A DNA stretch of 64,000 bases, taken from Oceanispirochaeta crateris. Lineage in GTDB: Bacteria > Spirochaetota > Spirochaetia > DSM-2461. The notes beneath the pieces were generated by a model, which saw only the letters and a list, made by a program, of their open reading frames with translations, was not told the origin of the DNA and made no database searches. Position 1 is the stretch's first letter, and each line of letters starts with the position of its first letter. The DNA lies in NCBI RefSeq assembly GCF_008329965.1, contig NZ_CP036150.1, positions 1,550,001 through 1,614,000 of the forward strand. The letters run 5' to 3'. The translations under genes and the position numbers were made by a program. Below are positions 1 through 64,000 of the stretch, one piece after another.

Positions 1-906
1 CATGTAAATGGACCTGGATACCTCGTCACGGGGGGCCAGATCTTTGAGACTGGGATTATATCGTTCCATAAAGGGCTCACCCTTCTTGTTGATCAGGATG
101 GCCCCTTCACCACGTACAGCCTCGGATATCAGAAAATTTTCTGCATCCCTATGGTACAAAGTGGTAGGATGGAACTGCACATATTCGGAGTTAATCAGGC
201 TGGCTCCTGCCTGGTAGGCCATGGCTATCCCATCACCTGTCGCGATAGAAGGATTGGAGGAGTGAAGGTACAGATTTCCCACACCGCCTGTGGCCAGAAC
301 GACGGCTCCGGCAAAAACAGGATTTACGGATTTTGTTTCACAATTGAGGATATAGGCACCAATGATACGATTCTTACCATATCTGGATTGTGTATCGGTA
401 GAATGATGGCAGCTGGAGATGAGGTCGATTGCCATATGAAATGGAAAAACCTGAATCCCTTTCAGTTTTTTAACATAAGCCAGCATACCCTTCTCTATAG
501 CCTTACCGCTAATATCTCTCTCATGGTAGATGCGCCTTACTGAATGAACCGCTTCTCTTGTCAGATCAAGCTGCCCCTTACTGTCCCTCGAAAAAGAAAT
601 TCCAAGTTTCTTCACCAAATATTCGTCTACCAGATCCGGTCCGGTTTTGGATAAAAGATTCACAGCCTCTGTACTGTTGAGAAAATCTCCTGCCTTAATG
701 ATGTCTTCCGACAGAAGCTCTGGACTGTCTTCATGCCCATTCCCAACAATGCCTCCCTGAGCATAATAGGTATTCGTTTCCTCAAGATCTCCAGATTTAC
801 TGAAGATCCCGACCTTCAAACCTTTTTCACTGGCGGTTACAGCCGTTGCAAGCCCGGAGATTCCTGTTCCAATGACAATGACGTCAAATTGATCGTTTTC
901 TGACAA
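1..906 (-). CDS. nadB: L-aspartate oxidase NadB (3' end outside window)
   Basis: FAD enzyme oxidising L-aspartate to iminoaspartate, the first step of de novo NAD synthesis, in the cytoplasm. The visible 302 residues open with an FAD-binding Rossmann motif ([14 protein letters not shown] near residues 9-22). They end with the family signature [11 protein letters not shown], whose Arg is a substrate-binding residue in NadB. The frame is uninterrupted up to base 1, so the C-terminal part lies beyond the window. The start is a TTG at 906, three bases after the nadC stop (910-912), so nadC and nadB form one operon. Fumarate reductase/succinate dehydrogenase flavoproteins are the main relatives, but the nadC neighbour supports NadB. 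Confidence 0.93.
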
Positions 907-909
907 TGA

Positions 910-1746
910 TTACTCCATAACAAGAGAAAAATCGAAGGCTTTTACCGAATGTGTTAATTTTCCAATGGAAATATAATCCACACCTGTATTGTTATACTTT
1001 TTAATCTTTTCCAGGTCCATATTACCCGATGCTTCAAATTCAACATGCCCCTGTCTCATAGAGACAGCCTCTGAAGTCATTTCCGGACTCATATTATCCA
1101 GCATGATGACATCAACCCGGCAGTCCAAGGCTTCTTTGACTTCTTCCAGGGTGCGGCATTCTACTTCAATACGATAGTGATCACCCCATTTATCACGGAC
1201 TCTTGTCACGGCAGAGCTGATTGAACCGGCTGCATCTATATGATTATCCTTGATCATAATCATGTCATACAGTCCCATTCTATGATTTTGCCCTCCCCCC
1301 ATCTTTACGGCATACTTCGATAAAGATCTATATCCAGGAAGTGTCTTTCTAGTATCCAGAATGACTACATGACCATTCTCTTGGGCCGTTTTGATATGCT
1401 GGGCCGTACAACTGGCAATACCTGAAAGAAATGAAAGGAAATTAATGGCCGTCCTTTCTGCTTCCAGAACTGCCGCGACAGGACCAGTAACGGTGGCAAC
1501 TATATCTCCCGGTTTCAGAGAACTGCCGTCATCCATCTTCTTCCTTACGACAATTCGAGAATCAACTTTGACAAAAACCTGAGAAAAAAAGGAAATCCCC
1601 GCCAGGATACCTGTATCTTTGCTTTTCAAAACTGCCGTAGTTATTTGATTGTCATCAAATATGGCTCGTGATGTAATGTCTCCTGAATCGTGGAGATCTT
1701 CATTCAGAGCTAGTTTCAATAAATTATTAAAATTTTCATCATTCAT
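910..1746 (-). CDS. nadC: Nicotinate-nucleotide pyrophosphorylase (carboxylating) NadC
   Basis: Quinolinate phosphoribosyltransferase: quinolinate + PRPP to nicotinate mononucleotide, CO2 and PPi, the third step of NAD synthesis. About 278 residues, normal for the family. Recognisable blocks are the N-terminal EDLHDSGDITS, the central LDTRKTLPGYR and GGGQNHRMGL motifs, and the C-terminal TGVDYISIGKLTHS. A longer reading from an ATG at 1758 is possible, but that ATG lies inside a good -10 hexamer (1757-1762). The ATG at 1746 is therefore preferred, and it has no Shine-Dalgarno sequence (see the promoter entry). nadB follows immediately; no nadA is visible. Confidence 0.93.
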   Translation of the reverse strand: MNDENFNNLLKLALNEDLHDSGDITSRAIFDDNQITTAVLKSKDTGILAGISFFSQVFVKVDSRIVVRKKMDDGSSLKPGDIVATVTGPVAAVLEAERTAINFLSFLSGIASCTAQHIKTAQENGHVVILDTRKTLPGYRSLSKYAVKMGGGQNHRMGLYDMIMIKDNHIDAAGSISSAVTRVRDKWGDHYRIEVECRTLEEVKEALDCRVDVIMLDNMSPEMTSEAVSMRQGHVEFEASGNMDLEKIKKYNNTGVDYISIGKLTHSVKAFDFSLVME

Positions 1747-1756
1747 AATAAAAATC

Positions 1757-1785
1757 ATTTTAATTTATATATCAGCGGTTGGCAA
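1757..1785 (-). promoter_or_regulatory. nadC promoter, near-leaderless
   Basis: -35 TTGCCA (1785-1780), 17-base spacer, -10 TAAAAT (1762-1757). The nadC ATG at 1746 starts 10 bases after the -10 box, leaving a leader of at most a few bases. The -35 overlaps the -35 of the divergent promoter of the acidic protein gene. Confidence 0.55.
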
Positions 1786-1807
1786 TATTAGTAAAAAATG
1801 ATATTAA
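1779..1807 (+). promoter_or_regulatory. Promoter of the acidic small protein gene
   Basis: -35 TTGGCA (1779-1784), 17-base spacer, -10 TATTAA (1802-1807). The predicted start site is near 1814, giving a leader of about 36 bases with an AAGGA Shine-Dalgarno before the ATG at 1850. It is back-to-back with the nadC promoter. Confidence 0.4.
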
Positions 1808-1849
1808 ATTATTAAATCCAAAAGGCATCTCCACATGAAGGATTAATGA

Positions 1850-2131
1850 ATGATTCAATCAGATTCGAATATCAAGAACGCTGACCCGGAGCCTATTTCT
1901 TATTTTAGCATAGCCGAAGAAGATGAATTATTAGAGCAGAACATAGATGCTTTTGATGAGAAGATGGATAACGAATACGATGATGGCATCGCCCAATCAA
2001 ACATTGACGATCAGTTAGAAACTGATGAAGATGAAGATATGGACGATGTTGAAGATAATATCCGACCGTTCACCTACAACGATGAACTGGAAGATTATGA
2101 TTTACTAGAAGATGAAGAACTAGAAGAGTAA
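1850..2131 (+). CDS. Hypothetical highly acidic small protein
   Basis: No family recognised. The 93 residues contain 20 Asp and 18 Glu (41%) but only two Lys and one Arg, so net charge is about -35. The acidity increases toward the C-terminus (blocks such as DEDEDMDD and LEDEELEE). There is no signal peptide, membrane segment or Cys. AAGGAT lies about 7 bases before the ATG, and a promoter is visible at 1779-1807, which supports real expression. The last 37 bases overlap the 3' end of rsfS on the other strand. It could be a disordered nucleic-acid mimic, a metal or histone-like-protein binder, or an RpoE(delta)-like acidic tail; none of these is shown. Confidence 0.55.
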   Translation: MIQSDSNIKNADPEPISYFSIAEEDELLEQNIDAFDEKMDNEYDDGIAQSNIDDQLETDEDEDMDDVEDNIRPFTYNDELEDYDLLEDEELEE

Positions 2132-2502
2132 TCTTCTTCAGTGAAGAGCCTTTCCGCCTTAAACCAGACACCCTCAAGATCATAGTACTCCCTGGCTTCG
2201 GCAGTCTGTATCTGTATCACCAGAGAACCGCAATCCATGAGAATCCACTGGTTCTCGTCTTTTGTTCCCTTGCCGTTACGGACAAACAGATGTTTATCTT
2301 CTTTCAGCAAATCCAGAACTTTCTGATAGATACCCCTTAGATGTATCCGGCTCGTAGCTGTCACAACGATCATATAGTCCGTCCATGAGCAATGATCAAC
2401 CAGATCAAGTACTACAGGATTGATTCCTTTGGCCTCCTGTACAGCATTCAAAGCACCACTCCAAATATCGGAGCCCTTTTTATTTAACATATCGTCCATC
2501 AA
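2095..2502 (-). CDS. rsfS: Ribosomal silencing factor RsfS (Iojap family) with serine tail
   Basis: Binds ribosomal protein L14 and blocks subunit joining when nutrients are scarce. The 135 residues carry the family core: VVLDLVDHCSWTDYMIVVTATS, then RNGKGTKDENQWILMDCG and the terminal EAREYYDLEGVWF. Odd feature: after the usual end there is a tail containing eight consecutive Ser. It is encoded by the antisense of the Glu/Asp codons of the convergent acidic protein. The start overlaps the end of the LytR-type gene by 23 bases. This is the last gene of the rplU operon; the linkage to nadD/yqeK is classical. Confidence 0.92.
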   Translation of the reverse strand: MMDDMLNKKGSDIWSGALNAVQEAKGINPVVLDLVDHCSWTDYMIVVTATSRIHLRGIYQKVLDLLKEDKHLFVRNGKGTKDENQWILMDCGSLVIQIQTAEAREYYDLEGVWFKAERLFTEEDYSSSSSSSSKS

Positions 2503-3658
2503 AATCCTTTCCTAATATAATGATTATATCTACTGTTTCATCTCTATTCTGGTCAACGTCTGTATGGATTCTCTGACATTTGATAAGATTCGCGACCCTT
2601 TGAGCAGCAGCGGGGTCTCCCTTCTTGTCCAGAATAACCGTATTATCATATCGGCTAGAATCAGCATTTTTTACAGAGGCTATTTCATAACCGTAACTTT
2701 TGAAGACCTGAGCCGTTCTACTGGCCAGACCGTTACGCGACGTACCATTCTGTATTTCCAGTGACACTACCAGTTTTTCATCTTTAAGTACATCGAAATC
2801 CGATAGAGAATCCTGCATTTGCTTCACCGTTTCCCGCAAAAGCTTACCATCGTAGTGTGGAAAATAGAGAATTTGAGAATCAACCTTCCTGCTGGTACCC
2901 AAAACCTGCTGAAATACAACACGATCTACCTCTAGAGAAACCATCTCATGGAGGAAGGAATCCAGAGATTTATCATCTAGATTCGTGTTAATTTCAGGAT
3001 ATATATACTCTATAAATGACTCTGAAAAACGAGGGCTATACAGATTATTGATTTTTTTAAGGAGCCCCATGATCAATTCGTGTTCCCGTTTAATCCTGTC
3101 TTCTGTTGACTCCCCTTCAATTTTATAAGTCAGATAATCCAGAGCCTTGTCGCCATCAAGATTCACACTTCCCGAGGGAAGAAGGATATTAGTTTTATCA
3201 TTCTGAATTAAAACAGAATTGGGAAGAAATATTTCTACACCTTCCAGATAATCCACAAGGCTGATGAGTGTTTCTGTCTTGATTTGCAGATAAAAATCCG
3301 GTTCAATTCCCGTGAGCAAGGCAATCTGCCTGAGGTAATAGGAGGGATCTTCAGAATTATAAAGAGTATCAATCCTGTCCACCCTGTTCAGGGACTGAAT
3401 GAGGGCTCCTGTCTCTTCTGGAATATTCAAAAGGGCACCCTTTTTAGTTTCCGGATGATAATAATAGAGCTCTGTGACGATGGGAACACCCTCTTCTTCA
3501 ATGATGATAATCGTGTTGATCAGTTTATGATCATTCACCATCTCTTTATAGTCGTCAATCTTCATAGTGAGAAGAATATAGAGGGATAATCCAGCCAGAA
3601 TCAGAAAAATCAGGATCAATAACAGCAGCGATAAGTCTGGAGAACGTTTGTCTTTCAT
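2480..3658 (-). CDS. LytR-CpsA-Psr (LCP) family protein with LytR_C domain
   Basis: Membrane-anchored LCP protein, 392 residues. There is a short cytoplasmic N-terminus, one transmembrane helix (about residues 9-32), then an extracytoplasmic LCP domain (about 45-215). The LCP end motif is divergent: the expected Arg-rich segment reads DRIKREHELI. A C-terminal LytR_C domain follows (about 290-390; VSLEIQNGTSRNGLA onward). LCP enzymes in Gram-positives transfer lipid-linked glycopolymers to peptidoglycan; the spirochaete role is unknown and polymer attachment is only inference. Its start overlaps the yqeK stop by 4 bases. Confidence 0.8.
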   Translation of the reverse strand: MKDKRSPDLSLLLLILIFLILAGLSLYILLTMKIDDYKEMVNDHKLINTIIIIEEEGVPIVTELYYYHPETKKGALLNIPEETGALIQSLNRVDRIDTLYNSEDPSYYLRQIALLTGIEPDFYLQIKTETLISLVDYLEGVEIFLPNSVLIQNDKTNILLPSGSVNLDGDKALDYLTYKIEGESTEDRIKREHELIMGLLKKINNLYSPRFSESFIEYIYPEINTNLDDKSLDSFLHEMVSLEVDRVVFQQVLGTSRKVDSQILYFPHYDGKLLRETVKQMQDSLSDFDVLKDEKLVVSLEIQNGTSRNGLASRTAQVFKSYGYEIASVKNADSSRYDNTVILDKKGDPAAAQRVANLIKCQRIHTDVDQNRDETVDIIIILGKDFDGRYVK

Positions 3659-4233
3659 AAACCGTGATTGTACCTTTTCTTGAGTCTGTGAGACAACTCC
3701 CTGCTGTCAGGAGAAAGGTCCAACCCCTTACTGACAAGGTGAAGCTTCATGGCATCCAATATGGCCAAAACCAGTTCTTCCAAGGAGAGGATGAGCAAAT
3801 TTTTCCTTGTAAGATCTGTCAAATGTGTTCTTCCAGGTTCCATGTAATCCGCAGCAAAAACAATCAATCCAGATGCATCTAAATCCGGATGGCCCGTTGT
3901 ATGATACCTGACGGCATTCAATAGAGAATCATCTGTCAAAGCAAAATGCTCTCGCAAATACCAGGCAGACGCAAAACCATGAAGCAGCACAGGATGGGCT
4001 AAATGATATTCGGACAGGGTATTCTGGTCTAAAAGAGCCCACTTTACAATTATGTCCGCCGGTTTTTCCCTCGCTAAATCATGAGCCAGTGCTGCCAATC
4101 GTACAGTTTCATGAGGGAGGCCGTAGTGATCGGCCATAAAAACAGCGTAGTCAGCCGTCCTAAGGGAGTGCTCCCAACGGGACTTGCTGAGCATCCTTTG
4201 TCCTTCGGAAATGAGATCCTGCTCACACACCAT
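3655..4233 (-). CDS. yqeK: YqeK-like HD-domain hydrolase (Ap4A hydrolase family)
   Basis: HD-superfamily phosphohydrolase, 192 residues. Metal-ligand residues are visible in order: H in WEHSLRTADYA, HD in ALAHDLAR, H in LLHGFASA, H in VRYHTTGH and D in FAADYME. Characterised YqeK proteins cleave Ap4A symmetrically to two ADP. The location between nadD and an LCP gene matches the conserved nadD-yqeK-(LCP)-rsfS order. It overlaps nadD by 11 bases, implying translational coupling. Confidence 0.87.
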   Translation of the reverse strand: MVCEQDLISEGQRMLSKSRWEHSLRTADYAVFMADHYGLPHETVRLAALAHDLAREKPADIIVKWALLDQNTLSEYHLAHPVLLHGFASAWYLREHFALTDDSLLNAVRYHTTGHPDLDASGLIVFAADYMEPGRTHLTDLTRKNLLILSLEELVLAILDAMKLHLVSKGLDLSPDSRELSHRLKKRYNHGL

Positions 4234-4795
4234 AGAGTCCCTGTGTGTGAATAAACTCTAAAACGGAGGGTACCAGATAAGAAGAGACATCTTCACCCTG
4301 CTTAAGAAGTGTTCGGATTTCCGATGATGAAACGTTATATATTGTATTTTGAAAGTATCGATGTGGAAATGGAAAATCCAAGTCTTTCGGATCTCCCCTA
4401 TGACAGATTATGATATCCGCTTCTTCCGCTAGATGTTCAGCTTCATGCCAGCGAACAAAACCACCAACAAGGTCATCTCCGATAACAAGACCCGGCTTCT
4501 CACCTTCTGTATATTCTTGTTTAAGATACCGGATAGTATCGATGCTATAGGAGACACCCTTCCGCCTGTATTCACAGTCAGAAACAAAGGCAAACTCTCT
4601 ATCCCTGATAGACAGTTCGGTCATGATCTTCCGTTTATGAAAGCTTACCCCGCCCTCAATATCCTTGTGTGCCGGAATAAAGGAAGGGACAAGAACAAGC
4701 TTTTCATACCCGAATTCCTGCCGGACAGCTTCTGCAATTTTCAGATGTCCCAGATGAGGAGGATTAAACGTCCCCCCCAGCATGACAAGCCTCAT
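4223..4795 (-). CDS. nadD: Nicotinate-nucleotide adenylyltransferase NadD
   Basis: Adenylates nicotinate mononucleotide to deamido-NAD. The 190 residues include the nucleotidyltransferase motif GGTFNPPHLGH near the N-terminus (HxGH ATP site) and the C-terminal SSSEIRTLLKQG (SxxIR) motif. The ATG lies one base after the obgE stop. Together with nadB/nadC at the left end, three NAD biosynthetic genes lie within 5 kb but in two transcription units. Confidence 0.95.
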   Translation of the reverse strand: MRLVMLGGTFNPPHLGHLKIAEAVRQEFGYEKLVLVPSFIPAHKDIEGGVSFHKRKIMTELSIRDREFAFVSDCEYRRKGVSYSIDTIRYLKQEYTEGEKPGLVIGDDLVGGFVRWHEAEHLAEEADIIICHRGDPKDLDFPFPHRYFQNTIYNVSSSEIRTLLKQGEDVSSYLVPSVLEFIHTQGLYGV

Positions 4796-4796
4796 G

Positions 4797-5783
4797 TCAG
4801 GTAGCCATTTTCAGCATGGCCAACTTCAGCTCATCCAGACCTTCTCTGGAAAAAACAGAAACAGCAATGACATGCTCCTCAGGATATAGATCCTGCAATT
4901 TCTTCAGGTTATCACTTGAATCCTCAAGATCTATTTTGGTTCCCACAAGGAGTCTCTGTTTTTCAAGAAGTTCAGGATTATATGCTTCCAGTTCAACCAG
5001 CAGTTTAGCATAAGTATCTTCAAAATCCGGTTCACCAAGATCGATAAGAAAGGCCAAACCAGCAGTTCTGGAAATGTGTTTTAAAAACTTAAAACCAAGT
5101 CCTAACCCATGGGAAGCACCTTCTATGATACCAGGAATATCTGCCAAGACAATGTCTTTTTCACCTAAACGAAGCATTCCTAGATTTGGAATTTTCGTCG
5201 TAAAAGGATAGGACGCAACCTTGGGGTTTGCATTGGTTAAAGCCTTCAGCAAACTGGATTTTCCAACACTTGGAAAGCCTACAAAACCGATATCGGCAAT
5301 GAGATTCAGTTCCAGTTTTATTTCGGCATACTCACCTGGCATACCCGGCTGGGCAAATCGAGGAGTCTGCTTTCTAGAAGTTCTGAAGTGCCAGTTACCC
5401 TGTCCGCCATTGCCACCCTGAAGAAAAGCCCATTCTTCACCATCCTGGTTATCAGAAAAGTCTTTAATGATATCGCCAGTCTGGTAATCTTTAATCAAAG
5501 TCCCTGGAGGGATGGTGATAATGACGGATTCTCCGTCTTTACCATGCATGCGCTTGCCTCTTCCAGACTGACCATTTTCGGCCCTGTATGTATGCTTATG
5601 ATTGAGATGAGATAGCGTTTTCAAATTATTTCTAACCTGAAAAACAACATTGCCCCCACGACCGCCATCACCACCGTCCGGCCCGCCCTGAGGAACATAT
5701 TTTTCTCTCCGGAAAGAGACGCTACCAGCGCCTCCGTCTCCGGAATACACTTCGAGTCGAGTTTCGTCTATAAAACCCTGCAT
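4797..5783 (-). CDS. obgE: GTPase Obg/CgtA
   Basis: Essential ribosome-associated GTPase in 50S assembly and stress signalling. The 328 residues comprise the Gly-rich Obg fold (about 1-157; GGDGGRGGNVVF, GKDGESVIITIPPGT) and a G domain with GFPSVGKSS (G1), DIPGIIEG (G3) and GTKIDL (G4). The protein ends with the G domain, so the C-terminal OCT domain of some Obg proteins is absent. AGGAA lies before the ATG. It follows rpmA by 6 bases, the classical rplU-rpmA-obg operon. Confidence 0.96.
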   Translation of the reverse strand: MQGFIDETRLEVYSGDGGAGSVSFRREKYVPQGGPDGGDGGRGGNVVFQVRNNLKTLSHLNHKHTYRAENGQSGRGKRMHGKDGESVIITIPPGTLIKDYQTGDIIKDFSDNQDGEEWAFLQGGNGGQGNWHFRTSRKQTPRFAQPGMPGEYAEIKLELNLIADIGFVGFPSVGKSSLLKALTNANPKVASYPFTTKIPNLGMLRLGEKDIVLADIPGIIEGASHGLGLGFKFLKHISRTAGLAFLIDLGEPDFEDTYAKLLVELEAYNPELLEKQRLLVGTKIDLEDSSDNLKKLQDLYPEEHVIAVSVFSREGLDELKLAMLKMAT

Positions 5784-5789
5784 AAATTC

Positions 5790-6047
5790 CTATTCGCCTG
5801 ATGCGACAATAGATACTCTTTTCTTGCCTTTGTTATCATGGAAAAGAACACTTCCCGCTTCTGTTGCAAAAAGAGTATCATCTTTACCAATACCTACATT
5901 TTCACCAGGATGAATCTTAGTTCCTCTCTGACGAACAAGAATTTCTCCGGCTTTTACTACTTGACCACCGAATCGTTTCACACCCAGTCTCTGAGCATTG
6001 GAATCTCTTCCGTTTTTGGAGCTTCCTCCACCTTTCTTATGAGCCAT
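5790..6047 (-). CDS. rpmA: 50S ribosomal protein L27
   Basis: L27 reaches the peptidyl-transferase centre with its N-terminus. 85 residues starting [16 protein letters not shown], followed by [10 protein letters not shown] and [17 protein letters not shown]. The ATG at 6047 overlaps the prp stop as TAATG and has GAGGAA upstream. A longer in-frame reading to 6149 has no L27-like residues and is rejected. The N-terminus lacks the Firmicute-type extension that Prp protease removes, although prp is adjacent. Confidence 0.97.
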
Positions 6048-6385
6048 TATCGTTTCCTCACGTCTGTTCTGATTTGAATGCTGTCGGGATACTCCTCTTG
6101 GAGATCCCGCAACCCTAACATTAACATGTCTACAGCACCTCTGAACCACTCTTGGTGCTGTGTGGGAACATCTTTCACATCTAGTTCAAGATGCCCCGGT
6201 TTATCAGCCTTTCCAACGATACTTAAACCATCGGTATGACTGAAGAGCCTGGCGGCCGTTCTCAGAAGAACCGAGACAGCAGCACAGGCTTCACTGGGCA
6301 GATTTGTTGTCCTATTCGCGTGACCTCGGGATGTCAGGGTCTGTAATTGACCGGAATCCCTAAAGGTTAGAACAATCCTTATCAC
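6047..6385 (-). CDS. prp: Ribosomal-processing cysteine protease Prp
   Basis: Prp (YsxB) family, 112 residues. In Staphylococcus it cleaves the N-terminal extension of L27. The predicted catalytic His is in SRGHANRT (about residue 22) and the Cys in EACAAVSVL (about residue 34), the family spacing. It sits between rplU (12-base gap) and rpmA (TAATG overlap), its conserved position. Since the L27 encoded next door has no extension, the substrate here is unclear. Confidence 0.9.
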
Positions 6386-6397
6386 CGAGCAAGCTTC

Positions 6398-6712
6398 TTA
6401 AGCGCCCAGGATATCTTCTACCTGAAGCAGAGTATAATTCTGTCTGTGACCCTGTGTTCTCCGGTAGCCTTTTGTTCTCTTAAACTTGAAAACAACTACC
6501 TTCTTGTCTTTGACATTACTTTTAACAACGGCTGTAACTTTTGCTCCATCCACATAAGGGGATCCAACTTTCGTATCTCCCTCACCTGAAATAAGAAGCA
6601 CGGAATCAAATTCCACTTTGTCACCGGCCTGATTGTCAAATTTGTCAACTAATAACACAGCACCTTTCTCAGCTTTATACTGCTTACCTTTGATCTCTAC
6701 AAGTGCGTACAT
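6398..6712 (-). CDS. rplU: 50S ribosomal protein L21
   Basis: L21, 104 residues, begins MYALVEIKGKQYKAEKG. The C-terminal signature is KFKRTKGYRRTQGHRQNYT. The ATG at 6712 has GAGG about 10 bases upstream and matches L21 families; the longer reading to 6760 runs into the promoter and is rejected. First gene of the operon down to rsfS. Confidence 0.97.
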   Translation of the reverse strand: MYALVEIKGKQYKAEKGAVLLVDKFDNQAGDKVEFDSVLLISGEGDTKVGSPYVDGAKVTAVVKSNVKDKKVVVFKFKRTKGYRRTQGHRQNYTLLQVEDILGA

Positions 6713-6750
6713 TTTGGTTAACCTCAAATCTATTATTTTGGCACTCAATG

Positions 6751-6780
6751 GGTATACCATTTATCACGTAATGTGGTCAA
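6751..6780 (-). promoter_or_regulatory. Promoter of the rplU-prp-rpmA-obgE-nadD-yqeK-LCP-rsfS operon
   Basis: -35 TTGACC (6780-6775), 18-base spacer, -10 TATACC (6756-6751). The start site would be near 6744, with a leader of about 32 bases carrying the rplU Shine-Dalgarno. Confidence 0.55.
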
Positions 6781-6801
6781 GTGCAGATACTTAGGAGAAA
6801 A

Positions 6802-8556
6802 TTACATTTTGCTGAGAAAGGGAATATTCACAAGTTTGAATCCATTCTTTAAAACCTGCAGAACCGCTCTGGATAAGGCAATTCTTCCCACTGTCAAAGC
6901 CTTATTGTCCACTCCCAAAATAGGACAGTCATTGTAAAAACGGCTGAAATTTTTCGCAATATCATAGAGATGACAGGCGACGATGGAAGGGTTAAGATCT
7001 GTTGCCGCAGTACGGACAATATCAGGAAAAGAACTGAGACTCTTGACAAGTTCCCATTCAACATCGCTGGTGAGGAGAGAGAAATCCTCTTCTATACCGG
7101 CATATTCAGCTTTCAAGCCTTCATATTTATTCAGCATACTGCTGATTCTTGCGCTCATATACTGCAGATAAGGCCCTGTATTCCCGTTAAAGGAGAGAGA
7201 TTCCTTCGGATTGAAAACCATATCTTTATAGGGAGAAACCTGCAAAAGGAAATAATGCAGGGCTGCCAAAGCTATTTTCTGACCTGTATCTTCTACATCC
7301 CCAACGGCCTCAGCCCGGTCTTTGATGCGGATTTCATCGCTTGCCATACTGCTAAGCTGCCTTAAAAGATCATCCGCATCGACGACTGTCCCTTCTCGAG
7401 ATTTCATCTTCCCTTCCGGTAAGTTCACCATCCCATAGGAAAGGTGATACAACATGTCGGCCCAGGAGTAGCCTAATTTCTTTAGCGCATGAAACAGGAC
7501 TTGAAAATGATATACCTGCTCGGCGCCCACCACATAGATGAGTCTGTCAAAGGGAAAATCCTTATGACGTGCAATGGCTGTTCCCAAATCCTGAGTCATA
7601 TACACAGATGTTCCATCGGAACGGAGCATGACTTTAGTATCCATCCCGATCTCTGAAAGGTCCAGACGAATACTGCCGTCTTTATCTTTGTAAAAGACTC
7701 CGTTTTCCAGCCCCTTGAGGACCTCATCTCTTCCCGAGAGATATGTATCGCTCTCATAATAGTATCTATCAAAGGATATGTTTGTATTTTTGTATGTTTC
7801 TGCTATGCCGTCGATGGTCCATTTGTTCATCATTTCCCAGAGAGCCGTGACTTCTTCATCCCCCTGCTCCCATCTGATAAGCATATCCTGAGCCTGAGCT
7901 TCGGCTGTTTCATCTTCCTTGGACCACTTGTTGAATTTCACATAGAATTCACCAACGAGATGATCTCCTTTTTTGCCGGAGGACTCCGGAGTGATTCCAT
8001 TGCCGAACTTCTGATAAGCCAGCATTGATTTGCAGATATGAACCCCTCTGTTATTGATAAGATTCACCTTCTGCACCTCTGCACCGCATGCGGCTAGAAT
8101 GCGGGAGACACTTTCTCCAATGGCATCGTTTCGAAGATGTCCTAAATGAAGTGGTTTATTGGTGTTTGGACAGGAGAACTCGACCATGACCTTCTGATCA
8201 GCCAGATGACGGGAATGCCCAAAGGATTCACCATGAGCTTGAACATCGCCAACTAATGCGGAAACAACGGCTGCGCGGTCTAAAAATATATTAACGTAAG
8301 GACCAGCTGTTTCAGCCCGGCCCGGAGCATCTTCCCTGATAGCTGCAACAACAGAGGCTGCAATTGCGGGAGGAGCTGTTCTGAAATCTTTTGCGAAGGG
8401 AAACATTGGAAATGCCAGATCACCCAATTCAGGGCGGGGAGGCTGTTCTACTATGATTTTTTCTATAAAATCAGTCTGATGAAGTCCTTTCTCAATTGCT
8501 GCCTTTTTCAAGGCTTCTGACAGAATAATCTGCCACTGTTTTTTCTGTTTATCCAT
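6802..8556 (-). CDS. argS: Arginyl-tRNA synthetase
   Basis: Class I synthetase charging tRNA-Arg, 584 residues. N-terminal Add1 domain (about 1-110), then the catalytic domain with the HIGH-like motif HLGHLRND and the KMSKS-like KMKSREGTVV. The C-terminal DALR anticodon-binding domain starts about residue 465 (ALHYFLLQVS onward). The ATG has GAGGCGG upstream. It is a single-gene unit with its own promoter. Confidence 0.97.
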   Translation of the reverse strand: MDKQKKQWQIILSEALKKAAIEKGLHQTDFIEKIIVEQPPRPELGDLAFPMFPFAKDFRTAPPAIAASVVAAIREDAPGRAETAGPYVNIFLDRAAVVSALVGDVQAHGESFGHSRHLADQKVMVEFSCPNTNKPLHLGHLRNDAIGESVSRILAACGAEVQKVNLINNRGVHICKSMLAYQKFGNGITPESSGKKGDHLVGEFYVKFNKWSKEDETAEAQAQDMLIRWEQGDEEVTALWEMMNKWTIDGIAETYKNTNISFDRYYYESDTYLSGRDEVLKGLENGVFYKDKDGSIRLDLSEIGMDTKVMLRSDGTSVYMTQDLGTAIARHKDFPFDRLIYVVGAEQVYHFQVLFHALKKLGYSWADMLYHLSYGMVNLPEGKMKSREGTVVDADDLLRQLSSMASDEIRIKDRAEAVGDVEDTGQKIALAALHYFLLQVSPYKDMVFNPKESLSFNGNTGPYLQYMSARISSMLNKYEGLKAEYAGIEEDFSLLTSDVEWELVKSLSSFPDIVRTAATDLNPSIVACHLYDIAKNFSRFYNDCPILGVDNKALTVGRIALSRAVLQVLKNGFKLVNIPFLSKM

Positions 8557-8585
8557 TTCCGCCTCACATGTTTTTCATTAACTGG

Positions 8586-8614
8586 ATTTAAACAGAATTA
8601 AGGTGAATAGTCAA
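8586..8614 (-). promoter_or_regulatory. argS promoter
   Basis: -35 TTGACT (8614-8609), 17-base spacer, -10 TTAAAT (8591-8586). It lies in the 81-base gap after the upstream gene and leaves a leader of about 22 bases with a Shine-Dalgarno. Confidence 0.5.
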
Positions 8615-8637
8615 TAAAACGGGACTTACTCTCAGGT

Positions 8638-10365
8638 TTACTGCTCATTCATTTCTTTTATATATTCTTCCATTTTTTCTTTTTCAAGATTGATTATATC
8701 CTGTAGTGAATGAGATATTTTATGAATATCATCGGCTGCTTCGGTCACGCTCTGACGGAGCTCTTCATTGTTGCGCCCCCCCAATTCTGAAAAGTTAGAC
8801 AAGGTATCGTAACTGCCGCCATTTCCCAAAACAATTCCATTCATCAGCTTTCCCATCGTAAAAAGGCAATGAAGAGAATCCTCAAGAACCATCAGGGCAT
8901 CTCGGTTGACACCAATTTTAAGCTTCATGATCTGGCGATCGGACTCGGCCTTGTCGTCCTTGAATTCATGACTAACATCTCTCATTTTTCTCCCGGAGTC
9001 ACCGTCGGGAAGGAGGGAATTCTCAAACCATTTAATCCGGTCCCCTATTTTGACTAAAACCTGAAACATCTTGTCATATTCATCGCGATTGCTCTTTTTG
9101 TAAAAATTACCATCCACCAGAATAATCTTCATGGGATAATAGAGCTTTTTCTGATAGTTATGCAAAAAGAATGTATTTAATGATGCCATTGAATAGGAAA
9201 ATATAGCTGATTTTTCGGTCGGTCCGTAACCATTTATAAAGGAAAGGCTATTGAGATCCCAATAACGCAATAGTTCATTCCCTGCCTCTTCGAGAACCTT
9301 CTCACGGTTAAACAGCCTGAACTGTTCATTTAAGGCATCCTGCCAATACTGACGGAAGAAATAAAACCAGTCTTCTCCTCCGCTTCTGTCAGAAATTTGA
9401 AAAAAGGGATCCTCATTGATGACTTTGAGCAAATCTGAAAACGGAACAGATTTATTAAATTCCCGTATTTTTTCAAAAAGAGTGTCGCAACGGCTAATAC
9501 CCTGAGAAACAAGATCTTCCAGAGAGTCCCCTGTATTTCTGCCGGCCAGGCTGTAATACAACAAGAAAACGGCCTCCAACAACTTAAGGGATGGAGGATT
9601 TATAAATGATTTCAAAATACTACCCAGCTCAGTCAAAGGACTAGACAGCCCTGAAAAACTGGCAGACATAAGCGTTCCATCTACCGAATCTGGAAATTGG
9701 CTGACAATCTGCTTAAAAGGATAGGTACTAAGCTGATACATGTGATTGAGAGTCCGGGTCATTTCCATCATTTTCAATCGGTCCTCACGGCTGATCTTAG
9801 AAAGACAAGCCTCCAGATTTTCCGTAAGGTTTCGCCTTATGCTATGAATGTCCTGAGATGGATGTCGGGAGGAATGTTCCCAAGGATTGATATTCTGACT
9901 CAGTTCCTGATGTATTTGTGGAAATTCGAGTTGCCCCATTAGGGAATAAAACTGATTTTTATCAATCTCAAAACAGACTGTGAGAGGATTTCTTATAAAA
10001 TCAACTGAATTTGAGAGATCAATGATCAAATTACAGAATTCACCCGTAATGGCATGGTTCTTTATATCAAAAAACTCAGGACTTATTTGTGATACCTGTC
10101 GAGCGATACGCTTGATCACTATCTTTTTGGTGATTTCCAACTTATCTTTAGCCAAAAACAATGATTTAAAAAAAACAATGAACTTATCTAACCAAAACAA
10201 TGCCTTATATTCTTGCTCTATGGTTTGAACTACCTCATTTTCAACGCGTAAATCCAGTGGTTCTCGGCTAATATGGATATTTTCATCCAATTTTTCAATC
10301 ATTTTTCGCCTTTCTTCGGAAGAAAGGTCTTTAACAAGGCTGTCAAATACATTATCTTTACCCAT
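8638..10365 (-). CDS. Hypothetical large cytoplasmic protein (possibly spirochaete DUF5312-like)
   Basis: 575 residues, rich in charged residues and predicted helix, with no signal peptide and no clear membrane span. A hydrophobic patch, FWLDKFIVFFKSLFLA (about 57-72), may be an amphipathic or membrane-contacting helix. No catalytic motif is recognised. From memory the style resembles a spirochaete-restricted family (DUF5312), but I cannot verify this. The C-terminal 80 residues look coiled-coil-prone (VTEAADDIHKISHSLQDI onward). It is divergent from cimA. The ATG has no Shine-Dalgarno and lies 6 bases after a -10 box. Confidence 0.7.
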   Translation of the reverse strand: MGKDNVFDSLVKDLSSEERRKMIEKLDENIHISREPLDLRVENEVVQTIEQEYKALFWLDKFIVFFKSLFLAKDKLEITKKIVIKRIARQVSQISPEFFDIKNHAITGEFCNLIIDLSNSVDFIRNPLTVCFEIDKNQFYSLMGQLEFPQIHQELSQNINPWEHSSRHPSQDIHSIRRNLTENLEACLSKISREDRLKMMEMTRTLNHMYQLSTYPFKQIVSQFPDSVDGTLMSASFSGLSSPLTELGSILKSFINPPSLKLLEAVFLLYYSLAGRNTGDSLEDLVSQGISRCDTLFEKIREFNKSVPFSDLLKVINEDPFFQISDRSGGEDWFYFFRQYWQDALNEQFRLFNREKVLEEAGNELLRYWDLNSLSFINGYGPTEKSAIFSYSMASLNTFFLHNYQKKLYYPMKIILVDGNFYKKSNRDEYDKMFQVLVKIGDRIKWFENSLLPDGDSGRKMRDVSHEFKDDKAESDRQIMKLKIGVNRDALMVLEDSLHCLFTMGKLMNGIVLGNGGSYDTLSNFSELGGRNNEELRQSVTEAADDIHKISHSLQDIINLEKEKMEEYIKEMNEQ

Positions 10366-10371
10366 AAAATC

Positions 10372-10400
10372 ATTTTATTGCTATTTAACTATATTAGCAA
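10372..10400 (-). promoter_or_regulatory. Promoter of the 8638-10365 gene, leaderless type
   Basis: -35 TTGCTA (10400-10395), 17-base spacer, -10 TAAAAT (10377-10372), then six bases (GATTTT) and the ATG. Transcription would begin at or next to the start codon. Confidence 0.6.
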
Positions 10401-10436
10401 CGTGTTCTTTTGAATCGGTTTAAATAAGGAAAGGTT

Positions 10437-12011
10437 ATGGGAAAATCTGAAATTGCAGTTTTTGATACGACATTACGGGATGGAACTCAGGGAACAGGTA
10501 TCAACTTTACCCTGAAGGACAAACTTGAAATTGCGGAGAAGCTGGATGATTTTGGAATTGACTATATTGAAGGAGGATTTCCTCTGGCATCCGAAAAAGA
10601 AACTGCCTTCTTCAAGGAAATCCAGAAACTGAATCTCAAGCATTCTAAGATTTGCGCCTTTGGATCAACGAGAAAGCCCGGGATTCATGCATCACAGGAT
10701 GCACATATCAATGCTTTGCTTCAGGCCGAAACCCCGACAGTTGTCGTCGTCGGGAAATCATGGGACGCGCATGCAAGCGAAGTGCTTCAAACAAGCCTGG
10801 ATGAAAATCTAAATATGATTCATGACTCTATTACCTATCTTAAAAGCGAAGGCCGGGAAATCATTTTTGATCTAGAACACTTTTTTGACGGCTACTTGAA
10901 CAACCAGGCCTATGCTCTCAAAGTTCTTCAAACCGCTTCGGATGCCGGGGCCGACTGCCTTGTTCTTTGTGATACCAATGGTGGAACACTGCCCCAGGCT
11001 GTCATTGTTGCAATCAATAACTTGAAAACGAGAAATCTGGCTCCTCTGGGAGTGCATTTCCATAACGATACTGCAACGGCTGTTGCCTCATCCATACTGG
11101 CTGTGGAAGCTGGAGCCGTTCATGTCCAGGGAACCATCAATGGCTGGGGAGAGAGAGTGGGAAATGCCAACCTCTGTGCTATCATCCCCAATTTGATTTT
11201 AAAGATGAAAAAAGAGGTTTACTGCAGTACAAAACTCAAGGACCTGACGAAACTATCGAGATTCACAGCTGAAAAGGCAAACATTATACCCGAAAAGAAC
11301 CAAGCCTATGTGGGAGAAACAGCCTTTACCCACAAGGCAGGGCAGCACGCAGACGTTTTAGCTAAAGCTGAACATCTTATGGAGCATATGGACAGCTCTC
11401 TCATAGGGAACTCCAGAAAGATACTTCTATCTGAGCTGGCTGGTAAATCCACCATTGTCAGAAAGCTTTCAAAATATGGAGACTTTGACAAAAAATCCGA
11501 GATTGTTTCCAAGCTGACTGAGACTCTAAAAAAGAAAGAGATGGATGGTTATGAATACGAAGCGGCTGAGGCCTCTTTTGACGTCATAATGAGGAAGGCG
11601 CTGGGCAAATATACTCCACTTTTCGAGCTACAGAACTACCATATTGAATCTTATAAAACAATGCAAAGCAAGAGTAAGACGGTGGGCCGGCTCTTTCTAA
11701 ATGTAAGCGGAGTGGAACACATGGGAGCGGCAGTGGGCGAAGGTCCTGTAGATACACTCAATGCCTCTGTCAGGGATGCACTGATTCCTTCATTCCCCTT
11801 TCTGAAAAATATTCACCTTAGCGACTATAGGGTCCGTGTATTAAATCCTGAAGAAGCCACAGCGGCCAAGGTTCGGGTTTTCATAACCTTCACGGACAAC
11901 AATAAAACCTGGGATTCTGTTGGAGTATCAGAAAACATCATTGAAGCCTCCTGGGAGGCTCTTCTGGATGCGATCAATTTTTACTACAACAATTTCATAT
12001 TAGAAGAGTGA
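10437..12011 (+). CDS. cimA: (R)-citramalate synthase CimA
   Basis: Condenses pyruvate and acetyl-CoA to citramalate, the threonine-independent route to 2-oxobutyrate and isoleucine. 524 residues: HMGL-like TIM barrel (about 1-280) with metal/substrate motif DTTLRDGTQG, EGGFP, HFHNDTATAV and GTINGWGERVGNANL, then a linker and a LeuA-type dimer/allosteric domain (about 385-520). This length and motif set fit the citramalate synthase branch rather than 2-isopropylmalate synthase. AAGGAAAGG precedes the ATG. It is a single rightward gene ending at a terminator. Confidence 0.9.
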   Translation: MGKSEIAVFDTTLRDGTQGTGINFTLKDKLEIAEKLDDFGIDYIEGGFPLASEKETAFFKEIQKLNLKHSKICAFGSTRKPGIHASQDAHINALLQAETPTVVVVGKSWDAHASEVLQTSLDENLNMIHDSITYLKSEGREIIFDLEHFFDGYLNNQAYALKVLQTASDAGADCLVLCDTNGGTLPQAVIVAINNLKTRNLAPLGVHFHNDTATAVASSILAVEAGAVHVQGTINGWGERVGNANLCAIIPNLILKMKKEVYCSTKLKDLTKLSRFTAEKANIIPEKNQAYVGETAFTHKAGQHADVLAKAEHLMEHMDSSLIGNSRKILLSELAGKSTIVRKLSKYGDFDKKSEIVSKLTETLKKKEMDGYEYEAAEASFDVIMRKALGKYTPLFELQNYHIESYKTMQSKSKTVGRLFLNVSGVEHMGAAVGEGPVDTLNASVRDALIPSFPFLKNIHLSDYRVRVLNPEEATAAKVRVFITFTDNNKTWDSVGVSENIIEASWEALLDAINFYYNNFILEE

Positions 12012-12041
12012 TTTTAAAGAAAATGGTTTTGACAATCATTA

Positions 12042-12088
12042 AGGGGCTGTGATTCCAACGTCGGGAGAACTTTGGAGCAGCCCCTTTT
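12042..12088 (+). terminator. Terminator after cimA
   Basis: Inverted repeat AAGGGGCTG (12042-12050) / CAGCCCCTT (12078-12086) with a 27-base loop, followed by a short T run. It sits between the convergent cimA and carB and may stop both, though the T run favours the cimA direction. Confidence 0.7.
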
Positions 12089-12092
12089 TGAT

Positions 12093-15000
12093 TTATAAGG
12101 CCTTCTTTTTGAGAGGTTCCGGCAGAGGCTGGGAATGGATTCTTTCACTCATGAGGTATTGAATACCAATGACTGCAGCCTGAGCTGCACTCGTTGTTGT
12201 GGTGTATGGAATTTTCCTTCTGACAGCTTCTGTTCGAATCTCTTCATCCTCCATTTGAGAGTTGCGGCCCAGTGGTGTATTGATCAGCATATCGATCCTT
12301 CCGCTGCTCATATGGTCTACCACACTGGGGTGCCCCTGATGCAATTTGAGGATGACTTCTGAAAAGATCCCATTCTTATAGAGAAAGTCTGCCGTACCCC
12401 TGGTTGCAGCAATCTCAAAACCCATTTCAACAAGATCCTTGATGATGGGTAGGATAGTCTGCTTGTCTTTATCTGATACAGTCACAAAAACACGTCCGCT
12501 TGTGGGTAAATAACACCCGACTGCAGCCTGAACCTTGGCAAAGGCTTCTCCATAGCTTTCACCTATACCGATGGCTTCACCAGTGGATTTCATTTCAGGT
12601 CCCAGTATTGGATCCAATCCTGCAAAGCGATCAAAGGAGAAGACGGCTTCTTTCACAGCCCAACCAGTCTGGCAGCTGCCCTGCCCGATGCCTGTCTCTT
12701 TGTCCACAAGCCCCTGGTTCATCAAATCCGTACCGCTCCAAACCTTGACAGCGGCTTCTATCAGATTCACACCGGATGTTTTAGACAGGAATGGCACGGT
12801 TCGGGAGGCTCTTGGATTGACCTCCAAAATATAGAGTTGATCATCTTTTACAGCAAACTGGATATTCAAAAATCCCTGAACCTTGAACTCCCTAGCGATG
12901 GACACAGCTGCGTCGGTCATTTCCTTGAGTATTTCCGGTGTGGACTTATAGGGTGGAAAAACACAGGCGGAGTCTCCAGAATGAATACCCGCAGCCTCGA
13001 TGTGCTGCATAATACCGCCAATGTAGACATTTTTTCCATCAGAAACGGCATCCAGGTCATATTCAAAGGCATCTTCAAGAAACTGATCCACCAGTACCGG
13101 CCGATCCTGGGAAATCACAATGCCCTTACTGAGAAAAATATCCAGCTCTTCTACTGAATAAGCAATGAACATGCTCCGCCCGCCCAAAACAAAGGAGGGC
13201 CTCAGCAGAACGGGGAAACCGATGTCTTTTGAAAACTGTACGACCTCTTCTCTAGAATAGGCGCTCTTATTTCTTGGCTGATTCAAACACAATTTCGTCA
13301 TCGATTCTGAAAATAGCTTTCTATCTTCCGCCTTGTTGATATTTTCAACAGAGGTTCCCACCACCTGAGCACCGGACGCTTCCAGTTCTTCAACCATATT
13401 CAGCGGAGTCTGTCCGCCCAACTGGACGACAATCTTTTGAACCTGTTCCTTCTTCATAATTTGTTTCACCGATTCGGCCGTGAGAGGTTCAAGATAGAGA
13501 CGATCGGAAATATTAAAGTCTGTCGAGACGGTTTCAGGATTTGAATTGATCATGATTGTCTTGAATCCCTCTTCCCTCAAACTAATGGAAGCCAAGGTAC
13601 AGCAGGTATCAAACTCGAGCCCCTGACCGATTCTGTTCGGACCGGATGCGAGGATTATAATCCCCTCATCTCCCGTGGGAGCACCTTCGTCGACTTCGCC
13701 CCAGGTGGAGTAGAAATAGGGAGTCTGAGCATTGATTTCACCGGCGCAACTATCTACAAAATGATAATTAGCTTCCAGGCCCTGCTCTTCCCTCAATGCG
13801 GTAACCGAAGCGGGCGACTCTGACCTCAGCTCAGCAATCCGGCCATCTGAAAGACCTGTTTGTTTCGCTTCCAGCATGAGTTCCTTATCAAGATCAGCGG
13901 CAGCGGCAATTCTATTTTCAAGTTTCACCTGCTTCTGAAGCTGATAGAGGAACCAGCTATTGAATCCGGTTTTTTCGGCCAGAGCATCAAGTGACCCCTT
14001 TGGATTCCACTTGATCCATGTATAGGCTCCCAACAAGCGGCGTGGATGGGCTGTTGTGAGAATAGATTCCAGCTCTTTTTCACTCACCCTCAATTCACTA
14101 ATCCCGTCGAAACCTGTTTCAGAGGCTCTGATGGCCTTATTTAAGGCCTCTAAGGCAGTTCTCCCTAGAGCGAGTGCTTCACCCACAGACTTCATCTGAG
14201 TTCCTAAGGCCGAATATCCCGTTGGAAACTTTTCTGTTTCAAACCGGGGAACTTTAACGGCACAATAGTCCAATACCGGTTCAAAACAACTGGCAGTCTT
14301 TCCTGTTATTTCATTGGTCACTTCATCGAGTGTAAAACCGACTGCCAGCTTGGCACTGCAGTGAGCAATGGGAAATCCCGTAGCCTTGCTGGCCAGTGCA
14401 CTGGAACGGGAAACTCTGGGATTCATCTCAATAACGATCATTCTACCCGTGTCCGGCTTGACGGCGAACTGTACATTAGACCCACCGCAATCAACCCCAA
14501 TGGCTCGTAGAATGTCAATGGAGGCCGTTCTCATTTTCTGAAAAGCACGATCATCAAGAGTCTGTATGGGAGCAATAGTAATGCTGTCTCCCGTATGGAC
14601 CCCCATGGGATCAATATTCTCAATGGAACAGACAATGATGGCATTGTCCATCTTATCTCTCATGACCTCCATCTCAAACTCTTTCCATCCAATGAGAGAC
14701 TCTTCAATGAGGGCTTCTCCCACAGGGCTTGCCTGGAGGGCTTTTTCCACAAGGTCTTTCAAACCTTCATGATCGTAGGCGATGCTTCCACCCATTCCTC
14801 CGAGGGTAAAACTGGGACGGATAACAAGGGGAAGTCCCACTTCTTTTTCAAGTTTAAGAGCCCCAGCTACTGTCTTGGTAACAATAGAACGGGGCGATTC
14901 AAGCCCAAGGCTTTCAACAACTTTCTTAAACTCGCCCCGGTCTTCGGCCTTGAATATGGATTCCGTATTGGCACCGATGACTTCAACACCATATTTTTCA

Positions 15001-15323
15001 AGAACTCCTTCTTCGGCAAGATCAAGGGTTAAATTGAGAGCCGTTTGCCCTCCCATGGTTGACAGGACTGCATCGGGTCTCTCTTTACTGATGATCTCAG
15101 TTAAATACTTAACAGAGAGAGGTTCCACATAGATCCTATCTGCAATTCCTGGGGTGGTCATCACAGTAGCAGGATTGGGGTTGACTAGGATGACCTCATA
15201 TCCCTCTTCTTTGAGCGCTTTAACTGCCTGAGTTCCCGAATAATCAAACTCACAGGCCTGACCGATTATGATTGGTCCTGATCCGATGATCAGTATTTTA
15301 TGAATATCTTTTCTAGCGGGCAT
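12093..15323 (-). CDS. carB: Carbamoyl-phosphate synthase large subunit
   Basis: Makes carbamoyl phosphate from bicarbonate, ammonia (channelled from CarA) and 2 ATP, for pyrimidine and arginine synthesis. 1076 residues with the two homologous ATP-grasp halves. N-terminal half: [51 protein letters not shown]-terminal half: [32 protein letters not shown]. The MGS-like allosteric domain is at about 930-1076. The ATG overlaps the carA stop and has GAGGAGAAAG upstream. Confidence 0.97.
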
Positions 15324-16498
15324 TATTTTACTTTCTCCTCTGGACTGGCAGTATTATTGATCACATCTAGGAAAGCATCAAAAATCCAACTTGAATCCAC
15401 AGGCCCCGGCGAGGCTTCTGGATGAAACTGTACACATAGCAGTTTCTTTTCTTTCCATTCAAGACCTTCAATAGATCCGTCATTTGCATTTCGAAAGCGT
15501 ACAGTCACATCTTTTGGAAGGGTCTTTTCATTCACAGCAAAACCGTGATTCTGTGATGTGACAAAAACCCGGCCTGTCTTTTCATCCCGGACGGGATGAT
15601 TGCAGCCATGATGACCAAACTTCATTTTATACGTCTGTGAACCGATTGCCTGGCCTATGATCTGATGTCCCAGACAGATTCCCACAACGGGATATTTACC
15701 CAACAGATTTTGAACAAGTGATGTTTGATGTTCCAGAACAGCAGGATCGCCGGGGCCATTGGAGAGAAAAACACCATCAGGATTCACTTTCTCAATATCC
15801 TGAATTGTCGCTCCCGATGGAAGAAGGCTAATCCGGCAAGACCGGCTTTCAAGCTCCCGGAGAATGTTGGCTTTAATGCCGCAGTCAAGAAGTGCGATAT
15901 GAGTTCCTGATCCAGGAAAATGGACCACTTCGTCAACACCTACATCTGCTATTAGGTTCTGCCCTTCCATAGAAGGAAGACTCTTAAGATATTCAAGGCA
16001 TGCCTTGTGGTCTGAATCTGTCCAGCCGGAGCCGGTATCTGAGGGCCTGACGACAACTGCATTACAACTGCCATTATCTCGAAGCATGATAGTCAGCTTC
16101 CTGGTATCGATACCCGTTATTCCACATATGTTATTATTTTTTAAATATAGATCAAGGCTAATTCGTCCATGAGGCAGTGGTCCGTCATAAACTTCACGCA
16201 CCACCAAGGCGGAGACTTTGACATCTTTTCGGGATGACGGCTCAGGTCCATTTTCAGACCAATGATCATCACAGCCGTAATTCCCAATATGTGGATAGGT
16301 CATGGTGACAATCTGCCCTGTATAGGAGGGATCAGTCAGTATTTCATGATATCCAGACATGCCTGTATTGAAAACAAGCTCACCAAAGGGAATGTCTGAA
16401 CCCACAGCCAAAGTAGAAACTCCAGGAGCCTCTACACCAAAACATCTGCCTGGAAAAACTGAACCGTTTTCAAGCACCAGATAAGCCTTCTCCTGCAT
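15323..16498 (-). CDS. carA: Carbamoyl-phosphate synthase small subunit
   Basis: Glutaminase subunit supplying ammonia to CarB. 391 residues from the ATG at 16498: CPSase_sm_chain N-domain ([20 protein letters not shown]), then a class I amidotransferase with the nucleophile in [12 protein letters not shown] and the catalytic His/Glu in [19 protein letters not shown] precedes this ATG. An upstream in-frame extension to 16555 crosses AT-rich promoter-like sequence and is rejected. Confidence 0.96.
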
Positions 16499-16509
16499 AA
16501 TCCACCCCA

Positions 16510-16548
16510 TATATAAATATTTATACAGACTTTGTAAATAAATATACA
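16510..16548 (-). promoter_or_regulatory. carAB promoter with AT-rich palindromes
   Basis: Possible -35 TTTACA (16538-16533), 17-base spacer, -10 TATATA (16515-16510). Superimposed are a perfect 14-base palindrome TATAAATATTTATA (16512-16525) and an imperfect one bounded by TGTA/TACA (16533-16548). Their spacing and AT-rich core resemble ArgR/AhrC boxes, which would fit an arginine-linked gene, but the match is loose. Confidence 0.35.
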
Positions 16549-16570
16549 TCAGCACTTCTATTTATTTTCA

Positions 16571-16595
16571 AAAAAAACCGGCTTTTTAGAGCCGG
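16571..16595 (-). terminator. Terminator of the tRNA-Gln transcription unit
   Basis: On the minus strand, CCGGCT (16595-16590), a 6-base loop, AGCCGG (16583-16578), then seven T. It lies downstream of tRNA-Gln and of the structured segment 16600-16666. Confidence 0.75.
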
Positions 16596-16599
16596 CTTT

Positions 16600-16666
16600 A
16601 GTCCCTGGATAGTAATCCAATGCAAGTATAAGAACATCCTGTTCCTGACATAGTGAACAAGGGACT
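16600..16666 (-). ncRNA. Candidate structured RNA between tRNA-Gln and its terminator
   Basis: A 67-base segment closed by a 7-bp helix AGTCCCT (5') / AGGGACT (3'). Two internal hairpins are visible: GAACA-GGA-TGTTC and GGAT-TACT-ATCC. It ends four bases before the terminator hairpin, so tRNA and segment should be on one primary transcript. The outer helix resembles an acceptor stem, but there is no T-loop or anticodon arm, so it is not an ordinary tRNA. Either a small RNA released by tRNA processing or a decayed tRNA is possible. Confidence 0.35.
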
Positions 16667-16680
16667 TCTGTTTTATTTGA

Positions 16681-16752
16681 CTTCCCGAGGAGGACTTGAA
16701 CCCCCAAAGGCAGAACCAGAATCTGCAGTGTTACCAATTACACTATCGGGAA
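16681..16752 (-). tRNA. tRNA-Gln (anticodon CUG)
   Basis: 72-base cloverleaf: acceptor TTCCCGA/TCGGGAA, D arm GTGT/ACAC, anticodon stem GCAGA/TCTGC with loop TTCTGGT (anticodon CTG), T stem GGGGG/CCTCC with loop TTCAAGT, discriminator G, CCA not encoded. Because gatCAB is in the window, Gln-tRNA may be made by amidation of Glu-tRNA-Gln; no GlnRS is seen here. Confidence 0.95.
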
Positions 16753-16825
16753 ATATGTTTTGAAAACATCAACTGTCCTTCCGTTAAGAAGCGGTCAGAC
16801 AACTTCATTGCTTCAATCTGCGGGC

Positions 16826-16854
16826 ATGATATAAAAATTGACTTTTTATGTCAA
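16826..16854 (-). promoter_or_regulatory. tRNA-Gln promoter
   Basis: -35 TTGACA (16854-16849, consensus), 17-base spacer, -10 TATCAT (16831-16826). It leaves a 5' leader of about 67 bases before the mature tRNA. The 394 bases between carA and apt (16499-16892) hold only this promoter, the tRNA, the structured segment, the terminator and the carA promoter. Confidence 0.75.
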
Positions 16855-16892
16855 GTAAAAACCCGCAAAATATTTCTATGTTAACAAGTCCT

Positions 16893-17438
16893 TCAGGACC
16901 CTACATTTTCACTCTCATACTCAATGAGTGTTTTGATCTCAATTCCTGGTAATTTATCAGCATATTTTAAGAACGGAAGTCCAATGATACCAAAAATATG
17001 CTTTACATTAGCACCACCCATGGTGAGCAATTCCACAGCAGCCCCCATAGTTCCACCTGTTGCCAAGAGGTCATCCACAAGGAGCACATTCTTTCCCTGA
17101 GGAACATCACTTTGATGAATTTCAACCTCGGCTTTTCCATATTCCAACTGATATGACTTTTTGAGTGTCACACCGGGGAGTTTTCCCGCTTTTCTCACCA
17201 GGATAAGAGGTATTTGCATGGCCTTTGCAAAGGGAGCCGAAAAAATAAACCCTCTGGATTCCACAGCCGCCACAGCATCTATTTTTTTGTCTTTATAATA
17301 TTCAACCATCTGATCAATACACCATGAGAAGGCTTCGGGATTGGTTAATATGCTTGTTATATCATAGTAAAGAATTCCTTTATGAGGAAAATCTTCTATT
17401 TTTCGTATTGAATCATCTAGGTTGAAATTACTGGACAT
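16893..17438 (-). CDS. apt: Adenine phosphoribosyltransferase
   Basis: Salvages adenine with PRPP to AMP. 181 residues, type I phosphoribosyltransferase fold. Family motifs are ESRGFIFSAPFA, the flexible-loop VRKAGKLPG, and the PRPP-binding VLLVDDLLATGGT. GGGGAG lies about 8 bases before the ATG. It follows tsaD with an 85-base gap. Confidence 0.96.
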   Translation of the reverse strand: MSSNFNLDDSIRKIEDFPHKGILYYDITSILTNPEAFSWCIDQMVEYYKDKKIDAVAAVESRGFIFSAPFAKAMQIPLILVRKAGKLPGVTLKKSYQLEYGKAEVEIHQSDVPQGKNVLLVDDLLATGGTMGAAVELLTMGGANVKHIFGIIGLPFLKYADKLPGIEIKTLIEYESENVGS

Positions 17439-17523
17439 GTTGTGTCTCCCCGCTTATAAATTTTCTAATTGGTTCAGAATATACAAAATACACCGAATTG
17501 TCCGCCCCTACAAGTCACTTATT

Positions 17524-18537
17524 TCAAGGATAACCTCTTTTAAAGGAGGGAACTCTGGCTTTTGCATTTTCAGAAAAATCCGATGTTTCTCCAACTTTCA
17601 AATACTGATAACCGATGCCCGCAATCATGGCCGCATTGTCTGTACACAGCTCCATTGAAGGATAGTAAGTTGTCACCTCGTGGAGATTTGTTAATGAGGT
17701 CCTCATATAAGAATTAGCCGTCACACCCCCACCGGCAACAACGGTTCTGATTCCTGTAAATTCTACGGCACGTTTTACTTTCTTAATGAGTATATCAATA
17801 GCCCGTTTTTGAAATGAAGCGGCGATATTTTCCTTTGTTTTATCAAAACCAGGATTTAAAAATTGATCCAGTTGATTAATGACAGCGGTCTTTAGTCCCG
17901 AATAGGAAACATCAAAGACATGATCACCTTTGTGTAGATTCGGACTGGGAAATCGGAATGCCTTGGGATCTCCCTGAGAAGAGAGCTTATCAATGGCAAT
18001 TCCTCCGGGATATCCCAAATCATAGTACTTAGCCACTTTATCAAAAGCCTCTCCACAGGCATCATCAATGGTTGTTCCTAAAACCTCAATATCATCAAAA
18101 CTGCGGACTATGGAGATCACTGTATGCCCACCAGATACAAGCAATCCCAAATAGGGATAGGGAATGTCATTTTCAAGATGGGGTGCATAGAGATGGGCTC
18201 TGATATGATCGACTCCGATAAAAGGAACCCCTAAAGACCAAGCCAACCCTTTGGCAAAGGATAAGCCTACCAAAAGAGAGCCGACAAGACCCGGCCTATT
18301 TGTTACGGCGATGCCGTCCAGTTCATCTTTATTGATTCCGGCTTCAGAGAGAGCCTGCTCTACTACAGACCAGATCCACCGGGTATGAAGACGGGATGCG
18401 ATCTCTGGTACAACACCCTGCCATGGTTTATGAAGTTCGATCTGTGTGGCGATAACATTACTACGGATAGTACTTCCGTCCTGAACAACAGAAGCAGCAC
18501 ATTCATCACAAGAGGATTCTATTCCCAATATATACAT
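17524..18537 (-). CDS. tsaD: tRNA N6-adenosine threonylcarbamoyltransferase TsaD
   Basis: Transfers the threonylcarbamoyl group to A37 of ANN-decoding tRNAs. 337 residues in the ASKHA fold: N-terminal MYILGIESSCDECAA, iron-ligand HIRAH motif, LVSGGHT and the C-terminal CTDNAAMIAGIG. The ATG is the canonical family start yet has no Shine-Dalgarno. A promoter lies immediately upstream, so the message is predicted to be leaderless. Confidence 0.96.
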   Translation of the reverse strand: MYILGIESSCDECAASVVQDGSTIRSNVIATQIELHKPWQGVVPEIASRLHTRWIWSVVEQALSEAGINKDELDGIAVTNRPGLVGSLLVGLSFAKGLAWSLGVPFIGVDHIRAHLYAPHLENDIPYPYLGLLVSGGHTVISIVRSFDDIEVLGTTIDDACGEAFDKVAKYYDLGYPGGIAIDKLSSQGDPKAFRFPSPNLHKGDHVFDVSYSGLKTAVINQLDQFLNPGFDKTKENIAASFQKRAIDILIKKVKRAVEFTGIRTVVAGGGVTANSYMRTSLTNLHEVTTYYPSMELCTDNAAMIAGIGYQYLKVGETSDFSENAKARVPSFKRGYP

Positions 18538-18543
18538 AAAAAG

Positions 18544-18572
18544 AATCTAGGCTGGATTGCCAAGTTGGTCAA
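18544..18572 (-). promoter_or_regulatory. tsaD promoter, leaderless type
   Basis: -35 TTGACC (18572-18567), 17-base spacer, -10 TAGATT (18549-18544), then six bases (CTTTTT) and the tsaD ATG at 18537. It fills the 38-base gap after the sigma factor gene. Confidence 0.6.
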
Positions 18573-18575
18573 GGC

Positions 18576-19415
18576 TCAGCCCTGTATATAATCTTTCAAC
18601 TCAGAGGCTTCTTCTTTTAATTTTTTAAGCGCTCTGATCTCAATTTGCCGAACAGTTTCAGGAGAAATACCCATCTTTTCACCAATCGTCTTAAGGGTGT
18701 GCTTTTTGCCGTCTACAAAATTATACCTGTAGCGGATGATATTCCTCTCATTCTCCTTAAGCTTGTAAAGAGAGTCTCTTGTATCCTGTTCAGCACATTT
18801 TGTAAAAAAATCACCATCAGGGTTATAGTTATCATCGGACAGAACATCCATAAGACAACCATTCTCAATATTTGTCTCGGAATAAAGAGACACGGGATTA
18901 GATGAAAATTCCATGATTGAAACAACATCATTGTATTTGACCTTTGTTCCCTCAGAAATTTCCTGAAGCGATGGAGATCTCTTATGCTGGATACCAAAGA
19001 CATGAATAAAATCATTGATATGACGAAGAGATTCCTCTTTTCGATAAGGAAGTCTGATTGAACGGCTACGGTCTGTTAAAAATCGGGTGATAGCCTGTTT
19101 TATCCACCAGGCTGCATAGGTACAAAAACGGACATTCTTTCTATAATCATATCGTTCTGCCGCTTTTATCAACCCTAAATTGCCTTCCTGAACCAAATCC
19201 ATAAGGCTGACACCTGAAATCTGATAAGATCGTGCCATTTTGACAACCAACCTCAAATTTGAGTTAATCATCTTCAACCTGGCTTTCTCATCTCCGTTGG
19301 CAATTTTTTCTGCCAGCATGACTTCTTCTTCAAATGTGAGTAACTTATATCGGCTTATTTCATCAAGATAAAATTTAAAACTTGTATCATAAGATGTATC
19401 TGTCGTGTATTTCAT
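18576..19415 (-). CDS. RNA polymerase sigma-70 family factor (RpoS-sized, group 2-like)
   Basis: 279 residues without region 1.1. Region 1.2/2.1 starts at FKFYLDEISRYKLLTFEEE. Region 2 is NSNLRLVVKMARSYQISG, LMDLVQEGNLGLIKAAERYD and RFCTYAAWWIKQAITRFL (-10 recognition). Region 3 is about residues 130-200. Region 4 is TLKTIGEKMGISPETVRQIEIRALKKL (-35 helix-turn-helix). It is too short for the housekeeping RpoD, so an alternative sigma is likely, but the regulon cannot be read. GGGGGTG precedes the ATG, and a -24/-12 element lies directly upstream. Flagellar rod genes are the upstream neighbours on the same strand, separated by a terminator. Confidence 0.92.
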   Translation of the reverse strand: MKYTTDTSYDTSFKFYLDEISRYKLLTFEEEVMLAEKIANGDEKARLKMINSNLRLVVKMARSYQISGVSLMDLVQEGNLGLIKAAERYDYRKNVRFCTYAAWWIKQAITRFLTDRSRSIRLPYRKEESLRHINDFIHVFGIQHKRSPSLQEISEGTKVKYNDVVSIMEFSSNPVSLYSETNIENGCLMDVLSDDNYNPDGDFFTKCAEQDTRDSLYKLKENERNIIRYRYNFVDGKKHTLKTIGEKMGISPETVRQIEIRALKKLKEEASELKDYIQG

Positions 19416-19441
19416 GGCATTACACCCCCTGTCTAATAAAT

Positions 19442-19458
19442 AGCATTTTCCATGCCAA
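19442..19458 (-). promoter_or_regulatory. Sigma-54-type -24/-12 promoter before the sigma factor gene
   Basis: Minus strand reads TTGGCATG, four bases, ATGCT. The invariant GG (19456-19455) and GC (19444-19443) are separated by exactly 10 bases, as in TGGCAC-N5-TTGCW. Predicted +1 is near 19431, leaving a 15-16-base leader with the GGGGGTG ribosome site. Confidence 0.55.
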
Positions 19459-19533
19459 GACGAGATAAAAGGTGAATATTATTTTTATATTATTACTGCA
19501 AAACAACTTAAAAAATTATGGAGTATAAATACT

Positions 19534-19710
19534 ATGCTGAAAAAATCGATTATTATGTCTTATTTTGTATACACCTTCATATTTTATAACTCAAATATGA
19601 CTAGTATTGAATCCAGAGGGGGCGGAGATCATGGAGATGTCTATTGGAATTGCTCCCATAAAAAAACCGGCTGGTACAGCCGGTTGAAGTATGACAAAAA
19701 GGATTATTAA
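19534..19710 (+). CDS. Possible 58-residue small protein
   Basis: Begins MLKKSIIMSYFVYTFIFY, a short basic then hydrophobic N-terminus like a signal or membrane anchor. A Gly/His/Trp/Tyr-containing tail follows (GGGDHGDVYWNC, then KKTGWYSRLKYDKKDY). GGAG lies 10 bases before the ATG. Its 3' half coincides with the leftward terminator of the flagellar operon and its stop overlaps the flgJ stop. It may be fortuitous. No family recognised. Confidence 0.2.
   Translation: MLKKSIIMSYFVYTFIFYNSNMTSIESRGGGDHGDVYWNCSHKKTGWYSRLKYDKKDY
19658..19685 (-). terminator. Terminator of the flgF-flgG-flgJ operon
   Basis: Perfect 8-bp stem AACCGGCT / AGCCGGTT (19685-19678 and 19672-19665) with a 5-base loop, followed by T residues on the minus strand. 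It lies 22 bases past the flgJ stop. The 291 bases between flgJ and the sigma gene otherwise contain only the doubtful small ORF and the sigma-54-type element. Confidence 0.8.
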
Positions 19711-20045
19711 AGAATATCAGAGGGTAACTGTCTTGAGAGTTGCTGAAACATCATATTGCCAATGCCGAGACCGGCTGTGCCGCTCATCTTTTTAGCATAC
19801 TCATCATAGAGCATGTCATCAAAGATCTCTTCACCCATATTCCTCTTGCTTAAATCGGAATAGTTGATTGTCTTTTTCATAGAGTCCAGCATCTGTTTGA
19901 TAAAGATGGCCTCAAAATCGTTGCAAGCCTCTTTCAGCTTATCCATTTCACCGGAACTAACCTTATTGGACTGCAGTTTACCTTCCAGTTGGACGGAGGA
20001 ATTATTACTTAAATGATAGTTACCTGCAGCACTTATATTATCCAT
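19707..20045 (-). CDS. flgJ: FlgJ-type rod-binding domain protein
   Basis: 112 residues matching the N-terminal rod-capping domain of FlgJ: LKEACNDFEAIFIKQMLDSMKKTI and YDEYAKKMSGTAGLGIGNMMFQQL. The C-terminal peptidoglycan hydrolase domain of enterobacterial FlgJ is absent, as in many spirochaetes and Firmicutes. Acts in periplasmic flagellar rod assembly. It follows flgG by 6 bases and ends the operon. Confidence 0.88.
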   Translation of the reverse strand: MDNISAAGNYHLSNNSSVQLEGKLQSNKVSSGEMDKLKEACNDFEAIFIKQMLDSMKKTINYSDLSKRNMGEEIFDDMLYDEYAKKMSGTAGLGIGNMMFQQLSRQLPSDIL

Positions 20046-20051
20046 CTAGCT

Positions 20052-20846
20052 CTACCTCTTCAGATTATTGGCGATACCCAACATGGTATCCGATGTCTGT
20101 ATGGCTTTGGAGTTCAACTCATAGGCCCTCTGGGCAACAATCATGTTAACCATTTCTTTTACAACTGACACATTGGAACTTTCAAGAAACTTTTGATAGA
20201 CCTTACCCATACCGTCAAACCCGGGACGTCCTCCTATGGGATCTCCCGAAGCACTAGTCAGTTTGAATGTATTTTCACCTATGGCCTGCAGACCTGCGGG
20301 ATTGACAAAACGAAAAAGCTGGACCTGCCCCACTTCGACAGGATCATCGCTACCGGGTAGCTTTACATTAATTCGCCCATCCTGGCTTATGGCGAAGGAT
20401 TCTCTGATAAACCCCTCTGGAAGGATAATTTCCGGGAGTACTTTATTTCCGTTAGAAGTAACAAGCTGACCATTGCTGTCAATTTTAAAAGAACCGTCTC
20501 TTGTATATCCAAAGCTACCATCAATTTGAAGAGTTCTGAAAAAACCCTCTCCCTGAATGGCAATATCCGATTCGTTTCCTGTATTCTGGAGAGATCCCTG
20601 GGTAAACATTCGCTGTGAGGCTGCAACTTTTACACCATGACCTACCTGAATACCAGTAGGAACAACCGTATCTTCTGTTGCGGGAGTTCCGGCTATTTTT
20701 TGAGTCTGATAAATCAGATCTTCAAAATCGGCTCGAACCTGCTTAAAACCCGTAGTATTTACATTGGAGAGGTTATTGGAAATTGTATCAATGTTAAACT
20801 GCTGTCCGTTCATTCCTGAGGCAGCGGTCCATAATGATCTCATCAT
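20052..20846 (-). CDS. flgG: Flagellar basal-body distal rod protein FlgG
   Basis: 264 residues. N-terminal rod/hook signature MMRSLWTAASGMNGQQFNID then SNNLSNVNTTGFKQ; central domain with GEGFFRT and GYTRDGSFKID; C-terminal SNVSVVKEMVNMIVAQRAYELNSKAIQT. The length matches FlgG. It assembles the distal rod of the periplasmic flagellum. It lies 25 bases after the flgF-like gene. Confidence 0.94.
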   Translation of the reverse strand: MMRSLWTAASGMNGQQFNIDTISNNLSNVNTTGFKQVRADFEDLIYQTQKIAGTPATEDTVVPTGIQVGHGVKVAASQRMFTQGSLQNTGNESDIAIQGEGFFRTLQIDGSFGYTRDGSFKIDSNGQLVTSNGNKVLPEIILPEGFIRESFAISQDGRINVKLPGSDDPVEVGQVQLFRFVNPAGLQAIGENTFKLTSASGDPIGGRPGFDGMGKVYQKFLESSNVSVVKEMVNMIVAQRAYELNSKAIQTSDTMLGIANNLKR

Positions 20847-20871
20847 ATTCTGATTCTCCTATCTAGAGGGC

Positions 20872-21726
20872 TTAATACTTAGCCGCACCGTTTATCAATT
20901 TATTGAGAAGTGAGTCCTGAGAGCTGATCACCTTCTGATTAGCCTCATAGGCTCTGTTGACCTCTATCATGTTGACCATCTCGCTCACGGGGTTCACATT
21001 GGAGGCTTCAAGGAATCCTTGCAAAACCTTGGGACGATTCTCAAGGGAGGTGGCCATAGGTTCACCGGATTCAAGGTTGTTATTCCAAAGGCTGCTTCCC
21101 TGTTTTTTCAGGAAACGATTGCCGTTACCCTCAAACTGGACAATCTTCAGGGTATCTACCAGCTCTGAATCTGCCCAATCATTCTCATCCATAGAAACAA
21201 GCCTCTGAGGATTGTCAGAAAGCTCCCCATTCTGAAAAATTCTCCCTTTGGAGTCTATGGTAAAGTTATTGAGTTTTATCTGAATTGGACCATCTTCACC
21301 AAGAACAGGATACCCCTCTTTTGTTAAAAGAAGCCCCTCTTTACCGAGGATGAATGAACCATTACGTGTGAATCTTTCGCCATTGTTTGTCTGAATTGTA
21401 AAAAATCCGTCACCATCCATGGCTACATCGAAAGGATTGGAGGTTTCTTTAAGAGCCCCCTGTTCGAAAACGGTGAAGGACTCATTATATTCAACGCCGG
21501 TTCCAAGTTTTCCAACAATGGGTGCAGTATCTACCGAACCGATGGGAAACTGGTGAACACCGTCATCATTAAACCTGCGGATCATCATTTCAGGAAAGGC
21601 CTTATGTACAGAAGTGTCGCGTTTGTAACCAGTCAGATCAACATTCGCCAAGTTATTGGATAGTGCGTTCAATCTGTGCTGTTGTGCCTGCATTCCACTT
21701 GAAGCAGTATAGAGTCCACGAATCAT
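20872..21726 (-). CDS. flgF: Flagellar hook-basal body protein (FlgF-type rod protein)
   Basis: 284 residues from the ATG at 21726: MIRGLYTASSGMQAQQ, LSNNLANVDLTGYKRD, FDVAMDGDGFFTIQ, and C-terminal SNVNPVSEMVNMIEVNRAYEANQ. The order flgF-flgG-flgJ supports a proximal rod role. The longer reading to 21978 is rejected: it runs antisense-like into the helicase tail, and the chosen ATG has GGGAGAGGA 5 bases upstream. Confidence 0.9.
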   Translation of the reverse strand: MIRGLYTASSGMQAQQHRLNALSNNLANVDLTGYKRDTSVHKAFPEMMIRRFNDDGVHQFPIGSVDTAPIVGKLGTGVEYNESFTVFEQGALKETSNPFDVAMDGDGFFTIQTNNGERFTRNGSFILGKEGLLLTKEGYPVLGEDGPIQIKLNNFTIDSKGRIFQNGELSDNPQRLVSMDENDWADSELVDTLKIVQFEGNGNRFLKKQGSSLWNNNLESGEPMATSLENRPKVLQGFLEASNVNPVSEMVNMIEVNRAYEANQKVISSQDSLLNKLINGAAKY

Positions 21727-21778
21727 TGTTCCTCTCCCTATCATTTCAAAGGTCTGATTTCCAGCCCTTCTTATAATA

Positions 21779-21805
21779 TGATCGGAAGAGGAAAATTTTA
21801 CTTTA
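21779..21805 (-). promoter_or_regulatory. Possible sigma-28 (FliA) promoter for flgF-flgG-flgJ
   Basis: Minus strand TAAA (21805-21802), 15-base spacer, TCCGATCA (21786-21779). This compares with the FliA consensus TAAA-N15-GCCGATAA, with six of eight -10 positions matched. It overlaps the stop codon of the helicase gene and lies about 53 bases before the flgF start. Confidence 0.4.
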
Positions 21806-23572
21806 CCGGAAACTGCCCGATTTGCCGCCTTTTCCGCGTTTATTATAGCCACCGCTTTTTCGCTTGCCGTTATAACCGCCTCCGCTATAACCACCGCGGT
21901 TAAAAGAGCCGCCTTCGCTTCCGGCAGGAGCGTCTTTTTGGACATCCAACCGAATCTTTTTTCCCTCAAAGGGAACACGGCTCAGAGCCTCTTCCACCTG
22001 GCTGGCATAAGCGGCATCAATCTGTACTGAGGATTTTGTAGGCCCGATATCAATACGACCGATGGGAACTTTGGAGCCTTTTGTACTCCTGTTGATCATT
22101 GAAATTATATGCTGAGGACTGATTCTATCTCGATGGCCCAGATTCATATTCATGTGGACATAGCGCACATTACTGTTATCACGATTGCCTCGAAATCCAC
22201 CTCTATCCCCAGCTCTATCCCGGCCTCTGTCTCTAAAGTTTTCCGCCTTAACGGGCTGAAGATCCTGTTGATTTCCATAGTAACTGAGGAAACGGTTAAA
22301 TTCCATTGAGATAAAATGTTTGAGCAGAGTGTTCCTGTCCAAATCTCTCAGCTTATCTTCTATCACTCCAATGTAGGGAGCAATCTGTTCTTCATCTACA
22401 TCAACAGTCTGAACCCGATCGATGAGGTCCATAAGCTGCTGTTCACAAATATCAGCTCCCAATGGAACGGGCGCCTCCAGGATTTTTCTTCCCAGAGTCT
22501 TTTCTATTCTCTTTATCTTGTATTTTTCACGCATGTTGACGATGGCACAGGATGTACCCCTTCGTCCTGCACGGCCTGTCCTTCCGCTACGATGATTATA
22601 GGATTCAATGTCATCGGGTAGCTCATAATGAATGACATGAGTAAGATTATTGACATCCAGCCCTCTGGCAGCAATGTCAGTAGCCACAAGTATCTGCAGG
22701 CTCTGTTCTCTGAATTTTTTCATAACAAATTCACGCTGCTGTTGAGTCATATCACCATGAAGGGCATCCACATTGTAGCCGTCTTTGAGCATACGATCAG
22801 CCACCATCTGAGTATCAGCACGGGTTCGACAAAACACAAGTCCATAGATTCCTGGGTTAAAATCAACAAGCCTCTTTAGGGCGTTGTATCTGTCACGGGC
22901 CTGAACCAGATAAAAATAATGTTCAATGGTATCGGTTCCCTCATTCTTTTTTCCCATGGCAATTTCGATGGGATCGGTCATATATTCCTTGGCTATACGG
23001 GCAACTTCTGGTGGCATAGTCGCAGAAAAAAGTAATGTCTGCCTCTCATCAGGAGACGAGGCCAGTATAAAATCCAATTCATCCCGGAACCCCATATTGA
23101 GCATGATATCCGCTTCATCCATGATGAGATAACGAAGTTTGCTGATATCAACAACCCCACGTTTTATCATATCCACCAGACGACCAGGTGTTGCTACAAG
23201 AATTTGAGGATTCATCTTTAAGGAACGGATTTGAGAACCCATATCCTTACCACCATAGACGGGCACAATCCGGAGGTCTTTTGTAAATTTTGAGAACAAC
23301 TCCATTTCTCTGTTGATCTGGAGACAAAGCTCCCTTGTAGGACAGAGTACAAGTCCCTGAATTTCCCTCTTATTCGTATCTACCAGCTCTATAAGAGGCA
23401 GTCCGAAAGCAGCGGTCTTTCCTGTTCCGGTCTGAGCCAACCCTGTAACATCCCGCTGTGTTTCCAGCAACAATGGTATGACTTTTTCCTGAATGGGCGT
23501 AGGTTCCTTGAAACCCATTTTTTCGACGGCTTTCAGCGTAGATTCGCTGAGGGGTAATTCTTTAAATTCCAA
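21803..23572 (-). CDS. DEAD-box ATP-dependent RNA helicase (DeaD/CsdA-DbpA-like)
   Basis: 589 residues. RecA-like domain 1 has the Q motif, AQTGTGKT (Walker A), MDEAD (Walker B) and SAT. Domain 2 has HRSGRTGRAGRRG. A DbpA-type RNA-binding fold follows (about 465-540), then a Gly/Arg/Lys-rich tail (about 545-589). This layout fits DeaD-type cold-shock or ribosome-assembly helicases. The start is TTG at 23572 with AAGGAT 6 bases upstream. A strong promoter and a leader of about 90 bases precede it. Confidence 0.93.
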   Translation of the reverse strand: MEFKELPLSESTLKAVEKMGFKEPTPIQEKVIPLLLETQRDVTGLAQTGTGKTAAFGLPLIELVDTNKREIQGLVLCPTRELCLQINREMELFSKFTKDLRIVPVYGGKDMGSQIRSLKMNPQILVATPGRLVDMIKRGVVDISKLRYLIMDEADIMLNMGFRDELDFILASSPDERQTLLFSATMPPEVARIAKEYMTDPIEIAMGKKNEGTDTIEHYFYLVQARDRYNALKRLVDFNPGIYGLVFCRTRADTQMVADRMLKDGYNVDALHGDMTQQQREFVMKKFREQSLQILVATDIAARGLDVNNLTHVIHYELPDDIESYNHRSGRTGRAGRRGTSCAIVNMREKYKIKRIEKTLGRKILEAPVPLGADICEQQLMDLIDRVQTVDVDEEQIAPYIGVIEDKLRDLDRNTLLKHFISMEFNRFLSYYGNQQDLQPVKAENFRDRGRDRAGDRGGFRGNRDNSNVRYVHMNMNLGHRDRISPQHIISMINRSTKGSKVPIGRIDIGPTKSSVQIDAAYASQVEEALSRVPFEGKKIRLDVQKDAPAGSEGGSFNRGGYSGGGYNGKRKSGGYNKRGKGGKSGSFR

Positions 23573-23668
23573 ATAAATATCCTTAGTTTTTTTTTCGCAT
23601 GTAAAATTAACCGGATATGACTTTGGAGCATAAAGAAGCCGGTTTTTTCTTAAAGAGCGTTATATGTA

Positions 23669-23697
23669 ATAATAATTTATCCTCTCATGACTGTCAA
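23669..23697 (-). promoter_or_regulatory. Promoter of the DEAD-box helicase gene
   Basis: -35 TTGACA (23697-23692, consensus), 17-base spacer, -10 TATTAT (23674-23669). The predicted leader of about 90 bases contains AACCGG/CCGGTT arms (a long-loop hairpin) before the Shine-Dalgarno. Long structured leaders are common for cold-shock helicases, but no motif is diagnostic. Confidence 0.65.
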
Positions 23698-23737
23698 AGG
23701 GCTATAACCCCGTCCTAACAGGATATATAGGAAAATG

Positions 23738-24436
23738 TCAGCCCTCCAGTTGGCCTAAAAGGGGGAGAATTTCATCCAAATTCCGAATATGATGGTTTAC
23801 AGTTTTTTCTCTTTCCATAACTTTTTCGGGCGCCGTATCCTGCAGAAACTGACTGGTCAGAACGGCAGTCATCCCGGCTTTTGCCGAGGCAATCAGCTCC
23901 TCATTTCCACCGTCTCCAACATAAAGACAATCCTGGGGAGCCACATCAAGTCTTGTTGAACAGAGACCAAAAATTTCAGGGTCAGGTTTCATATACCCTT
24001 CATAACACGAAAAAACCGCCGTATCAAAACAAGTCGAAAGATCAGAACCTTTCCATCCCTCTACTTCTATGACATCTACATTGCTAACCAGTCCCAACTT
24101 GTAGCCCCCCTCCCTGATGGCCAGCAGAGACTCTACGACTCCCGCAGGCGGATGTTTAAGGCAGTAGTTAAAGCGGAGACGCCTTTCTTTGGCACAACTG
24201 TTGAGAATGTCTTCTGAAATTGAAGGGTCAATCTTCCAGGCGATATCCCTAATGATATCCACAGGATCGGTGATCAGCCCCGTAAGCCTTTCACGAGATC
24301 GATTAAACAAAGCATCCGACCACTCCTCCGAAGAGATACCTAAAATTTGATTTGAAAACCTGCCTGGAGCATCTTTGAGGTGTCTCAGGGAAGTCAGAGT
24401 TGTAAAGAGATCAAAAACAACAGCCTTGTATTTCAT
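23738..24436 (-). CDS. HAD-superfamily hydrolase
   Basis: 232 residues. Motif I is KAVVFDLFTTL, with the nucleophile Asp but Phe where many phosphatases have the second Asp (a haloacid dehalogenase-like pattern). Motif II is GLVSNVD, the motif III Lys is in GYMKPDPEIF, and motif IV is CLYVGDGGNEELIASAKAG. The helical cap is about residues 20-85. The substrate is not readable; a small phosphate ester is likely. The ATG at 24436 has AAAGGA at correct spacing and is preferred to 24460. It is divergent from the queuosine-precursor transporter. Confidence 0.85.
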   Translation of the reverse strand: MKYKAVVFDLFTTLTSLRHLKDAPGRFSNQILGISSEEWSDALFNRSRERLTGLITDPVDIIRDIAWKIDPSISEDILNSCAKERRLRFNYCLKHPPAGVVESLLAIREGGYKLGLVSNVDVIEVEGWKGSDLSTCFDTAVFSCYEGYMKPDPEIFGLCSTRLDVAPQDCLYVGDGGNEELIASAKAGMTAVLTSQFLQDTAPEKVMEREKTVNHHIRNLDEILPLLGQLEG

Positions 24437-24465
24437 AAAAAAATCCTTTAAAAGAGGCATCCTTC

Positions 24466-24494
24466 TTGCAGTAGAAGCGGTAGATCGGTATGAT
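24466..24494 (+). promoter_or_regulatory. Promoter of the queuosine-precursor transporter gene
   Basis: -35 TTGCAG (24466-24471), 17-base spacer, -10 TATGAT (24489-24494); predicted start site near 24501. Confidence 0.6.
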
Positions 24495-24500
24495 TGCTAC

Positions 24501-24605
24501 GCAGTTTGTTAATCTGCAAAAGGGGCGGTGCCAGCCAAAACCCACCCTGTGGATATATCATATGAAAAATGATTTATCTATAAATCAAAAACTGGGAGAA
24601 CACCA
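24501..24605 (+). promoter_or_regulatory. Structured mRNA leader of the queuosine-precursor transporter
   Basis: The predicted 105-base leader opens with hairpin GCAG/CTGC whose loop contains TTGTTAA. A G-rich block AGGGGCGG (near 24530) can pair with CCCACCCT. A hairpin GATTTA-TCTA-TAAATC and then AAAAACTGGGAG (Shine-Dalgarno) follow. I cannot match it to the preQ1-I, -II or -III consensus from memory; a divergent or new regulatory element is possible. Confidence 0.35.
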
Positions 24606-25298
24606 TTGAACGAATACCTCTGGATTGCCATGCTATTGGCAAATTTTCTATTTATCTTACTTTTTTACAGGCTCTTTGGAAAGACAGGCCTCTATATCTG
24701 GATTCCCATAGCCGCCATCGTTGCCAATATACAAGTCCTGAAACTGGTTGATATATTTGGTATCAATGCCACCCTGGGCAATATTGTCTATGCCTCTAGC
24801 TTTCTTGTTACAGATATCCTCTCTGAAAACTATGGAAAGAAGTCTGCCGCAAGGGCGGTATTGGTGGGATTCCTATCCCTCATTGCATCCATGTGCCTCT
24901 TTCAGGCGGCCCTTTGGTTTCAGCCATCTTCTGATGACTGGGTTCAAGAGTCCATGAAAAACATTTTTGGTTTAATGCCCAGGATTGTGCTGGCGAGTCT
25001 TCTGGCTTTCGGTCTGTCCCAAATACACGATGTATGGTCTTACAGTTTCTGGAAAAAGAAATGGCCGGCCGATCGGTTTATCTGGGTCAGAAATAATGCA
25101 AGCACAATGATCAGTCAGCTCATAGACTCTGTCGTGTTTACCCTCGTAGCCTTTGCGGGCCAATTCCCCAAGGATGTTCTTCTCCAGATATTCTTATCAA
25201 CCTACCTGTTGAAATGGATCGTCGCCCTTCTGGATACTCCCTTCATCTATCTGGCCGTTCTAATGAATAGAAGAGGTTTTATACCCGAGGATATTTAA
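24606..25298 (+). CDS. Queuosine precursor transporter (YhhQ/VUT family)
   Basis: Inner-membrane importer of preQ0/preQ1 for queuosine modification of GUN-anticodon tRNAs. 230 residues, mostly hydrophobic with about six membrane segments. Family signatures are ASSFLVTDILSENYGKKSA and WVRNNASTMISQLIDSVVFTL. The start is TTG at 24606 with GGGAG 8 bases before. It converges with, and overlaps by 4 bases, the antiporter gene. Confidence 0.92.
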   Translation: MNEYLWIAMLLANFLFILLFYRLFGKTGLYIWIPIAAIVANIQVLKLVDIFGINATLGNIVYASSFLVTDILSENYGKKSAARAVLVGFLSLIASMCLFQAALWFQPSSDDWVQESMKNIFGLMPRIVLASLLAFGLSQIHDVWSYSFWKKKWPADRFIWVRNNASTMISQLIDSVVFTLVAFAGQFPKDVLLQIFLSTYLLKWIVALLDTPFIYLAVLMNRRGFIPEDI

Positions 25299-27451
25299 CC
25301 CTTCTCCTTAGCCTCTCTGATGAGAAGTTCTTTCACTGAGGCTGCGTTTGGACAGGCTAAAAGATCATCAATAAAGTGGGGCTTATTCAAAATTGCGCTG
25401 ATAGATGAAAGAAATTGGATGTGTGGTCCTGTGTTCTTTTTCGGAGACAAGGTCATGATAAAGACTTTGCTAGGTTGACCATCGAGTGAGGAGAAATCGA
25501 TTCCTTCTTTCTTCAAGCCTATGGCGACAACAAGTTCCCTCACCCCATCGGTTTTCCCATGGGGGATGGCTATTCCGTTCTGCATTCCCGTGCTCATGGA
25601 GGCTTCCCGGTCTAGCACAGCCTGAAGACATTCTTCATAATCTACCAGCTTACCAGCATTATCCATCAGATCAACCATTTCATAAAGGATGCTGTTTTTA
25701 TTGTTTCCCTTCAGATTCATGATGATACAGTTTTCATGGATATCCTTAAAGAAGCTGTTTTGAACCCTAGTATTGTCGTCGGCGGAGAGTTCTTTCTTTA
25801 ACTCTTCTGGTTTTGCCATAGTTTTCAGATTTTCGATTGTATTATTGACTTCTAAGAGGGATTCATACACGACGGTCTTGATATAAAATACATCTTCAGG
25901 ATCTGAAACGACTTCAAAATGATCAGCATGTTCATGTATGGTCAAAAATACATCATCCTTACGGATCTGGTAGAGATGATGGTCCAGTTCCATATCATGA
26001 AGATAAAATCCCTCCTCTTTCAAGGCTTGAATAACCTTGGTCAGAGCCAGTGTCATTAACTCATAGGATGGAAAATCGAAAACATTGACTACCGTCGTAG
26101 AGCCTTTCATTTCGGTTCTTGTTCCCCTCTTCTCTTTCCTCAGGAGAATGGTAAGGACCGGAGGAGGAATCAAGGTTGTCACAAGGGTCATCAAGACAGC
26201 CACACCGAATTGGCCGGGACTGAGGATGCCAGCAGAGATTCCTATTCCTGCCATGATCAGCGCCACCTCACCTCTGGGAACCATTCCAACACCGACCCTG
26301 GCGGCTCCCAATAGATTAAAATTCAAAAAGAGAGAGGGGATTCCACAGCCCACAACCTTGGATAGGATACCCACAAGAGAAAAGAAAACCCCGGCAATCA
26401 GGACGTCCGGTTTTAGAACTTCATTGACATTGACCAGCATCCCCATGACGCAGAAAAAGATAGGCACAAAAAATTCCTGTATGGGGTGTATTTTCTCTTG
26501 AATTACAAAACTCAAGTCTGTCCTGGACAAGGAGAGTCCCATGACATAGGCTCCAATAATCATGGCTAATCCCGCTTTTTCAAAAATCCCAGACAGGATG
26601 AGAGCCAATCCCAGACTCATGACAGAAATGGAGGTTTCACTATTGAATATTTTAAGGCTGTTTCCGATTTTTCGGGCAAAAAATAACCCCAGAACCGTAA
26701 ATCCCAGCCAAACACCAATGGCTTTTAAAGCAATATAACCGATGGCACTCCATTTCACGGCACCACCATGACCCGTCATAACAGAGACAATACCCAAAAC
26801 GATGGCCAGAATAATGATCCCCAGGACATCATCAATAACAGCGGCAGCCAGGACGGTCACACCTTCGGGTGAATCCATCTTCCTTTGCTCCGAAAGGATA
26901 CGGGCCGTAATGCCCACGGATGTGGCGGTGCTGATGACCCCCAGAAATAGATTAACCGGAGAGATGATGGGAAGTCCTGTAATCAGACTGCCAGCCCAAG
27001 CTCCGGAGACAAAGGATACAAAAACCCCACCGATGCCAATGATGGCCCCCTTAGCCGAAAAGCGTAAGAACATGGAAAGGTCTGTTTCCAGCCCCGAATG
27101 GAACAGGAGGATAATGGATGCCACCGTCGAGAAAGCATACAATTCTGGAGTCACAGGAAATTCTGGATTGACAAGGGGAAAGAGTCCATTGTGAAATCCG
27201 AAAAATGGAAGGCCTCCCAAAAGATAGGGACCGATGAGGATTCCCATCATCAATTCTCCCAGAACTGAGGGCATATCCATTTTCTTCATCAGAAATCCGC
27301 CCAATTTGGCGGCGAAGAGAATGACACCTATCTGAAAGACCAGGTCAGTCATTTTTTCAACCAGGCTGCCCTCCACTCCCGCATTGGCAAACAGGGGAGA
27401 AATCAGTATGAGTAAAAAAACATAAATGAATAAACGAAACTTCTTATTCAA
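25295..27451 (-). CDS. CPA2-type cation/proton antiporter fused to a PTS EIIA domain
   Basis: 718 residues. N-terminal membrane domain (about 1-435; 12-13 hydrophobic helices, GELMMGILIGPYLLG, DDVLGIIILAI) belongs to the Na+/H+ exchanger (CPA2) family. A soluble linker (about 445-565) follows, then a C-terminal fructose/Ntr-type EIIA domain (about 570-718) with the phosphorylatable His in GIAIPHGKTDG near residue 631. The fusion implies that PTS phosphorylation could control ion exchange. The start is TTG at 27451 with AAGGAT upstream; the first 24 residues look like a signal/membrane segment. No PTS genes are nearby. Confidence 0.88.
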   Translation of the reverse strand: MNKKFRLFIYVFLLILISPLFANAGVEGSLVEKMTDLVFQIGVILFAAKLGGFLMKKMDMPSVLGELMMGILIGPYLLGGLPFFGFHNGLFPLVNPEFPVTPELYAFSTVASIILLFHSGLETDLSMFLRFSAKGAIIGIGGVFVSFVSGAWAGSLITGLPIISPVNLFLGVISTATSVGITARILSEQRKMDSPEGVTVLAAAVIDDVLGIIILAIVLGIVSVMTGHGGAVKWSAIGYIALKAIGVWLGFTVLGLFFARKIGNSLKIFNSETSISVMSLGLALILSGIFEKAGLAMIIGAYVMGLSLSRTDLSFVIQEKIHPIQEFFVPIFFCVMGMLVNVNEVLKPDVLIAGVFFSLVGILSKVVGCGIPSLFLNFNLLGAARVGVGMVPRGEVALIMAGIGISAGILSPGQFGVAVLMTLVTTLIPPPVLTILLRKEKRGTRTEMKGSTTVVNVFDFPSYELMTLALTKVIQALKEEGFYLHDMELDHHLYQIRKDDVFLTIHEHADHFEVVSDPEDVFYIKTVVYESLLEVNNTIENLKTMAKPEELKKELSADDNTRVQNSFFKDIHENCIIMNLKGNNKNSILYEMVDLMDNAGKLVDYEECLQAVLDREASMSTGMQNGIAIPHGKTDGVRELVVAIGLKKEGIDFSSLDGQPSKVFIMTLSPKKNTGPHIQFLSSISAILNKPHFIDDLLACPNAASVKELLIREAKEKG

Positions 27452-27526
27452 AACGGTATCCTTACGATTTTGTATGCCCTAAGATAGCAACAAATTAAAA
27501 TAATGAAAACAATGGCATTAAGCTGT

Positions 27527-28024
27527 TTATTTCAGCAAATTGAATACAAAGGATGGGATATCCCTCAAAGAGACCCATTTGTCGCACAGCATAACAAGCC
27601 AGCCTTCCTTTGTCCGGGGTGGCTGTATTGTCAGAGGAAACATATGATGAAGTATGATATCCCTTTCAATAACATTCAAAGAAAATCGTTCTTCCGCATT
27701 TTGTAGGGCTTCTGCGGGATGGGTAAATCCATGCATTTTAGACCATTCGTAAAATCGCCGATTCCTTCCTGATCGCTTTTTCTTCCAGTCGTATAGAAAA
27801 AAGTCATGCAGAAGGGCTCCTCTCGCCGTTGATGTGCGGTCTAACCTTAAGCGTTTTGACCACAACCAGGCCAGTTGAGCCACCTTACAGCTATGATCCA
27901 GAATGCTTTTGCCGTGATGAGGGATGGAATCCAGTTTTTGAAAATCCTCATTTGACAGAATATCCTTAACGGAATCATTGAATTCATCAGGATTGTTCTT
28001 TAATGGGACATGCATCCTCCTCAC
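27527..28024 (-). CDS. HD-domain phosphohydrolase family protein
   Basis: About 165 residues with an HD core: H in ILDHSCKVAQLAW, HD in GALLHDFFLYDW, H in MHGFTHPAEAL and DIILHHMFPL. The substrate is unknown. It overlaps the CmpB-like gene by 4 bases; this HD protein/CmpB-like membrane protein pairing is, from memory, recurrent in Firmicutes. The start could be GTG at 28024 or ATG at 28015; a GAGGAGG lies just upstream of the latter. Confidence 0.8.
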   Translation of the reverse strand: MRRMHVPLKNNPDEFNDSVKDILSNEDFQKLDSIPHHGKSILDHSCKVAQLAWLWSKRLRLDRTSTARGALLHDFFLYDWKKKRSGRNRRFYEWSKMHGFTHPAEALQNAEERFSLNVIERDIILHHMFPLTIQPPRTKEGWLVMLCDKWVSLRDIPSFVFNLLK

Positions 28025-28776
28025 TTACTCCGTTTTTTCTTTATTAATTTTTGGAGAGGACGGCCATGGTTACGAAGATTCAAGCGATGCCTTTTCAGCT
28101 GTTCTCTGAAGGAGAAACCCAATTCTCCATAAAATGGGAGAAAAAAGCGCGTCCTGTTGACAATTCCTTCCTGAACCCTGTCTCTCAACTCCAGTTTTAG
28201 CTTTTCAAAATCAATAGACCACTTCTCTTCTGTTTCATTAACAAAGTTTTTAATGCGTCCTGCTAAATTGAAGGATTGCCATAAATCGGCTGCAAACAGA
28301 CCACCATAGAGACCTATGAGGAAGGTATATTGAACATATTGAAAGACATAATCGATGATTTCCATCAAATAGGGGTATATGAAAAAATAAAAGAAAACCC
28401 CCAAGACTGTCCACAACAGGCTGTATAAAGGACAAACAAGGCCCATTATATTACCCCAGTTTTCCGAATAATCCCAGAGTTTGATCCTGAAGTGATTAAT
28501 GAATATCAGGCCTGCCAAAAACTCAAGACCCGAAAGGGTAAAAAATATGAATAGGATATGCAGCCACAAAGGAAGGTTCAGCTTGCAAAGAAGAAACAAG
28601 ACAATGGAACCAAAGCCGTAAAGAGGCAACCAGGGACCGTTTAGAAACCCTGGGTTGATCCATCTCCTCGCCTTACCGAAATATCTACGCCAAAATAATT
28701 CTATAAACCATCCGACACTGGTACCCAGAGAGAATAGGAAAAAATACTGTATAAGAATGACAGTGAGTTGACTCAT
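28021..28776 (-). CDS. Putative ABC-transporter type membrane protein (CmpB/DUF1113-like)
   Basis: 251 residues with about five membrane helices in the first 165 residues. Characteristic segments are GWFIELFWRR, NPGFLNGPWLPLYGFGS and WDYSENWGNIMG. A basic cytoplasmic tail follows (about 170-251, ending KKKRSK). The family is named for an ABC permease, but no ATPase is nearby and transport is unproven. It is probably translationally coupled to the HD gene downstream and the unknown gene 3 bases upstream. Confidence 0.78.
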   Translation of the reverse strand: MSQLTVILIQYFFLFSLGTSVGWFIELFWRRYFGKARRWINPGFLNGPWLPLYGFGSIVLFLLCKLNLPLWLHILFIFFTLSGLEFLAGLIFINHFRIKLWDYSENWGNIMGLVCPLYSLLWTVLGVFFYFFIYPYLMEIIDYVFQYVQYTFLIGLYGGLFAADLWQSFNLAGRIKNFVNETEEKWSIDFEKLKLELRDRVQEGIVNRTRFFLPFYGELGFSFREQLKRHRLNLRNHGRPLQKLIKKKRSK

Positions 28777-28778
28777 AT

Positions 28779-30002
28779 TCAGCTATCAAAAACGAGGTGG
28801 GTCATGGAAAGCCGGTTATCGGAACCGCAATTGACAAAGGATGAAAAAGAACACCCTGTTTCCTTGCAGGCTTCTTCTAGATGATTCAGATAGTAATAGA
28901 GGATCTCAGGATTGTAGTTTTCATCACACTGCCCATCCTGTTCCAGATAGTCCTTCACACTGCGTTTATCCAGACGGCTGTTATCCCGGTGAAACAGAAT
29001 ATCATTGATTTCTCTAGACTCTTTATCACCGCTGATGACCATTGTCCTGATCCTATTAATCTGGCCACGGGTAGAACTATTTTTGATCTCAAATAGAAAA
29101 CTGAATTTTGTTACAGGAGAAATTTTTCTTTTTATCAATTCATTCCTGATCTGGTCATTCATGGGGAAGTCTTCTGTATGACGACCGCCTTTCTCCAAAA
29201 TCCCGCTATATAGATTTATGAGATTTTCACGCTCTGAACTCTGTAGGTATTCCAACAGAACAAGTCCATTGAATTCAGGAAGAGCGAATCGCTTTATATA
29301 CAATGCAATTGTCTCAATGACAAATTGGGTTAATTGCTTAATTTCATCATGTTTTCTGTAATCCAGGAGAATAAACATGGTCAAAGGGTGCATTTCCTGT
29401 ATCAGTTTTTCTGCCATACCCATTTTTTTATGGGGTTCATCATCCTGAAACAGGTCGTAATAATCTTTCCAGAGATGTATGAGGAGGTTTCGCCTGAAAA
29501 GAGCTTGTTCTTCGGTTTTTCCCGCAAGAGACTTTTCAATGCTACTCATGGATTGATCCGACGTTACATCAAGCTTCTGCCGGGGATGCTGCCTGTTCCA
29601 CTGTTGAATCAGGATTGTATTGACTGTTTTTTCCAAAAGATCTCTACGAAATTGTTTATAAAGAATAGAGAAAAATAGGATTTTTGTGATGTCAAGAATA
29701 TCCCTCCGGTGACGAACAACATCATCCAGGGAGACATCAATACGGTTCAGACAATTCTTGAGCAAAAGTTTCCGGATGACATCCGGTTTGTACTGACTAA
29801 CAGGAACTTCATAGCCGGAGAGGTTCTTATCACCCTTTGCCTGATTGCTTTTTAAGACGCTCAAACCCGTCGTATTGAGAACCAGCTTCATGGGCAAAGT
29901 TAAGGGCAAATTAGACTCCGGTGGCTTCACTGCTTGAAGCAAAGACGAGGACAGAGGTGGTGGATTCTGATAGGGTTTACCCCCCGGAGACATACCTGTC
30001 AT
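28779..30002 (-). CDS. Hypothetical protein, unknown family
   Basis: About 407 residues. The N-terminal 45 are Pro/Ser-rich and probably disordered; the rest is charged and largely helical. There is no signal peptide or membrane span and no recognised catalytic motif. The C-terminus ends GSDNRLSMTHLVFDS. It is first gene of a unit with the CmpB-like and HD genes. An ATG at 30011 also exists but abuts a -10 hexamer; the ATG at 30002 lies 9 bases after it and is preferred. No Shine-Dalgarno precedes either. Confidence 0.65.
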   Translation of the reverse strand: MTGMSPGGKPYQNPPPLSSSLLQAVKPPESNLPLTLPMKLVLNTTGLSVLKSNQAKGDKNLSGYEVPVSQYKPDVIRKLLLKNCLNRIDVSLDDVVRHRRDILDITKILFFSILYKQFRRDLLEKTVNTILIQQWNRQHPRQKLDVTSDQSMSSIEKSLAGKTEEQALFRRNLLIHLWKDYYDLFQDDEPHKKMGMAEKLIQEMHPLTMFILLDYRKHDEIKQLTQFVIETIALYIKRFALPEFNGLVLLEYLQSSERENLINLYSGILEKGGRHTEDFPMNDQIRNELIKRKISPVTKFSFLFEIKNSSTRGQINRIRTMVISGDKESREINDILFHRDNSRLDKRSVKDYLEQDGQCDENYNPEILYYYLNHLEEACKETGCSFSSFVNCGSDNRLSMTHLVFDS

Positions 30003-30011
30003 TAGTTTCAT

Positions 30012-30039
30012 AATCTACCAGAAAAGCAGAGATGGTCAA
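30012..30039 (-). promoter_or_regulatory. Promoter of the 28779-30002 gene, leaderless type
   Basis: -35 TTGACC (30039-30034), 16-base spacer, -10 TAGATT (30017-30012). The preferred ATG (30002) starts 9 bases after the -10 box. Confidence 0.5.
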
Positions 30040-30065
30040 GTAAATATTTATTTAAAAACCTGTTT

Positions 30066-30860
30066 CTATGAGATGTCAATTTTGACATTGTATCCACTGT
30101 GGGCTCGGACATTAAGAACTCGCCCTCCATCGAAGAGTAAATACTGTCCCTTTATGCCCATAAGAACAGCTTCTATCACGGGTTCTTTGTCCAATTTTAA
30201 AGACTTGACCTTTTGTGGATACTCAATGACCGGATAGTCCAAGACCTCGGGTATTCTATGGTCTGTGATCCAGGATGAAAAGGGTTCTTCCAGAGTCTCT
30301 ACCAGGGAATCCTTGACCTCTGAAAGAGATTCGCTGGAAACCTGATTCTTCAGCATCCTCTGCCAATTGGTTCTGTCCGTAAAGCTGTCCTTGAGATACA
30401 CTTCCAGTTCTCCGGCATGAAAACGATTGGGACACTCGGCCAGGATGAGTCCTTCACTGGCTCCCTGATCAATCCACCGAGTAGGAATCTGATTGCCCCT
30501 GGTCACACCCACCTTAACGGCGCTAGAGAGGGCCAGATACACATAATGGGGAACATTGTGATTTTTTTCTTCCCATATTGGGTCTCTTCCTCCTCCAAGA
30601 TGAGCCTTACAGAGTTCGGGACGGATGATACACTCGGAATTCTCAGCTGCATTCCTGAAGCAGTCATAACAACTTCCCTGGGCAAAAGTTTTTTTGATTT
30701 TTTTGCCGCAAACAACACAATGTATGATCCCTTCAAAATAGATACGGATTTTTTTCCCCAGGAGCGAATTCATCTGAATATCTCCAGAGTCGCTTTTAAG
30801 ACTGTATTGAATGGGAGTAGCGAATTTACTGATCATCTTCTCTAAATAAACATCTTCCAT
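30066..30860 (-). CDS. DUF2797 family protein (zinc ribbon plus GIY-YIG-like domain)
   Basis: 264 residues from the ATG at 30860 (GAGAGG upstream). It has a zinc-binding cluster CVVCGKKIKK...CYDCF with further Cys (SECIIRPELC). A GIY-YIG-like stretch follows: HYVYLALSSAVKVGVTRGNQ and RWIDQGASEGL, with Glu in HAGELEVYLKD. The C-terminal β-rich part ends GIKGQYLLFDGGRVLNVRAH. Function is unproven. It is divergent from the NlpC/P60 lipoprotein. Confidence 0.82.
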   Translation of the reverse strand: MEDVYLEKMISKFATPIQYSLKSDSGDIQMNSLLGKKIRIYFEGIIHCVVCGKKIKKTFAQGSCYDCFRNAAENSECIIRPELCKAHLGGGRDPIWEEKNHNVPHYVYLALSSAVKVGVTRGNQIPTRWIDQGASEGLILAECPNRFHAGELEVYLKDSFTDRTNWQRMLKNQVSSESLSEVKDSLVETLEEPFSSWITDHRIPEVLDYPVIEYPQKVKSLKLDKEPVIEAVLMGIKGQYLLFDGGRVLNVRAHSGYNVKIDIS

Positions 30861-30947
30861 ATTAACCTCTCTGCTGATCTCTGCTTTACAGCTTATTCTC
30901 AATCTACTAGAATCTTTTATATATTACATCTTTAGTGGGAGTTGATC

Positions 30948-31601
30948 ATGCAAAAGTGTTCCAAAACGATTCTTCTTTTGTTTCTGACCCTTTTTTTTAT
31001 TTCCTCCTGCGCTACGGTCCCTCAGATTGACAGCAAGGAACCAACCATAGATCCCTCCACTGGTACCAGCTCCGTACAAGAGGATCTCATTGACTCAGCC
31101 CGTTGGGCCTTGGGAAAAAAGACTCTGGTTGTAGACGGCAGAAAATTCAATATGGATTGTTCGGGAGTTGTCATGGCCGTGTACTACAAATCCGGAATTG
31201 ATCTTCTATCACCTTTGAATCAGTACAGTGGTGGAGGAGTACAAAGACTCTACGGATTCATGGATGATAGCCACCTCCTTTACAAACAGCCTCATTTGGC
31301 TCCTGGAGACATACTCTTCTGGGACAATACCTATGACAGCAATGACGATGGAAAAATTAATGATCCCCTGACTCACATTGGTATGGTTGTCAGCTCAGAC
31401 AGCCAGGGGAACGTACAATACATCCACCACAATTACAGAAAGGGAATCGTATTGGCTAAAATGAACTTACTTGACCCTGATAATGTAAAGATGAACTCAC
31501 CCATGAGGGCCAGATATGCCGAAAAAGGCCATGCCCCTCTCTGGTTATCAAGCCATCTGCTGAATCAGGCAGCCAAAGGGTATCTTCTAACAGAGAATTA
31601 A
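30948..31601 (+). CDS. NlpC/P60-type lipoprotein
   Basis: 217 residues. A lipoprotein signal peptide has lipobox ISSCA (Cys about 21). An NlpC/P60 cysteine-peptidase-like domain follows, with the nucleophile Cys in FNMDCSGVVMA (about 71) and His in THIGMVV (about 143). This suggests a peptidoglycan or peptide hydrolase on the envelope. Between them is an EF-hand/dockerin-like loop DSNDDGKIND (about 130-139). GGGAG is 6 bases before the ATG at 30948; the TTG at 30942 abuts it and is less likely. Confidence 0.82.
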   Translation: MQKCSKTILLLFLTLFFISSCATVPQIDSKEPTIDPSTGTSSVQEDLIDSARWALGKKTLVVDGRKFNMDCSGVVMAVYYKSGIDLLSPLNQYSGGGVQRLYGFMDDSHLLYKQPHLAPGDILFWDNTYDSNDDGKINDPLTHIGMVVSSDSQGNVQYIHHNYRKGIVLAKMNLLDPDNVKMNSPMRARYAEKGHAPLWLSSHLLNQAAKGYLLTEN

Positions 31602-31709
31602 ATTTGAATCCAAGTAGAATCATGGACAGGAATGAGCTTAATCATTATAATCCTCATCAGTACAAAAGGCTAAAAAAAAGCTGTTTTTTATGATCCAAGG
31701 AGTATCCCC

Positions 31710-33359
31710 CTGTCTGACATATACATTACAGGTCACAAAAACCCAGATATGGATTCTATCTGCAGTGTCTACTGCTATAGTATTCTCAAAAATAAAATAG
31801 ACACCAAAAACCGGTATATCCCCATTCGATGTGGTCATCTGAACAAACAGACCCGGCTGGTCTTTGATAAATTGAATCTCAAAGCGCCCAGATTGATGAA
31901 AAACATAAGCCCCGTGGTTGCAGATGTTGCCAAAAGAGACATCCCGACCCTGGATATGAACGATCCTGTTTTTTCGGCCATCCGCCGACTGGATGAAGAA
32001 AACCTCAGTGTTATCCCCGTATTTGAGGAAGAGACCGAGTTTAGAGGCATTATAAGCCTCCACGAAATATCGGGATTTCTTATAAACGACAATCTTGTTA
32101 AAAGACCAGTATACCGCTTTAGGATTAATAATTTTAAAATTGTTCTCCCCGGTTACTTTTATAGAAGGGGTAAAGAGCAGGAATTCGATGCACCCATCAT
32201 GACCGGTGCGATGCCCTACGAAATAAGCAAGGAGCGCATCAACAAGATGCTCCCCTTAAAACCGCTCCTTGTGATCGGTCTAAGAGAAGACATACTCCAA
32301 TTTGCAGTGGAAGAACAGTTCCCCGCTGTCATCCTCACTGGTATGTCCAAAGATGAAGAGTTACCCATTGATTTCTCAAATTATGAAGGAACCGTATTTT
32401 GCTCTCATAGTGATACAGCCGAGACAATCCGGCTTCTCAGACTGAGCACCCCTCTTAAGAATGTAATGAACAAAACCCCCGAGAGCCTCCAGAGTGATCA
32501 GAGTTTTGACGAAGCCAAGTCCACCCTCATGAATTCCAGACTCAGGGGGCTTCCTGTTTTCGAAGACGAATGTTTCTCCGGAATCGTTACCCGTAGATGC
32601 TTTATTGAAAAACCACAGAAGAAATTGATCCTTATGGATCATAATGAAATTGATCAGAGTGTTCCCGGAGCCGATCAGACTGAGATACTCGAAATACTGG
32701 ATCACCACAGACTGGGCAACAGCCGGACCAAAGAACCAATTTACGTATATGCAAAACCAGTGGGAAGCACCTGTACCATCGTGTACAGCCATTTTAAAAT
32801 CAATATGGTGGAAATTGATGCAGAAACAGCCACTTTGCTCATCTCGGGAATATTATCCGATACTGTATTGCTGAAGTCTCCCACAACCACCGAACTCGAT
32901 AGAGTGGCAGTCGATGAATTGCTCAGTATTGCCAACCTGGAACTAAAGACCTTTGGACAGGAGCTTTTCAGTCAGAATACATCTTTGGAAGAGACAGAAC
33001 CGGTAGAAGTGCTGAAGGCCGACTTCAAAATCTATAGGGAACAGCTAAATATTGGAATATCTCAGGCAGAAGTCATCACTTTAGAAGACATAGACCGGGT
33101 AAAAGAAAAATATTTAAGCTCCATGGAAGCCTTGAGGAAAAATAAAAATCTTGACTGGGTTCTCTTGCTAGTCACCAATGTCATCAAGGAAGAAAGTTGT
33201 CTTCTTGTTACGAAACTGGAGATAGCCGAATCCAAATTGATTTATGATAAAATAAGCGAACAGCTCTATTCTCTTCCGGGAATCTTATCCAGAAAAAAAC
33301 AGCTGCTGCCGGAGATTCTCCGGGTTCTGGAAGAATTAAAATCCAAACCGGGAAACTAA
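31710..33359 (+). CDS. ppaC: Manganese-dependent inorganic pyrophosphatase with CBS-DRTGG regulatory insert
   Basis: Family II PPase: PPi + H2O to 2 Pi, cytoplasmic. 549 residues if started at CTG 31710. It has DHH-domain motif I YITGHKNPDMDS, an inserted CBS-DRTGG-CBS nucleotide-sensing region (about 70-300), then motif III LDHHRLGN and a DHHA2 domain to the end. The first ATG (31749) lies inside motif I and would delete the metal-binding His and Asp. The reading frame is open upstream to 31671 without ATG/GTG/TTG. AAGGAG lies 7 bases before the CTG, which encodes a sensible N-terminus (M)SDIYITGHKNPD. Confidence 0.9.
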   Translation: MSDIYITGHKNPDMDSICSVYCYSILKNKIDTKNRYIPIRCGHLNKQTRLVFDKLNLKAPRLMKNISPVVADVAKRDIPTLDMNDPVFSAIRRLDEENLSVIPVFEEETEFRGIISLHEISGFLINDNLVKRPVYRFRINNFKIVLPGYFYRRGKEQEFDAPIMTGAMPYEISKERINKMLPLKPLLVIGLREDILQFAVEEQFPAVILTGMSKDEELPIDFSNYEGTVFCSHSDTAETIRLLRLSTPLKNVMNKTPESLQSDQSFDEAKSTLMNSRLRGLPVFEDECFSGIVTRRCFIEKPQKKLILMDHNEIDQSVPGADQTEILEILDHHRLGNSRTKEPIYVYAKPVGSTCTIVYSHFKINMVEIDAETATLLISGILSDTVLLKSPTTTELDRVAVDELLSIANLELKTFGQELFSQNTSLEETEPVEVLKADFKIYREQLNIGISQAEVITLEDIDRVKEKYLSSMEALRKNKNLDWVLLLVTNVIKEESCLLVTKLEIAESKLIYDKISEQLYSLPGILSRKKQLLPEILRVLEELKSKPGN

Positions 33360-33363
33360 AAGC

Positions 33364-34107
33364 ATGACATTAAAAGGTAAAACAGCATTAATCACAGGGA
33401 GTGCCAAGAGGATTGGGAGGTCCTGTGCCCTGAGATTGGCCCGGGAAGGGGCGGAGATCCTTATCCATTACAACAATTCCAAAAATGAAGCGGAAGAACT
33501 GGCCGAGACCATCCAGGCACAGGGGCAGAAAGCCTGGACAATAGGGCACGATCTATCGCTTCCTGAATCGGGAAAACAACTGATGAAGAAGGCACTATCC
33601 TTTACCGAAAATATTGATTATCTGGTAAATTCAGCCTCCATGTTCCCCTCTTCCACATATAAAAATGTTCAAGAATCCGACTTTACCGAAAATCTGCAGG
33701 TGAACGCCCTCAGTCCATTCTTTCTTTCTAGGGCCTTCGCGGAGGAATCTAAAACAGCCGAATGCATCATCAATTTCCTGGACACGAGGATATTGGACAA
33801 CGATAAGGAGCATCTAGCCTATCATATTAGCAAAAGGGTTCTGTTTTCTCTCACAAGAATGCTCAGTGAAGAACTGGCTCCCCAGATAAGAGTAAACGCG
33901 GTGGCTCCAGGCCTTGTGATTCCTCCTCCGGGGGAGTCTTATGATTATCTAAAAAAGAGAATTATGACCAACCCTCTGCATAAGATTGGAACCCTGGATC
34001 AGGTTAGCGACAGCTTGCTGTTCCTCATATCCAATACATTCATTACAGGCCAGGTCCTCTTTGTGGATGGAGGCAGGCACCTCAAAAGGAGTTTTTATGG
34101 ACTATAG
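33364..34107 (+). CDS. SDR family pteridine reductase (FolM-like)
   Basis: 247 residues. NAD(P)-binding TGSAKRIGRSCA (the Arg-containing SAKRIG loop typical of NADPH pteridine reductases), NSAS, and the catalytic Tyr-Lys in YHISK. The C-terminal ITGQVLFVDGGRHL is present. As first of SDR-folB-folK-folE it probably reduces dihydrofolate or dihydromonapterin. A general oxidoreductase cannot be excluded. It follows the pyrophosphatase by 4 bases. Confidence 0.82.
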   Translation: MTLKGKTALITGSAKRIGRSCALRLAREGAEILIHYNNSKNEAEELAETIQAQGQKAWTIGHDLSLPESGKQLMKKALSFTENIDYLVNSASMFPSSTYKNVQESDFTENLQVNALSPFFLSRAFAEESKTAECIINFLDTRILDNDKEHLAYHISKRVLFSLTRMLSEELAPQIRVNAVAPGLVIPPPGESYDYLKKRIMTNPLHKIGTLDQVSDSLLFLISNTFITGQVLFVDGGRHLKRSFYGL

Positions 34108-34477
34108 CAACTTCGATTATATGACAATGGATAAAATTATTATTTCAGACCTTATGCTCCGGTGTATTATTGGCATAAATCCCGATGAAAGGATCAACAA
34201 GCAGGATGTCCTTATAAACCTGACCCTGTACACTGACTTTAGCAAATCCATTGAGTCCGAAGATATTGAGGACACTGTCAATTATAAAAAACTGAAACTG
34301 GATATCATGACCCTGGTTGAAGGCTCTTCGTTCCTCCTTGTTGAAAAACTAGCATCAACCATCAGTGATTGCTGCCTTGGATACAAGGGGGTCAAGGCGG
34401 TTCTGGTCAAGGTTGAAAAACCCACAGCGCTCCGATTTGCCCGTTCTGTGGGTGTGGAAATATTCCGCAAAGGATGA
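34097..34477 (+). CDS. folB: Dihydroneopterin aldolase FolB
   Basis: Converts dihydroneopterin to hydroxymethyl-dihydropterin and glycolaldehyde. 126 residues: MDKIIISDLMLRCIIGINPDER, then the general-acid Lys region KVEKPTALRFARSVGVEI. The ATG at 34097 has AAAGGAG 5 bases upstream, inside the SDR gene (11-base overlap). The longer frame to 33986 overlaps SDR coding sequence and is rejected. The ATG at 34121 is an alternative. Confidence 0.93.
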   Translation: MDYSNFDYMTMDKIIISDLMLRCIIGINPDERINKQDVLINLTLYTDFSKSIESEDIEDTVNYKKLKLDIMTLVEGSSFLLVEKLASTISDCCLGYKGVKAVLVKVEKPTALRFARSVGVEIFRKG

Positions 34478-34959
34478 ACAGCTACCTAGGGGTCGGGTCC
34501 AATCTGGACCCGAAAAAAAATATAAAACTGGCGCTGAAAGAACTCATAAATCAGGGCTTTTCTATTCAGAAAGTGTCCACCCATTACAGAACAGAACCGC
34601 TAAAACACAAGGAAAATCCTTCTTATATCAACGGGATCTGGTGCCTGAATGAGTATTCAGGAAGCCGGTCCTCACTGAAGGATATATTAAAGAATATAGA
34701 GACAAAATGTGGAAGAATCAGAACCGATGACCCCTATTCTTCCAGAACATTGGATCTGGATATAATCCTCCATAGAGATTATATTTCACCTGATATACTA
34801 ACAAGGGAATTTATCTTTGTCCCCCTCCTTGAAATTGCACCGAATCTGAAACTGCCCGGTCTCGGCAAATTAAATGCCTGTGCAGCTCCCTCTGATAGAC
34901 AAAGAATGCAACCCCTTTCTGATTTTACAAACGAATTGAGGAGAATGATTCATGAATAA
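34474..34959 (+). CDS. folK: 2-amino-4-hydroxy-6-hydroxymethyldihydropteridine pyrophosphokinase FolK
   Basis: Transfers pyrophosphate from ATP to hydroxymethyl-dihydropterin. 161 residues: [26 protein letters not shown], and the HPPK signature [17 protein letters not shown] (Asp pair binds Mg2+). The C-terminal 30 residues beyond the domain are unusual in sequence. ATGA overlap with folB. Confidence 0.94.
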
Positions 34960-35515
34960 GGAAAGAGTTTCCCAACTGATAAAAGAACTGCTTATAGAAA
35001 TTGGTGAAGATCCGCATCGGGAAGGTCTCTTAAAAACACCAGAAAGGGTTGCCGAAGCCTACCGATTCCTTACCAGCGGCTATTCCATGGATTTGAAAGA
35101 AATAATCAATGATGCCGTCTTTGAATCTGAAGCAAACAACATGATTGTCTGTAAAGACATTGAGGTTTACAGCCTCTGTGAACACCATATGCTACCGTTT
35201 TTTGGTGTCTGCCATATTGGCTACATCGCAAAGAACAAGGTCCTAGGAGTCAGTAAACTAGCAAGAATCGTGGATTTTTACAGCCGTCGCCTTCAGATTC
35301 AGGAACGCCTCACGGCAGAGATAGCCAGAACGGTCAAGGATGAATCAGGTGCAGAAGGAGTCGGCGTGGTAATGGAATGCCGTCACATGTGTATGATGAT
35401 GAGAGGAGTCCAAAAGCAGAACTCATCCATGCTCACCTCAACAGTGCTGGGCAGTTTCCATTCTTCTGTTGCAACAAGAGAAGAGTTCATGAGCCTTATT
35501 TCGCGTCAAAAATAG
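34952..35515 (+). CDS. folE: GTP cyclohydrolase I FolE
   Basis: First step of tetrahydrofolate synthesis: GTP to dihydroneopterin triphosphate. 187 residues with the zinc/active-site block [12 protein letters not shown] and the second Cys in [12 protein letters not shown], plus [18 protein letters not shown]. It overlaps folK by 8 bases. It converges with, and overlaps by 20 bases, the J-domain gene. The operon lacks folP and folA; FolM-like SDR may supply the reductase step. Confidence 0.96.
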
Positions 35516-36302
35516 TATTATGCCGTCTGTATTCTGAGAGCTTTTTATACAGAGTCTCTTTGGTCATCTTACGGGATAAAATGAAGTAGTGTCCGATGGG
35601 AATCCCCAGTTTCTTCTGTTTTCTCACCAGGGAGTTGAGGTGTACCTGCTTAAGGTATCCCATTCGGAGTGCCGCTTCACCAAAAAGCTCTCCCTGTTTC
35701 TTTTCCCGTATGATTTCCAGAACATCTTCAAAGGAGAGAAGCCCTTCCTGAGTAGCCATTTCACCGATTTTTGGTCTGTTTCTATACTGCCAGACAAGGG
35801 CATGAACCAGATCCATCCATGAAATAACCCCCGAATAATAGAGATATTCCGCAAATCTTAGGTTTCGATTGGGAGTCCGTCCGCTGAAGTAGAAGTCCCC
35901 TTGATCGCTTGTCTTCTTTTTTTGACCACCAGTATCACGTTCACCTCGGTTCTCTTCTTTTTGTGTCCCCCAGGGAGCCCTTGAAGAGGCTCTCTTTTCT
36001 TTAAAAGGAGCCCGAGCTGCTTCATTTTTAGACCTGTTTCCCCTACAAACTGTATAGCTTGGGGGCTCACGCTGCAGCCGTTCCATCAGGATATTAAAAG
36101 CATCATTGAGTTCCATGAAATGCTTTTGCATTACCTGAGGATCTTTCCCAAGACGGGCTGCCAAATCAGGATGTGCTTTTTTGGCTTTGTTTCTGAATGC
36201 TCTTTTGAGGGTTTCTTCATCTCCAGGATTGACTCCCCGGCCTGATATTCCCATGAGTAAAAAAAAGGCTTTCTCCTCTTCCCTTGTTAATGTCATTTGC
36301 AA
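35496..36302 (-). CDS. J-domain protein with C-terminal tandem helical repeats
   Basis: 268 residues. N-terminal J-domain-like segment (about 10-80) with HPD in [13 protein letters not shown] basic, low-complexity linker follows (about 85-145). The C-terminal region (about 150-262) has two similar helical units, [20 protein letters not shown] and [20 protein letters not shown], that resemble each other in spacing. It is presumably a DnaK co-chaperone with a spirochaete-specific client module. The start is TTG 36302 or ATG 36296; GGAGG is upstream. Confidence 0.75.
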
Positions 36303-36360
36303 AGCCCTACCCTCCTGTTGATTTTATTATAATCGACAGGGGAGGAAAAAAATTGAGATC

Positions 36361-36389
36361 TTCTCATTACTCCTTCTATCCATTATAAT
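36361..36389 (+). promoter_or_regulatory. Promoter of the pyridoxal kinase gene, leaderless type
   Basis: -35 TTCTCA (36361-36366, weak), 17-base spacer, -10 TATAAT (36384-36389, consensus), then six bases and the ATG at 36396. Confidence 0.55.
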
Positions 36390-36395
36390 CAGCCC

Positions 36396-37286
36396 ATGAA
36401 GAATCCTATTCCCCGTGTTGCAGCTGTGCATGACCTTTCCGGTTATGGACGCTCCTCTCTTACGATTGTACTTCCCATCCTATCCGCCATGGGAATCAAC
36501 GTTTGTCCACTCCCAACGGCAGTACTGTCTACCCAGACAGATGGTTTCGAAAATTATGTATTTCACGACCTGACAGAAGTGATGGAACAAACTGTAAATC
36601 ACTGGAAAACGCTGCCTCTTAGTTTTGATTGCATCTATTCGGGATTTCTGGGATCTCCCAGGCAGATCAGTATCCTCGAAGACCTTATTGACCATTTTCA
36701 ATCAGAGGATCAGTTTATTACCATAGATCCGGTACTGGGGGATGACGGCAGTTTTTATGGTCCCATGGGCATGGAAATGATTGAAGGTATGAAAACACTG
36801 GTCCAACGTGCCAAGCTGATAACTCCCAACTACACAGAAGCCTGCTTTCTTCTAGATCGTCCATTTGAACAAGAGCTGACCATGAAAGAGGCTGCAGATC
36901 TCTTGCGGGAACTGGCATCCAAGGGGCCGGAAAAAGTTGTCATTACGAGTATTCCTCTGAAAAATAATAAGGGTATCAACACTGTCATGGCCTACGAAAA
37001 AGATCTGCACAGGATTTGGAAGGCTGAGACCCTGCATATTCCCGCCTCATACCCTGGAACGGGAGATATCTTCGCCAGTGTGATTACAGGACGTCTCCTT
37101 CTGGGAGACAGCCTGCCTTCGGCAATTGACCGGGCTGTCCATTTTGTCAGCCATGCTATCAGAAACACCTTTGGGCATAATACTCCCCAAAGAGAGGGAG
37201 TATTGATGGAAAAATCACTCTATCAGCTGATGACTCCCGAAAATATGAGCCTTTGCGAATTAATGGAGATGAATGAATTACTATGA
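36396..37286 (+). CDS. pdxY: Pyridoxal/pyridoxamine kinase
   Basis: Phosphorylates B6 vitamers to PLP/PMP with ATP. 296 residues, ribokinase fold: VAAVHDLSGYGRSSLTIVLP, CPLPTAVLSTQTDGF, YSGFLGS, and ITIDPVLGDDGSFY with NYTEA. The catalytic anion hole is PGTGDIFASVI. It resembles the pyridoxamine kinase branch. There is no Shine-Dalgarno. panE follows with a 4-base overlap. Confidence 0.92.
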   Translation: MKNPIPRVAAVHDLSGYGRSSLTIVLPILSAMGINVCPLPTAVLSTQTDGFENYVFHDLTEVMEQTVNHWKTLPLSFDCIYSGFLGSPRQISILEDLIDHFQSEDQFITIDPVLGDDGSFYGPMGMEMIEGMKTLVQRAKLITPNYTEACFLLDRPFEQELTMKEAADLLRELASKGPEKVVITSIPLKNNKGINTVMAYEKDLHRIWKAETLHIPASYPGTGDIFASVITGRLLLGDSLPSAIDRAVHFVSHAIRNTFGHNTPQREGVLMEKSLYQLMTPENMSLCELMEMNELL

Positions 37287-38194
37287 CATTTACAGTATTT
37301 GGAACCGGTGCAGTAGGCGCCTATTATGGAGGACGATTAGCCGAACATGGCAATACAGTTCACTTTTTAGCCCGTAGCGATTACAAGAGTATCAAAGAAA
37401 ATGGATTGAAGGTCAGTTCCCCCAGGGGTGATTTTCACCTGAAAGACCCTTTAGTTTTTGAAAGCGCAGACAGAGTACCTCCTTCGGATGTGCTGCTTAT
37501 ATCCCTGAAGACAACAGGTAATAAAGGACTGAAAGAAAAGTTAATGCCCTTGGTTCATGAAAAGACCGCTCTGGTAATCCTCCAGAATGGTTTGGGTATG
37601 GAAGACGAGTTTAAAGATTGGTTTCCGAAGAATCCCATACTGGGTGGTATGTGTTTTATCTGCTCCCGCAGGACAAAACCGGGCATCATTGAGCATTTGG
37701 ATTACGGCCTCATCACCCTGGGTGCTATGGATTCAAAAGACATCCCCCTGCGGAACCAGATTGGAGCCCTCATGGATGAATCAGATATCCCTGTAACTCT
37801 TGTTGATGATTTAAACGAAGCCAGATGGCGTAAACTGCTGTGGAATATACCTTACAACGGGCTCAGCGTGGTTCTTAACAGCGATACCAAGACAATCATG
37901 GAAGACCAACACTCCCGGAATATCATCCGCTCTCTTATGTTTGAAGTCATCGAAGGCGCCTCAGCCTGCGGATGTTCCATTGAAGAATCGGCTGTAGAAA
38001 AAATGCTGGATTTCACAGATAACATGACTCCCTATGAACCCAGTATGAAATTGGATTTTTCATCCAGCCGTCCCATGGAAATAGAGTATATGTATGATCG
38101 GCCCCTTCAGGCGGCCTCCGCCAGAGCTTGTACCATGAAGGGAGTTTCGCTTCTAAGAGACCAATTGTATTTCATCCAAAAAAGGATGCATTAA
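37283..38194 (+). CDS. panE: 2-dehydropantoate 2-reductase
   Basis: NADPH-dependent ketopantoate to pantoate reduction for coenzyme A. 303 residues: N-terminal GTGAVGAYYGGRLAEHGN dinucleotide motif, LLISLKTTGN and LQNGLGME, the catalytic Lys in EARWRKLLWNIPYN, and ApbA C-terminal domain with PYEPSMKLDF. ATGA overlap with the kinase implies a cofactor-synthesis operon (B6 and CoA). Confidence 0.93.
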   Translation: MTFTVFGTGAVGAYYGGRLAEHGNTVHFLARSDYKSIKENGLKVSSPRGDFHLKDPLVFESADRVPPSDVLLISLKTTGNKGLKEKLMPLVHEKTALVILQNGLGMEDEFKDWFPKNPILGGMCFICSRRTKPGIIEHLDYGLITLGAMDSKDIPLRNQIGALMDESDIPVTLVDDLNEARWRKLLWNIPYNGLSVVLNSDTKTIMEDQHSRNIIRSLMFEVIEGASACGCSIEESAVEKMLDFTDNMTPYEPSMKLDFSSSRPMEIEYMYDRPLQAASARACTMKGVSLLRDQLYFIQKRMH

Positions 38195-38200
38195 GAGTAG

Positions 38201-38839
38201 CTACATCCGGGAAAGAAGATTCTGAGCCACGTAAATTTCAGATATTTTCCCGGATGAAGTATTTACTGTAAGCACTTTCCGGGTGATTAGCCGTTTTATT
38301 GCCTCCAGAATCACCTGATCGGGATAACCGAGGTTTTGAGAGGCCCATCTCATGAATTCTCTAAGACTGACCTTGTATTCTCCGCTCCCTGTATCTAACT
38401 CAGGGTGACCTTTTACATAGACAGCCAGGCCCATAACCACTTGCTTCTCATCATTGGATCCCAACAGATACTCAATTAGCTGGTCTGCTTTTCTCAACCT
38501 TGAAGAGAGTGTTTTTATCATCTTCGAAGCAAAATCCGGACTCTTACCCACCATTGTATAGAGGGCTTCTGAATCAAGCATGATCAGCCTTGACTGAACC
38601 TTGGCAATAGCTGTAGCCGTACGGGGTTTATTTTCAATAATTGCCATTTCACCGAAAAAGTCACCTTTCTTTAAAACGGTCAGGGTTTTATAAGAATTTT
38701 TTCCTGTTTTTTTACGAATTTCTACTTCACCGGACATGATGACATACATGACCCGTCCCGTATCTCCCTCTTTGAAAATTACTGAAAGAGCCGGTATATT
38801 CTGCATCATCTTATTAAATGAATTATCTTGAGTACTCAC
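38201..38839 (-). CDS. Cyclic nucleotide-binding domain protein
   Basis: 212 residues. N-terminal cNMP-binding β-barrel (about 15-115) with phosphate-binding cassette GEMAIIENKPRTATA, including the conserved Glu and Arg. A dimerisation-like helix and a C-terminal 95-residue region follow; VSLREFMRWASQNLGY may be a degenerate winged helix. It is therefore Crp/Fnr-like, but DNA binding is uncertain. It overlaps rlmN by 4 bases. Confidence 0.8.
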   Translation of the reverse strand: MSTQDNSFNKMMQNIPALSVIFKEGDTGRVMYVIMSGEVEIRKKTGKNSYKTLTVLKKGDFFGEMAIIENKPRTATAIAKVQSRLIMLDSEALYTMVGKSPDFASKMIKTLSSRLRKADQLIEYLLGSNDEKQVVMGLAVYVKGHPELDTGSGEYKVSLREFMRWASQNLGYPDQVILEAIKRLITRKVLTVNTSSGKISEIYVAQNLLSRM

Positions 38840-39885
38840 TTTATCTCACTCCCGCCGCCCAGTTGCCCACATGCAGCCATCATTGTTTCGCCCTTGCTCA
38901 GTCGGGTACGACAATAATAGCCGGCCTCTTTCAACGAACACCAGACCTTGTTAATCTCTTCATTTGTCGGTGCTTTCCAGGGGCTTCCTTTAACTGGATT
39001 AAAAGGAATAAGGTTTATTTTGATATTCATTCCTTCTAAAAAAAGACCTAAAGTCTCCAGTTCAGCCTCCTTATCGCTCACACCAGGTATGATCATATAC
39101 TCAATATAAAGACCATCCTTTGTTTGGCTGAATGGAGAATCCAGCAACACCGTCCTCAATTCTGCCAGGGGATAGATTTTGGTGATGGGCATAAGAACCT
39201 GCCTCGTCTCCTCCCTGGCGCTATGAAGGCTAAGGCTCAAATGAAGAGTATGATAATTCTTTTCCGGATTGGAATGACAAAGGTTCGAAAGCTTTCTGAT
39301 CCCATCAATATGCCCTGCCGTTGAGATTGAAATCCTTCTTTTGGGAATATTCAGTCCCCGTTCATCTGAAAGAATATCAAGGGTTGTAATCAGATTATCA
39401 AAATTGTCAAAGGGTTCCCCCATTCCCATGAACACGACATTTTGCAGATCATCTGACCCCAGAGTATACCGTGCCACAAGCAGCTGTGACACAATCTCTG
39501 CAGTCGATAGATTTCTAACAAAGCCCATATGACCTGTAGCACAAAAGACACAGCCATAAGCACATCCTATTTGGGATGAGAGGCAGAGGGTGCTGTATTT
39601 CTTCATGGGAATGAGTACGGATTCGCTAAAATGATTCTGCCCCATATCCAGTAGGAATTTGACCGTACCATTCTCCTCGACTGTCTTCGCAAGGAGGGGT
39701 AATTCCGTCTTAATGGCTCGGGTAAAAAAGTCCTTGAAAGCGGGTAGGTTTTCAAATTTTTTATCCCTGGAAGAGCCGTGATAGAGCTTCCTGAAAAGAG
39801 CGTCTCCATAGGTCTCACTCTTAGCGAAATTATCCCGGACATAGCGTATAAGTTCTGCCCGGTTATAATTTAGCAGTGTCATCAT
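38836..39885 (-). CDS. rlmN: Dual-specificity 23S rRNA/tRNA methyltransferase RlmN
   Basis: Radical SAM enzyme methylating C2 of A2503 in 23S rRNA and A37 in tRNAs. 349 residues: [4Fe-4S] motif CAYGCVFCATG, VFMGMGEPFDNFDN, SLHSAREETR, and the C-terminal methyl-carrying Cys in MMAACGQLGGG. It is upstream of, and coupled to, the cNMP-binding gene. Confidence 0.95.
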   Translation of the reverse strand: MMTLLNYNRAELIRYVRDNFAKSETYGDALFRKLYHGSSRDKKFENLPAFKDFFTRAIKTELPLLAKTVEENGTVKFLLDMGQNHFSESVLIPMKKYSTLCLSSQIGCAYGCVFCATGHMGFVRNLSTAEIVSQLLVARYTLGSDDLQNVVFMGMGEPFDNFDNLITTLDILSDERGLNIPKRRISISTAGHIDGIRKLSNLCHSNPEKNYHTLHLSLSLHSAREETRQVLMPITKIYPLAELRTVLLDSPFSQTKDGLYIEYMIIPGVSDKEAELETLGLFLEGMNIKINLIPFNPVKGSPWKAPTNEEINKVWCSLKEAGYYCRTRLSKGETMMAACGQLGGGSEIK

Positions 39886-39915
39886 GGGAGGCCTCCTGCT
39901 CTATGGTTTAATTCT

Positions 39916-41298
39916 TTAGAAATCACAGTTCCTAGCAGACCGGGCATAGGGTATTACATCCCGGATATTGGTCATACCTGTCACATATTGAATCAGTCTT
40001 TCAAACCCAAGGCCGAATCCGGCATGAGGAACAGAACCGTATTTTCTCAGGTCAAGGTACCACCAGTAATCCTCGGGCTCTAATCCCAGATCTTTGATAC
40101 GTTGCAGCAGAACATCATACCGATTCTCTCTTTCACTACCGCCGATGATCTCTCCAAGGCGTGGAACAAGCACATCCATGGCTCTTACAGTCTTACCGTC
40201 ATCATTCATCTTCATATAAAACGCTTTGATATCTTTCGGATAATCCGTAATGATAACCGGACCATGGTACACCTCTTCGGTCAGATATTTTTCATGTTCT
40301 GATGCCAGATCGATGCCCCAGCTGACCGGATATTCAAATTTAACCGAAGAAGATTGAAGATCTTCTATGGCCTTGGTGTAACTAATCCTGATAAAACTGG
40401 AATTGATAACCTCTTGCAGATCATTTATGATTCCCTTTTGAATAAATTTATTAAAAAATTCCATGTCTTCTTTGCAGTTTTCAAGCACATAATTCAAGAC
40501 ATACTTTAGAAAATCCTCTGCCATATCCATATTACCGTTGATATCACAAAACGACATTTCGGGTTCGATCATCCAGAATTCAGCCAAATGACGGGATGTG
40601 TTTGAATTTTCGGCCCGGAAGGTCGGTCCAAAGGTATAGACTCGGCCCAGGGCGGTGGCATAAGTCTCTGCCGAGAGTTGTCCACTCACCGTAAGAGAGG
40701 CTTTTTTCCCGAAGAAATCCCTCGAATAATCGATCCCCTCGGAACTGTTAAATGTCTCAAATGGGAGGGTTGTAACCTGAAACATCTCACCGGCGCCTTC
40801 CGCATCGCTAGCTGTGATGATGGGTGTATGGACATTGAAAAATTCTTGTTCCTGAAAAAAAGAGTGTACCGCCATGGTCAAGGCATTTCTGATGCGTGCG
40901 ACAGCACTAAATGTGTTTGTCCTGGTTCTAAGATGCCCTATTTCTCTTAAAAACTCAAAGGAGTGTCTTTTTTTCTGCAAGGGATAATCTGAAGGGCATT
41001 CCCCCAGGAGTTCCACAGAGAGAGCCTGTAGCTCCAGAGCCTGCTCTTTCGCGGGAGATTCCACCAGAAGACCGCTGACTGTACAGCTGGCGCCTGTTGT
41101 CAAACTATGGAGGACATCCTCTGAAATGACTGACTTATCCGCAATGACCTGAAGATTACTCATACAGGAACCGTCATTTAATGCGATAAAAACCAGGTCC
41201 TTGGTATCTCTTTTGGTTCTTACCCATGCCTGGATCGTGATCTTTGAACCAAGGCTCTCTGTTTTTTTCAAAATCTGTTTAATTGTATCTTTTGCCAT
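39916..41298 (-). CDS. asnS: Asparaginyl-tRNA synthetase
   Basis: Class IIb synthetase, 460 residues. N-terminal OB-fold anticodon domain ([25 protein letters not shown]), motif 2 [21 protein letters not shown], motif 3 [15 protein letters not shown]. Its presence means Asn-tRNA can be made directly, so gatCAB is not strictly needed for Asn. There is no Shine-Dalgarno; the ATG is 7 bases after a -10 box. Separated from aspS by a terminator. Confidence 0.96.
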
Positions 41299-41305
41299 AA
41301 TCGGC

Positions 41306-41334
41306 AGTATAATCTGAGACCTCTATGCTGGCAA
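41306..41334 (-). promoter_or_regulatory. asnS promoter, leaderless type
   Basis: -35 TTGCCA (41334-41329), 17-base spacer, -10 TATACT (41311-41306), seven bases, then the asnS ATG at 41298. Confidence 0.65.
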
Positions 41335-41387
41335 GTGATTCCCTCTTTTAATCCATTCGTCCCATGATTGATCTGAAATTTTTAGAA

Positions 41388-41422
41388 CAAAAAAAAGCCC
41401 CGTTTCCACAGAGGAACGGGGC
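41388..41422 (-). terminator. Terminator of the gatC-gatA-gatB-aspS operon
   Basis: Minus-strand stem GCCCCGTT / AACGGGGC (41422-41415 and 41404-41397) followed by eight T. It lies 20 bases past the aspS stop. Confidence 0.85.
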
Positions 41423-41441
41423 AGACTGTTTCATATAAATA

Positions 41442-42713
41442 TCAGGGTCCAGTTCTTTTACGGTCACGGGGAAAGAGGGAGGCTTCTTTCACATTGGTCA
41501 AGCCAAGGATTTTCTGGGTCAAACGCTCCAGACCAATGGCAAAACCACCATGGGGAGGACAGCCGTATTTAAAAATGGATATGTAATCGCCCAATTCCTC
41601 TTCGGTCATACCGAATTTAGGAAGTGTCTCTTTCATCATCTTGTATTCATTGATTCTTCGCCCGCCGGTCGTAATCTCCAGTCCTCTGAAGATCAAGTCA
41701 AAACTCATGGTTTTAAGCCCGTCAGGATAGGTATAAAAGGGTCTTTTTTTCCTGGGGAAAGCATTGATGAAAACCATGGGAATCCCATGTTCCTCCTGGG
41801 CCCAGTCACAGATGACCCGTTCGGCTTCGGGATTGATTTCAAAGACCCGCCTTCCCAGCCGTTCGGATACAATCTTCTTAGCCTGATCATGAGGTATTAT
41901 TGGAATATTTTTGCATTTATCCGGGTCCGGTGTTGTCCCACCCCATGCATCCAGATCTGCCTGATTATTCTCCCGCACCTTGCGGAACAGGTACTCCATC
42001 AATTCTGCTTCCAGAGTCATCAAGTCCCGTTCGGTCTCAATGTAACCCATTTCAATATCTAAAGAAACATACTCGTTTATATGGCGTGGAGTATCATGCT
42101 TTTCCGCTCTGTAGGCCTGACCAATTTCAAAAACACGTTCCAGACCGCTGGCAACCATGGTCTGTTTGTATTGCTGTGGTGACTGAGCCAGACAAACCTT
42201 CGTATCGAAATAGTCAACCTCAAACAGGTTGGATCCACCTTCTGTACCACCGGCAACGAGCTTACTGGTCTTAATTTCAGTAAAATCCCGGGATCTTAGA
42301 AAGTCGGCAAAATACCGGATAAGATCTGCCTGAAGACGAAAAATAGAGAGGATCTTCGGATTTCGGAGTGAGATCATCCTATTATCCAGAATAGCCTCAA
42401 GGCCTATGTTTTCAGGGTCCTGATTGACAGGAAATGGCAGGTCTGAAGAGGCTTCGGCCAGGATGTCCAATTTTGTGAGTTGCATTTCATAACCACCGGG
42501 AGCCTTTTCACTCTCATGAATCATTCCCGTGGCGCTGATAACCGTCTCTACATTGAGGTCTAATTCGTCATTGGTAACAATCTGAGCTAATCCGCTTCTA
42601 TCCCTGAGAATTATAAAGTTGACACCACCGAGGTCACGGATACGATGAACCCAACCGCTGAGGGTGATTTCCTGACCATTTGAATCTTTTATATCTTTTG
42701 CTAATACTCGCAT
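41442..42713 (-). CDS. aspS: Archaeal-type aspartyl-tRNA synthetase (probably non-discriminating)
   Basis: 423 residues, short because the bacterial GAD insertion is absent. OB-fold with SGWVHRIRDLGGVNFIILRD, motif 2 YRAEKHDTPRHINEYVSLDIE, motif 3 GGFAIGLERLTQKILG, ending FPRDRKRTGP as in archaeal enzymes. His23 replaces the Trp that, as I recall, enforces discrimination in the Thermococcus enzyme; His is found in non-discriminating Deinococcus AspRS2. Co-transcription with gatCAB supports production of Asp-tRNA-Asn for amidation. The specificity call is inference. Confidence 0.88.
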   Translation of the reverse strand: MRVLAKDIKDSNGQEITLSGWVHRIRDLGGVNFIILRDRSGLAQIVTNDELDLNVETVISATGMIHESEKAPGGYEMQLTKLDILAEASSDLPFPVNQDPENIGLEAILDNRMISLRNPKILSIFRLQADLIRYFADFLRSRDFTEIKTSKLVAGGTEGGSNLFEVDYFDTKVCLAQSPQQYKQTMVASGLERVFEIGQAYRAEKHDTPRHINEYVSLDIEMGYIETERDLMTLEAELMEYLFRKVRENNQADLDAWGGTTPDPDKCKNIPIIPHDQAKKIVSERLGRRVFEINPEAERVICDWAQEEHGIPMVFINAFPRKKRPFYTYPDGLKTMSFDLIFRGLEITTGGRRINEYKMMKETLPKFGMTEEELGDYISIFKYGCPPHGGFAIGLERLTQKILGLTNVKEASLFPRDRKRTGP

Positions 42714-42742
42714 ATTTTCCTTTCTCGCTTTTGGGCCCTGGA

Positions 42743-44161
42743 CTAACCCAGAACTTTTTCCTTTAGTACACTCTGTACAACCTGTGGAGCGGCTTTCCCG
42801 CCTGATGCCTGCATGACCTGTCCAACAAGAAATCCCATCTGACGGAGATCTCCATCTTTGATAGCCTGAACCACGTCTCCGTTTTTCAACATCACCTCAT
42901 CAATGATTTTTCCAATAGCACCAGGATCTGAAATCTGGACAAGTCCTTTTTCATCACAGATCTTATCAGGATCTTTATCCTCTTCGAAGATATAATCCAG
43001 AACAGTCTTGGCGATCTTACCGCTGATCTGTCCTTCCTCTATGAGAGCAATCAGTTTTGCCAGTCGTTCTGCAGTCAATGGACATTTTTCGAGGGTTAAC
43101 CCGGTCCTGTTCAACAGTTTTTTAACATCCGAAGACAGCCAGGAATACACCTGGACGGCATCTGCTCCCGCAAAGACACAGTGTTCAAAAAAATCTGCTC
43201 TATATTTTTCATCATGAATATACTCAGCCTGATCGGAACTCAAACCATGACCACTCATGAGTCTCTGCTTTCGGGCAAAGGGAAGCTCGCACATGCTGTC
43301 ATCCACTTCTTTTAAGAATTCAGCCGAAGGCATAAAGGGGGGCAGATCCGGTTCGGGAAAGTAGCGGTAATCATTGGCAGCCTCTTTCCGTCTCATGGGC
43401 TCTGACTGGTCTCTATTCTCATTCCAAAGCCGGGTTTCCTGAATGATGACCTTATGAGCATCCATCATTTCGCTTTGACGGCCAATCTCATAGTTCAAAG
43501 CTTTACGGACAAAACGGGAAGAGTTCAGGTTTTTAATCTCAACTTTTTCACCCAGTCCAGCCCCTTGAAGGTTGATAGAGACATTGGCATCACAGCGCAT
43601 GGAACCTTCTTCCATATTTCCATCGCAGACACCCAGATAGCGGACCATGCGGCGGAAACTCTTAAGAAAAGCTTCTGCATCTTCACCTACAACTAAATCC
43701 GGTTCGGTTACAACTTCCAGAAGAGGATACCCGGCACGGTTATAATCCAGAAGGGACATATCCCCGGCATGGATCATCTTTCCTGCATCTTCCTCAAAAT
43801 GAACATCATGGATTCGCACCCTCTTGATGGTGTCTCCAATTTCAATATCGATGTGTCCATCCCGGCCTACCGGATCAGTAAATTGAGAGATCTGATAGTT
43901 TTTAGGCATATCCGGGTAAAAATAGTTTTTCCGTTCAAACCTGGTTTTTGGACTTAGCTTACAATTTAAAGCCTTTGCCACCAGATAAGACATCTGGATG
44001 GCTTTTTCATTCAAAGTGGGGAGAACACCGGGAAACCCCATGCAGACGGGACAGATGTTGGTATTCTCTTCATCACCATAACGGGCATTACAACCGCAGA
44101 AAGCTTTTGTTTCCGCAGTGAGATGTATATGGATTTCCAGACCTATAAATGACTGATACAA
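42743..44161 (-). CDS. gatB: Asp/Glu-tRNA amidotransferase subunit B
   Basis: Kinase/amidotransferase subunit that activates mischarged Glu-tRNA-Gln or Asp-tRNA-Asn. 472 residues: YQSFIGLEIHIHL, zinc ligands in FCGCNAR and NICPVCMG, MPKNYQISQ, GSMRCDANVSI; YqeY-like tRNA-binding C-domain (about 325-472). It starts 3 bases after gatA. Confidence 0.96.
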   Translation of the reverse strand: MYQSFIGLEIHIHLTAETKAFCGCNARYGDEENTNICPVCMGFPGVLPTLNEKAIQMSYLVAKALNCKLSPKTRFERKNYFYPDMPKNYQISQFTDPVGRDGHIDIEIGDTIKRVRIHDVHFEEDAGKMIHAGDMSLLDYNRAGYPLLEVVTEPDLVVGEDAEAFLKSFRRMVRYLGVCDGNMEEGSMRCDANVSINLQGAGLGEKVEIKNLNSSRFVRKALNYEIGRQSEMMDAHKVIIQETRLWNENRDQSEPMRRKEAANDYRYFPEPDLPPFMPSAEFLKEVDDSMCELPFARKQRLMSGHGLSSDQAEYIHDEKYRADFFEHCVFAGADAVQVYSWLSSDVKKLLNRTGLTLEKCPLTAERLAKLIALIEEGQISGKIAKTVLDYIFEEDKDPDKICDEKGLVQISDPGAIGKIIDEVMLKNGDVVQAIKDGDLRQMGFLVGQVMQASGGKAAPQVVQSVLKEKVLG

Positions 44162-44164
44162 AAC

Positions 44165-45553
44165 TTAACTCCAATCTGTAAGATAACCAGGAGCTTCAGG
44201 AGCCTGGAATTCCTTCTCCAGGAGGGCAGACACCTGAAACAGGCGGTCTTCCTCAAAAGGAGGAGCCATGAACTGAACACCCACGGGCAATCCATTTTCA
44301 AGGGTAGAGGGTACTGATAATGCCGGATGACCTACCAGGTTGGCTGTACATGTATAAAGATCGGCCTGCTTCTGCTGAAAAGGATCCATATCAGTGCTGC
44401 CATGACGAAAAGCAGGCGTAGGAAACACGGGCATCATAAGAACATCTGCCTTGGAATACCAGCGTTCTACATCCTGTCGGATGGCTGTTCGAATTTTCTG
44501 TGCTCTCACATAGTACTGATCCTGAAATCCGGACCGCAAAACATAGGTTCCTAGAAGGATTCTGAGTTTAACCTCATCTCCAAATCCTTCATGTCTAGAT
44601 TTCTTCATCAACTCAGTAGGGTTTTCAGCAAACAAGGGAGCATGACCATAGCGGATACCATTATACCGTGCCAGGTTGGCACTGGCTTCGGCTGTGGCAA
44701 TTGTATAATAAGCCGGTACAACGTAATCAAGCGTTGGAAGATCAATTTCCAAAAGCTTGTATCCGGCTTTTTCAAGCCTTTTTATGGTGGCTTCATAAGA
44801 AGCGCTGACTTCAGGACTGAGAGCTCCGTGGGTATTTTTAAGAACCCCTATAGTTTTTACACTCTTCCCGGAAGGATTATGATCCAGAGACGTGTGATCC
44901 ATCGGATCCTGCCCCTTCATGGATTCAAAAACCTTCTTTGTTATCTCTGTATTCCGGGCCAGGACACCAATAACCTCCAAAGAGGAGGCATAGGCGGTAA
45001 GACCATAACGGCTGACAACCCCATAGGTTGGTTTGAGACCATATACACCACAGAAGGAAGCAGGCTGTCGTATCGAGCCACCTGTATCACTCCCCAATGC
45101 AAAAGGAACCAGACCCGCGGCAACCGCGGCAGCACTACCACCACTGGACCCTCCGGCTACCCGTTCAAGGTCCCAGGGATTATTAGTCTTACCCAGGGCT
45201 GAATTATCTGTGGAAGAACCCATTCCAAACTCATCAAGATTAGTCTTTCCAACAACAACAGCACCTGCTTTCTGCAGATTTTCAACTGCCGTGGCCGTAT
45301 AGGGAGACACGAGCTGTTCCAGCATTTTCGAACCGCAAGTCAGCTTGAAGTTCTTTACTGCGATATTGTCTTTTACAGCAAAAGGAATCCCCTTGAGAGG
45401 CCCTTCTGGCAGTTCTTTGCCCACATTACGATTGGGATCAAATTCAAGAAAACTGCCGATCTTTTTTTCCCAGGTACCGACATAGTTTTTATAAGCTTTC
45501 AGTACCGGAGCCTGGGACAGCACAGCGGACCATTTTTTTTCAAAATCAGACAT
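44165..45553 (-). CDS. gatA: Asp/Glu-tRNA amidotransferase subunit A
   Basis: Amidase-signature glutaminase releasing ammonia for GatB. 462 residues with the Ser-cisSer-Lys triad: Lys in FAVKDNIA, and Ser residues in VAGGSSGGSAAAVAAG and GSDTGGSIRQPASFCG. AAAGG lies 7-8 bases before the ATG. 37-base gap after gatC. Confidence 0.96.
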   Translation of the reverse strand: MSDFEKKWSAVLSQAPVLKAYKNYVGTWEKKIGSFLEFDPNRNVGKELPEGPLKGIPFAVKDNIAVKNFKLTCGSKMLEQLVSPYTATAVENLQKAGAVVVGKTNLDEFGMGSSTDNSALGKTNNPWDLERVAGGSSGGSAAAVAAGLVPFALGSDTGGSIRQPASFCGVYGLKPTYGVVSRYGLTAYASSLEVIGVLARNTEITKKVFESMKGQDPMDHTSLDHNPSGKSVKTIGVLKNTHGALSPEVSASYEATIKRLEKAGYKLLEIDLPTLDYVVPAYYTIATAEASANLARYNGIRYGHAPLFAENPTELMKKSRHEGFGDEVKLRILLGTYVLRSGFQDQYYVRAQKIRTAIRQDVERWYSKADVLMMPVFPTPAFRHGSTDMDPFQQKQADLYTCTANLVGHPALSVPSTLENGLPVGVQFMAPPFEEDRLFQVSALLEKEFQAPEAPGYLTDWS

Positions 45554-45590
45554 GATTTACCTTTTAGAAATTATCAATTTTTAAACACTA

Positions 45591-45872
45591 TTATAAAACA
45601 TTGGGAATAAGGATGAACCTGTCTTCCAGATCGGGAGCACATTCGAGGAGTTCATCTGGTGTGGCTTCATTAGGAAGCCTGCGATCTTCTCGCAGGCGGT
45701 TCTCCTTTTGAAGCGCATGGGTAGTAGGTTCTAGATCCTTGACATCCACTTCGTTCATCTTTTCAAAATAACTGAGCATCCGGGAGACTTCATCTCCCAG
45801 TTTCAACGCCTCTACTTCATCCAGTTCAAGCCTAGCCAGCGTTGCGGTAATGGTTAAATCACTTTTTTTCAT
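45591..45872 (-). CDS. gatC: Asp/Glu-tRNA amidotransferase subunit C
   Basis: Scaffold subunit stabilising GatA-GatB. 93 residues from the ATG at 45872: LTITATLARLELDEVE, FEKMNEVDVKDLEPTTHAL, and LREDRRLPNEATPDELLECAP. A longer reading to 45908 would start inside the -35 box and is rejected. There is no Shine-Dalgarno. First gene of gatC-gatA-gatB-aspS. Confidence 0.95.
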   Translation of the reverse strand: MKKSDLTITATLARLELDEVEALKLGDEVSRMLSYFEKMNEVDVKDLEPTTHALQKENRLREDRRLPNEATPDELLECAPDLEDRFILIPNVL

Positions 45873-45879
45873 GTCTTCA

Positions 45880-45908
45880 TTTATACCTGCATAAATATGT
45901 AATGTCAA
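45880..45908 (-). promoter_or_regulatory. gatC-gatA-gatB-aspS promoter, leaderless type
   Basis: -35 TTGACA (45908-45903, consensus), 17-base spacer, -10 TATAAA (45885-45880), seven bases, then the gatC ATG. The clearest leaderless candidate in the window. Upstream at 45998-46013 there is a 7-bp inverted repeat ATACAGT/ACTGTAT, either a weak terminator for the MinD-like gene or an operator. Confidence 0.7.
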
Positions 45909-46062
45909 GAATAGTCAGGTCTTTAGAACTGTCAGTTTATAAATCTTCTATATAATTAATTCCATATCATATATATATTTAAAATCAAATAAAAGCCATA
46001 CAGTTTACTGTATATTTATTATCGCAATGTTAAATACCAGCAAGGATGGAGTCAGAAAAATA

Positions 46063-47055
46063 TCATATGGCAGAACCTGTCCAACTCAGAGTATCAAGAT
46101 CTTCATCTCCCTCGTAAAGAGGGATACTTTTTTCAGGTACAATTTTATCAATACGCCTGCAGATCCCTTCCAGAGCCGAAGACAACTGGTCCTTGTGATC
46201 AAGACAGTAGGGAGACCGCCTCGTGATAGACCGGGAGACTTCGGGCATCCATTCTAAATACCCAAGGTACTGCAGTGAAATACCAAGATTTTTCCTACTG
46301 ATAATTCTGAGATTTTTACCTAAATCTCTATCACCAACAGAACGGCCCATATTGATGATGACCCCAGGATAAAATGTTTCGATCATCTTCCGCACGGTTT
46401 GTCCATGCTTTACATCAATGGAGCTCAGTTGATCAGCCAGTGAAAAAAGGGAGTTGCCCGACCCTTCTAAACGCTGTTTGAAAAAATTCTGAATCATGTC
46501 TCTTTCGGCAGAACGGGGTGGAAAATGTCTGTATATGGAACGGGCCAATGCGGACTTTAGAAATGAATAGGCATTGAGGATCGCTGTTGTTTCGGGAATA
46601 GTAACGATAATTCCCTGAGGAAAGGGAATAAAGTAGTCCACAATATTGTGATTTGTTCCCGCTCCCAGGTCCAGTAAAATATAATCTGCCACCAGCTTAG
46701 GCAGCTCTTTGATGATTTTCATCTTCTGAAAATAGTGCTGCTGAACCGCAGTTGTATACAAACCATCCCCGGGGAGAAAAAAGAGTCTATCAATGGCTGT
46801 AGGAATAATCAGAGATTCCAGATTATCTGCCTGCTTGTTCAGGTAGGAACCGATACCCGGACTATTATTTTTGATTCCTAGAAGTGTATGCAGATTGGAA
46901 GCGCCAAGATCCAAATCGACCAGAATGACAGTTTTACCCATACCTGCAAGAGAGACTCCCAGATTAACAGTTATAAATGACTTCCCGACACCGCCTTTTC
47001 CGCTAGCTACAGGGATGATTCTATTCATAAGCTGTTTATCGGCTTTTTGGGACAA
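46063..47055 (-). CDS. MinD/ParA-family P-loop ATPase (FlhG-like)
   Basis: 330 residues. Deviant Walker A with two Lys in VASGKGGVGKSFITVN, switch I LVDLDLGASNLHTLLG, Walker B YILLDLGAGT. It belongs to the FlhG/YlxH/MinD group, which controls flagellar number or placement or cell division. No C-terminal amphipathic helix is obvious; the tail ends in an acidic stretch. No flagellar gene is adjacent, so the role is open. The start may be TTG 47055 or ATG 47028; neither has a Shine-Dalgarno. Confidence 0.82.
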   Translation of the reverse strand: MSQKADKQLMNRIIPVASGKGGVGKSFITVNLGVSLAGMGKTVILVDLDLGASNLHTLLGIKNNSPGIGSYLNKQADNLESLIIPTAIDRLFFLPGDGLYTTAVQQHYFQKMKIIKELPKLVADYILLDLGAGTNHNIVDYFIPFPQGIIVTIPETTAILNAYSFLKSALARSIYRHFPPRSAERDMIQNFFKQRLEGSGNSLFSLADQLSSIDVKHGQTVRKMIETFYPGVIINMGRSVGDRDLGKNLRIISRKNLGISLQYLGYLEWMPEVSRSITRRSPYCLDHKDQLSSALEGICRRIDKIVPEKSIPLYEGDEDLDTLSWTGSAI

Positions 47056-47124
47056 TAACTAAAAACCCTCAATTCCTCATCGGCAGAAAACAGAAGAAAA
47101 AACCGAGGAGAACTGCCAAAAGAA

Positions 47125-47153
47125 AATCCCTTTTAGAATCGACAAAAGGGATT
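47125..47153 (-). terminator. Hairpin between zinc-ribbon and MinD-like genes
   Basis: Perfect 10-bp inverted repeat AATCCCTTTT/AAAAGGGATT with a 9-base loop, followed on the minus strand by TTTTCTTTT. It is the second of two consecutive hairpins in the 209-base gap. Confidence 0.5.
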
Positions 47154-47192
47154 GCCATTTACAAATTCTAAAAAAGGCTGGATTCTTTTTTT

Positions 47193-47224
47193 AAAAAAAG
47201 GCCACTACAGATGTGTGGCCTTTT
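47193..47224 (-). terminator. Terminator after the zinc-ribbon gene
   Basis: Perfect 10-bp stem AAAAGGCCAC/GTGGCCTTTT (47196-47205 and 47215-47224) with a 9-base loop and a T run on the minus strand. Symmetrical enough to work in both directions. Confidence 0.75.
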
Positions 47225-47264
47225 CTAAGGTTATTCCATAAATATGACTCTGAAAAGTTTTAGT

Positions 47265-47519
47265 TCAACGGAGAAATCTTTGCTTCCAACGTTTAGTGGA
47301 ACAGTCTCCCTGATGCATTTTGAAGTCCTTCTCCATGACTGATAGGGGTGGTGATTTTCTTTTTAATGTAATCCCACAGGATGGACAGCCCGCCTGATTT
47401 TCATGACAACGTGTACATACATAGTAGTATTTATCGCAATGTGTACAATAGTGTTTTTTGCTGATGCTTCTATAAACAGTTCCACAGCAGTCACAGGTAG
47501 CTTCATTCAGGGTAAACAT
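47265..47519 (-). CDS. Small zinc-ribbon protein
   Basis: 84 residues with four CxxC knuckles (CDCC, CTHC, CTRC, CPSC) in the first 50 residues, enough for two zinc sites. A basic C-terminal tail follows. GGAGG lies 8 bases before the ATG. It is a monocistronic unit bounded by terminators. Protein or nucleic-acid binding is plausible; no function is recognised. Confidence 0.75.
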   Translation of the reverse strand: MFTLNEATCDCCGTVYRSISKKHYCTHCDKYYYVCTRCHENQAGCPSCGITLKRKSPPLSVMEKDFKMHQGDCSTKRWKQRFLR

Positions 47520-47620
47520 AATAGTCCTCCATATTTTTTATAGGACCATTATAAAATCAGTAAAATATGAATGAAATAGGCCTTTTGGTATGTTTCCCTG
47601 CCCCATCAAATCAAAAACCT

Positions 47621-47664
47621 AAAAAACCTGTCAGAGACAACAGGAATGAGGTCACTGACAGGTT
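47621..47664 (-). terminator. Terminator after the LamG lipoprotein gene
   Basis: Perfect 10-bp stem AACCTGTCAG/CTGACAGGTT (47625-47634 and 47655-47664), 20-base loop, then six T on the minus strand. Confidence 0.75.
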
Positions 47665-47683
47665 AAAAATTGTTCCGGTAATT

Positions 47684-49744
47684 TTACCAAGTTTGAGTCT
47701 TATCCTTCATATAATCATAAAAATCTATCAACTCTGCATCCGATTTTAAATAATCTGAAATAAAGATTCCGTTGATTTTGCCATCAAAACCATAGTAGCC
47801 AGCTCTCCCATAGCCTTCCAGATACTGGGAGCCGATGATGAGCGGACCCGATTGCGGATACGGTTTTTTGCTGCTGAGGCTATTTGTGGATGAATAGCTT
47901 CTTTTTTGAGTAAGCCCCGAAGCATTGTCATAGAACAGATCAAGATACACCTTTGTATTATCCCAGCGGCCGACAACATAATACCACTTCTCTGTATTGA
48001 GGCTGACCGAAGAGGTCTGCAGGGAGTATTTGTACCGGGGACTCTGTTCCACAATTCCGAATGTGACTTTTCCACCAGTCCAGAATTGCATGGTATACCC
48101 CTCATCGGTGAAGTCATGATTTATACCCTTATGAACAATTCCAGCAAAATCGCCATGACTGTCCACATAGACCCATGCTTCTATGGTCCCCGCATCAACA
48201 GGGTTCAAAGCTAGATCTCCCGTAGAGCCGCTGTTATCAGATTCCGCAATCAGAGTTCCGTGGGCACCATCATATAGAGCAACGCCTACATCATCCATGA
48301 TGGAAGTTCTAGTGCCATCAACATCCGGGAAATATTGATCATAAAAATAGTCTACTGTGATCTGATTAATATCATCACCATTGATGATGGCCTCAGAGGC
48401 TTCTCCAGACTGTATACTCTGATAGAGATCCTTAAAATCACTGTCGGTGCCGCTATATTCGGCTTCAGAGAGGATTAGAGGCAATGCGTCACCGTCCGGA
48501 TTTTCCAGATATTGATTGATTACAACATCCGATTGCGGAATGGTAAACTCAATTTCATCTGCCGTTGTTCCCGAAGGAATATGATAGGGGGCAGAATCCC
48601 AGTCATGAAAGACCGTAGCATCGTCATTGAGCTGTTGCATTAAAAAATCCCGCCCGCTACTGCCGGAGGTATCCACAACATGGGTTCGCATCACCGTGTT
48701 ACCGTCTACCGCTCCGCTTTGAACCACATCAGCAATCACTTCATAAACAACTTCTTTCCGCATCACTGATTCGGCTAAGGTAGTATGCTCTGAACCTACG
48801 AAAACTCCGTCTAACTGCCCGGCAAAAGAGCCGCCTAGAGTGGTATATGTCTCAATAGCCCTTTCATAGGCAACCATGGTTCCCGTATAGCTGGAACCGC
48901 CATCGGTAAAATGCTCGGTATAATACCTGACACCCAAGAGAGCTCCTGTTACACTTCCATCCCAGAACCAGTAGTCATGGGCATTTGCAATGTCCTGGCT
49001 ATAGATAACAACCGAGGAGAACTGTGCGCTTGAATCACTCTCGGGATAGGAAAAATCGGGATAAGAGAGGCTTCCCAGCAGGTCCAAGGGGGCAAAACCA
49101 TCCTCAAAATCGGTAGCAGCGATGATTTTTACAATCTGTTCATACCGGATGGTCCCGTCATCAAAGGTAATTTCCATTTTAACTCGGTAAAGGGAATCTT
49201 CATTTCCATCGGCGTCCACAATGATATCTTCTGAGTTCCAGGTATCAGTAACACCGGCGTCGGCCACAAAATACTCTTCTACATAACTCTCTAATAGAGT
49301 GTTGGAGACTGGATAAGTCGTCGTAGACACGATCCTGTAAACTGTATCACCACCTATAGAAGTGAAACCTGCAGGCTCTGCTGTCCATGAGGTGGTCAAA
49401 CCAGCTTCCGGGTAATCCGAAAGTGAACCGCTCGAAAAACTAGTAGGGTTTGACCAGACAGGTACGGTGGCACGTCCCGATGTAAATTCTGCCTTATCAA
49501 AGAGAAGGACCGGTCGAACACCCCGCTCTTCCAGACCTGTAATTTTTTCAATTTCAAAGGTTTGAAGGAAGTTAGATTCCAAATCACTAATATCGCCTCC
49601 CGTAGGAGCTATGATTGTCCAATCACTTGGATTATTTATTTTTTCTGTACTGACAGTGTCCACAGAAAGACTTCCAGTGTCTCTACAGGCAGCCAGAGAA
49701 ACGATCATGATCATAAAAAGGGTCATTTCAATTATTTTTTTCAA
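47684..49744 (-). CDS. LamG/concanavalin-like domain lipoprotein
   Basis: 686 residues. Lipoprotein signal with lipobox SLAACR (Cys about 20). A long Ser/Thr/Asp-rich extracytoplasmic region (about 25-520) has no recognised enzyme motif. A C-terminal LamG/LamGL fold follows (about 530-680): GTIEAWVYVDSHGDFAGIVHKG, LNTEKWYYVVGRWD, YYGFDGKINGIFISD. It probably binds a carbohydrate or surface ligand on the outer membrane or periplasmic face. The start is TTG with AGGAGGT upstream. It is a monocistronic unit with its own promoter and terminator. Confidence 0.78.
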   Translation of the reverse strand: MKKIIEMTLFMIMIVSLAACRDTGSLSVDTVSTEKINNPSDWTIIAPTGGDISDLESNFLQTFEIEKITGLEERGVRPVLLFDKAEFTSGRATVPVWSNPTSFSSGSLSDYPEAGLTTSWTAEPAGFTSIGGDTVYRIVSTTTYPVSNTLLESYVEEYFVADAGVTDTWNSEDIIVDADGNEDSLYRVKMEITFDDGTIRYEQIVKIIAATDFEDGFAPLDLLGSLSYPDFSYPESDSSAQFSSVVIYSQDIANAHDYWFWDGSVTGALLGVRYYTEHFTDGGSSYTGTMVAYERAIETYTTLGGSFAGQLDGVFVGSEHTTLAESVMRKEVVYEVIADVVQSGAVDGNTVMRTHVVDTSGSSGRDFLMQQLNDDATVFHDWDSAPYHIPSGTTADEIEFTIPQSDVVINQYLENPDGDALPLILSEAEYSGTDSDFKDLYQSIQSGEASEAIINGDDINQITVDYFYDQYFPDVDGTRTSIMDDVGVALYDGAHGTLIAESDNSGSTGDLALNPVDAGTIEAWVYVDSHGDFAGIVHKGINHDFTDEGYTMQFWTGGKVTFGIVEQSPRYKYSLQTSSVSLNTEKWYYVVGRWDNTKVYLDLFYDNASGLTQKRSYSSTNSLSSKKPYPQSGPLIIGSQYLEGYGRAGYYGFDGKINGIFISDYLKSDAELIDFYDYMKDKTQTW

Positions 49745-49800
49745 TTATGACCTCCTGACTAAGAATATATAGCTTTAATGCTATATTTACCATTTTTTTT

Positions 49801-49829
49801 GGTATAATCCCTAGTAAATCGATTCTAAA
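49801..49829 (-). promoter_or_regulatory. Promoter of the LamG lipoprotein gene
   Basis: -35 TTTAGA (49829-49824), 17-base spacer, -10 TATACC (49806-49801). The leader of about 50 bases contains an ATATAGC/GCTATAT hairpin just before the Shine-Dalgarno. Confidence 0.45.
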
Positions 49830-49844
49830 CATCTAAAAATAATC

Positions 49845-49871
49845 AAAAAGAGGCCCCACGAAGGGGCCTCT
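49845..49871 (-). terminator. gltBD terminator
   Basis: Minus-strand 9-bp stem AGAGGCCCC/GGGGCCTCT with a 5-base loop and a T run, about 30 bases after the gltD stop. Confidence 0.85.
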
Positions 49872-49900
49872 GAACAAATTTCTAGTTTTTTTGTGGACTA

Positions 49901-51325
49901 TTACTTTAAGTATTCATCCACGGCCTCTGCAGCTTTTCTACCATGTGCAATGGCCCGGACGACCAGTGAAGCACCGGTCTCGGCATCACCGGAAGCAAAA
50001 ACTCCGTCTATGGATGTGCCATATTTCCCATCTGTTTTGATATTTCCTCGACCATCTAATTCCAGATTTAAATCTGTTATGATCCTGTTATGTTCCACAT
50101 GAACAAAACCCATAGCAAGAAAAACGAGGTCAATCTTAAGATCAAATTCACTGCCCTCAACCGGAACCATCTGAGGACGTCCACCAGCTGGATCAGATTT
50201 CCATTCAACACGGGCAAAACTCCCTTTGTTGACAGAACCGTTCTTTCCCTCAAATTTTATGGTTGTAATATTCCAGTCTCTTTCACACCCCTCCTTATGG
50301 GAAGAGGATGTTCTTAATATGGAAGGCCAATCCGGCCAATTTGGGTTATGGGCTTTATTCCATTCCAGAGGCTTGGGCATAATCTCAAACTGATAGACTT
50401 TTTTTGCTCCCTGCCTGTTCGCCGTTCCAACACAGTCGGATCCTGTATCCCCACCACCAATGACAAGGACTGTTTTTCCTTTAGCATTGATAACATCTTC
50501 ATCATAAAATTCACCAGAGACATTCTTATTGGACTGCCCAAGGTATTCCATGGCAAAATGCACACCCTTCAGCTCTCGTCCTGGTACGGGCAGATTTCGC
50601 GGAGCTCCAGCTCCCATGGTGATCAGAACAGCATCAAATTTATTCTGAAGATAGCGGATGGAAAGATCTTCTCCAATGGCCACCCCTGTTTCAAAATTGA
50701 CTCCTTCCGCCGTCATCTGTTCAATTCTCCGGTCCAGAACACCCTTATCCAGCTTAAAATCGGGAATACCATAGCGGAGAAGGCCACCGATTTTTTCATT
50801 CTTTTCAAAGAGTGTGACCTGGTGTCCCATGCGCCGCAACTGCTGACTGGCTGCTAAGCCCGAAGGACCGCTTCCGACAACTGCAATGCTCTTTCCTGTT
50901 TCGACCTTGGGAGGTCGGGGGATGACCCATCCTGCAGAAAAGGCCTTCTCGATGATTCCCAGTTCCATCTGTTTGATGGTCACAGGCGCATCATTAATGC
51001 TCAGCGTACAGGCTGTTTCACATGGTGCGGGGCATACACGGCCCGTGACTTCAGGAAAATTATTAGTGATTTCAAGGCGTTCAAAAGCCTCTTTCCACTG
51101 CCCTCTGTAAACGGCGTCATTCCATTCGGGAATGAGGTTGATCACAGGGCATCCAATATTATGGCAGAAGGGAGTTCCACAATCCATGCAGCGGGCACCC
51201 TGATCACTCAGGCTTTCCACGGGTGTGGGAATCATCACTTCCTTATAGTCTTTTAATCGTTCTTCCACAGGACGGTAGTTAAAATCCGTTCTGTCGTGCT
51301 CTATAAATCCAAGAACCTTACCCAT
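49901..51325 (-). CDS. gltD: Glutamate synthase (NADPH) small subunit
   Basis: Supplies electrons from NAD(P)H to GltB. 474 residues. N-terminal Cys clusters for 4Fe-4S centres are CMDCGTPFCHNIGCP and CPAPCETAC. The FAD motif is VVGSGPSGLAASQQL, the NADPH motif VIGGGDTGSDCVG, and the C-terminal GVFASGDAETGASLVV is present. The ATG overlaps the gltB stop by one base. Confidence 0.96.
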   Translation of the reverse strand: MGKVLGFIEHDRTDFNYRPVEERLKDYKEVMIPTPVESLSDQGARCMDCGTPFCHNIGCPVINLIPEWNDAVYRGQWKEAFERLEITNNFPEVTGRVCPAPCETACTLSINDAPVTIKQMELGIIEKAFSAGWVIPRPPKVETGKSIAVVGSGPSGLAASQQLRRMGHQVTLFEKNEKIGGLLRYGIPDFKLDKGVLDRRIEQMTAEGVNFETGVAIGEDLSIRYLQNKFDAVLITMGAGAPRNLPVPGRELKGVHFAMEYLGQSNKNVSGEFYDEDVINAKGKTVLVIGGGDTGSDCVGTANRQGAKKVYQFEIMPKPLEWNKAHNPNWPDWPSILRTSSSHKEGCERDWNITTIKFEGKNGSVNKGSFARVEWKSDPAGGRPQMVPVEGSEFDLKIDLVFLAMGFVHVEHNRIITDLNLELDGRGNIKTDGKYGTSIDGVFASGDAETGASLVVRAIAHGRKAAEAVDEYLK

Positions 51326-54300
51326 TAGACGTATACCTCCTCGGTAATCGCTGTTTCATCAGTTTCTTTCGTTTCCTGTTCCTTGATCCTCAACAATGCC
51401 ATTCTATAATCCAGGGGCATGACTTTCACAAAGTTAGGCAGTGATTCTTCCCAGGATTCCATAAGCAGTTTTCCCTGTTTGCTGTCTGTATATTCGATGT
51501 GCCTTTGGATCATACTTTTCAGGAAATCAATGTCTTCAGCGGCAACCACTGGTTCGATGTCAACCATCTCGAGGTTACACCGTGTATCAAACAACTGATT
51601 TTCATCGTACACATAGGCCACTCCACCGGACATTCCAGCCGCAAAGTTCACCCCGGTTTTTCCAAGGATGATGACACGGCCTCCTGTCATGTACTCACAT
51701 CCATGATCCCCGACGCCTTCGACCACGGCAATGGCCCCGGAGTTTCTCACAGCAAAACGCTCACCAGCCCGACCATTGATGAAGGCCTCTCCGCCTGTGG
51801 CTCCAAAGAGGTTCACATTACCGGTAATGATGTTTCTATAGCCTGAAAAAGTAGACCCACTGTGTGGATATAGAATGATTCTACCGCCGGAAAGACCTTT
51901 TCCCAGGTAGTCATTACTCTCCCCTTCCAGTTCAAAAGTGATTCCCTTAGTCAAAAAAGCACCAAAACTCTGTCCGGCAGACCCTTTGAAGTTCACATGA
52001 ATGGAATCGTCTTTAAGACCGGCGGCTCCATGGCGGGTTGTGACTTCGTAGCTGAGAGTAGCACCGACGGTACGGTTACAATTTTTAATGGGCTGGTCTA
52101 TCACAACCGCTTTCTTATTTTCAAGAGCATCCTTTGCTTTTTCAATCAGTCCCTGATCAAGGGATAGAGAAAAATCATGATCTTGCTTTGAGGTGCAATA
52201 CAAGGATTCTCCCCCTGAAATATCGGGAACCATAAGGATTTTTGAAAAATCAAGGCCCTTGTTTTTGTAATGATTCAGGGCATCATTCACCTCGAGGCGT
52301 TCTACCCTTCCAATCATCTCATTAAAGGTTCTGAAACCCAGTTCCGCCATGTATTCACGCACTTCCTGAGCGATAAAAGTCATAAAATTTCTGAGATGCT
52401 CAGGCTTTCCAGCGAATCGTTTTCTCAATTCTTCATTCTGTGTTGCGATACCGACGGGGCAGGCATTGGTATGACATTTCCTCATCATAACGCAGCCCAG
52501 TGAGACCAGTGAGGCCGATCCAAATCCAAACTCTTCGGCTCCGAGTAGGGCAGCAATGACGACATCCCGCCCGGTTTTCATCTGTCCGTCGCATTGGATT
52601 CTAATTCTGGAACGCAACTTATTCATGACCAGGACCTGTTGAGTTTCGGCCAACCCGATCTCCCAGGCACTTCCGGCATGCTTCAATGATGACAGGGGTG
52701 AGGCTCCGGTTCCACCGTCTCCACCGGAAATAAGGACCATATCCGCCTTACCCTTGGCAACACCGGCGGCTACTGTTCCGACTCCGACCTCACTTACCAG
52801 CTTGACCGAAACTCTCGCCGTAGGATTGGCATTTTTAAGGTCAAAAATTAGCTGGGACAGATCTTCTATGGAATAGATATCATGATGAGGTGGAGGAGAA
52901 ATAAGCATGACCCCCGGTGTGGAATGGCGAACCTTGGCAACAGCCTCATTGACCTTATGCCCAGGCAGCTGTCCGCCTTCTCCCGGTTTGGCTCCCTGTG
53001 CCATCTTGATCTGCAATTCGTTACAGTTCGCCAGATAGGGACTATCCACACCAAACCGTCCTGAGGCAATCTGCTTGATATTACTCCTTGGATTATCTCC
53101 ATTATCCCTGATGTTGTAGCGTGCCATGTCTTCACCACCCTCTCCGGAGTTGCTGTTGGCGCCTAAACCGTTCATGGCGATAGCCATGGTTTCATGGACT
53201 TCCTTACTCATGGACCCGAAGGACATGGCGGAAGAAACAAATCTTTTCACAATCTCGCTGACGGGTTCTACTTCTTCAATAGGAACCGGATTCCCGGGTT
53301 TGAATTTGAACAGACCACGGAGGGTGTTCAGATTCTTGCTGATATCATTCACACCGCTGGTATACTGCTTAAAAATAGAATAGTCATTTTGACGGACAGC
53401 CTTCTGCATGTTCACTACGGCTTCTGCCGAAAACAGGTGTCTGTCGGCATTTTTACGGCTGGAAAATTCACCACCGGATGCCAAACGATTGCTATATACA
53501 TCATTTTCTGTCCATGCTTTCCTGTGTCGGGACAGAACATCATGTTCTACCATGGCTGAATCGATCCCGCCCACGCGGGAAGCAGTTCCTGAAAAATATT
53601 TCTCAACAAAGTCTTCGGAGAGTCCTATGGCTTCATAGATCTGAGATCCTCTGTAACTTCTGATCGTCGAAACACCCATCTTGGACATGACCTTGAGGAG
53701 TCCTTTTTTAACAGCCGTAACATAGTGTTCGATGGCTTGTGGAAGGGTGAGATCTACCGGAAGATACCCTCGTTCCTTCAGGTCTGAGAGGGCCTCAAAA
53801 ACCAGATAGGGATTCACACCGCTAGCCCCGTAACCGATGAGAGTGGCAAAATGATGCACAGAGCGCACCTCACCAGATTCAATGATCAAACCTGCAAGAT
53901 GCCTTTTCCCCTGACGAACAAGAAAATGATGTACCGCCGAAATGGCAAGGAGTGCCGGGATGGCCGCATGGTGCTTATCAACCCCTCTGTCAGAGAGAAT
54001 GATAAGAGAGTTACCATTATCGATCTGGGCCTCTACAGAGACACACAGAAGATCCAATGCACTTTCCAACTGCCCATCCTCTTCGGTTACTTCGAACAGC
54101 AGAGGCACGGTACAAACCTTGAAATCATCTAAGTCAACAGATTTAAGACTCTTAATATCGTCGTTGGTAAGCACCGGATGGGTCAGTTTCAGCTGACGGC
54201 AATGTTCGGGTGTTTCATCGAGAAGGTTTCGCTCACGACCGACAAAACTCATGAGAGACATGACCAGATGCTCTCTGTAGGGGTCAATAGGAGGATTAGT

Positions 54301-55851
54301 AACCTGAGCAAAGAGCTGTTTAAAATAGTCATATATCAACTGCGGCCGTTCGGAGAGAACCGCCAGAGGGCTATCGTTCCCCATGGAACCGATGGGTTCC
54401 TGACTGTTGCTAGCCATGGGAGTAATGACATTCTGGACATCTTCAAAGGTGTAGCCAAAGGACTTCATTCTCTCTAAAAGAGTGTCTGAATCATGTCTGA
54501 TTTTACGGGGTGCTCCGTTTAGTCCCTTCAGTTCTATCTTCTGTTCACTGAGCCAGCGGCGGTATGGTTTTTGCCTCGATATGATGCTCTTGATTTCATT
54601 GTCCCTGATGATCCTGTGCTGATTCAGATCAACAAGGAACATCTTACCCGGTTCAAGCCGGCCGTTTTCCAGGATATCTTCGGCTTCAATATCGATAACA
54701 CCCGTTTCTGACGCAAGAACAACTTTCCCGCTCTTTGTGATTGTATATCGTCCTGGTCTAAGGCCGTTTCTATCCAAAGTGGCACCGATCTTATATCCAT
54801 CGGTAAAAACCAGAGCCGCCGGTCCATCCCAGGGCTCCATGATCGCCGCATGATATTCAAAGAAGGCTCTCTTATCCTCAGAGATATGATATTTTGTTCC
54901 AAAAGCCTCTGGAACCATCATCATCATGGAGTGCTCCATAGATCGTCCGCCTCTGGAAATCAGTTCAAAAACATTATCAAAAGCCGCAGAGTCGGAACCG
55001 TTGGGCTGAACAATGGGAAACATCTTTTTAAGATCAGATCCATATTCATCGGCAGCCAGAGAGGTTTCACGGGCTTTCATATTATTCTTATTTCTACGGA
55101 GTGTATTGATTTCCCCATTGTGCGCTATATAGCGGAATGGCTGTGCCAGTGGCCAGGAAGGAAAGGTATTAGTACTGTACCTCTGATGTACCAGAGCCAT
55201 AGCAGAAATAAAATCGGCATCACCAAGATCAGGATAAAACGTGACAAACTGTGGTGCCACAAACATTCCCTTATATACAATGGTCTTCGATGACAGGGAA
55301 GGTAGATAGTATTCATCAAGATCCCAGCCGATGGCAGAAGCCTTATTCTCAAGACATTTTCTCAGTGTATAGAGTTTTGTCTCTAACTCTTCACCAGACA
55401 GACCTTCAAAGGATACGAAGATCTGTTTAAAAGAAGGCATAACCCGCCGGGCCATATCACCCAGACAATCGGGATTGACCGGGACCTCTCTCCAACCCAG
55501 GAAGGTTCCGCCTTCGGTGGCTATGACGCGTTCAGTCATAGAACAGGCCACAGCGGCCTGCTTGGGGTTGGCAGGAAGAAAAATCATACCAGCGCCGTAA
55601 TGTCCTTCTTCTGGTAAGGAAAAAGGCAGAACACGGGAAAAAAACTTATGAGGCATCTGCAGGAGCATCCCGGCCCCATCACCCGTTTTCATATCTCCAC
55701 CGACAGCTCCCCGATGCTCCAGGTTACAAAGGATCTGAACACCCTCTTCTATAATCTGATGCGACCGTTCTCCATCTATTTGGGCTACAAAACCGACACC
55801 GCAGGCATCGTGTTCATATGCGGGATCATAAAGTCCCCTCTTTTCTAACAT
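51325..55851 (-). CDS. gltB: Glutamate synthase large subunit
   Basis: Glutamine + 2-oxoglutarate to 2 glutamate. 1508 residues: class II amidotransferase domain whose catalytic Cys (in DACGVGF) is exposed by removing a propeptide of about 16 residues; central domain; FMN domain (NANPTARVSVKLVSE); 3Fe-4S cysteines CHTNACPVGIA; C-terminal GXGXG helix domain. The ATG at 55851 is 7 bases after AGGAG; the ATG at 55857 is too close to it. Confidence 0.97.
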   Translation of the reverse strand: MLEKRGLYDPAYEHDACGVGFVAQIDGERSHQIIEEGVQILCNLEHRGAVGGDMKTGDGAGMLLQMPHKFFSRVLPFSLPEEGHYGAGMIFLPANPKQAAVACSMTERVIATEGGTFLGWREVPVNPDCLGDMARRVMPSFKQIFVSFEGLSGEELETKLYTLRKCLENKASAIGWDLDEYYLPSLSSKTIVYKGMFVAPQFVTFYPDLGDADFISAMALVHQRYSTNTFPSWPLAQPFRYIAHNGEINTLRRNKNNMKARETSLAADEYGSDLKKMFPIVQPNGSDSAAFDNVFELISRGGRSMEHSMMMMVPEAFGTKYHISEDKRAFFEYHAAIMEPWDGPAALVFTDGYKIGATLDRNGLRPGRYTITKSGKVVLASETGVIDIEAEDILENGRLEPGKMFLVDLNQHRIIRDNEIKSIISRQKPYRRWLSEQKIELKGLNGAPRKIRHDSDTLLERMKSFGYTFEDVQNVITPMASNSQEPIGSMGNDSPLAVLSERPQLIYDYFKQLFAQVTNPPIDPYREHLVMSLMSFVGRERNLLDETPEHCRQLKLTHPVLTNDDIKSLKSVDLDDFKVCTVPLLFEVTEEDGQLESALDLLCVSVEAQIDNGNSLIILSDRGVDKHHAAIPALLAISAVHHFLVRQGKRHLAGLIIESGEVRSVHHFATLIGYGASGVNPYLVFEALSDLKERGYLPVDLTLPQAIEHYVTAVKKGLLKVMSKMGVSTIRSYRGSQIYEAIGLSEDFVEKYFSGTASRVGGIDSAMVEHDVLSRHRKAWTENDVYSNRLASGGEFSSRKNADRHLFSAEAVVNMQKAVRQNDYSIFKQYTSGVNDISKNLNTLRGLFKFKPGNPVPIEEVEPVSEIVKRFVSSAMSFGSMSKEVHETMAIAMNGLGANSNSGEGGEDMARYNIRDNGDNPRSNIKQIASGRFGVDSPYLANCNELQIKMAQGAKPGEGGQLPGHKVNEAVAKVRHSTPGVMLISPPPHHDIYSIEDLSQLIFDLKNANPTARVSVKLVSEVGVGTVAAGVAKGKADMVLISGGDGGTGASPLSSLKHAGSAWEIGLAETQQVLVMNKLRSRIRIQCDGQMKTGRDVVIAALLGAEEFGFGSASLVSLGCVMMRKCHTNACPVGIATQNEELRKRFAGKPEHLRNFMTFIAQEVREYMAELGFRTFNEMIGRVERLEVNDALNHYKNKGLDFSKILMVPDISGGESLYCTSKQDHDFSLSLDQGLIEKAKDALENKKAVVIDQPIKNCNRTVGATLSYEVTTRHGAAGLKDDSIHVNFKGSAGQSFGAFLTKGITFELEGESNDYLGKGLSGGRIILYPHSGSTFSGYRNIITGNVNLFGATGGEAFINGRAGERFAVRNSGAIAVVEGVGDHGCEYMTGGRVIILGKTGVNFAAGMSGGVAYVYDENQLFDTRCNLEMVDIEPVVAAEDIDFLKSMIQRHIEYTDSKQGKLLMESWEESLPNFVKVMPLDYRMALLRIKEQETKETDETAITEEVYV

Positions 55852-55893
55852 AGACATACTCCTTCAGAGCCTCAGAGTCAGTTAGACTTTTAC

Positions 55894-55940
55894 GGCAATG
55901 TATTGCCATAAAAATTATACAAATTGGTAGAGATTGTCAA
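55894..55940 (-). promoter_or_regulatory. gltBD promoter and 5' inverted repeat
   Basis: -35 TTGACA (55940-55935), short 15-base spacer, -10 TATAAT (55919-55914). An inverted repeat GGCAAT/ATTGCC (55894-55907) spans the predicted mRNA 5' end. It could be a repressor operator or a 5' hairpin. The suboptimal spacer suggests an activator may be needed. Confidence 0.5.
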
Positions 55941-56050
55941 GATACTCAAATGCAAGGATGAACAATCTGAATCATGAGTTTTTCAAAAATAGAGTGTATG
56001 AACCTTAGTATGGTATGGAATTCCCTTATAAAGGGGTATGAAGGATCAAA

Positions 56051-56575
56051 TTATTCCGATTTTTCGGTATTTTCTACGGCATCAAAACCGAAATCGATGA
56101 GAAATGCTTCTTTGTAGAGTGAAAGACTAACCTTGATCCGGCTTTTCCTCCTGTCTACCTTAACAATTTGGCCTTCTAGGCCCTTGAGGGGACCTTTTAA
56201 TATTCTAATAGAGTGATCTTCCTCAAAGACGACTTTGGAAAAACCGGCAATTTCTCCAGATTTAAGAAATCGGCTCATCTGCCGTTCTTCATCCTCAGAA
56301 AGGGGTATGGGACGGCCATCCATCTTTAAAAAAGAAAAGATGCCCGGAGTCTGTCTAACAGCTAAAAGTTGGTCAGGAGTGATTTCATCAGCTATAAAGA
56401 AGAGATACCCCGGAAATAGGGGTTCATTCTTTTCAAACCATTTTCCCTGCTTACGGAGCCGCAACTTTCGACGGGGGTATAGGAGCGATTTATCTTCAAA
56501 CTGAGCGGTTTTCATGAGCCAGGTTCTGCATTCCAGTTCCCGGCCAGTCGTGACCTGAATCACATAGCAGGACAT
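56051..56575 (-). CDS. NusG-family transcription antiterminator paralogue (RfaH/LoaP-like)
   Basis: 174 residues. The NGN domain starts YVIQVTTGRELECRTWL and includes FPGYLFFIADE and VRQTPGIFSFL. A KOW motif follows, RILKGPLKGLEGQIVKVDRRKSRIKVSL. The sequence and the lack of the ribosomal-protein context of true nusG indicate a specialised paralogue. It lies just upstream of gltBD on the same strand (199-base gap), so gltBD is a possible target. One-base overlap with the EamA gene. Confidence 0.85.
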   Translation of the reverse strand: MSCYVIQVTTGRELECRTWLMKTAQFEDKSLLYPRRKLRLRKQGKWFEKNEPLFPGYLFFIADEITPDQLLAVRQTPGIFSFLKMDGRPIPLSEDEERQMSRFLKSGEIAGFSKVVFEEDHSIRILKGPLKGLEGQIVKVDRRKSRIKVSLSLYKEAFLIDFGFDAVENTEKSE

Positions 56576-57513
56576 CAGCGATCTCCTTTATCCCGTTTTT
56601 TATGGATCAAAAACGAATTGGACATCCTGTAAAATAAAAATATAGACAAAGCTGTCAGAATCATTCCCCCAAAGGAGAGGAGATCTGGATTGTCATTTTT
56701 CATGAAGATCCAGCTCAACACCGCACCACCCAAGGGGATGAGGAATCGCCAGACAGCCATTTCTGAGAGAGCCTCTTTTCTGATCTTCAGCAGATAATAC
56801 CAGATGGAAAATCCCCCTCCGGTGACGGTCATCAACCAGACCAGGGAGACCCAGAAGCCAAGGGTAGGAATGCCGTAAAAATGGTCTCCCTTTATAAAGG
56901 CTGCTCCCAGGAGGCCCAGACTACCGATGATGAGTTGTCCTGCGTTGAGTATGAACGGATCAAGAGTATCCGCACTTTTGCTGACAACCACACTGGCCAC
57001 CGCTCCGGCAATCAATCCCCCCAACATAAGAATAATGCCTTTCACTTCAGAAGGTTCGACATTCTGGACAGCATTTTCCACTCCTGAATTTCCATTTAAG
57101 GCGACAAGAATGACACCTGCCACCCCCATAAAGAGACAGAAGAACTGTTTCTTATTCAATTTATTACCAGCTAAAACAAAATGAGCCGTCACAGCCACGA
57201 CGAGAGGCCCCAGGCCGTTGACAATGGCCCCGGTAGAGGCCCTCATGGCTGTCAATGAATAGAAGAAAAAGCTGTAAAGGAGAAAGGTCTGCAAGAAGCC
57301 GGTTAAGAGAACAATACGCCAATGGGAAAGGATCTGTCTCCAGACTGCTTTTTTCCGATTAAAAAAGAGAACGGCTAATCCTGCTCCCATGAAGCGGATT
57401 CCTGCAAATAAAAATGGAGGAGCCGTTTCCAGCCCAACCTTCACACCGAGAAAAGCCGTAGCCCACAATAGGCTTGCAAATATGGCAAGGAGACGGGAAT
57501 CAATTGATTTCAA
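56575..57513 (-). CDS. EamA/DMT-family transporter
   Basis: 312 residues with ten hydrophobic helices in two EamA repeats (about 7-140 and 155-300). N-terminal LLWATAFLGVKVGLE and RFMGAGLAVLF are typical. A metabolite exporter; substrate unknown. It overlaps pepP by 14 bases. Confidence 0.86.
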   Translation of the reverse strand: MKSIDSRLLAIFASLLWATAFLGVKVGLETAPPFLFAGIRFMGAGLAVLFFNRKKAVWRQILSHWRIVLLTGFLQTFLLYSFFFYSLTAMRASTGAIVNGLGPLVVAVTAHFVLAGNKLNKKQFFCLFMGVAGVILVALNGNSGVENAVQNVEPSEVKGIILMLGGLIAGAVASVVVSKSADTLDPFILNAGQLIIGSLGLLGAAFIKGDHFYGIPTLGFWVSLVWLMTVTGGGFSIWYYLLKIRKEALSEMAVWRFLIPLGGAVLSWIFMKNDNPDLLSFGGMILTALSIFLFYRMSNSFLIHKKRDKGDR

Positions 57514-59284
57514 GAGTTACTTTCCTCAACCAGTCTTTTTCAGACGCATTCAAATAGGGTGATAGACGATTGTACACTTCTTCCTGATAAGCATTGACCC
57601 AGTTCTTTTCTTCATTGTTCAAAAGAGATGTATCAATCAGTTCCCTCTCATAAGGACAGAGGGTGAGTGTTTCAAACTTATAAAACGGATCGTTCTCCGG
57701 ACACTGATCCCAGGGCTGGACAACAAGCAAGTTTTCAATCCGGATTCCATGCTGATCTTCCCTGTATATACCAGGTTCATTGGAACATACCATTCCAATC
57801 TTGAGGGCTTCATCTATTGGATGAGGGCTGATTTTTTGAGGTCCCTCGTGGACATTGAGAATATATCCCACTCCATGTCCTGTTCCATGACCATAATTCA
57901 ACCCGGAATTCCACAGAGCCGTACGAGCTAATGTATCCAGCTGGTATCCTCTGGTCCCCTCGGGAAATAAGGCCCTTGAGAGGGCAATGTGTCCTTTCAA
58001 AACAAGGGTATAATCGATGATTTCTCTTTCTACAGGAGTTCCTAAAGCCAGAGTTCTTGTGACATCCGTCGTGCCTTCCCTATACTGCCCGCCTGAATCA
58101 ATTAGAAAAAGGCTACCCTTCTCTAATTGATACTGGCTCTGTTCATTAGCCTCATAATGGCAAATAGCCCCATGGCCTTTGTAAGCAGGTATAGGACTAA
58201 AACTCTCACCAAGGAACCCATCCTGTTCCGACCTGAATCCCCTAAGGGCATTGGCAGCCTGAAGCTCCGTAAGGGTTCCCTGTTGAAGCTCCTTCTTCAG
58301 CCATATGATGAATTTGACCAAGGCAACACCGTCTTTTTCCATGACGCTTCGGATACGACTCAGTTCAACCGGGTTTTTACAAGCCTTAAGCCGTGTGGAG
58401 AAATCAACTCCCTTCACCAGTTTGATCCCCTCGGGCAGGGCCGAGATAAGGGTTGAGTTGCTTCTTTCGGGACTGACAAACAGTGTCATCCTAGAATCCA
58501 GAGCAGAGAGACTTTGCAGAATATGAGCATAGGGAAAAACTTGAACCCCTATGGACTTTAAGAGTGACCTGATATTATCATCCAGCTTTCTTTCGTCAAC
58601 ATACCACTTCACATCTTCCATGGAGAGATACATATAGCTTTGAACCACCGGATTATAGGGAACATCCCCTCCCCTTATATTCAGAATCCAGGCAATATCA
58701 TCTAGAGATGAAATCAAAGTAGCATCCACAGCTGACTGATGCATCATCCGGCGGATCTGCTTTACCTTCTCAAGACTTGTCTGGCCGGATTCTTCATCTC
58801 CAAGAGCCCAAACAGGCTCAAGGGATTCTGCAGGCCTGTCGCCCCAAAGCTCATCAATAAGATCATCCTGCCCGTCGATGCGGATCTGTTTAGACCCAAA
58901 AGGAGCTGCCATGGCTTCCCACTCCCTCAGAGTCAGAGTCCTGCCATCCATTCCTACAACGGACCCGGCCTCCAAATGCTCGGTCAGCCAGTCAATATAG
59001 GAGGGAACACCCGGTTCTCCCATCTTAAAAAGTTTTATATCCGAACCGGAGAGTTCTCCCGCAGCCTGAATGAAGTACCTGAAATCTGTCCAGAGACCAG
59101 CTTCTTCCAGGGTGACTATGACGGTTCCCGCACTTCCAGAAAAACCACTGAACCAGCTTCTACAACGCCAATGACCAGAAACATATTCGCTACCATGAGG
59201 ATCAGAGCTAAAGATAACATAAGCCTGCAATCCCCTCTCTTTCATTTTTTGTCTTAAAGCAGCTAACTTGTTATTTGTTGTCAT
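57500..59284 (-). CDS. Aminopeptidase P family (M24) metallopeptidase
   Basis: 594 residues: two creatinase-like N-domains (about 1-300) and a pita-bread catalytic domain. Metal ligands are visible in LIDSGGQYREGTTDVTRT (two Asp), GHGTGHGVGY (His), SNEPGIYRED (Glu) and GIRIENLLV (Glu), and the C-terminal M24 extension is present. It removes N-terminal residues before proline, probably in the cytoplasm. AAGGAAA precedes the ATG. Confidence 0.92.
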   Translation of the reverse strand: MTTNNKLAALRQKMKERGLQAYVIFSSDPHGSEYVSGHWRCRSWFSGFSGSAGTVIVTLEEAGLWTDFRYFIQAAGELSGSDIKLFKMGEPGVPSYIDWLTEHLEAGSVVGMDGRTLTLREWEAMAAPFGSKQIRIDGQDDLIDELWGDRPAESLEPVWALGDEESGQTSLEKVKQIRRMMHQSAVDATLISSLDDIAWILNIRGGDVPYNPVVQSYMYLSMEDVKWYVDERKLDDNIRSLLKSIGVQVFPYAHILQSLSALDSRMTLFVSPERSNSTLISALPEGIKLVKGVDFSTRLKACKNPVELSRIRSVMEKDGVALVKFIIWLKKELQQGTLTELQAANALRGFRSEQDGFLGESFSPIPAYKGHGAICHYEANEQSQYQLEKGSLFLIDSGGQYREGTTDVTRTLALGTPVEREIIDYTLVLKGHIALSRALFPEGTRGYQLDTLARTALWNSGLNYGHGTGHGVGYILNVHEGPQKISPHPIDEALKIGMVCSNEPGIYREDQHGIRIENLLVVQPWDQCPENDPFYKFETLTLCPYERELIDTSLLNNEEKNWVNAYQEEVYNRLSPYLNASEKDWLRKVTLEIN

Positions 59285-59347
59285 TGTCGTTTCCTTATTC
59301 TCTTATTTATTTTACTCAACATCAATGAATTTCTGCCGAAGATTATA

Positions 59348-59440
59348 AGGGTGACGGCATGGGATCATATTCCCCTCCCAATGAATACCCTGTGTTGTCC
59401 ATTTAGTCGGTTTGCCCCGCTTCGGCGGGGCAGTTTTTTT
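59348..59440 (+). ncRNA. Candidate small RNA with its own terminator
   Basis: In the 210-base gap between two leftward genes, a rightward 93-base segment can fold. Outer AGGGT/ACCCT helix (59348-59352, 59387-59391), inner CATGGGA/TCCCAATG helix, single-stranded linker, then a perfect TGCCCCGC-TTCG-GCGGGGCA hairpin (59413-59432) and seven T. The terminator faces right and serves no annotated gene. A weak -10 (TATAAG near 59344) is present, but no convincing -35. Confidence 0.4.
59413..59440 (+). terminator. Rightward terminator with UUCG tetraloop
   Basis: 8-bp G/C-rich stem capped by TTCG and followed by T7 on the plus strand only; the minus-strand reading has no T tract. Confidence 0.8.
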
Positions 59441-59494
59441 ATAATAAGATCTGAATCATAGGAATCTCATCCGGACCCTGATTTTTAAACATTC

Positions 59495-60484
59495 CTATCT
59501 CTTTTCTGCTCTGATATAGATTCTAACTGGGGCTGGATATCCCTCAACAGTCTTTCCTGGGTCATCTGCATCCAAAAAATGTTCCAGAGATTCATAGATA
59601 GCCCAGTCAGTCTGACGCTGCTCATTCACATCAAGTTTAAAATTTTCAAACATTTCAATCTTATGAAATCCTGTGCGAGAAAGCATATTTTTTAGAGCAG
59701 ATGCTGTTGGTAAAAACCAGTACCCCGGAGCCTTCATGTATCTGCCGTCTGGAAAAAGACAATAGGGATCATCTCCGGGTATTCCACTGGATTCCAGTAT
59801 CAGGGTTCCTCCGGATCTCATTGAAGCATTTATGAGATTCAGAGTTTGTACTGGATTTCGCCGGTGGTAAATGATCCCCATGAGAAATACGACATCAAAA
59901 AATCCGGGGAAAAGGTTCATATCATCTACACCCAGTAGGTCAAAATGCAATTTTGGATCCCTATAAAACTTGCGATTTAAAAGGTGATGAAAATAATATC
60001 TGACCATTGGATCGATTCCCAGAACAAACCAAGGCTCCTGAGACAGCATCCTGTACATATAATACTCATTATTGCATCCAATATCACATATTTTCTTATT
60101 CTTTAAATCAGGAAGCCAGGGGAGAACACGATTCCATTTGAGATGGCTTTGCCATTCGGAGTCAATATCGACACCATAATAACTAAACGGCCCTTTTCTC
60201 CAGGGAATCAGTGATTTTAATGCCGTTAATAGCTGTTCAGACTGGAATGAATCCAGTAAGCCTTCCTCACCGAAACGAACCGTATCTCCATCGAAATCCA
60301 TTGGGTCATCCTGTCGATCCTGAATGAGTTCAATTGGATTCTGGTAGACCCTGGTAGAGGATTTATCCAACAACAAGGCCTGTTCTTTTCTTCTAAGTTT
60401 CAACCCTTCTCGATTGATTTCTCCAGGATAGGGCTCTGAATAATCTTCTGCTAGATAAGAGGAAGCCATGGAAGGAGTCTGCAT
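59495..60484 (-). CDS. cmoB: tRNA 5-carboxymethoxyuridine synthase CmoB
   Basis: Transfers the carboxymethyl group of Cx-SAM to ho5U34 of tRNAs, giving cmo5U. 329 residues: FSYYGVDIDSEWQSHLKW, LPDLKNKKICDIGCNNEYYMYRML (SAM motif I), GIDPMVRYYF, and GIIYHRRNPVQTL. AAGGA lies before the ATG, two bases after the cmoA stop. Pairs with CmoA. Confidence 0.93.
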   Translation of the reverse strand: MQTPSMASSYLAEDYSEPYPGEINREGLKLRRKEQALLLDKSSTRVYQNPIELIQDRQDDPMDFDGDTVRFGEEGLLDSFQSEQLLTALKSLIPWRKGPFSYYGVDIDSEWQSHLKWNRVLPWLPDLKNKKICDIGCNNEYYMYRMLSQEPWFVLGIDPMVRYYFHHLLNRKFYRDPKLHFDLLGVDDMNLFPGFFDVVFLMGIIYHRRNPVQTLNLINASMRSGGTLILESSGIPGDDPYCLFPDGRYMKAPGYWFLPTASALKNMLSRTGFHKIEMFENFKLDVNEQRQTDWAIYESLEHFLDADDPGKTVEGYPAPVRIYIRAEKR

Positions 60485-60486
60485 GA

Positions 60487-61236
60487 TTATTGTCCTTTTT
60501 TGAGGCAGATAAATGAAGAAAAATTATACCAGGAATAAAATAGATCGACCGCTTCAAAACCGCAGATTCTAAAGAGCTCCTCTTCCTCCCTGATAGGATA
60601 AGGAATGAGAACATTTTCCAGGGCCTCTCTCTTCCTTGATATTTCGAGTTCACTATAACCGTTTTTTCTTTTAAGGTTGTAATAATTATCCACAAAGATA
60701 CGGCTGATATCGGTATGAGACTGAAGCGTTTTATCACTGACGAGAAGAATACCGTTATGGTTCAAACCCCTATAAATCTTTTTAATAAGATTCTCACGCT
60801 TCAAAGGATCAATAAACTGCAGGGTATAATTCATGATGACAACCGAAGCATTCTCGATGGGTTCTTCGAGGATATCCCCTTCTTCTATAAGAATGCGATC
60901 CTTCTCATAGTCTATGGAAGAGATCTTTTCAATGGCTTCCCGGCACATGGGAGCAGAGGAATCGATTCCTTTGATATAATAATTACTCAGATTGTGGTCT
61001 TTTAAACCATTCAAGAGTAAGGCTATCGTTGTTCCGGTAGAACAGCCTAAATCATAAATGCGACTGCCTTCCTGATAGAACGTCAGGGCCAGAGTTGCTG
61101 CCATGGACTGGACATCACGGTAATGGGGGATACTCCGCTGGGCCATATCATCAAAAACATGGGCCACATTTTCATTAAATTCAAAAGCCCGGACAATCGG
61201 ATTTGTATCTTCAAAGACCTTATCTTTTCTGCTCAA
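60487..61236 (-). CDS. cmoA: Carboxy-SAM synthase CmoA
   Basis: Makes carboxy-SAM from SAM and prephenate for CmoB. 249 residues from TTG 61236: SRKDKVFED, FDDMAQRSIPHYRDV, SAM motif YDLGCSTGTTIALL, YTLQFIDP. AGAAGG is 8 bases upstream of the TTG, and this length matches E. coli CmoA (247). A longer frame to 61311 would lie within yitT; the chosen start overlaps yitT by 17 bases. Confidence 0.92.
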   Translation of the reverse strand: MSRKDKVFEDTNPIVRAFEFNENVAHVFDDMAQRSIPHYRDVQSMAATLALTFYQEGSRIYDLGCSTGTTIALLLNGLKDHNLSNYYIKGIDSSAPMCREAIEKISSIDYEKDRILIEEGDILEEPIENASVVIMNYTLQFIDPLKRENLIKKIYRGLNHNGILLVSDKTLQSHTDISRIFVDNYYNLKRKNGYSELEISRKREALENVLIPYPIREEEELFRICGFEAVDLFYSWYNFSSFICLKKGQ

Positions 61237-62086
61237 AACTAAAACCTTCTCCAAAAACTTCTCTAACATCAGATATAAATATAAAAGCTTGTGGATCTTC
61301 ATCCTGCACAATTTTTTTCATAAGAGGAATATCACGGCTCCTGAGAACACACATGAGCACAGGCCTGTCCATACCAGTAAACATTCCACGGCCTTTGAGC
61401 TCCGTGACACCCCGGTTCAATTCTTCTAAAATACGAGAACTGATCCTTCCGGATTGCAAAGAAATAATATAGGCAGCTTTGCTGTAGTTGATTCCAACGA
61501 CAACGACATCAATGATCCTGGCTGTTATAAAAATAGAAACAGAAGCATAAAGAGCCAGTTCATACTGACCGAAAACTGTAGCTGCCAATACGACGACCAA
61601 AGCATCAGTAATCAATAAAATTTGCCCGATAGACATGAAAGGAATGAGCTTATGGAAGATTTTGGCTGCCAGATCCGTCCCACCGGTTGTTGCATCATTT
61701 CTGAATATAATTCCCAATCCCAACCCGACGAGAACTCCTCCGAAGATAACAGAGAGAATCAGATCATCTGTCATAGGACGAAGAAAAGAGGTTCCATCGA
61801 CAAGCAGTGAAAACAGAATCGTGGAAAAAAGTGTTTTAACACCAAAGGATGTACCAAGCAACTTCCAGGAAATGAGGAAGAGTGGAATATTCAGGATAAG
61901 CACAGAGACACCCACTGGAAAATTAAAAAGATGATATATCACAATGCCGATACCAGACAAACCACCAGCCGCAATTTTGTTGGGAATAAGAAAGAGATTC
62001 ATTCCAAGAGCCATAATGAGGCAGCCTGTAGAAATCTTTAAAAACGAAGGGATTTCGCCTACGATCGATTTAATTCTACTGGACAT
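61220..62086 (-). CDS. YitT-family membrane protein
   Basis: 288 residues: five or six membrane helices of the YitT (DUF161) fold with GLSGIGIVIYHLF and RNDATTGGTDLAAKI. A C-terminal DUF2179 domain follows (about 225-285; GRGMFTGMDRPVLMCVL). Function unknown; transporter-like. One-base overlap with the upstream djlA-like gene. Confidence 0.88.
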   Translation of the reverse strand: MSSRIKSIVGEIPSFLKISTGCLIMALGMNLFLIPNKIAAGGLSGIGIVIYHLFNFPVGVSVLILNIPLFLISWKLLGTSFGVKTLFSTILFSLLVDGTSFLRPMTDDLILSVIFGGVLVGLGLGIIFRNDATTGGTDLAAKIFHKLIPFMSIGQILLITDALVVVLAATVFGQYELALYASVSIFITARIIDVVVVGINYSKAAYIISLQSGRISSRILEELNRGVTELKGRGMFTGMDRPVLMCVLRSRDIPLMKKIVQDEDPQAFIFISDVREVFGEGFSFEQKR

Positions 62087-62922
62087 TAAAGATTTCGTTC
62101 TTTACGGATGCTATCCCAGGCTTGCTGTATTTCACTGAAACGTTCATTGGCAAACTTGGTAAATTCTTCGGGCAATCCTTTTGCAGAGATTTTGTCGGGA
62201 TGAAACTCAGAAACTTTTTTTCTATAGGCTTTTCTGATGACATCATCTCCATCAGAAGGAGAACAGCCTAGAATCCCATAGGCACCACTGACGCCGCTCC
62301 CAGTACTGGCAGAACTGCTACCGCCGAAGCCATAGCGGCTTTTTAAGCGGTCATAAGAGGTCTGGCTATATCCGAAGATACCGACAGCCTCCTGTATCAA
62401 TCTCTCTTCTTCCCTATGTATTTTTCCATCTGCAGCGGCAACTCTGAGGAGTATGTCCAAAACGAGCTCGGTGAACTGGGCATTGCCTGCAAAACTTTGA
62501 TAGAACTTCCGGGCATAAGATTCAAAGCTGTCACCGGATCGAATTGCCGCATTGAAGATTTCCATAGCCGATTGCTGACTGATAGGGTCGAGCCTCAGGT
62601 CAGTTCTCATAAAATTATAAATCGTTTGTTTCTCACTCTCTGAAATTGAACCGTCTGCAATAGACAGCTTACCAAGCATAGAGAAGACGGAAGAAAAAAA
62701 GACCTGACCGGAATTCAATGATCCACCATAGGACTGCTGTCCCTGACTTCCAGGTCTACCCTGAAAAAAGTTGTATTGCCTTGAGGCACCGGCCTGAAAT
62801 GATAAGCTTCTACCGATGGAACTGCCGATAACAGCCCCAATGATTCCCATAAAAGGAAGGCCTGACATTATGCCCAGAATAAATCCTATGATACCGCCGA
62901 TGAATCCTCTACTACCGCTCAA
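62086..62922 (-). CDS. TerB/J-domain co-chaperone (DjlA-like)
   Basis: 278 residues. N-terminal glycine-zipper membrane segment (FIGGIIGFILGIMSG, IIGAVIGSSIG), a Gly/Gln/Ser linker, a TerB-like helical domain (about 75-190; IADGSISESEK, AADGKIHREEER), and a C-terminal J domain with HPD in EFHPDKISAKG. Same order as E. coli DjlA, so a membrane-anchored DnaK partner. The start is TTG 62922 with AAGGAG 6 bases upstream; the longer frame to 62994 lacks such a signal. Confidence 0.85.
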   Translation of the reverse strand: MSGSRGFIGGIIGFILGIMSGLPFMGIIGAVIGSSIGRSLSFQAGASRQYNFFQGRPGSQGQQSYGGSLNSGQVFFSSVFSMLGKLSIADGSISESEKQTIYNFMRTDLRLDPISQQSAMEIFNAAIRSGDSFESYARKFYQSFAGNAQFTELVLDILLRVAAADGKIHREEERLIQEAVGIFGYSQTSYDRLKSRYGFGGSSSASTGSGVSGAYGILGCSPSDGDDVIRKAYRKKVSEFHPDKISAKGLPEEFTKFANERFSEIQQAWDSIRKERNL

Positions 62923-63009
62923 TTCAAACTCCTTGACAATTCCCAATGGTAGGAATTCCTCAATATCTCTATAAATTAACAATATCAGGTCCAATGGTAA
63001 AGGGTAGAA

Positions 63010-64000
63010 TTATGAACCTTTTATGAACCGATTACTTTTTTTAGACCGCTTTTGCTGATGATTCCTCTTAGAAGTCACCGATTTTCTTGAAATGGCGCCA
63101 CCGGGATAGGATGGGATGAGGCATTTTGGTCCCGAACCGATCAGGTCAGATCTTTTTTCGAGAAGCAGGGCTTCCTTAACAAGTTTATAGTTCTCAGCCT
63201 TGTTAAACTGGAGAAGAGCCCGCTGTAACCTCTTATCTCTCTCCTTTGTCACCACGGGAACTGTCTCACCCGTGATAGGATTGATACCGGTATAATACAT
63301 GCAGGTGGACACAGTTCCCGGAGTGGGATAAAAGTCCTGAACCTGATCAGGAACAAAGCCGGTTTCTTTCATAAACTCTGCAAGGGCAATGCCATCCTTT
63401 AATAGACTTCCGGGATGAGAAGAAATAAAGTAAGGCACCATAAACTGCTTTTTCTTTATCTCTTGATTGATTTCACTATAGCGTTTCATGAACTTTCTAT
63501 AAACTGGATGTTTTTGCTTGTTCATCAATTCCAGAACTCTGGGAGAGGTATGTTCGGGGGCCACTTTCAATTGGCCGCTGATATGGTGTTCACAGAGTTC
63601 TTTGAAAAAAGTTTCATCCCGGTCTTGAAGCAAATAGTCAAAACGAATCCCCGATCGTATAAAAACCTTTTTAATTCCCTTGAGCTTTCTTAATTTCCTG
63701 AGGAGAGAGAGGTAGTCTCTATGATCCACTTCAAGATTCTGGCATGGCTCGGGAGTAAGGCATTGCCTATCCTGACAGGCTCCCCGGACAAGCTGATTCG
63801 GACAGGATGGTTTTCTGAAATTGGCAGTCGGTCCGCCTACGTCGTGGATATACCCTTTAAATCCCGGATCTTCAATCAATTTTTGTGCTTCACTTATGAC
63901 AGAATCATGACTGCGGGCGGATACGATTCTTCCCTGATGAAATGTGAGAGCACAAAAGTTACACCCCCCGTAACAGCCCCGGTTATGAACCAGTGAGAAT
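63010..64000 (-). CDS. YgiQ-family radical SAM protein (5' end outside window)
   Basis: The frame is open from the right edge to the stop at 63010, about 329 residues visible. Near the edge it carries [19 protein letters not shown], the CxxxCxxC cluster ligand of radical SAM enzymes. Typical YgiQ blocks follow: [57 protein letters not shown]. The C-terminus is strongly basic ([14 protein letters not shown]), suggesting nucleic-acid contact. Substrate unknown in the family. Confidence 0.9.

Follow-up and report, generated by a model that had tools for sequence, protein, structure and literature searches.

Two questions are raised by a small sigma-70 family gene in Oceanispirochaeta crateris: whether it is transcribed from a sigma-54 promoter, and how such an arrangement would relate to the RpoN-RpoS cascade of Borrelia. 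The window, by which we mean the whole stretch of 64,000 nucleotides analyzed here, holds the gene on its minus strand, with the features collected in Table 1. A sequence-only reading of the window had proposed a sigma-54-type site with 10 bases between its GG and GC, GGGGGTG as the ribosome-binding site, and a 279-residue sigma factor without region 1.1. All three are present. On the minus strand, 19458-19442 reads TTGGCATGGAAAATGCT; GG lies at 19456-19455 and GC at 19444-19443, leaving 10 bases in between. Its core, TGGCATG-N4-ATGCT (19457-19442), lies 27 bp upstream of the ATG at 19415. Compared to the consensus TGGCAC-N5-TTGC, the site matches at 10 of 12 positions with exact spacing; T replaces C at position 6, and A replaces T in TTGC. 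The ribosome-binding site is read at 19429-19423. Searches of the protein found sigma-70 regions 1.2, 2, 3, and 4 and gave no match for region 1.1, which is the pattern of a group 2-like factor. Its scores fall well under the NCBIfam cut-offs for RpoD and for proteobacterial RpoS (214 bits for TIGR02394, where the cut-off is 378.7). The gene two places downstream we take, by inspection of its sequence, to be apt-like.

Table 1. Features of the sigma factor locus, in window coordinates.
Feature	Position	Strand	Basis
Presumed apt-like gene, next downstream neighbor, beside the rpoS orthologue in several relatives	16893..17438	-	position
tsaD, downstream neighbor, kept in Borrelia	17524..18537	-	family search and synteny
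rpoS orthologue, 279-aa sigma-70 family factor, regions 1.2-4	18576..19415	-	ORF, family searches, tree, synteny
Ribosome-binding site GGGGGTG	19423..19429	-	sequence
Predicted transcription start, 12-14 bp downstream of GC	19429..19431	-	inference; Borrelia rpoS start 14 bp downstream of GC (PMC1976401)
Sigma-54 -24/-12 promoter TGGCATGGAAAATGCT	19442..19457	-	sequence; 10/12 consensus; orthologous site in nearly all orthologues
Enhancer-like palindrome TGTATACAAAATAAGACA, centre 108 bp upstream of -24 GG	19556..19573	-	PWM 15.8, next best position 2.6
Intrinsic-terminator-like hairpin after flgJ	19665..19685	-	sequence analysis
flgJ, rod-binding protein, upstream neighbor, kept in Borrelia	19707..20045	-	family search and synteny
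flgG, upstream neighbor	20052..20846	-	family search and synteny

By itself, the site in the window is weak evidence for a promoter. It is modestly unusual: when the 200 bp upstream are shuffled, 78 of 5000 sequences score equally well, and a relaxed pattern allowing one mismatch finds 3 matches in the 64-kb window where 3.7 are expected. Because the motif count in the window alone shows no excess, conservation in orthologues was used as the evidence. Orthologues were sampled from the organism's own family, from named genomes, from the phylum at large, and from further fetched regions. In a first set, every one of 31 orthologues with assembled upstream DNA has a site matching 9 to 12 of the 12 consensus positions. 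In a larger set, 95 of 97 loci have a site of at least 10 of 12, compared to 37 of 1940 shuffles; the exceptions are L029, with 9 of 12, and L214, with no site. TGG is invariant in all 96 loci having a site. The GC keeps its C in 90 of these, and the other six read GT at -12. Across the ten core columns the majority base averages 93%, versus 44-46% in the flanks. The box in the window, at 10 of 12, is among the weaker ones of the set. Orthologues with the site span 25 families, as counted by family codes, leaving out L196 (G409), which was first taken as an orthologue and then placed by the tree in the clade of L021, a second sigma factor described below. The GG/GC pair, whose lack of conservation in close relatives the sequence-only reading had named as a refutation, is kept there, and the promoter is conserved across the phylum. 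As negative controls, RpoD and the sigma factor genes L023 and L024 show no such sites. Paralogous sigma factor genes in general were rejected as a control, because the L021-type group itself has sigma-54 sites; only RpoD and L023/L024 are negative.

We judge the promoter to be real because the site is conserved in orthologues, and both its assignment to sigma-54 and the comparison with Borrelia are well supported by sequence. That rpoS is expressed mainly from a sigma-70 promoter, or by read-through from flgJ, with the -24/-12 match arising by chance, seems to us very improbable. A single -24/-12 site is not rare in itself, and one weak sigma-70-like site (9 of 12) does occur upstream at 19543-19515, but such sites upstream show no excess over shuffles, and the -24/-12 box is conserved across the phylum at a matching position while its flanks have drifted. 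The terminator-like hairpin after flgJ argues against read-through; since it separates the sigma factor gene from flgJ (19685-19665), that gene probably needs a promoter of its own.

The tree and the gene order both connect the window gene with Borrelia. Borrelia-type genomes, meaning here those with small AT-rich chromosomes and one activator, have the same gene order as the window, flgJ-rpoS-tsaD, at loci L177-L183, with TGGCACAATTTTTGCA or close variants upstream. A 69-row tree, built by a quick method and with a long Borrelia branch, joins the window gene, Borrelia rpoS, and Treponema homologues in one clade (SH-aLRT 96), which leaves out the paralogue L021 from the same genome, RpoD, E. 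coli RpoS, and sequences from other phyla. Borrelia rpoS is known to follow flgI-flgJ, and primer extension placed its transcription start 14 bp downstream of the GC, a start that is lost in an rpoN mutant (Burtnick et al. 2007, PMC1976401). On clade and neighbors, the window gene is orthologous to Borrelia rpoS. The sequence-only reading had suggested that another spirochaete lineage may have an RpoN-to-RpoS cascade equivalent to that of Borrelia; rpoN, activators, promoter conservation, tree, and gene order support it, and because clade and neighbors are the same, the cascade is homologous to that of Borrelia and not just equivalent. Two very diverged 274-aa Treponema sigma factors, L364 (G216) and L365 (G316), lie behind the composite pattern of palindrome and promoter described below, which suggests that rpoS orthologues in Treponema are under-recognized.

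The 4.01-Mb genome, a single contig, has one rpoN (E=1.7e-55) and 13 strong sigma-54 activator domains (PF00158), so that both the sigma factor, whose absence would have refuted the sequence-only reading, and the AAA+ activators that this reading would require were found. Across the genome, the strict pattern TGGCAYNNNNNTTGCW matches 13 times and its reversed control once. One match falls between divergent genes for a PspF-like activator (L014) and a PspA-like protein (both named by inspection), and the motif search thereby recovers an expected target in this genome; other matches precede genes for solute-binding proteins near activator genes. Because 378 of 393 genomes of the phylum have rpoN, its co-occurrence across the phylum is uninformative. 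In four Borrelia-like genomes of genus g12 (G262, G101, G280, G310), the match to the rpoN DNA-binding domain is missing, weak, or split; either decay of rpoN or faulty assembly may lie behind this. One of them, G262 (L177), has the weakest -24/-12 box of the Borrelia loci.

An unbiased count of dyads in the DNA preceding the promoters singled out GTAT-N8-ATAC, present in 41 of 96 regions, with 0.5 expected and a maximum of 17 for any dyad in shuffles. The matrix built from clear cases describes TGTATA-N6-TATACA. Its center mostly lies 100-109 bp from the -24 GG on the upstream side, and further out in Treponema; for most members of the class the position is fixed at about -101 to -109. In the window copy the right half is degenerate. 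In its TGT...ACA outline the palindrome is comparable with the TyrR and NifA boxes. Most orthologues outside Borrelia have it; the matrix did not find it in Borrelia, in the families of L212-L216, in family f28 (L172, L205), or at L063. Searched for across the class, the combination of palindrome and promoter gave more than 100 matches in 86 of 395 genomes, versus 6 control matches, and the genes behind this composite enhancer-promoter are mostly rpoS or a gene for a membrane protein of about 205 residues. Lineage-specific cases, named by inspection, are a secreted or outer-membrane-like protein in genus g4 (L367-L369) and a GlpA-like dehydrogenase in family f15 (L291). A second palindromic element, near AATTCCTTATATAATAAGGAATT and about 40 bp upstream of -24, is sharply positioned in the rpoS and second-target promoters of relatives and weak in the window.

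The gene for the membrane protein has its own copy of the arrangement in this genome. At G000:C1:3142056-3142832 (L302, L363), the palindrome and a sigma-54 site, spaced as at rpoS, precede the conserved gene for the protein (about G000:C1:3142215), and the same arrangement recurs before it in many relatives. The 22 aligned members share RKxxH, FGDGxxS, and KDxDNxxxP-like motifs, which presumably resemble those of CTP-dependent polyprenol or diacylglycerol kinases. Searches of the protein against Pfam and NCBIfam gave no confident name, with a sub-threshold hint of CTP_transf_1 in two members only. The pairing at two loci bears on whether the palindrome serves an unrelated regulator, such as a repressor, acting on a sigma-54 promoter that another protein activates without an enhancer. 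The second conserved palindrome at about -40 fits the idea that more than one factor may act. Against it, the distance from the palindrome to -24 is nearly fixed, the palindrome is coupled to sigma-54 promoters at the second locus as well, and it co-occurs with one type of activator, all of which leaves an unrelated regulator a decidedly unlikely explanation.

As to which activator that would be, Rrp2 was assumed at first to bind the palindrome, and the presence/absence table favored another type, represented in this genome by L006 (G000:C1:1326449), a 502-aa GAF-AAA+-Fis protein. Our tally covers genomes with activators listed, the lists not being exhaustive for every genome. In a first tally, all 18 palindrome-positive genomes and none of the 10 palindrome-negative ones have an L006-type activator. 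Adding G394, G414, and G390, which are positive by the matrix at lower scores (12.0-12.8), brings the positives to 21 of 21, and the negatives stay at 0 of 10. No L006-like protein was found among parse-failed proteins checked in the palindrome-negative group. The Fisher value for the association, 2e-8, overstates independence because the genomes are related. The palindrome-negative set is small and partly deep-branching, and the status of genus g18 of family f9 comes from a whole-genome pattern scan rather than from an rpoS promoter. In family f9, the palindrome and an L006-like HTH go together in genus g49; both are missing from genus g18, which has Rrp2 alone.

Activation by the Rrp2 orthologue, as in Borrelia and here through the palindrome, deserves to be weighed. 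The closest match in this genome to Rrp2, the sole Borrelia activator, is L003 (G000:C1:1234795), with 54.5% identity and a recognition helix similar to that in Borrelia (GRKTLH). The first tally has L003-type activators in 17 of 18 palindrome-positive genomes, the exception being G005 with a copy that contains stops. Rrp2-type activators, however, occur in nearly all palindrome-positive genomes and in palindrome-negative ones too (Borrelia, G409, G263, G174, G046), whereas the L006 type splits the two groups without exception; and in G005 the palindrome is intact while the Rrp2 gene is interrupted. The Rrp2 orthologue is on balance an unlikely choice. In that same-genus genome (G005:C171, L245), the Rrp2 orthologue has two in-frame stops. 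The likely activator outside Borrelia is thus a GAF-type enhancer-binding protein acting through the upstream palindrome, not an enhancer-less Rrp2. The assignment to the L006 type is correlative, a strong lead and not proof, because the genomes are related and the activator lists are not exhaustive for each. Borrelia Rrp2 activates without a nearby enhancer (Burtnick et al. 2007, PMC1976401), and the absence of both palindrome and L006-type activator in Borrelia would fit that report.

The genome has a second sigma factor gene with a conserved sigma-54 promoter, TGGCACGATACTTGTA. This paralogue, L021 (G000:C1:996545-997351, plus strand), encodes 281 residues, 35% identical to the window factor. 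L021 and its relatives L045, L046, and L050-L053 have sigma-54 sites of 11-12 of 12. A different dyad, TGKGTCA-N3-TGACMCA, precedes each of the seven genes whose upstream DNA is long enough (L021, L050-L053, L045, L196), with best matches of 12 to 14 of 14 letters centered 105 to 158 bp upstream; the set is small and this count comes without a shuffle control. The dyad of L021 itself is TGTGTCA-N3-TGACACA.

We consider it highly probable that, taken whole, the best explanation is a sigma-54-driven spirochaetal RpoS, probably activated by the GAF activator L006 at the palindrome, with Borrelia using Rrp2. Promoter sequence and conservation, orthology, the presence of rpoN and activators, and the co-occurrence of the palindrome with L006-type proteins are observed; from them we infer the steps of transcription, DNA binding, looping, and signal. 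RNA polymerase with sigma-54 (RpoN) would transcribe rpoS from the -24/-12 promoter, with the start about 15 bp ahead of the ATG. Bound to the palindrome 108 bp upstream, an AAA+ enhancer-binding protein (most likely L006) would reach the closed complex by looping and use ATP hydrolysis to open it. RpoS synthesis would in this way answer a small-molecule signal that the GAF domain senses, and the same activator would also drive the gene for the membrane protein of about 205 residues. Borrelia kept the promoter, lacks the L006-type activator and the enhancer, and uses Rrp2.

On evolution we lean, with less assurance, toward a broader reading. The sigma-54-to-RpoS link would be ancestral to most of the phylum; outside Borrelia it would work through a GAF activator and a TGTATA-N6-TATACA enhancer that also serve the lipid-kinase-like gene, while Borrelia would have lost both and been rewired to an enhancer-less Rrp2, and the paralogous sigma factor would be driven by sigma-54 through a different dyad. 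The literature consulted presents the RpoN-RpoS pathway as a distinctive feature of Borrelia that serves transmission from tick to mammal. If the circuit is old and phylum-wide, its original job would have been in free-living and gut spirochaetes, with host adaptation a later use, and loss of the dedicated activator and enhancer would explain the enhancer-less Rrp2 of Borrelia. Our searches of open-licence literature turned up no account of this promoter outside Borrelia; the circuit is of a known kind, and the variant architecture outside Borrelia was not found described there.

Among known systems, Escherichia coli RpoS is likewise an alternative sigma-70 family factor with regions 1.2-4, but it falls outside the spirochaetal clade and has other gene neighbors, and the window protein reaches 214 bits versus a cut-off of 379 for the NCBIfam RpoS model. 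Sigma-54 promoters with FhlA/NifA/TyrR-type activators share with this system an activator of GAF-AAA+-Fis HTH make-up and, about 100 bp ahead of the promoter, a TGT...ACA dyad; here, in contrast, the target is a sigma factor gene and the dyad is TGTATA-N6-TATACA. The RpoN-RpoS/Rrp2 cascade of Borrelia burgdorferi has the orthologous rpoS, flgJ and tsaD as neighbors, a nearby -24/-12 promoter, rpoN, and an orthologue of Rrp2. It differs in that Borrelia lacks the upstream palindrome and GAF-type activator found here, and that its Rrp2 needs no enhancer (PMC1976401), whereas an enhancer-like palindrome is conserved here. Borrelia has one activator where this genome has many, and this genome adds a second sigma-54-driven sigma factor and a shared second target gene.
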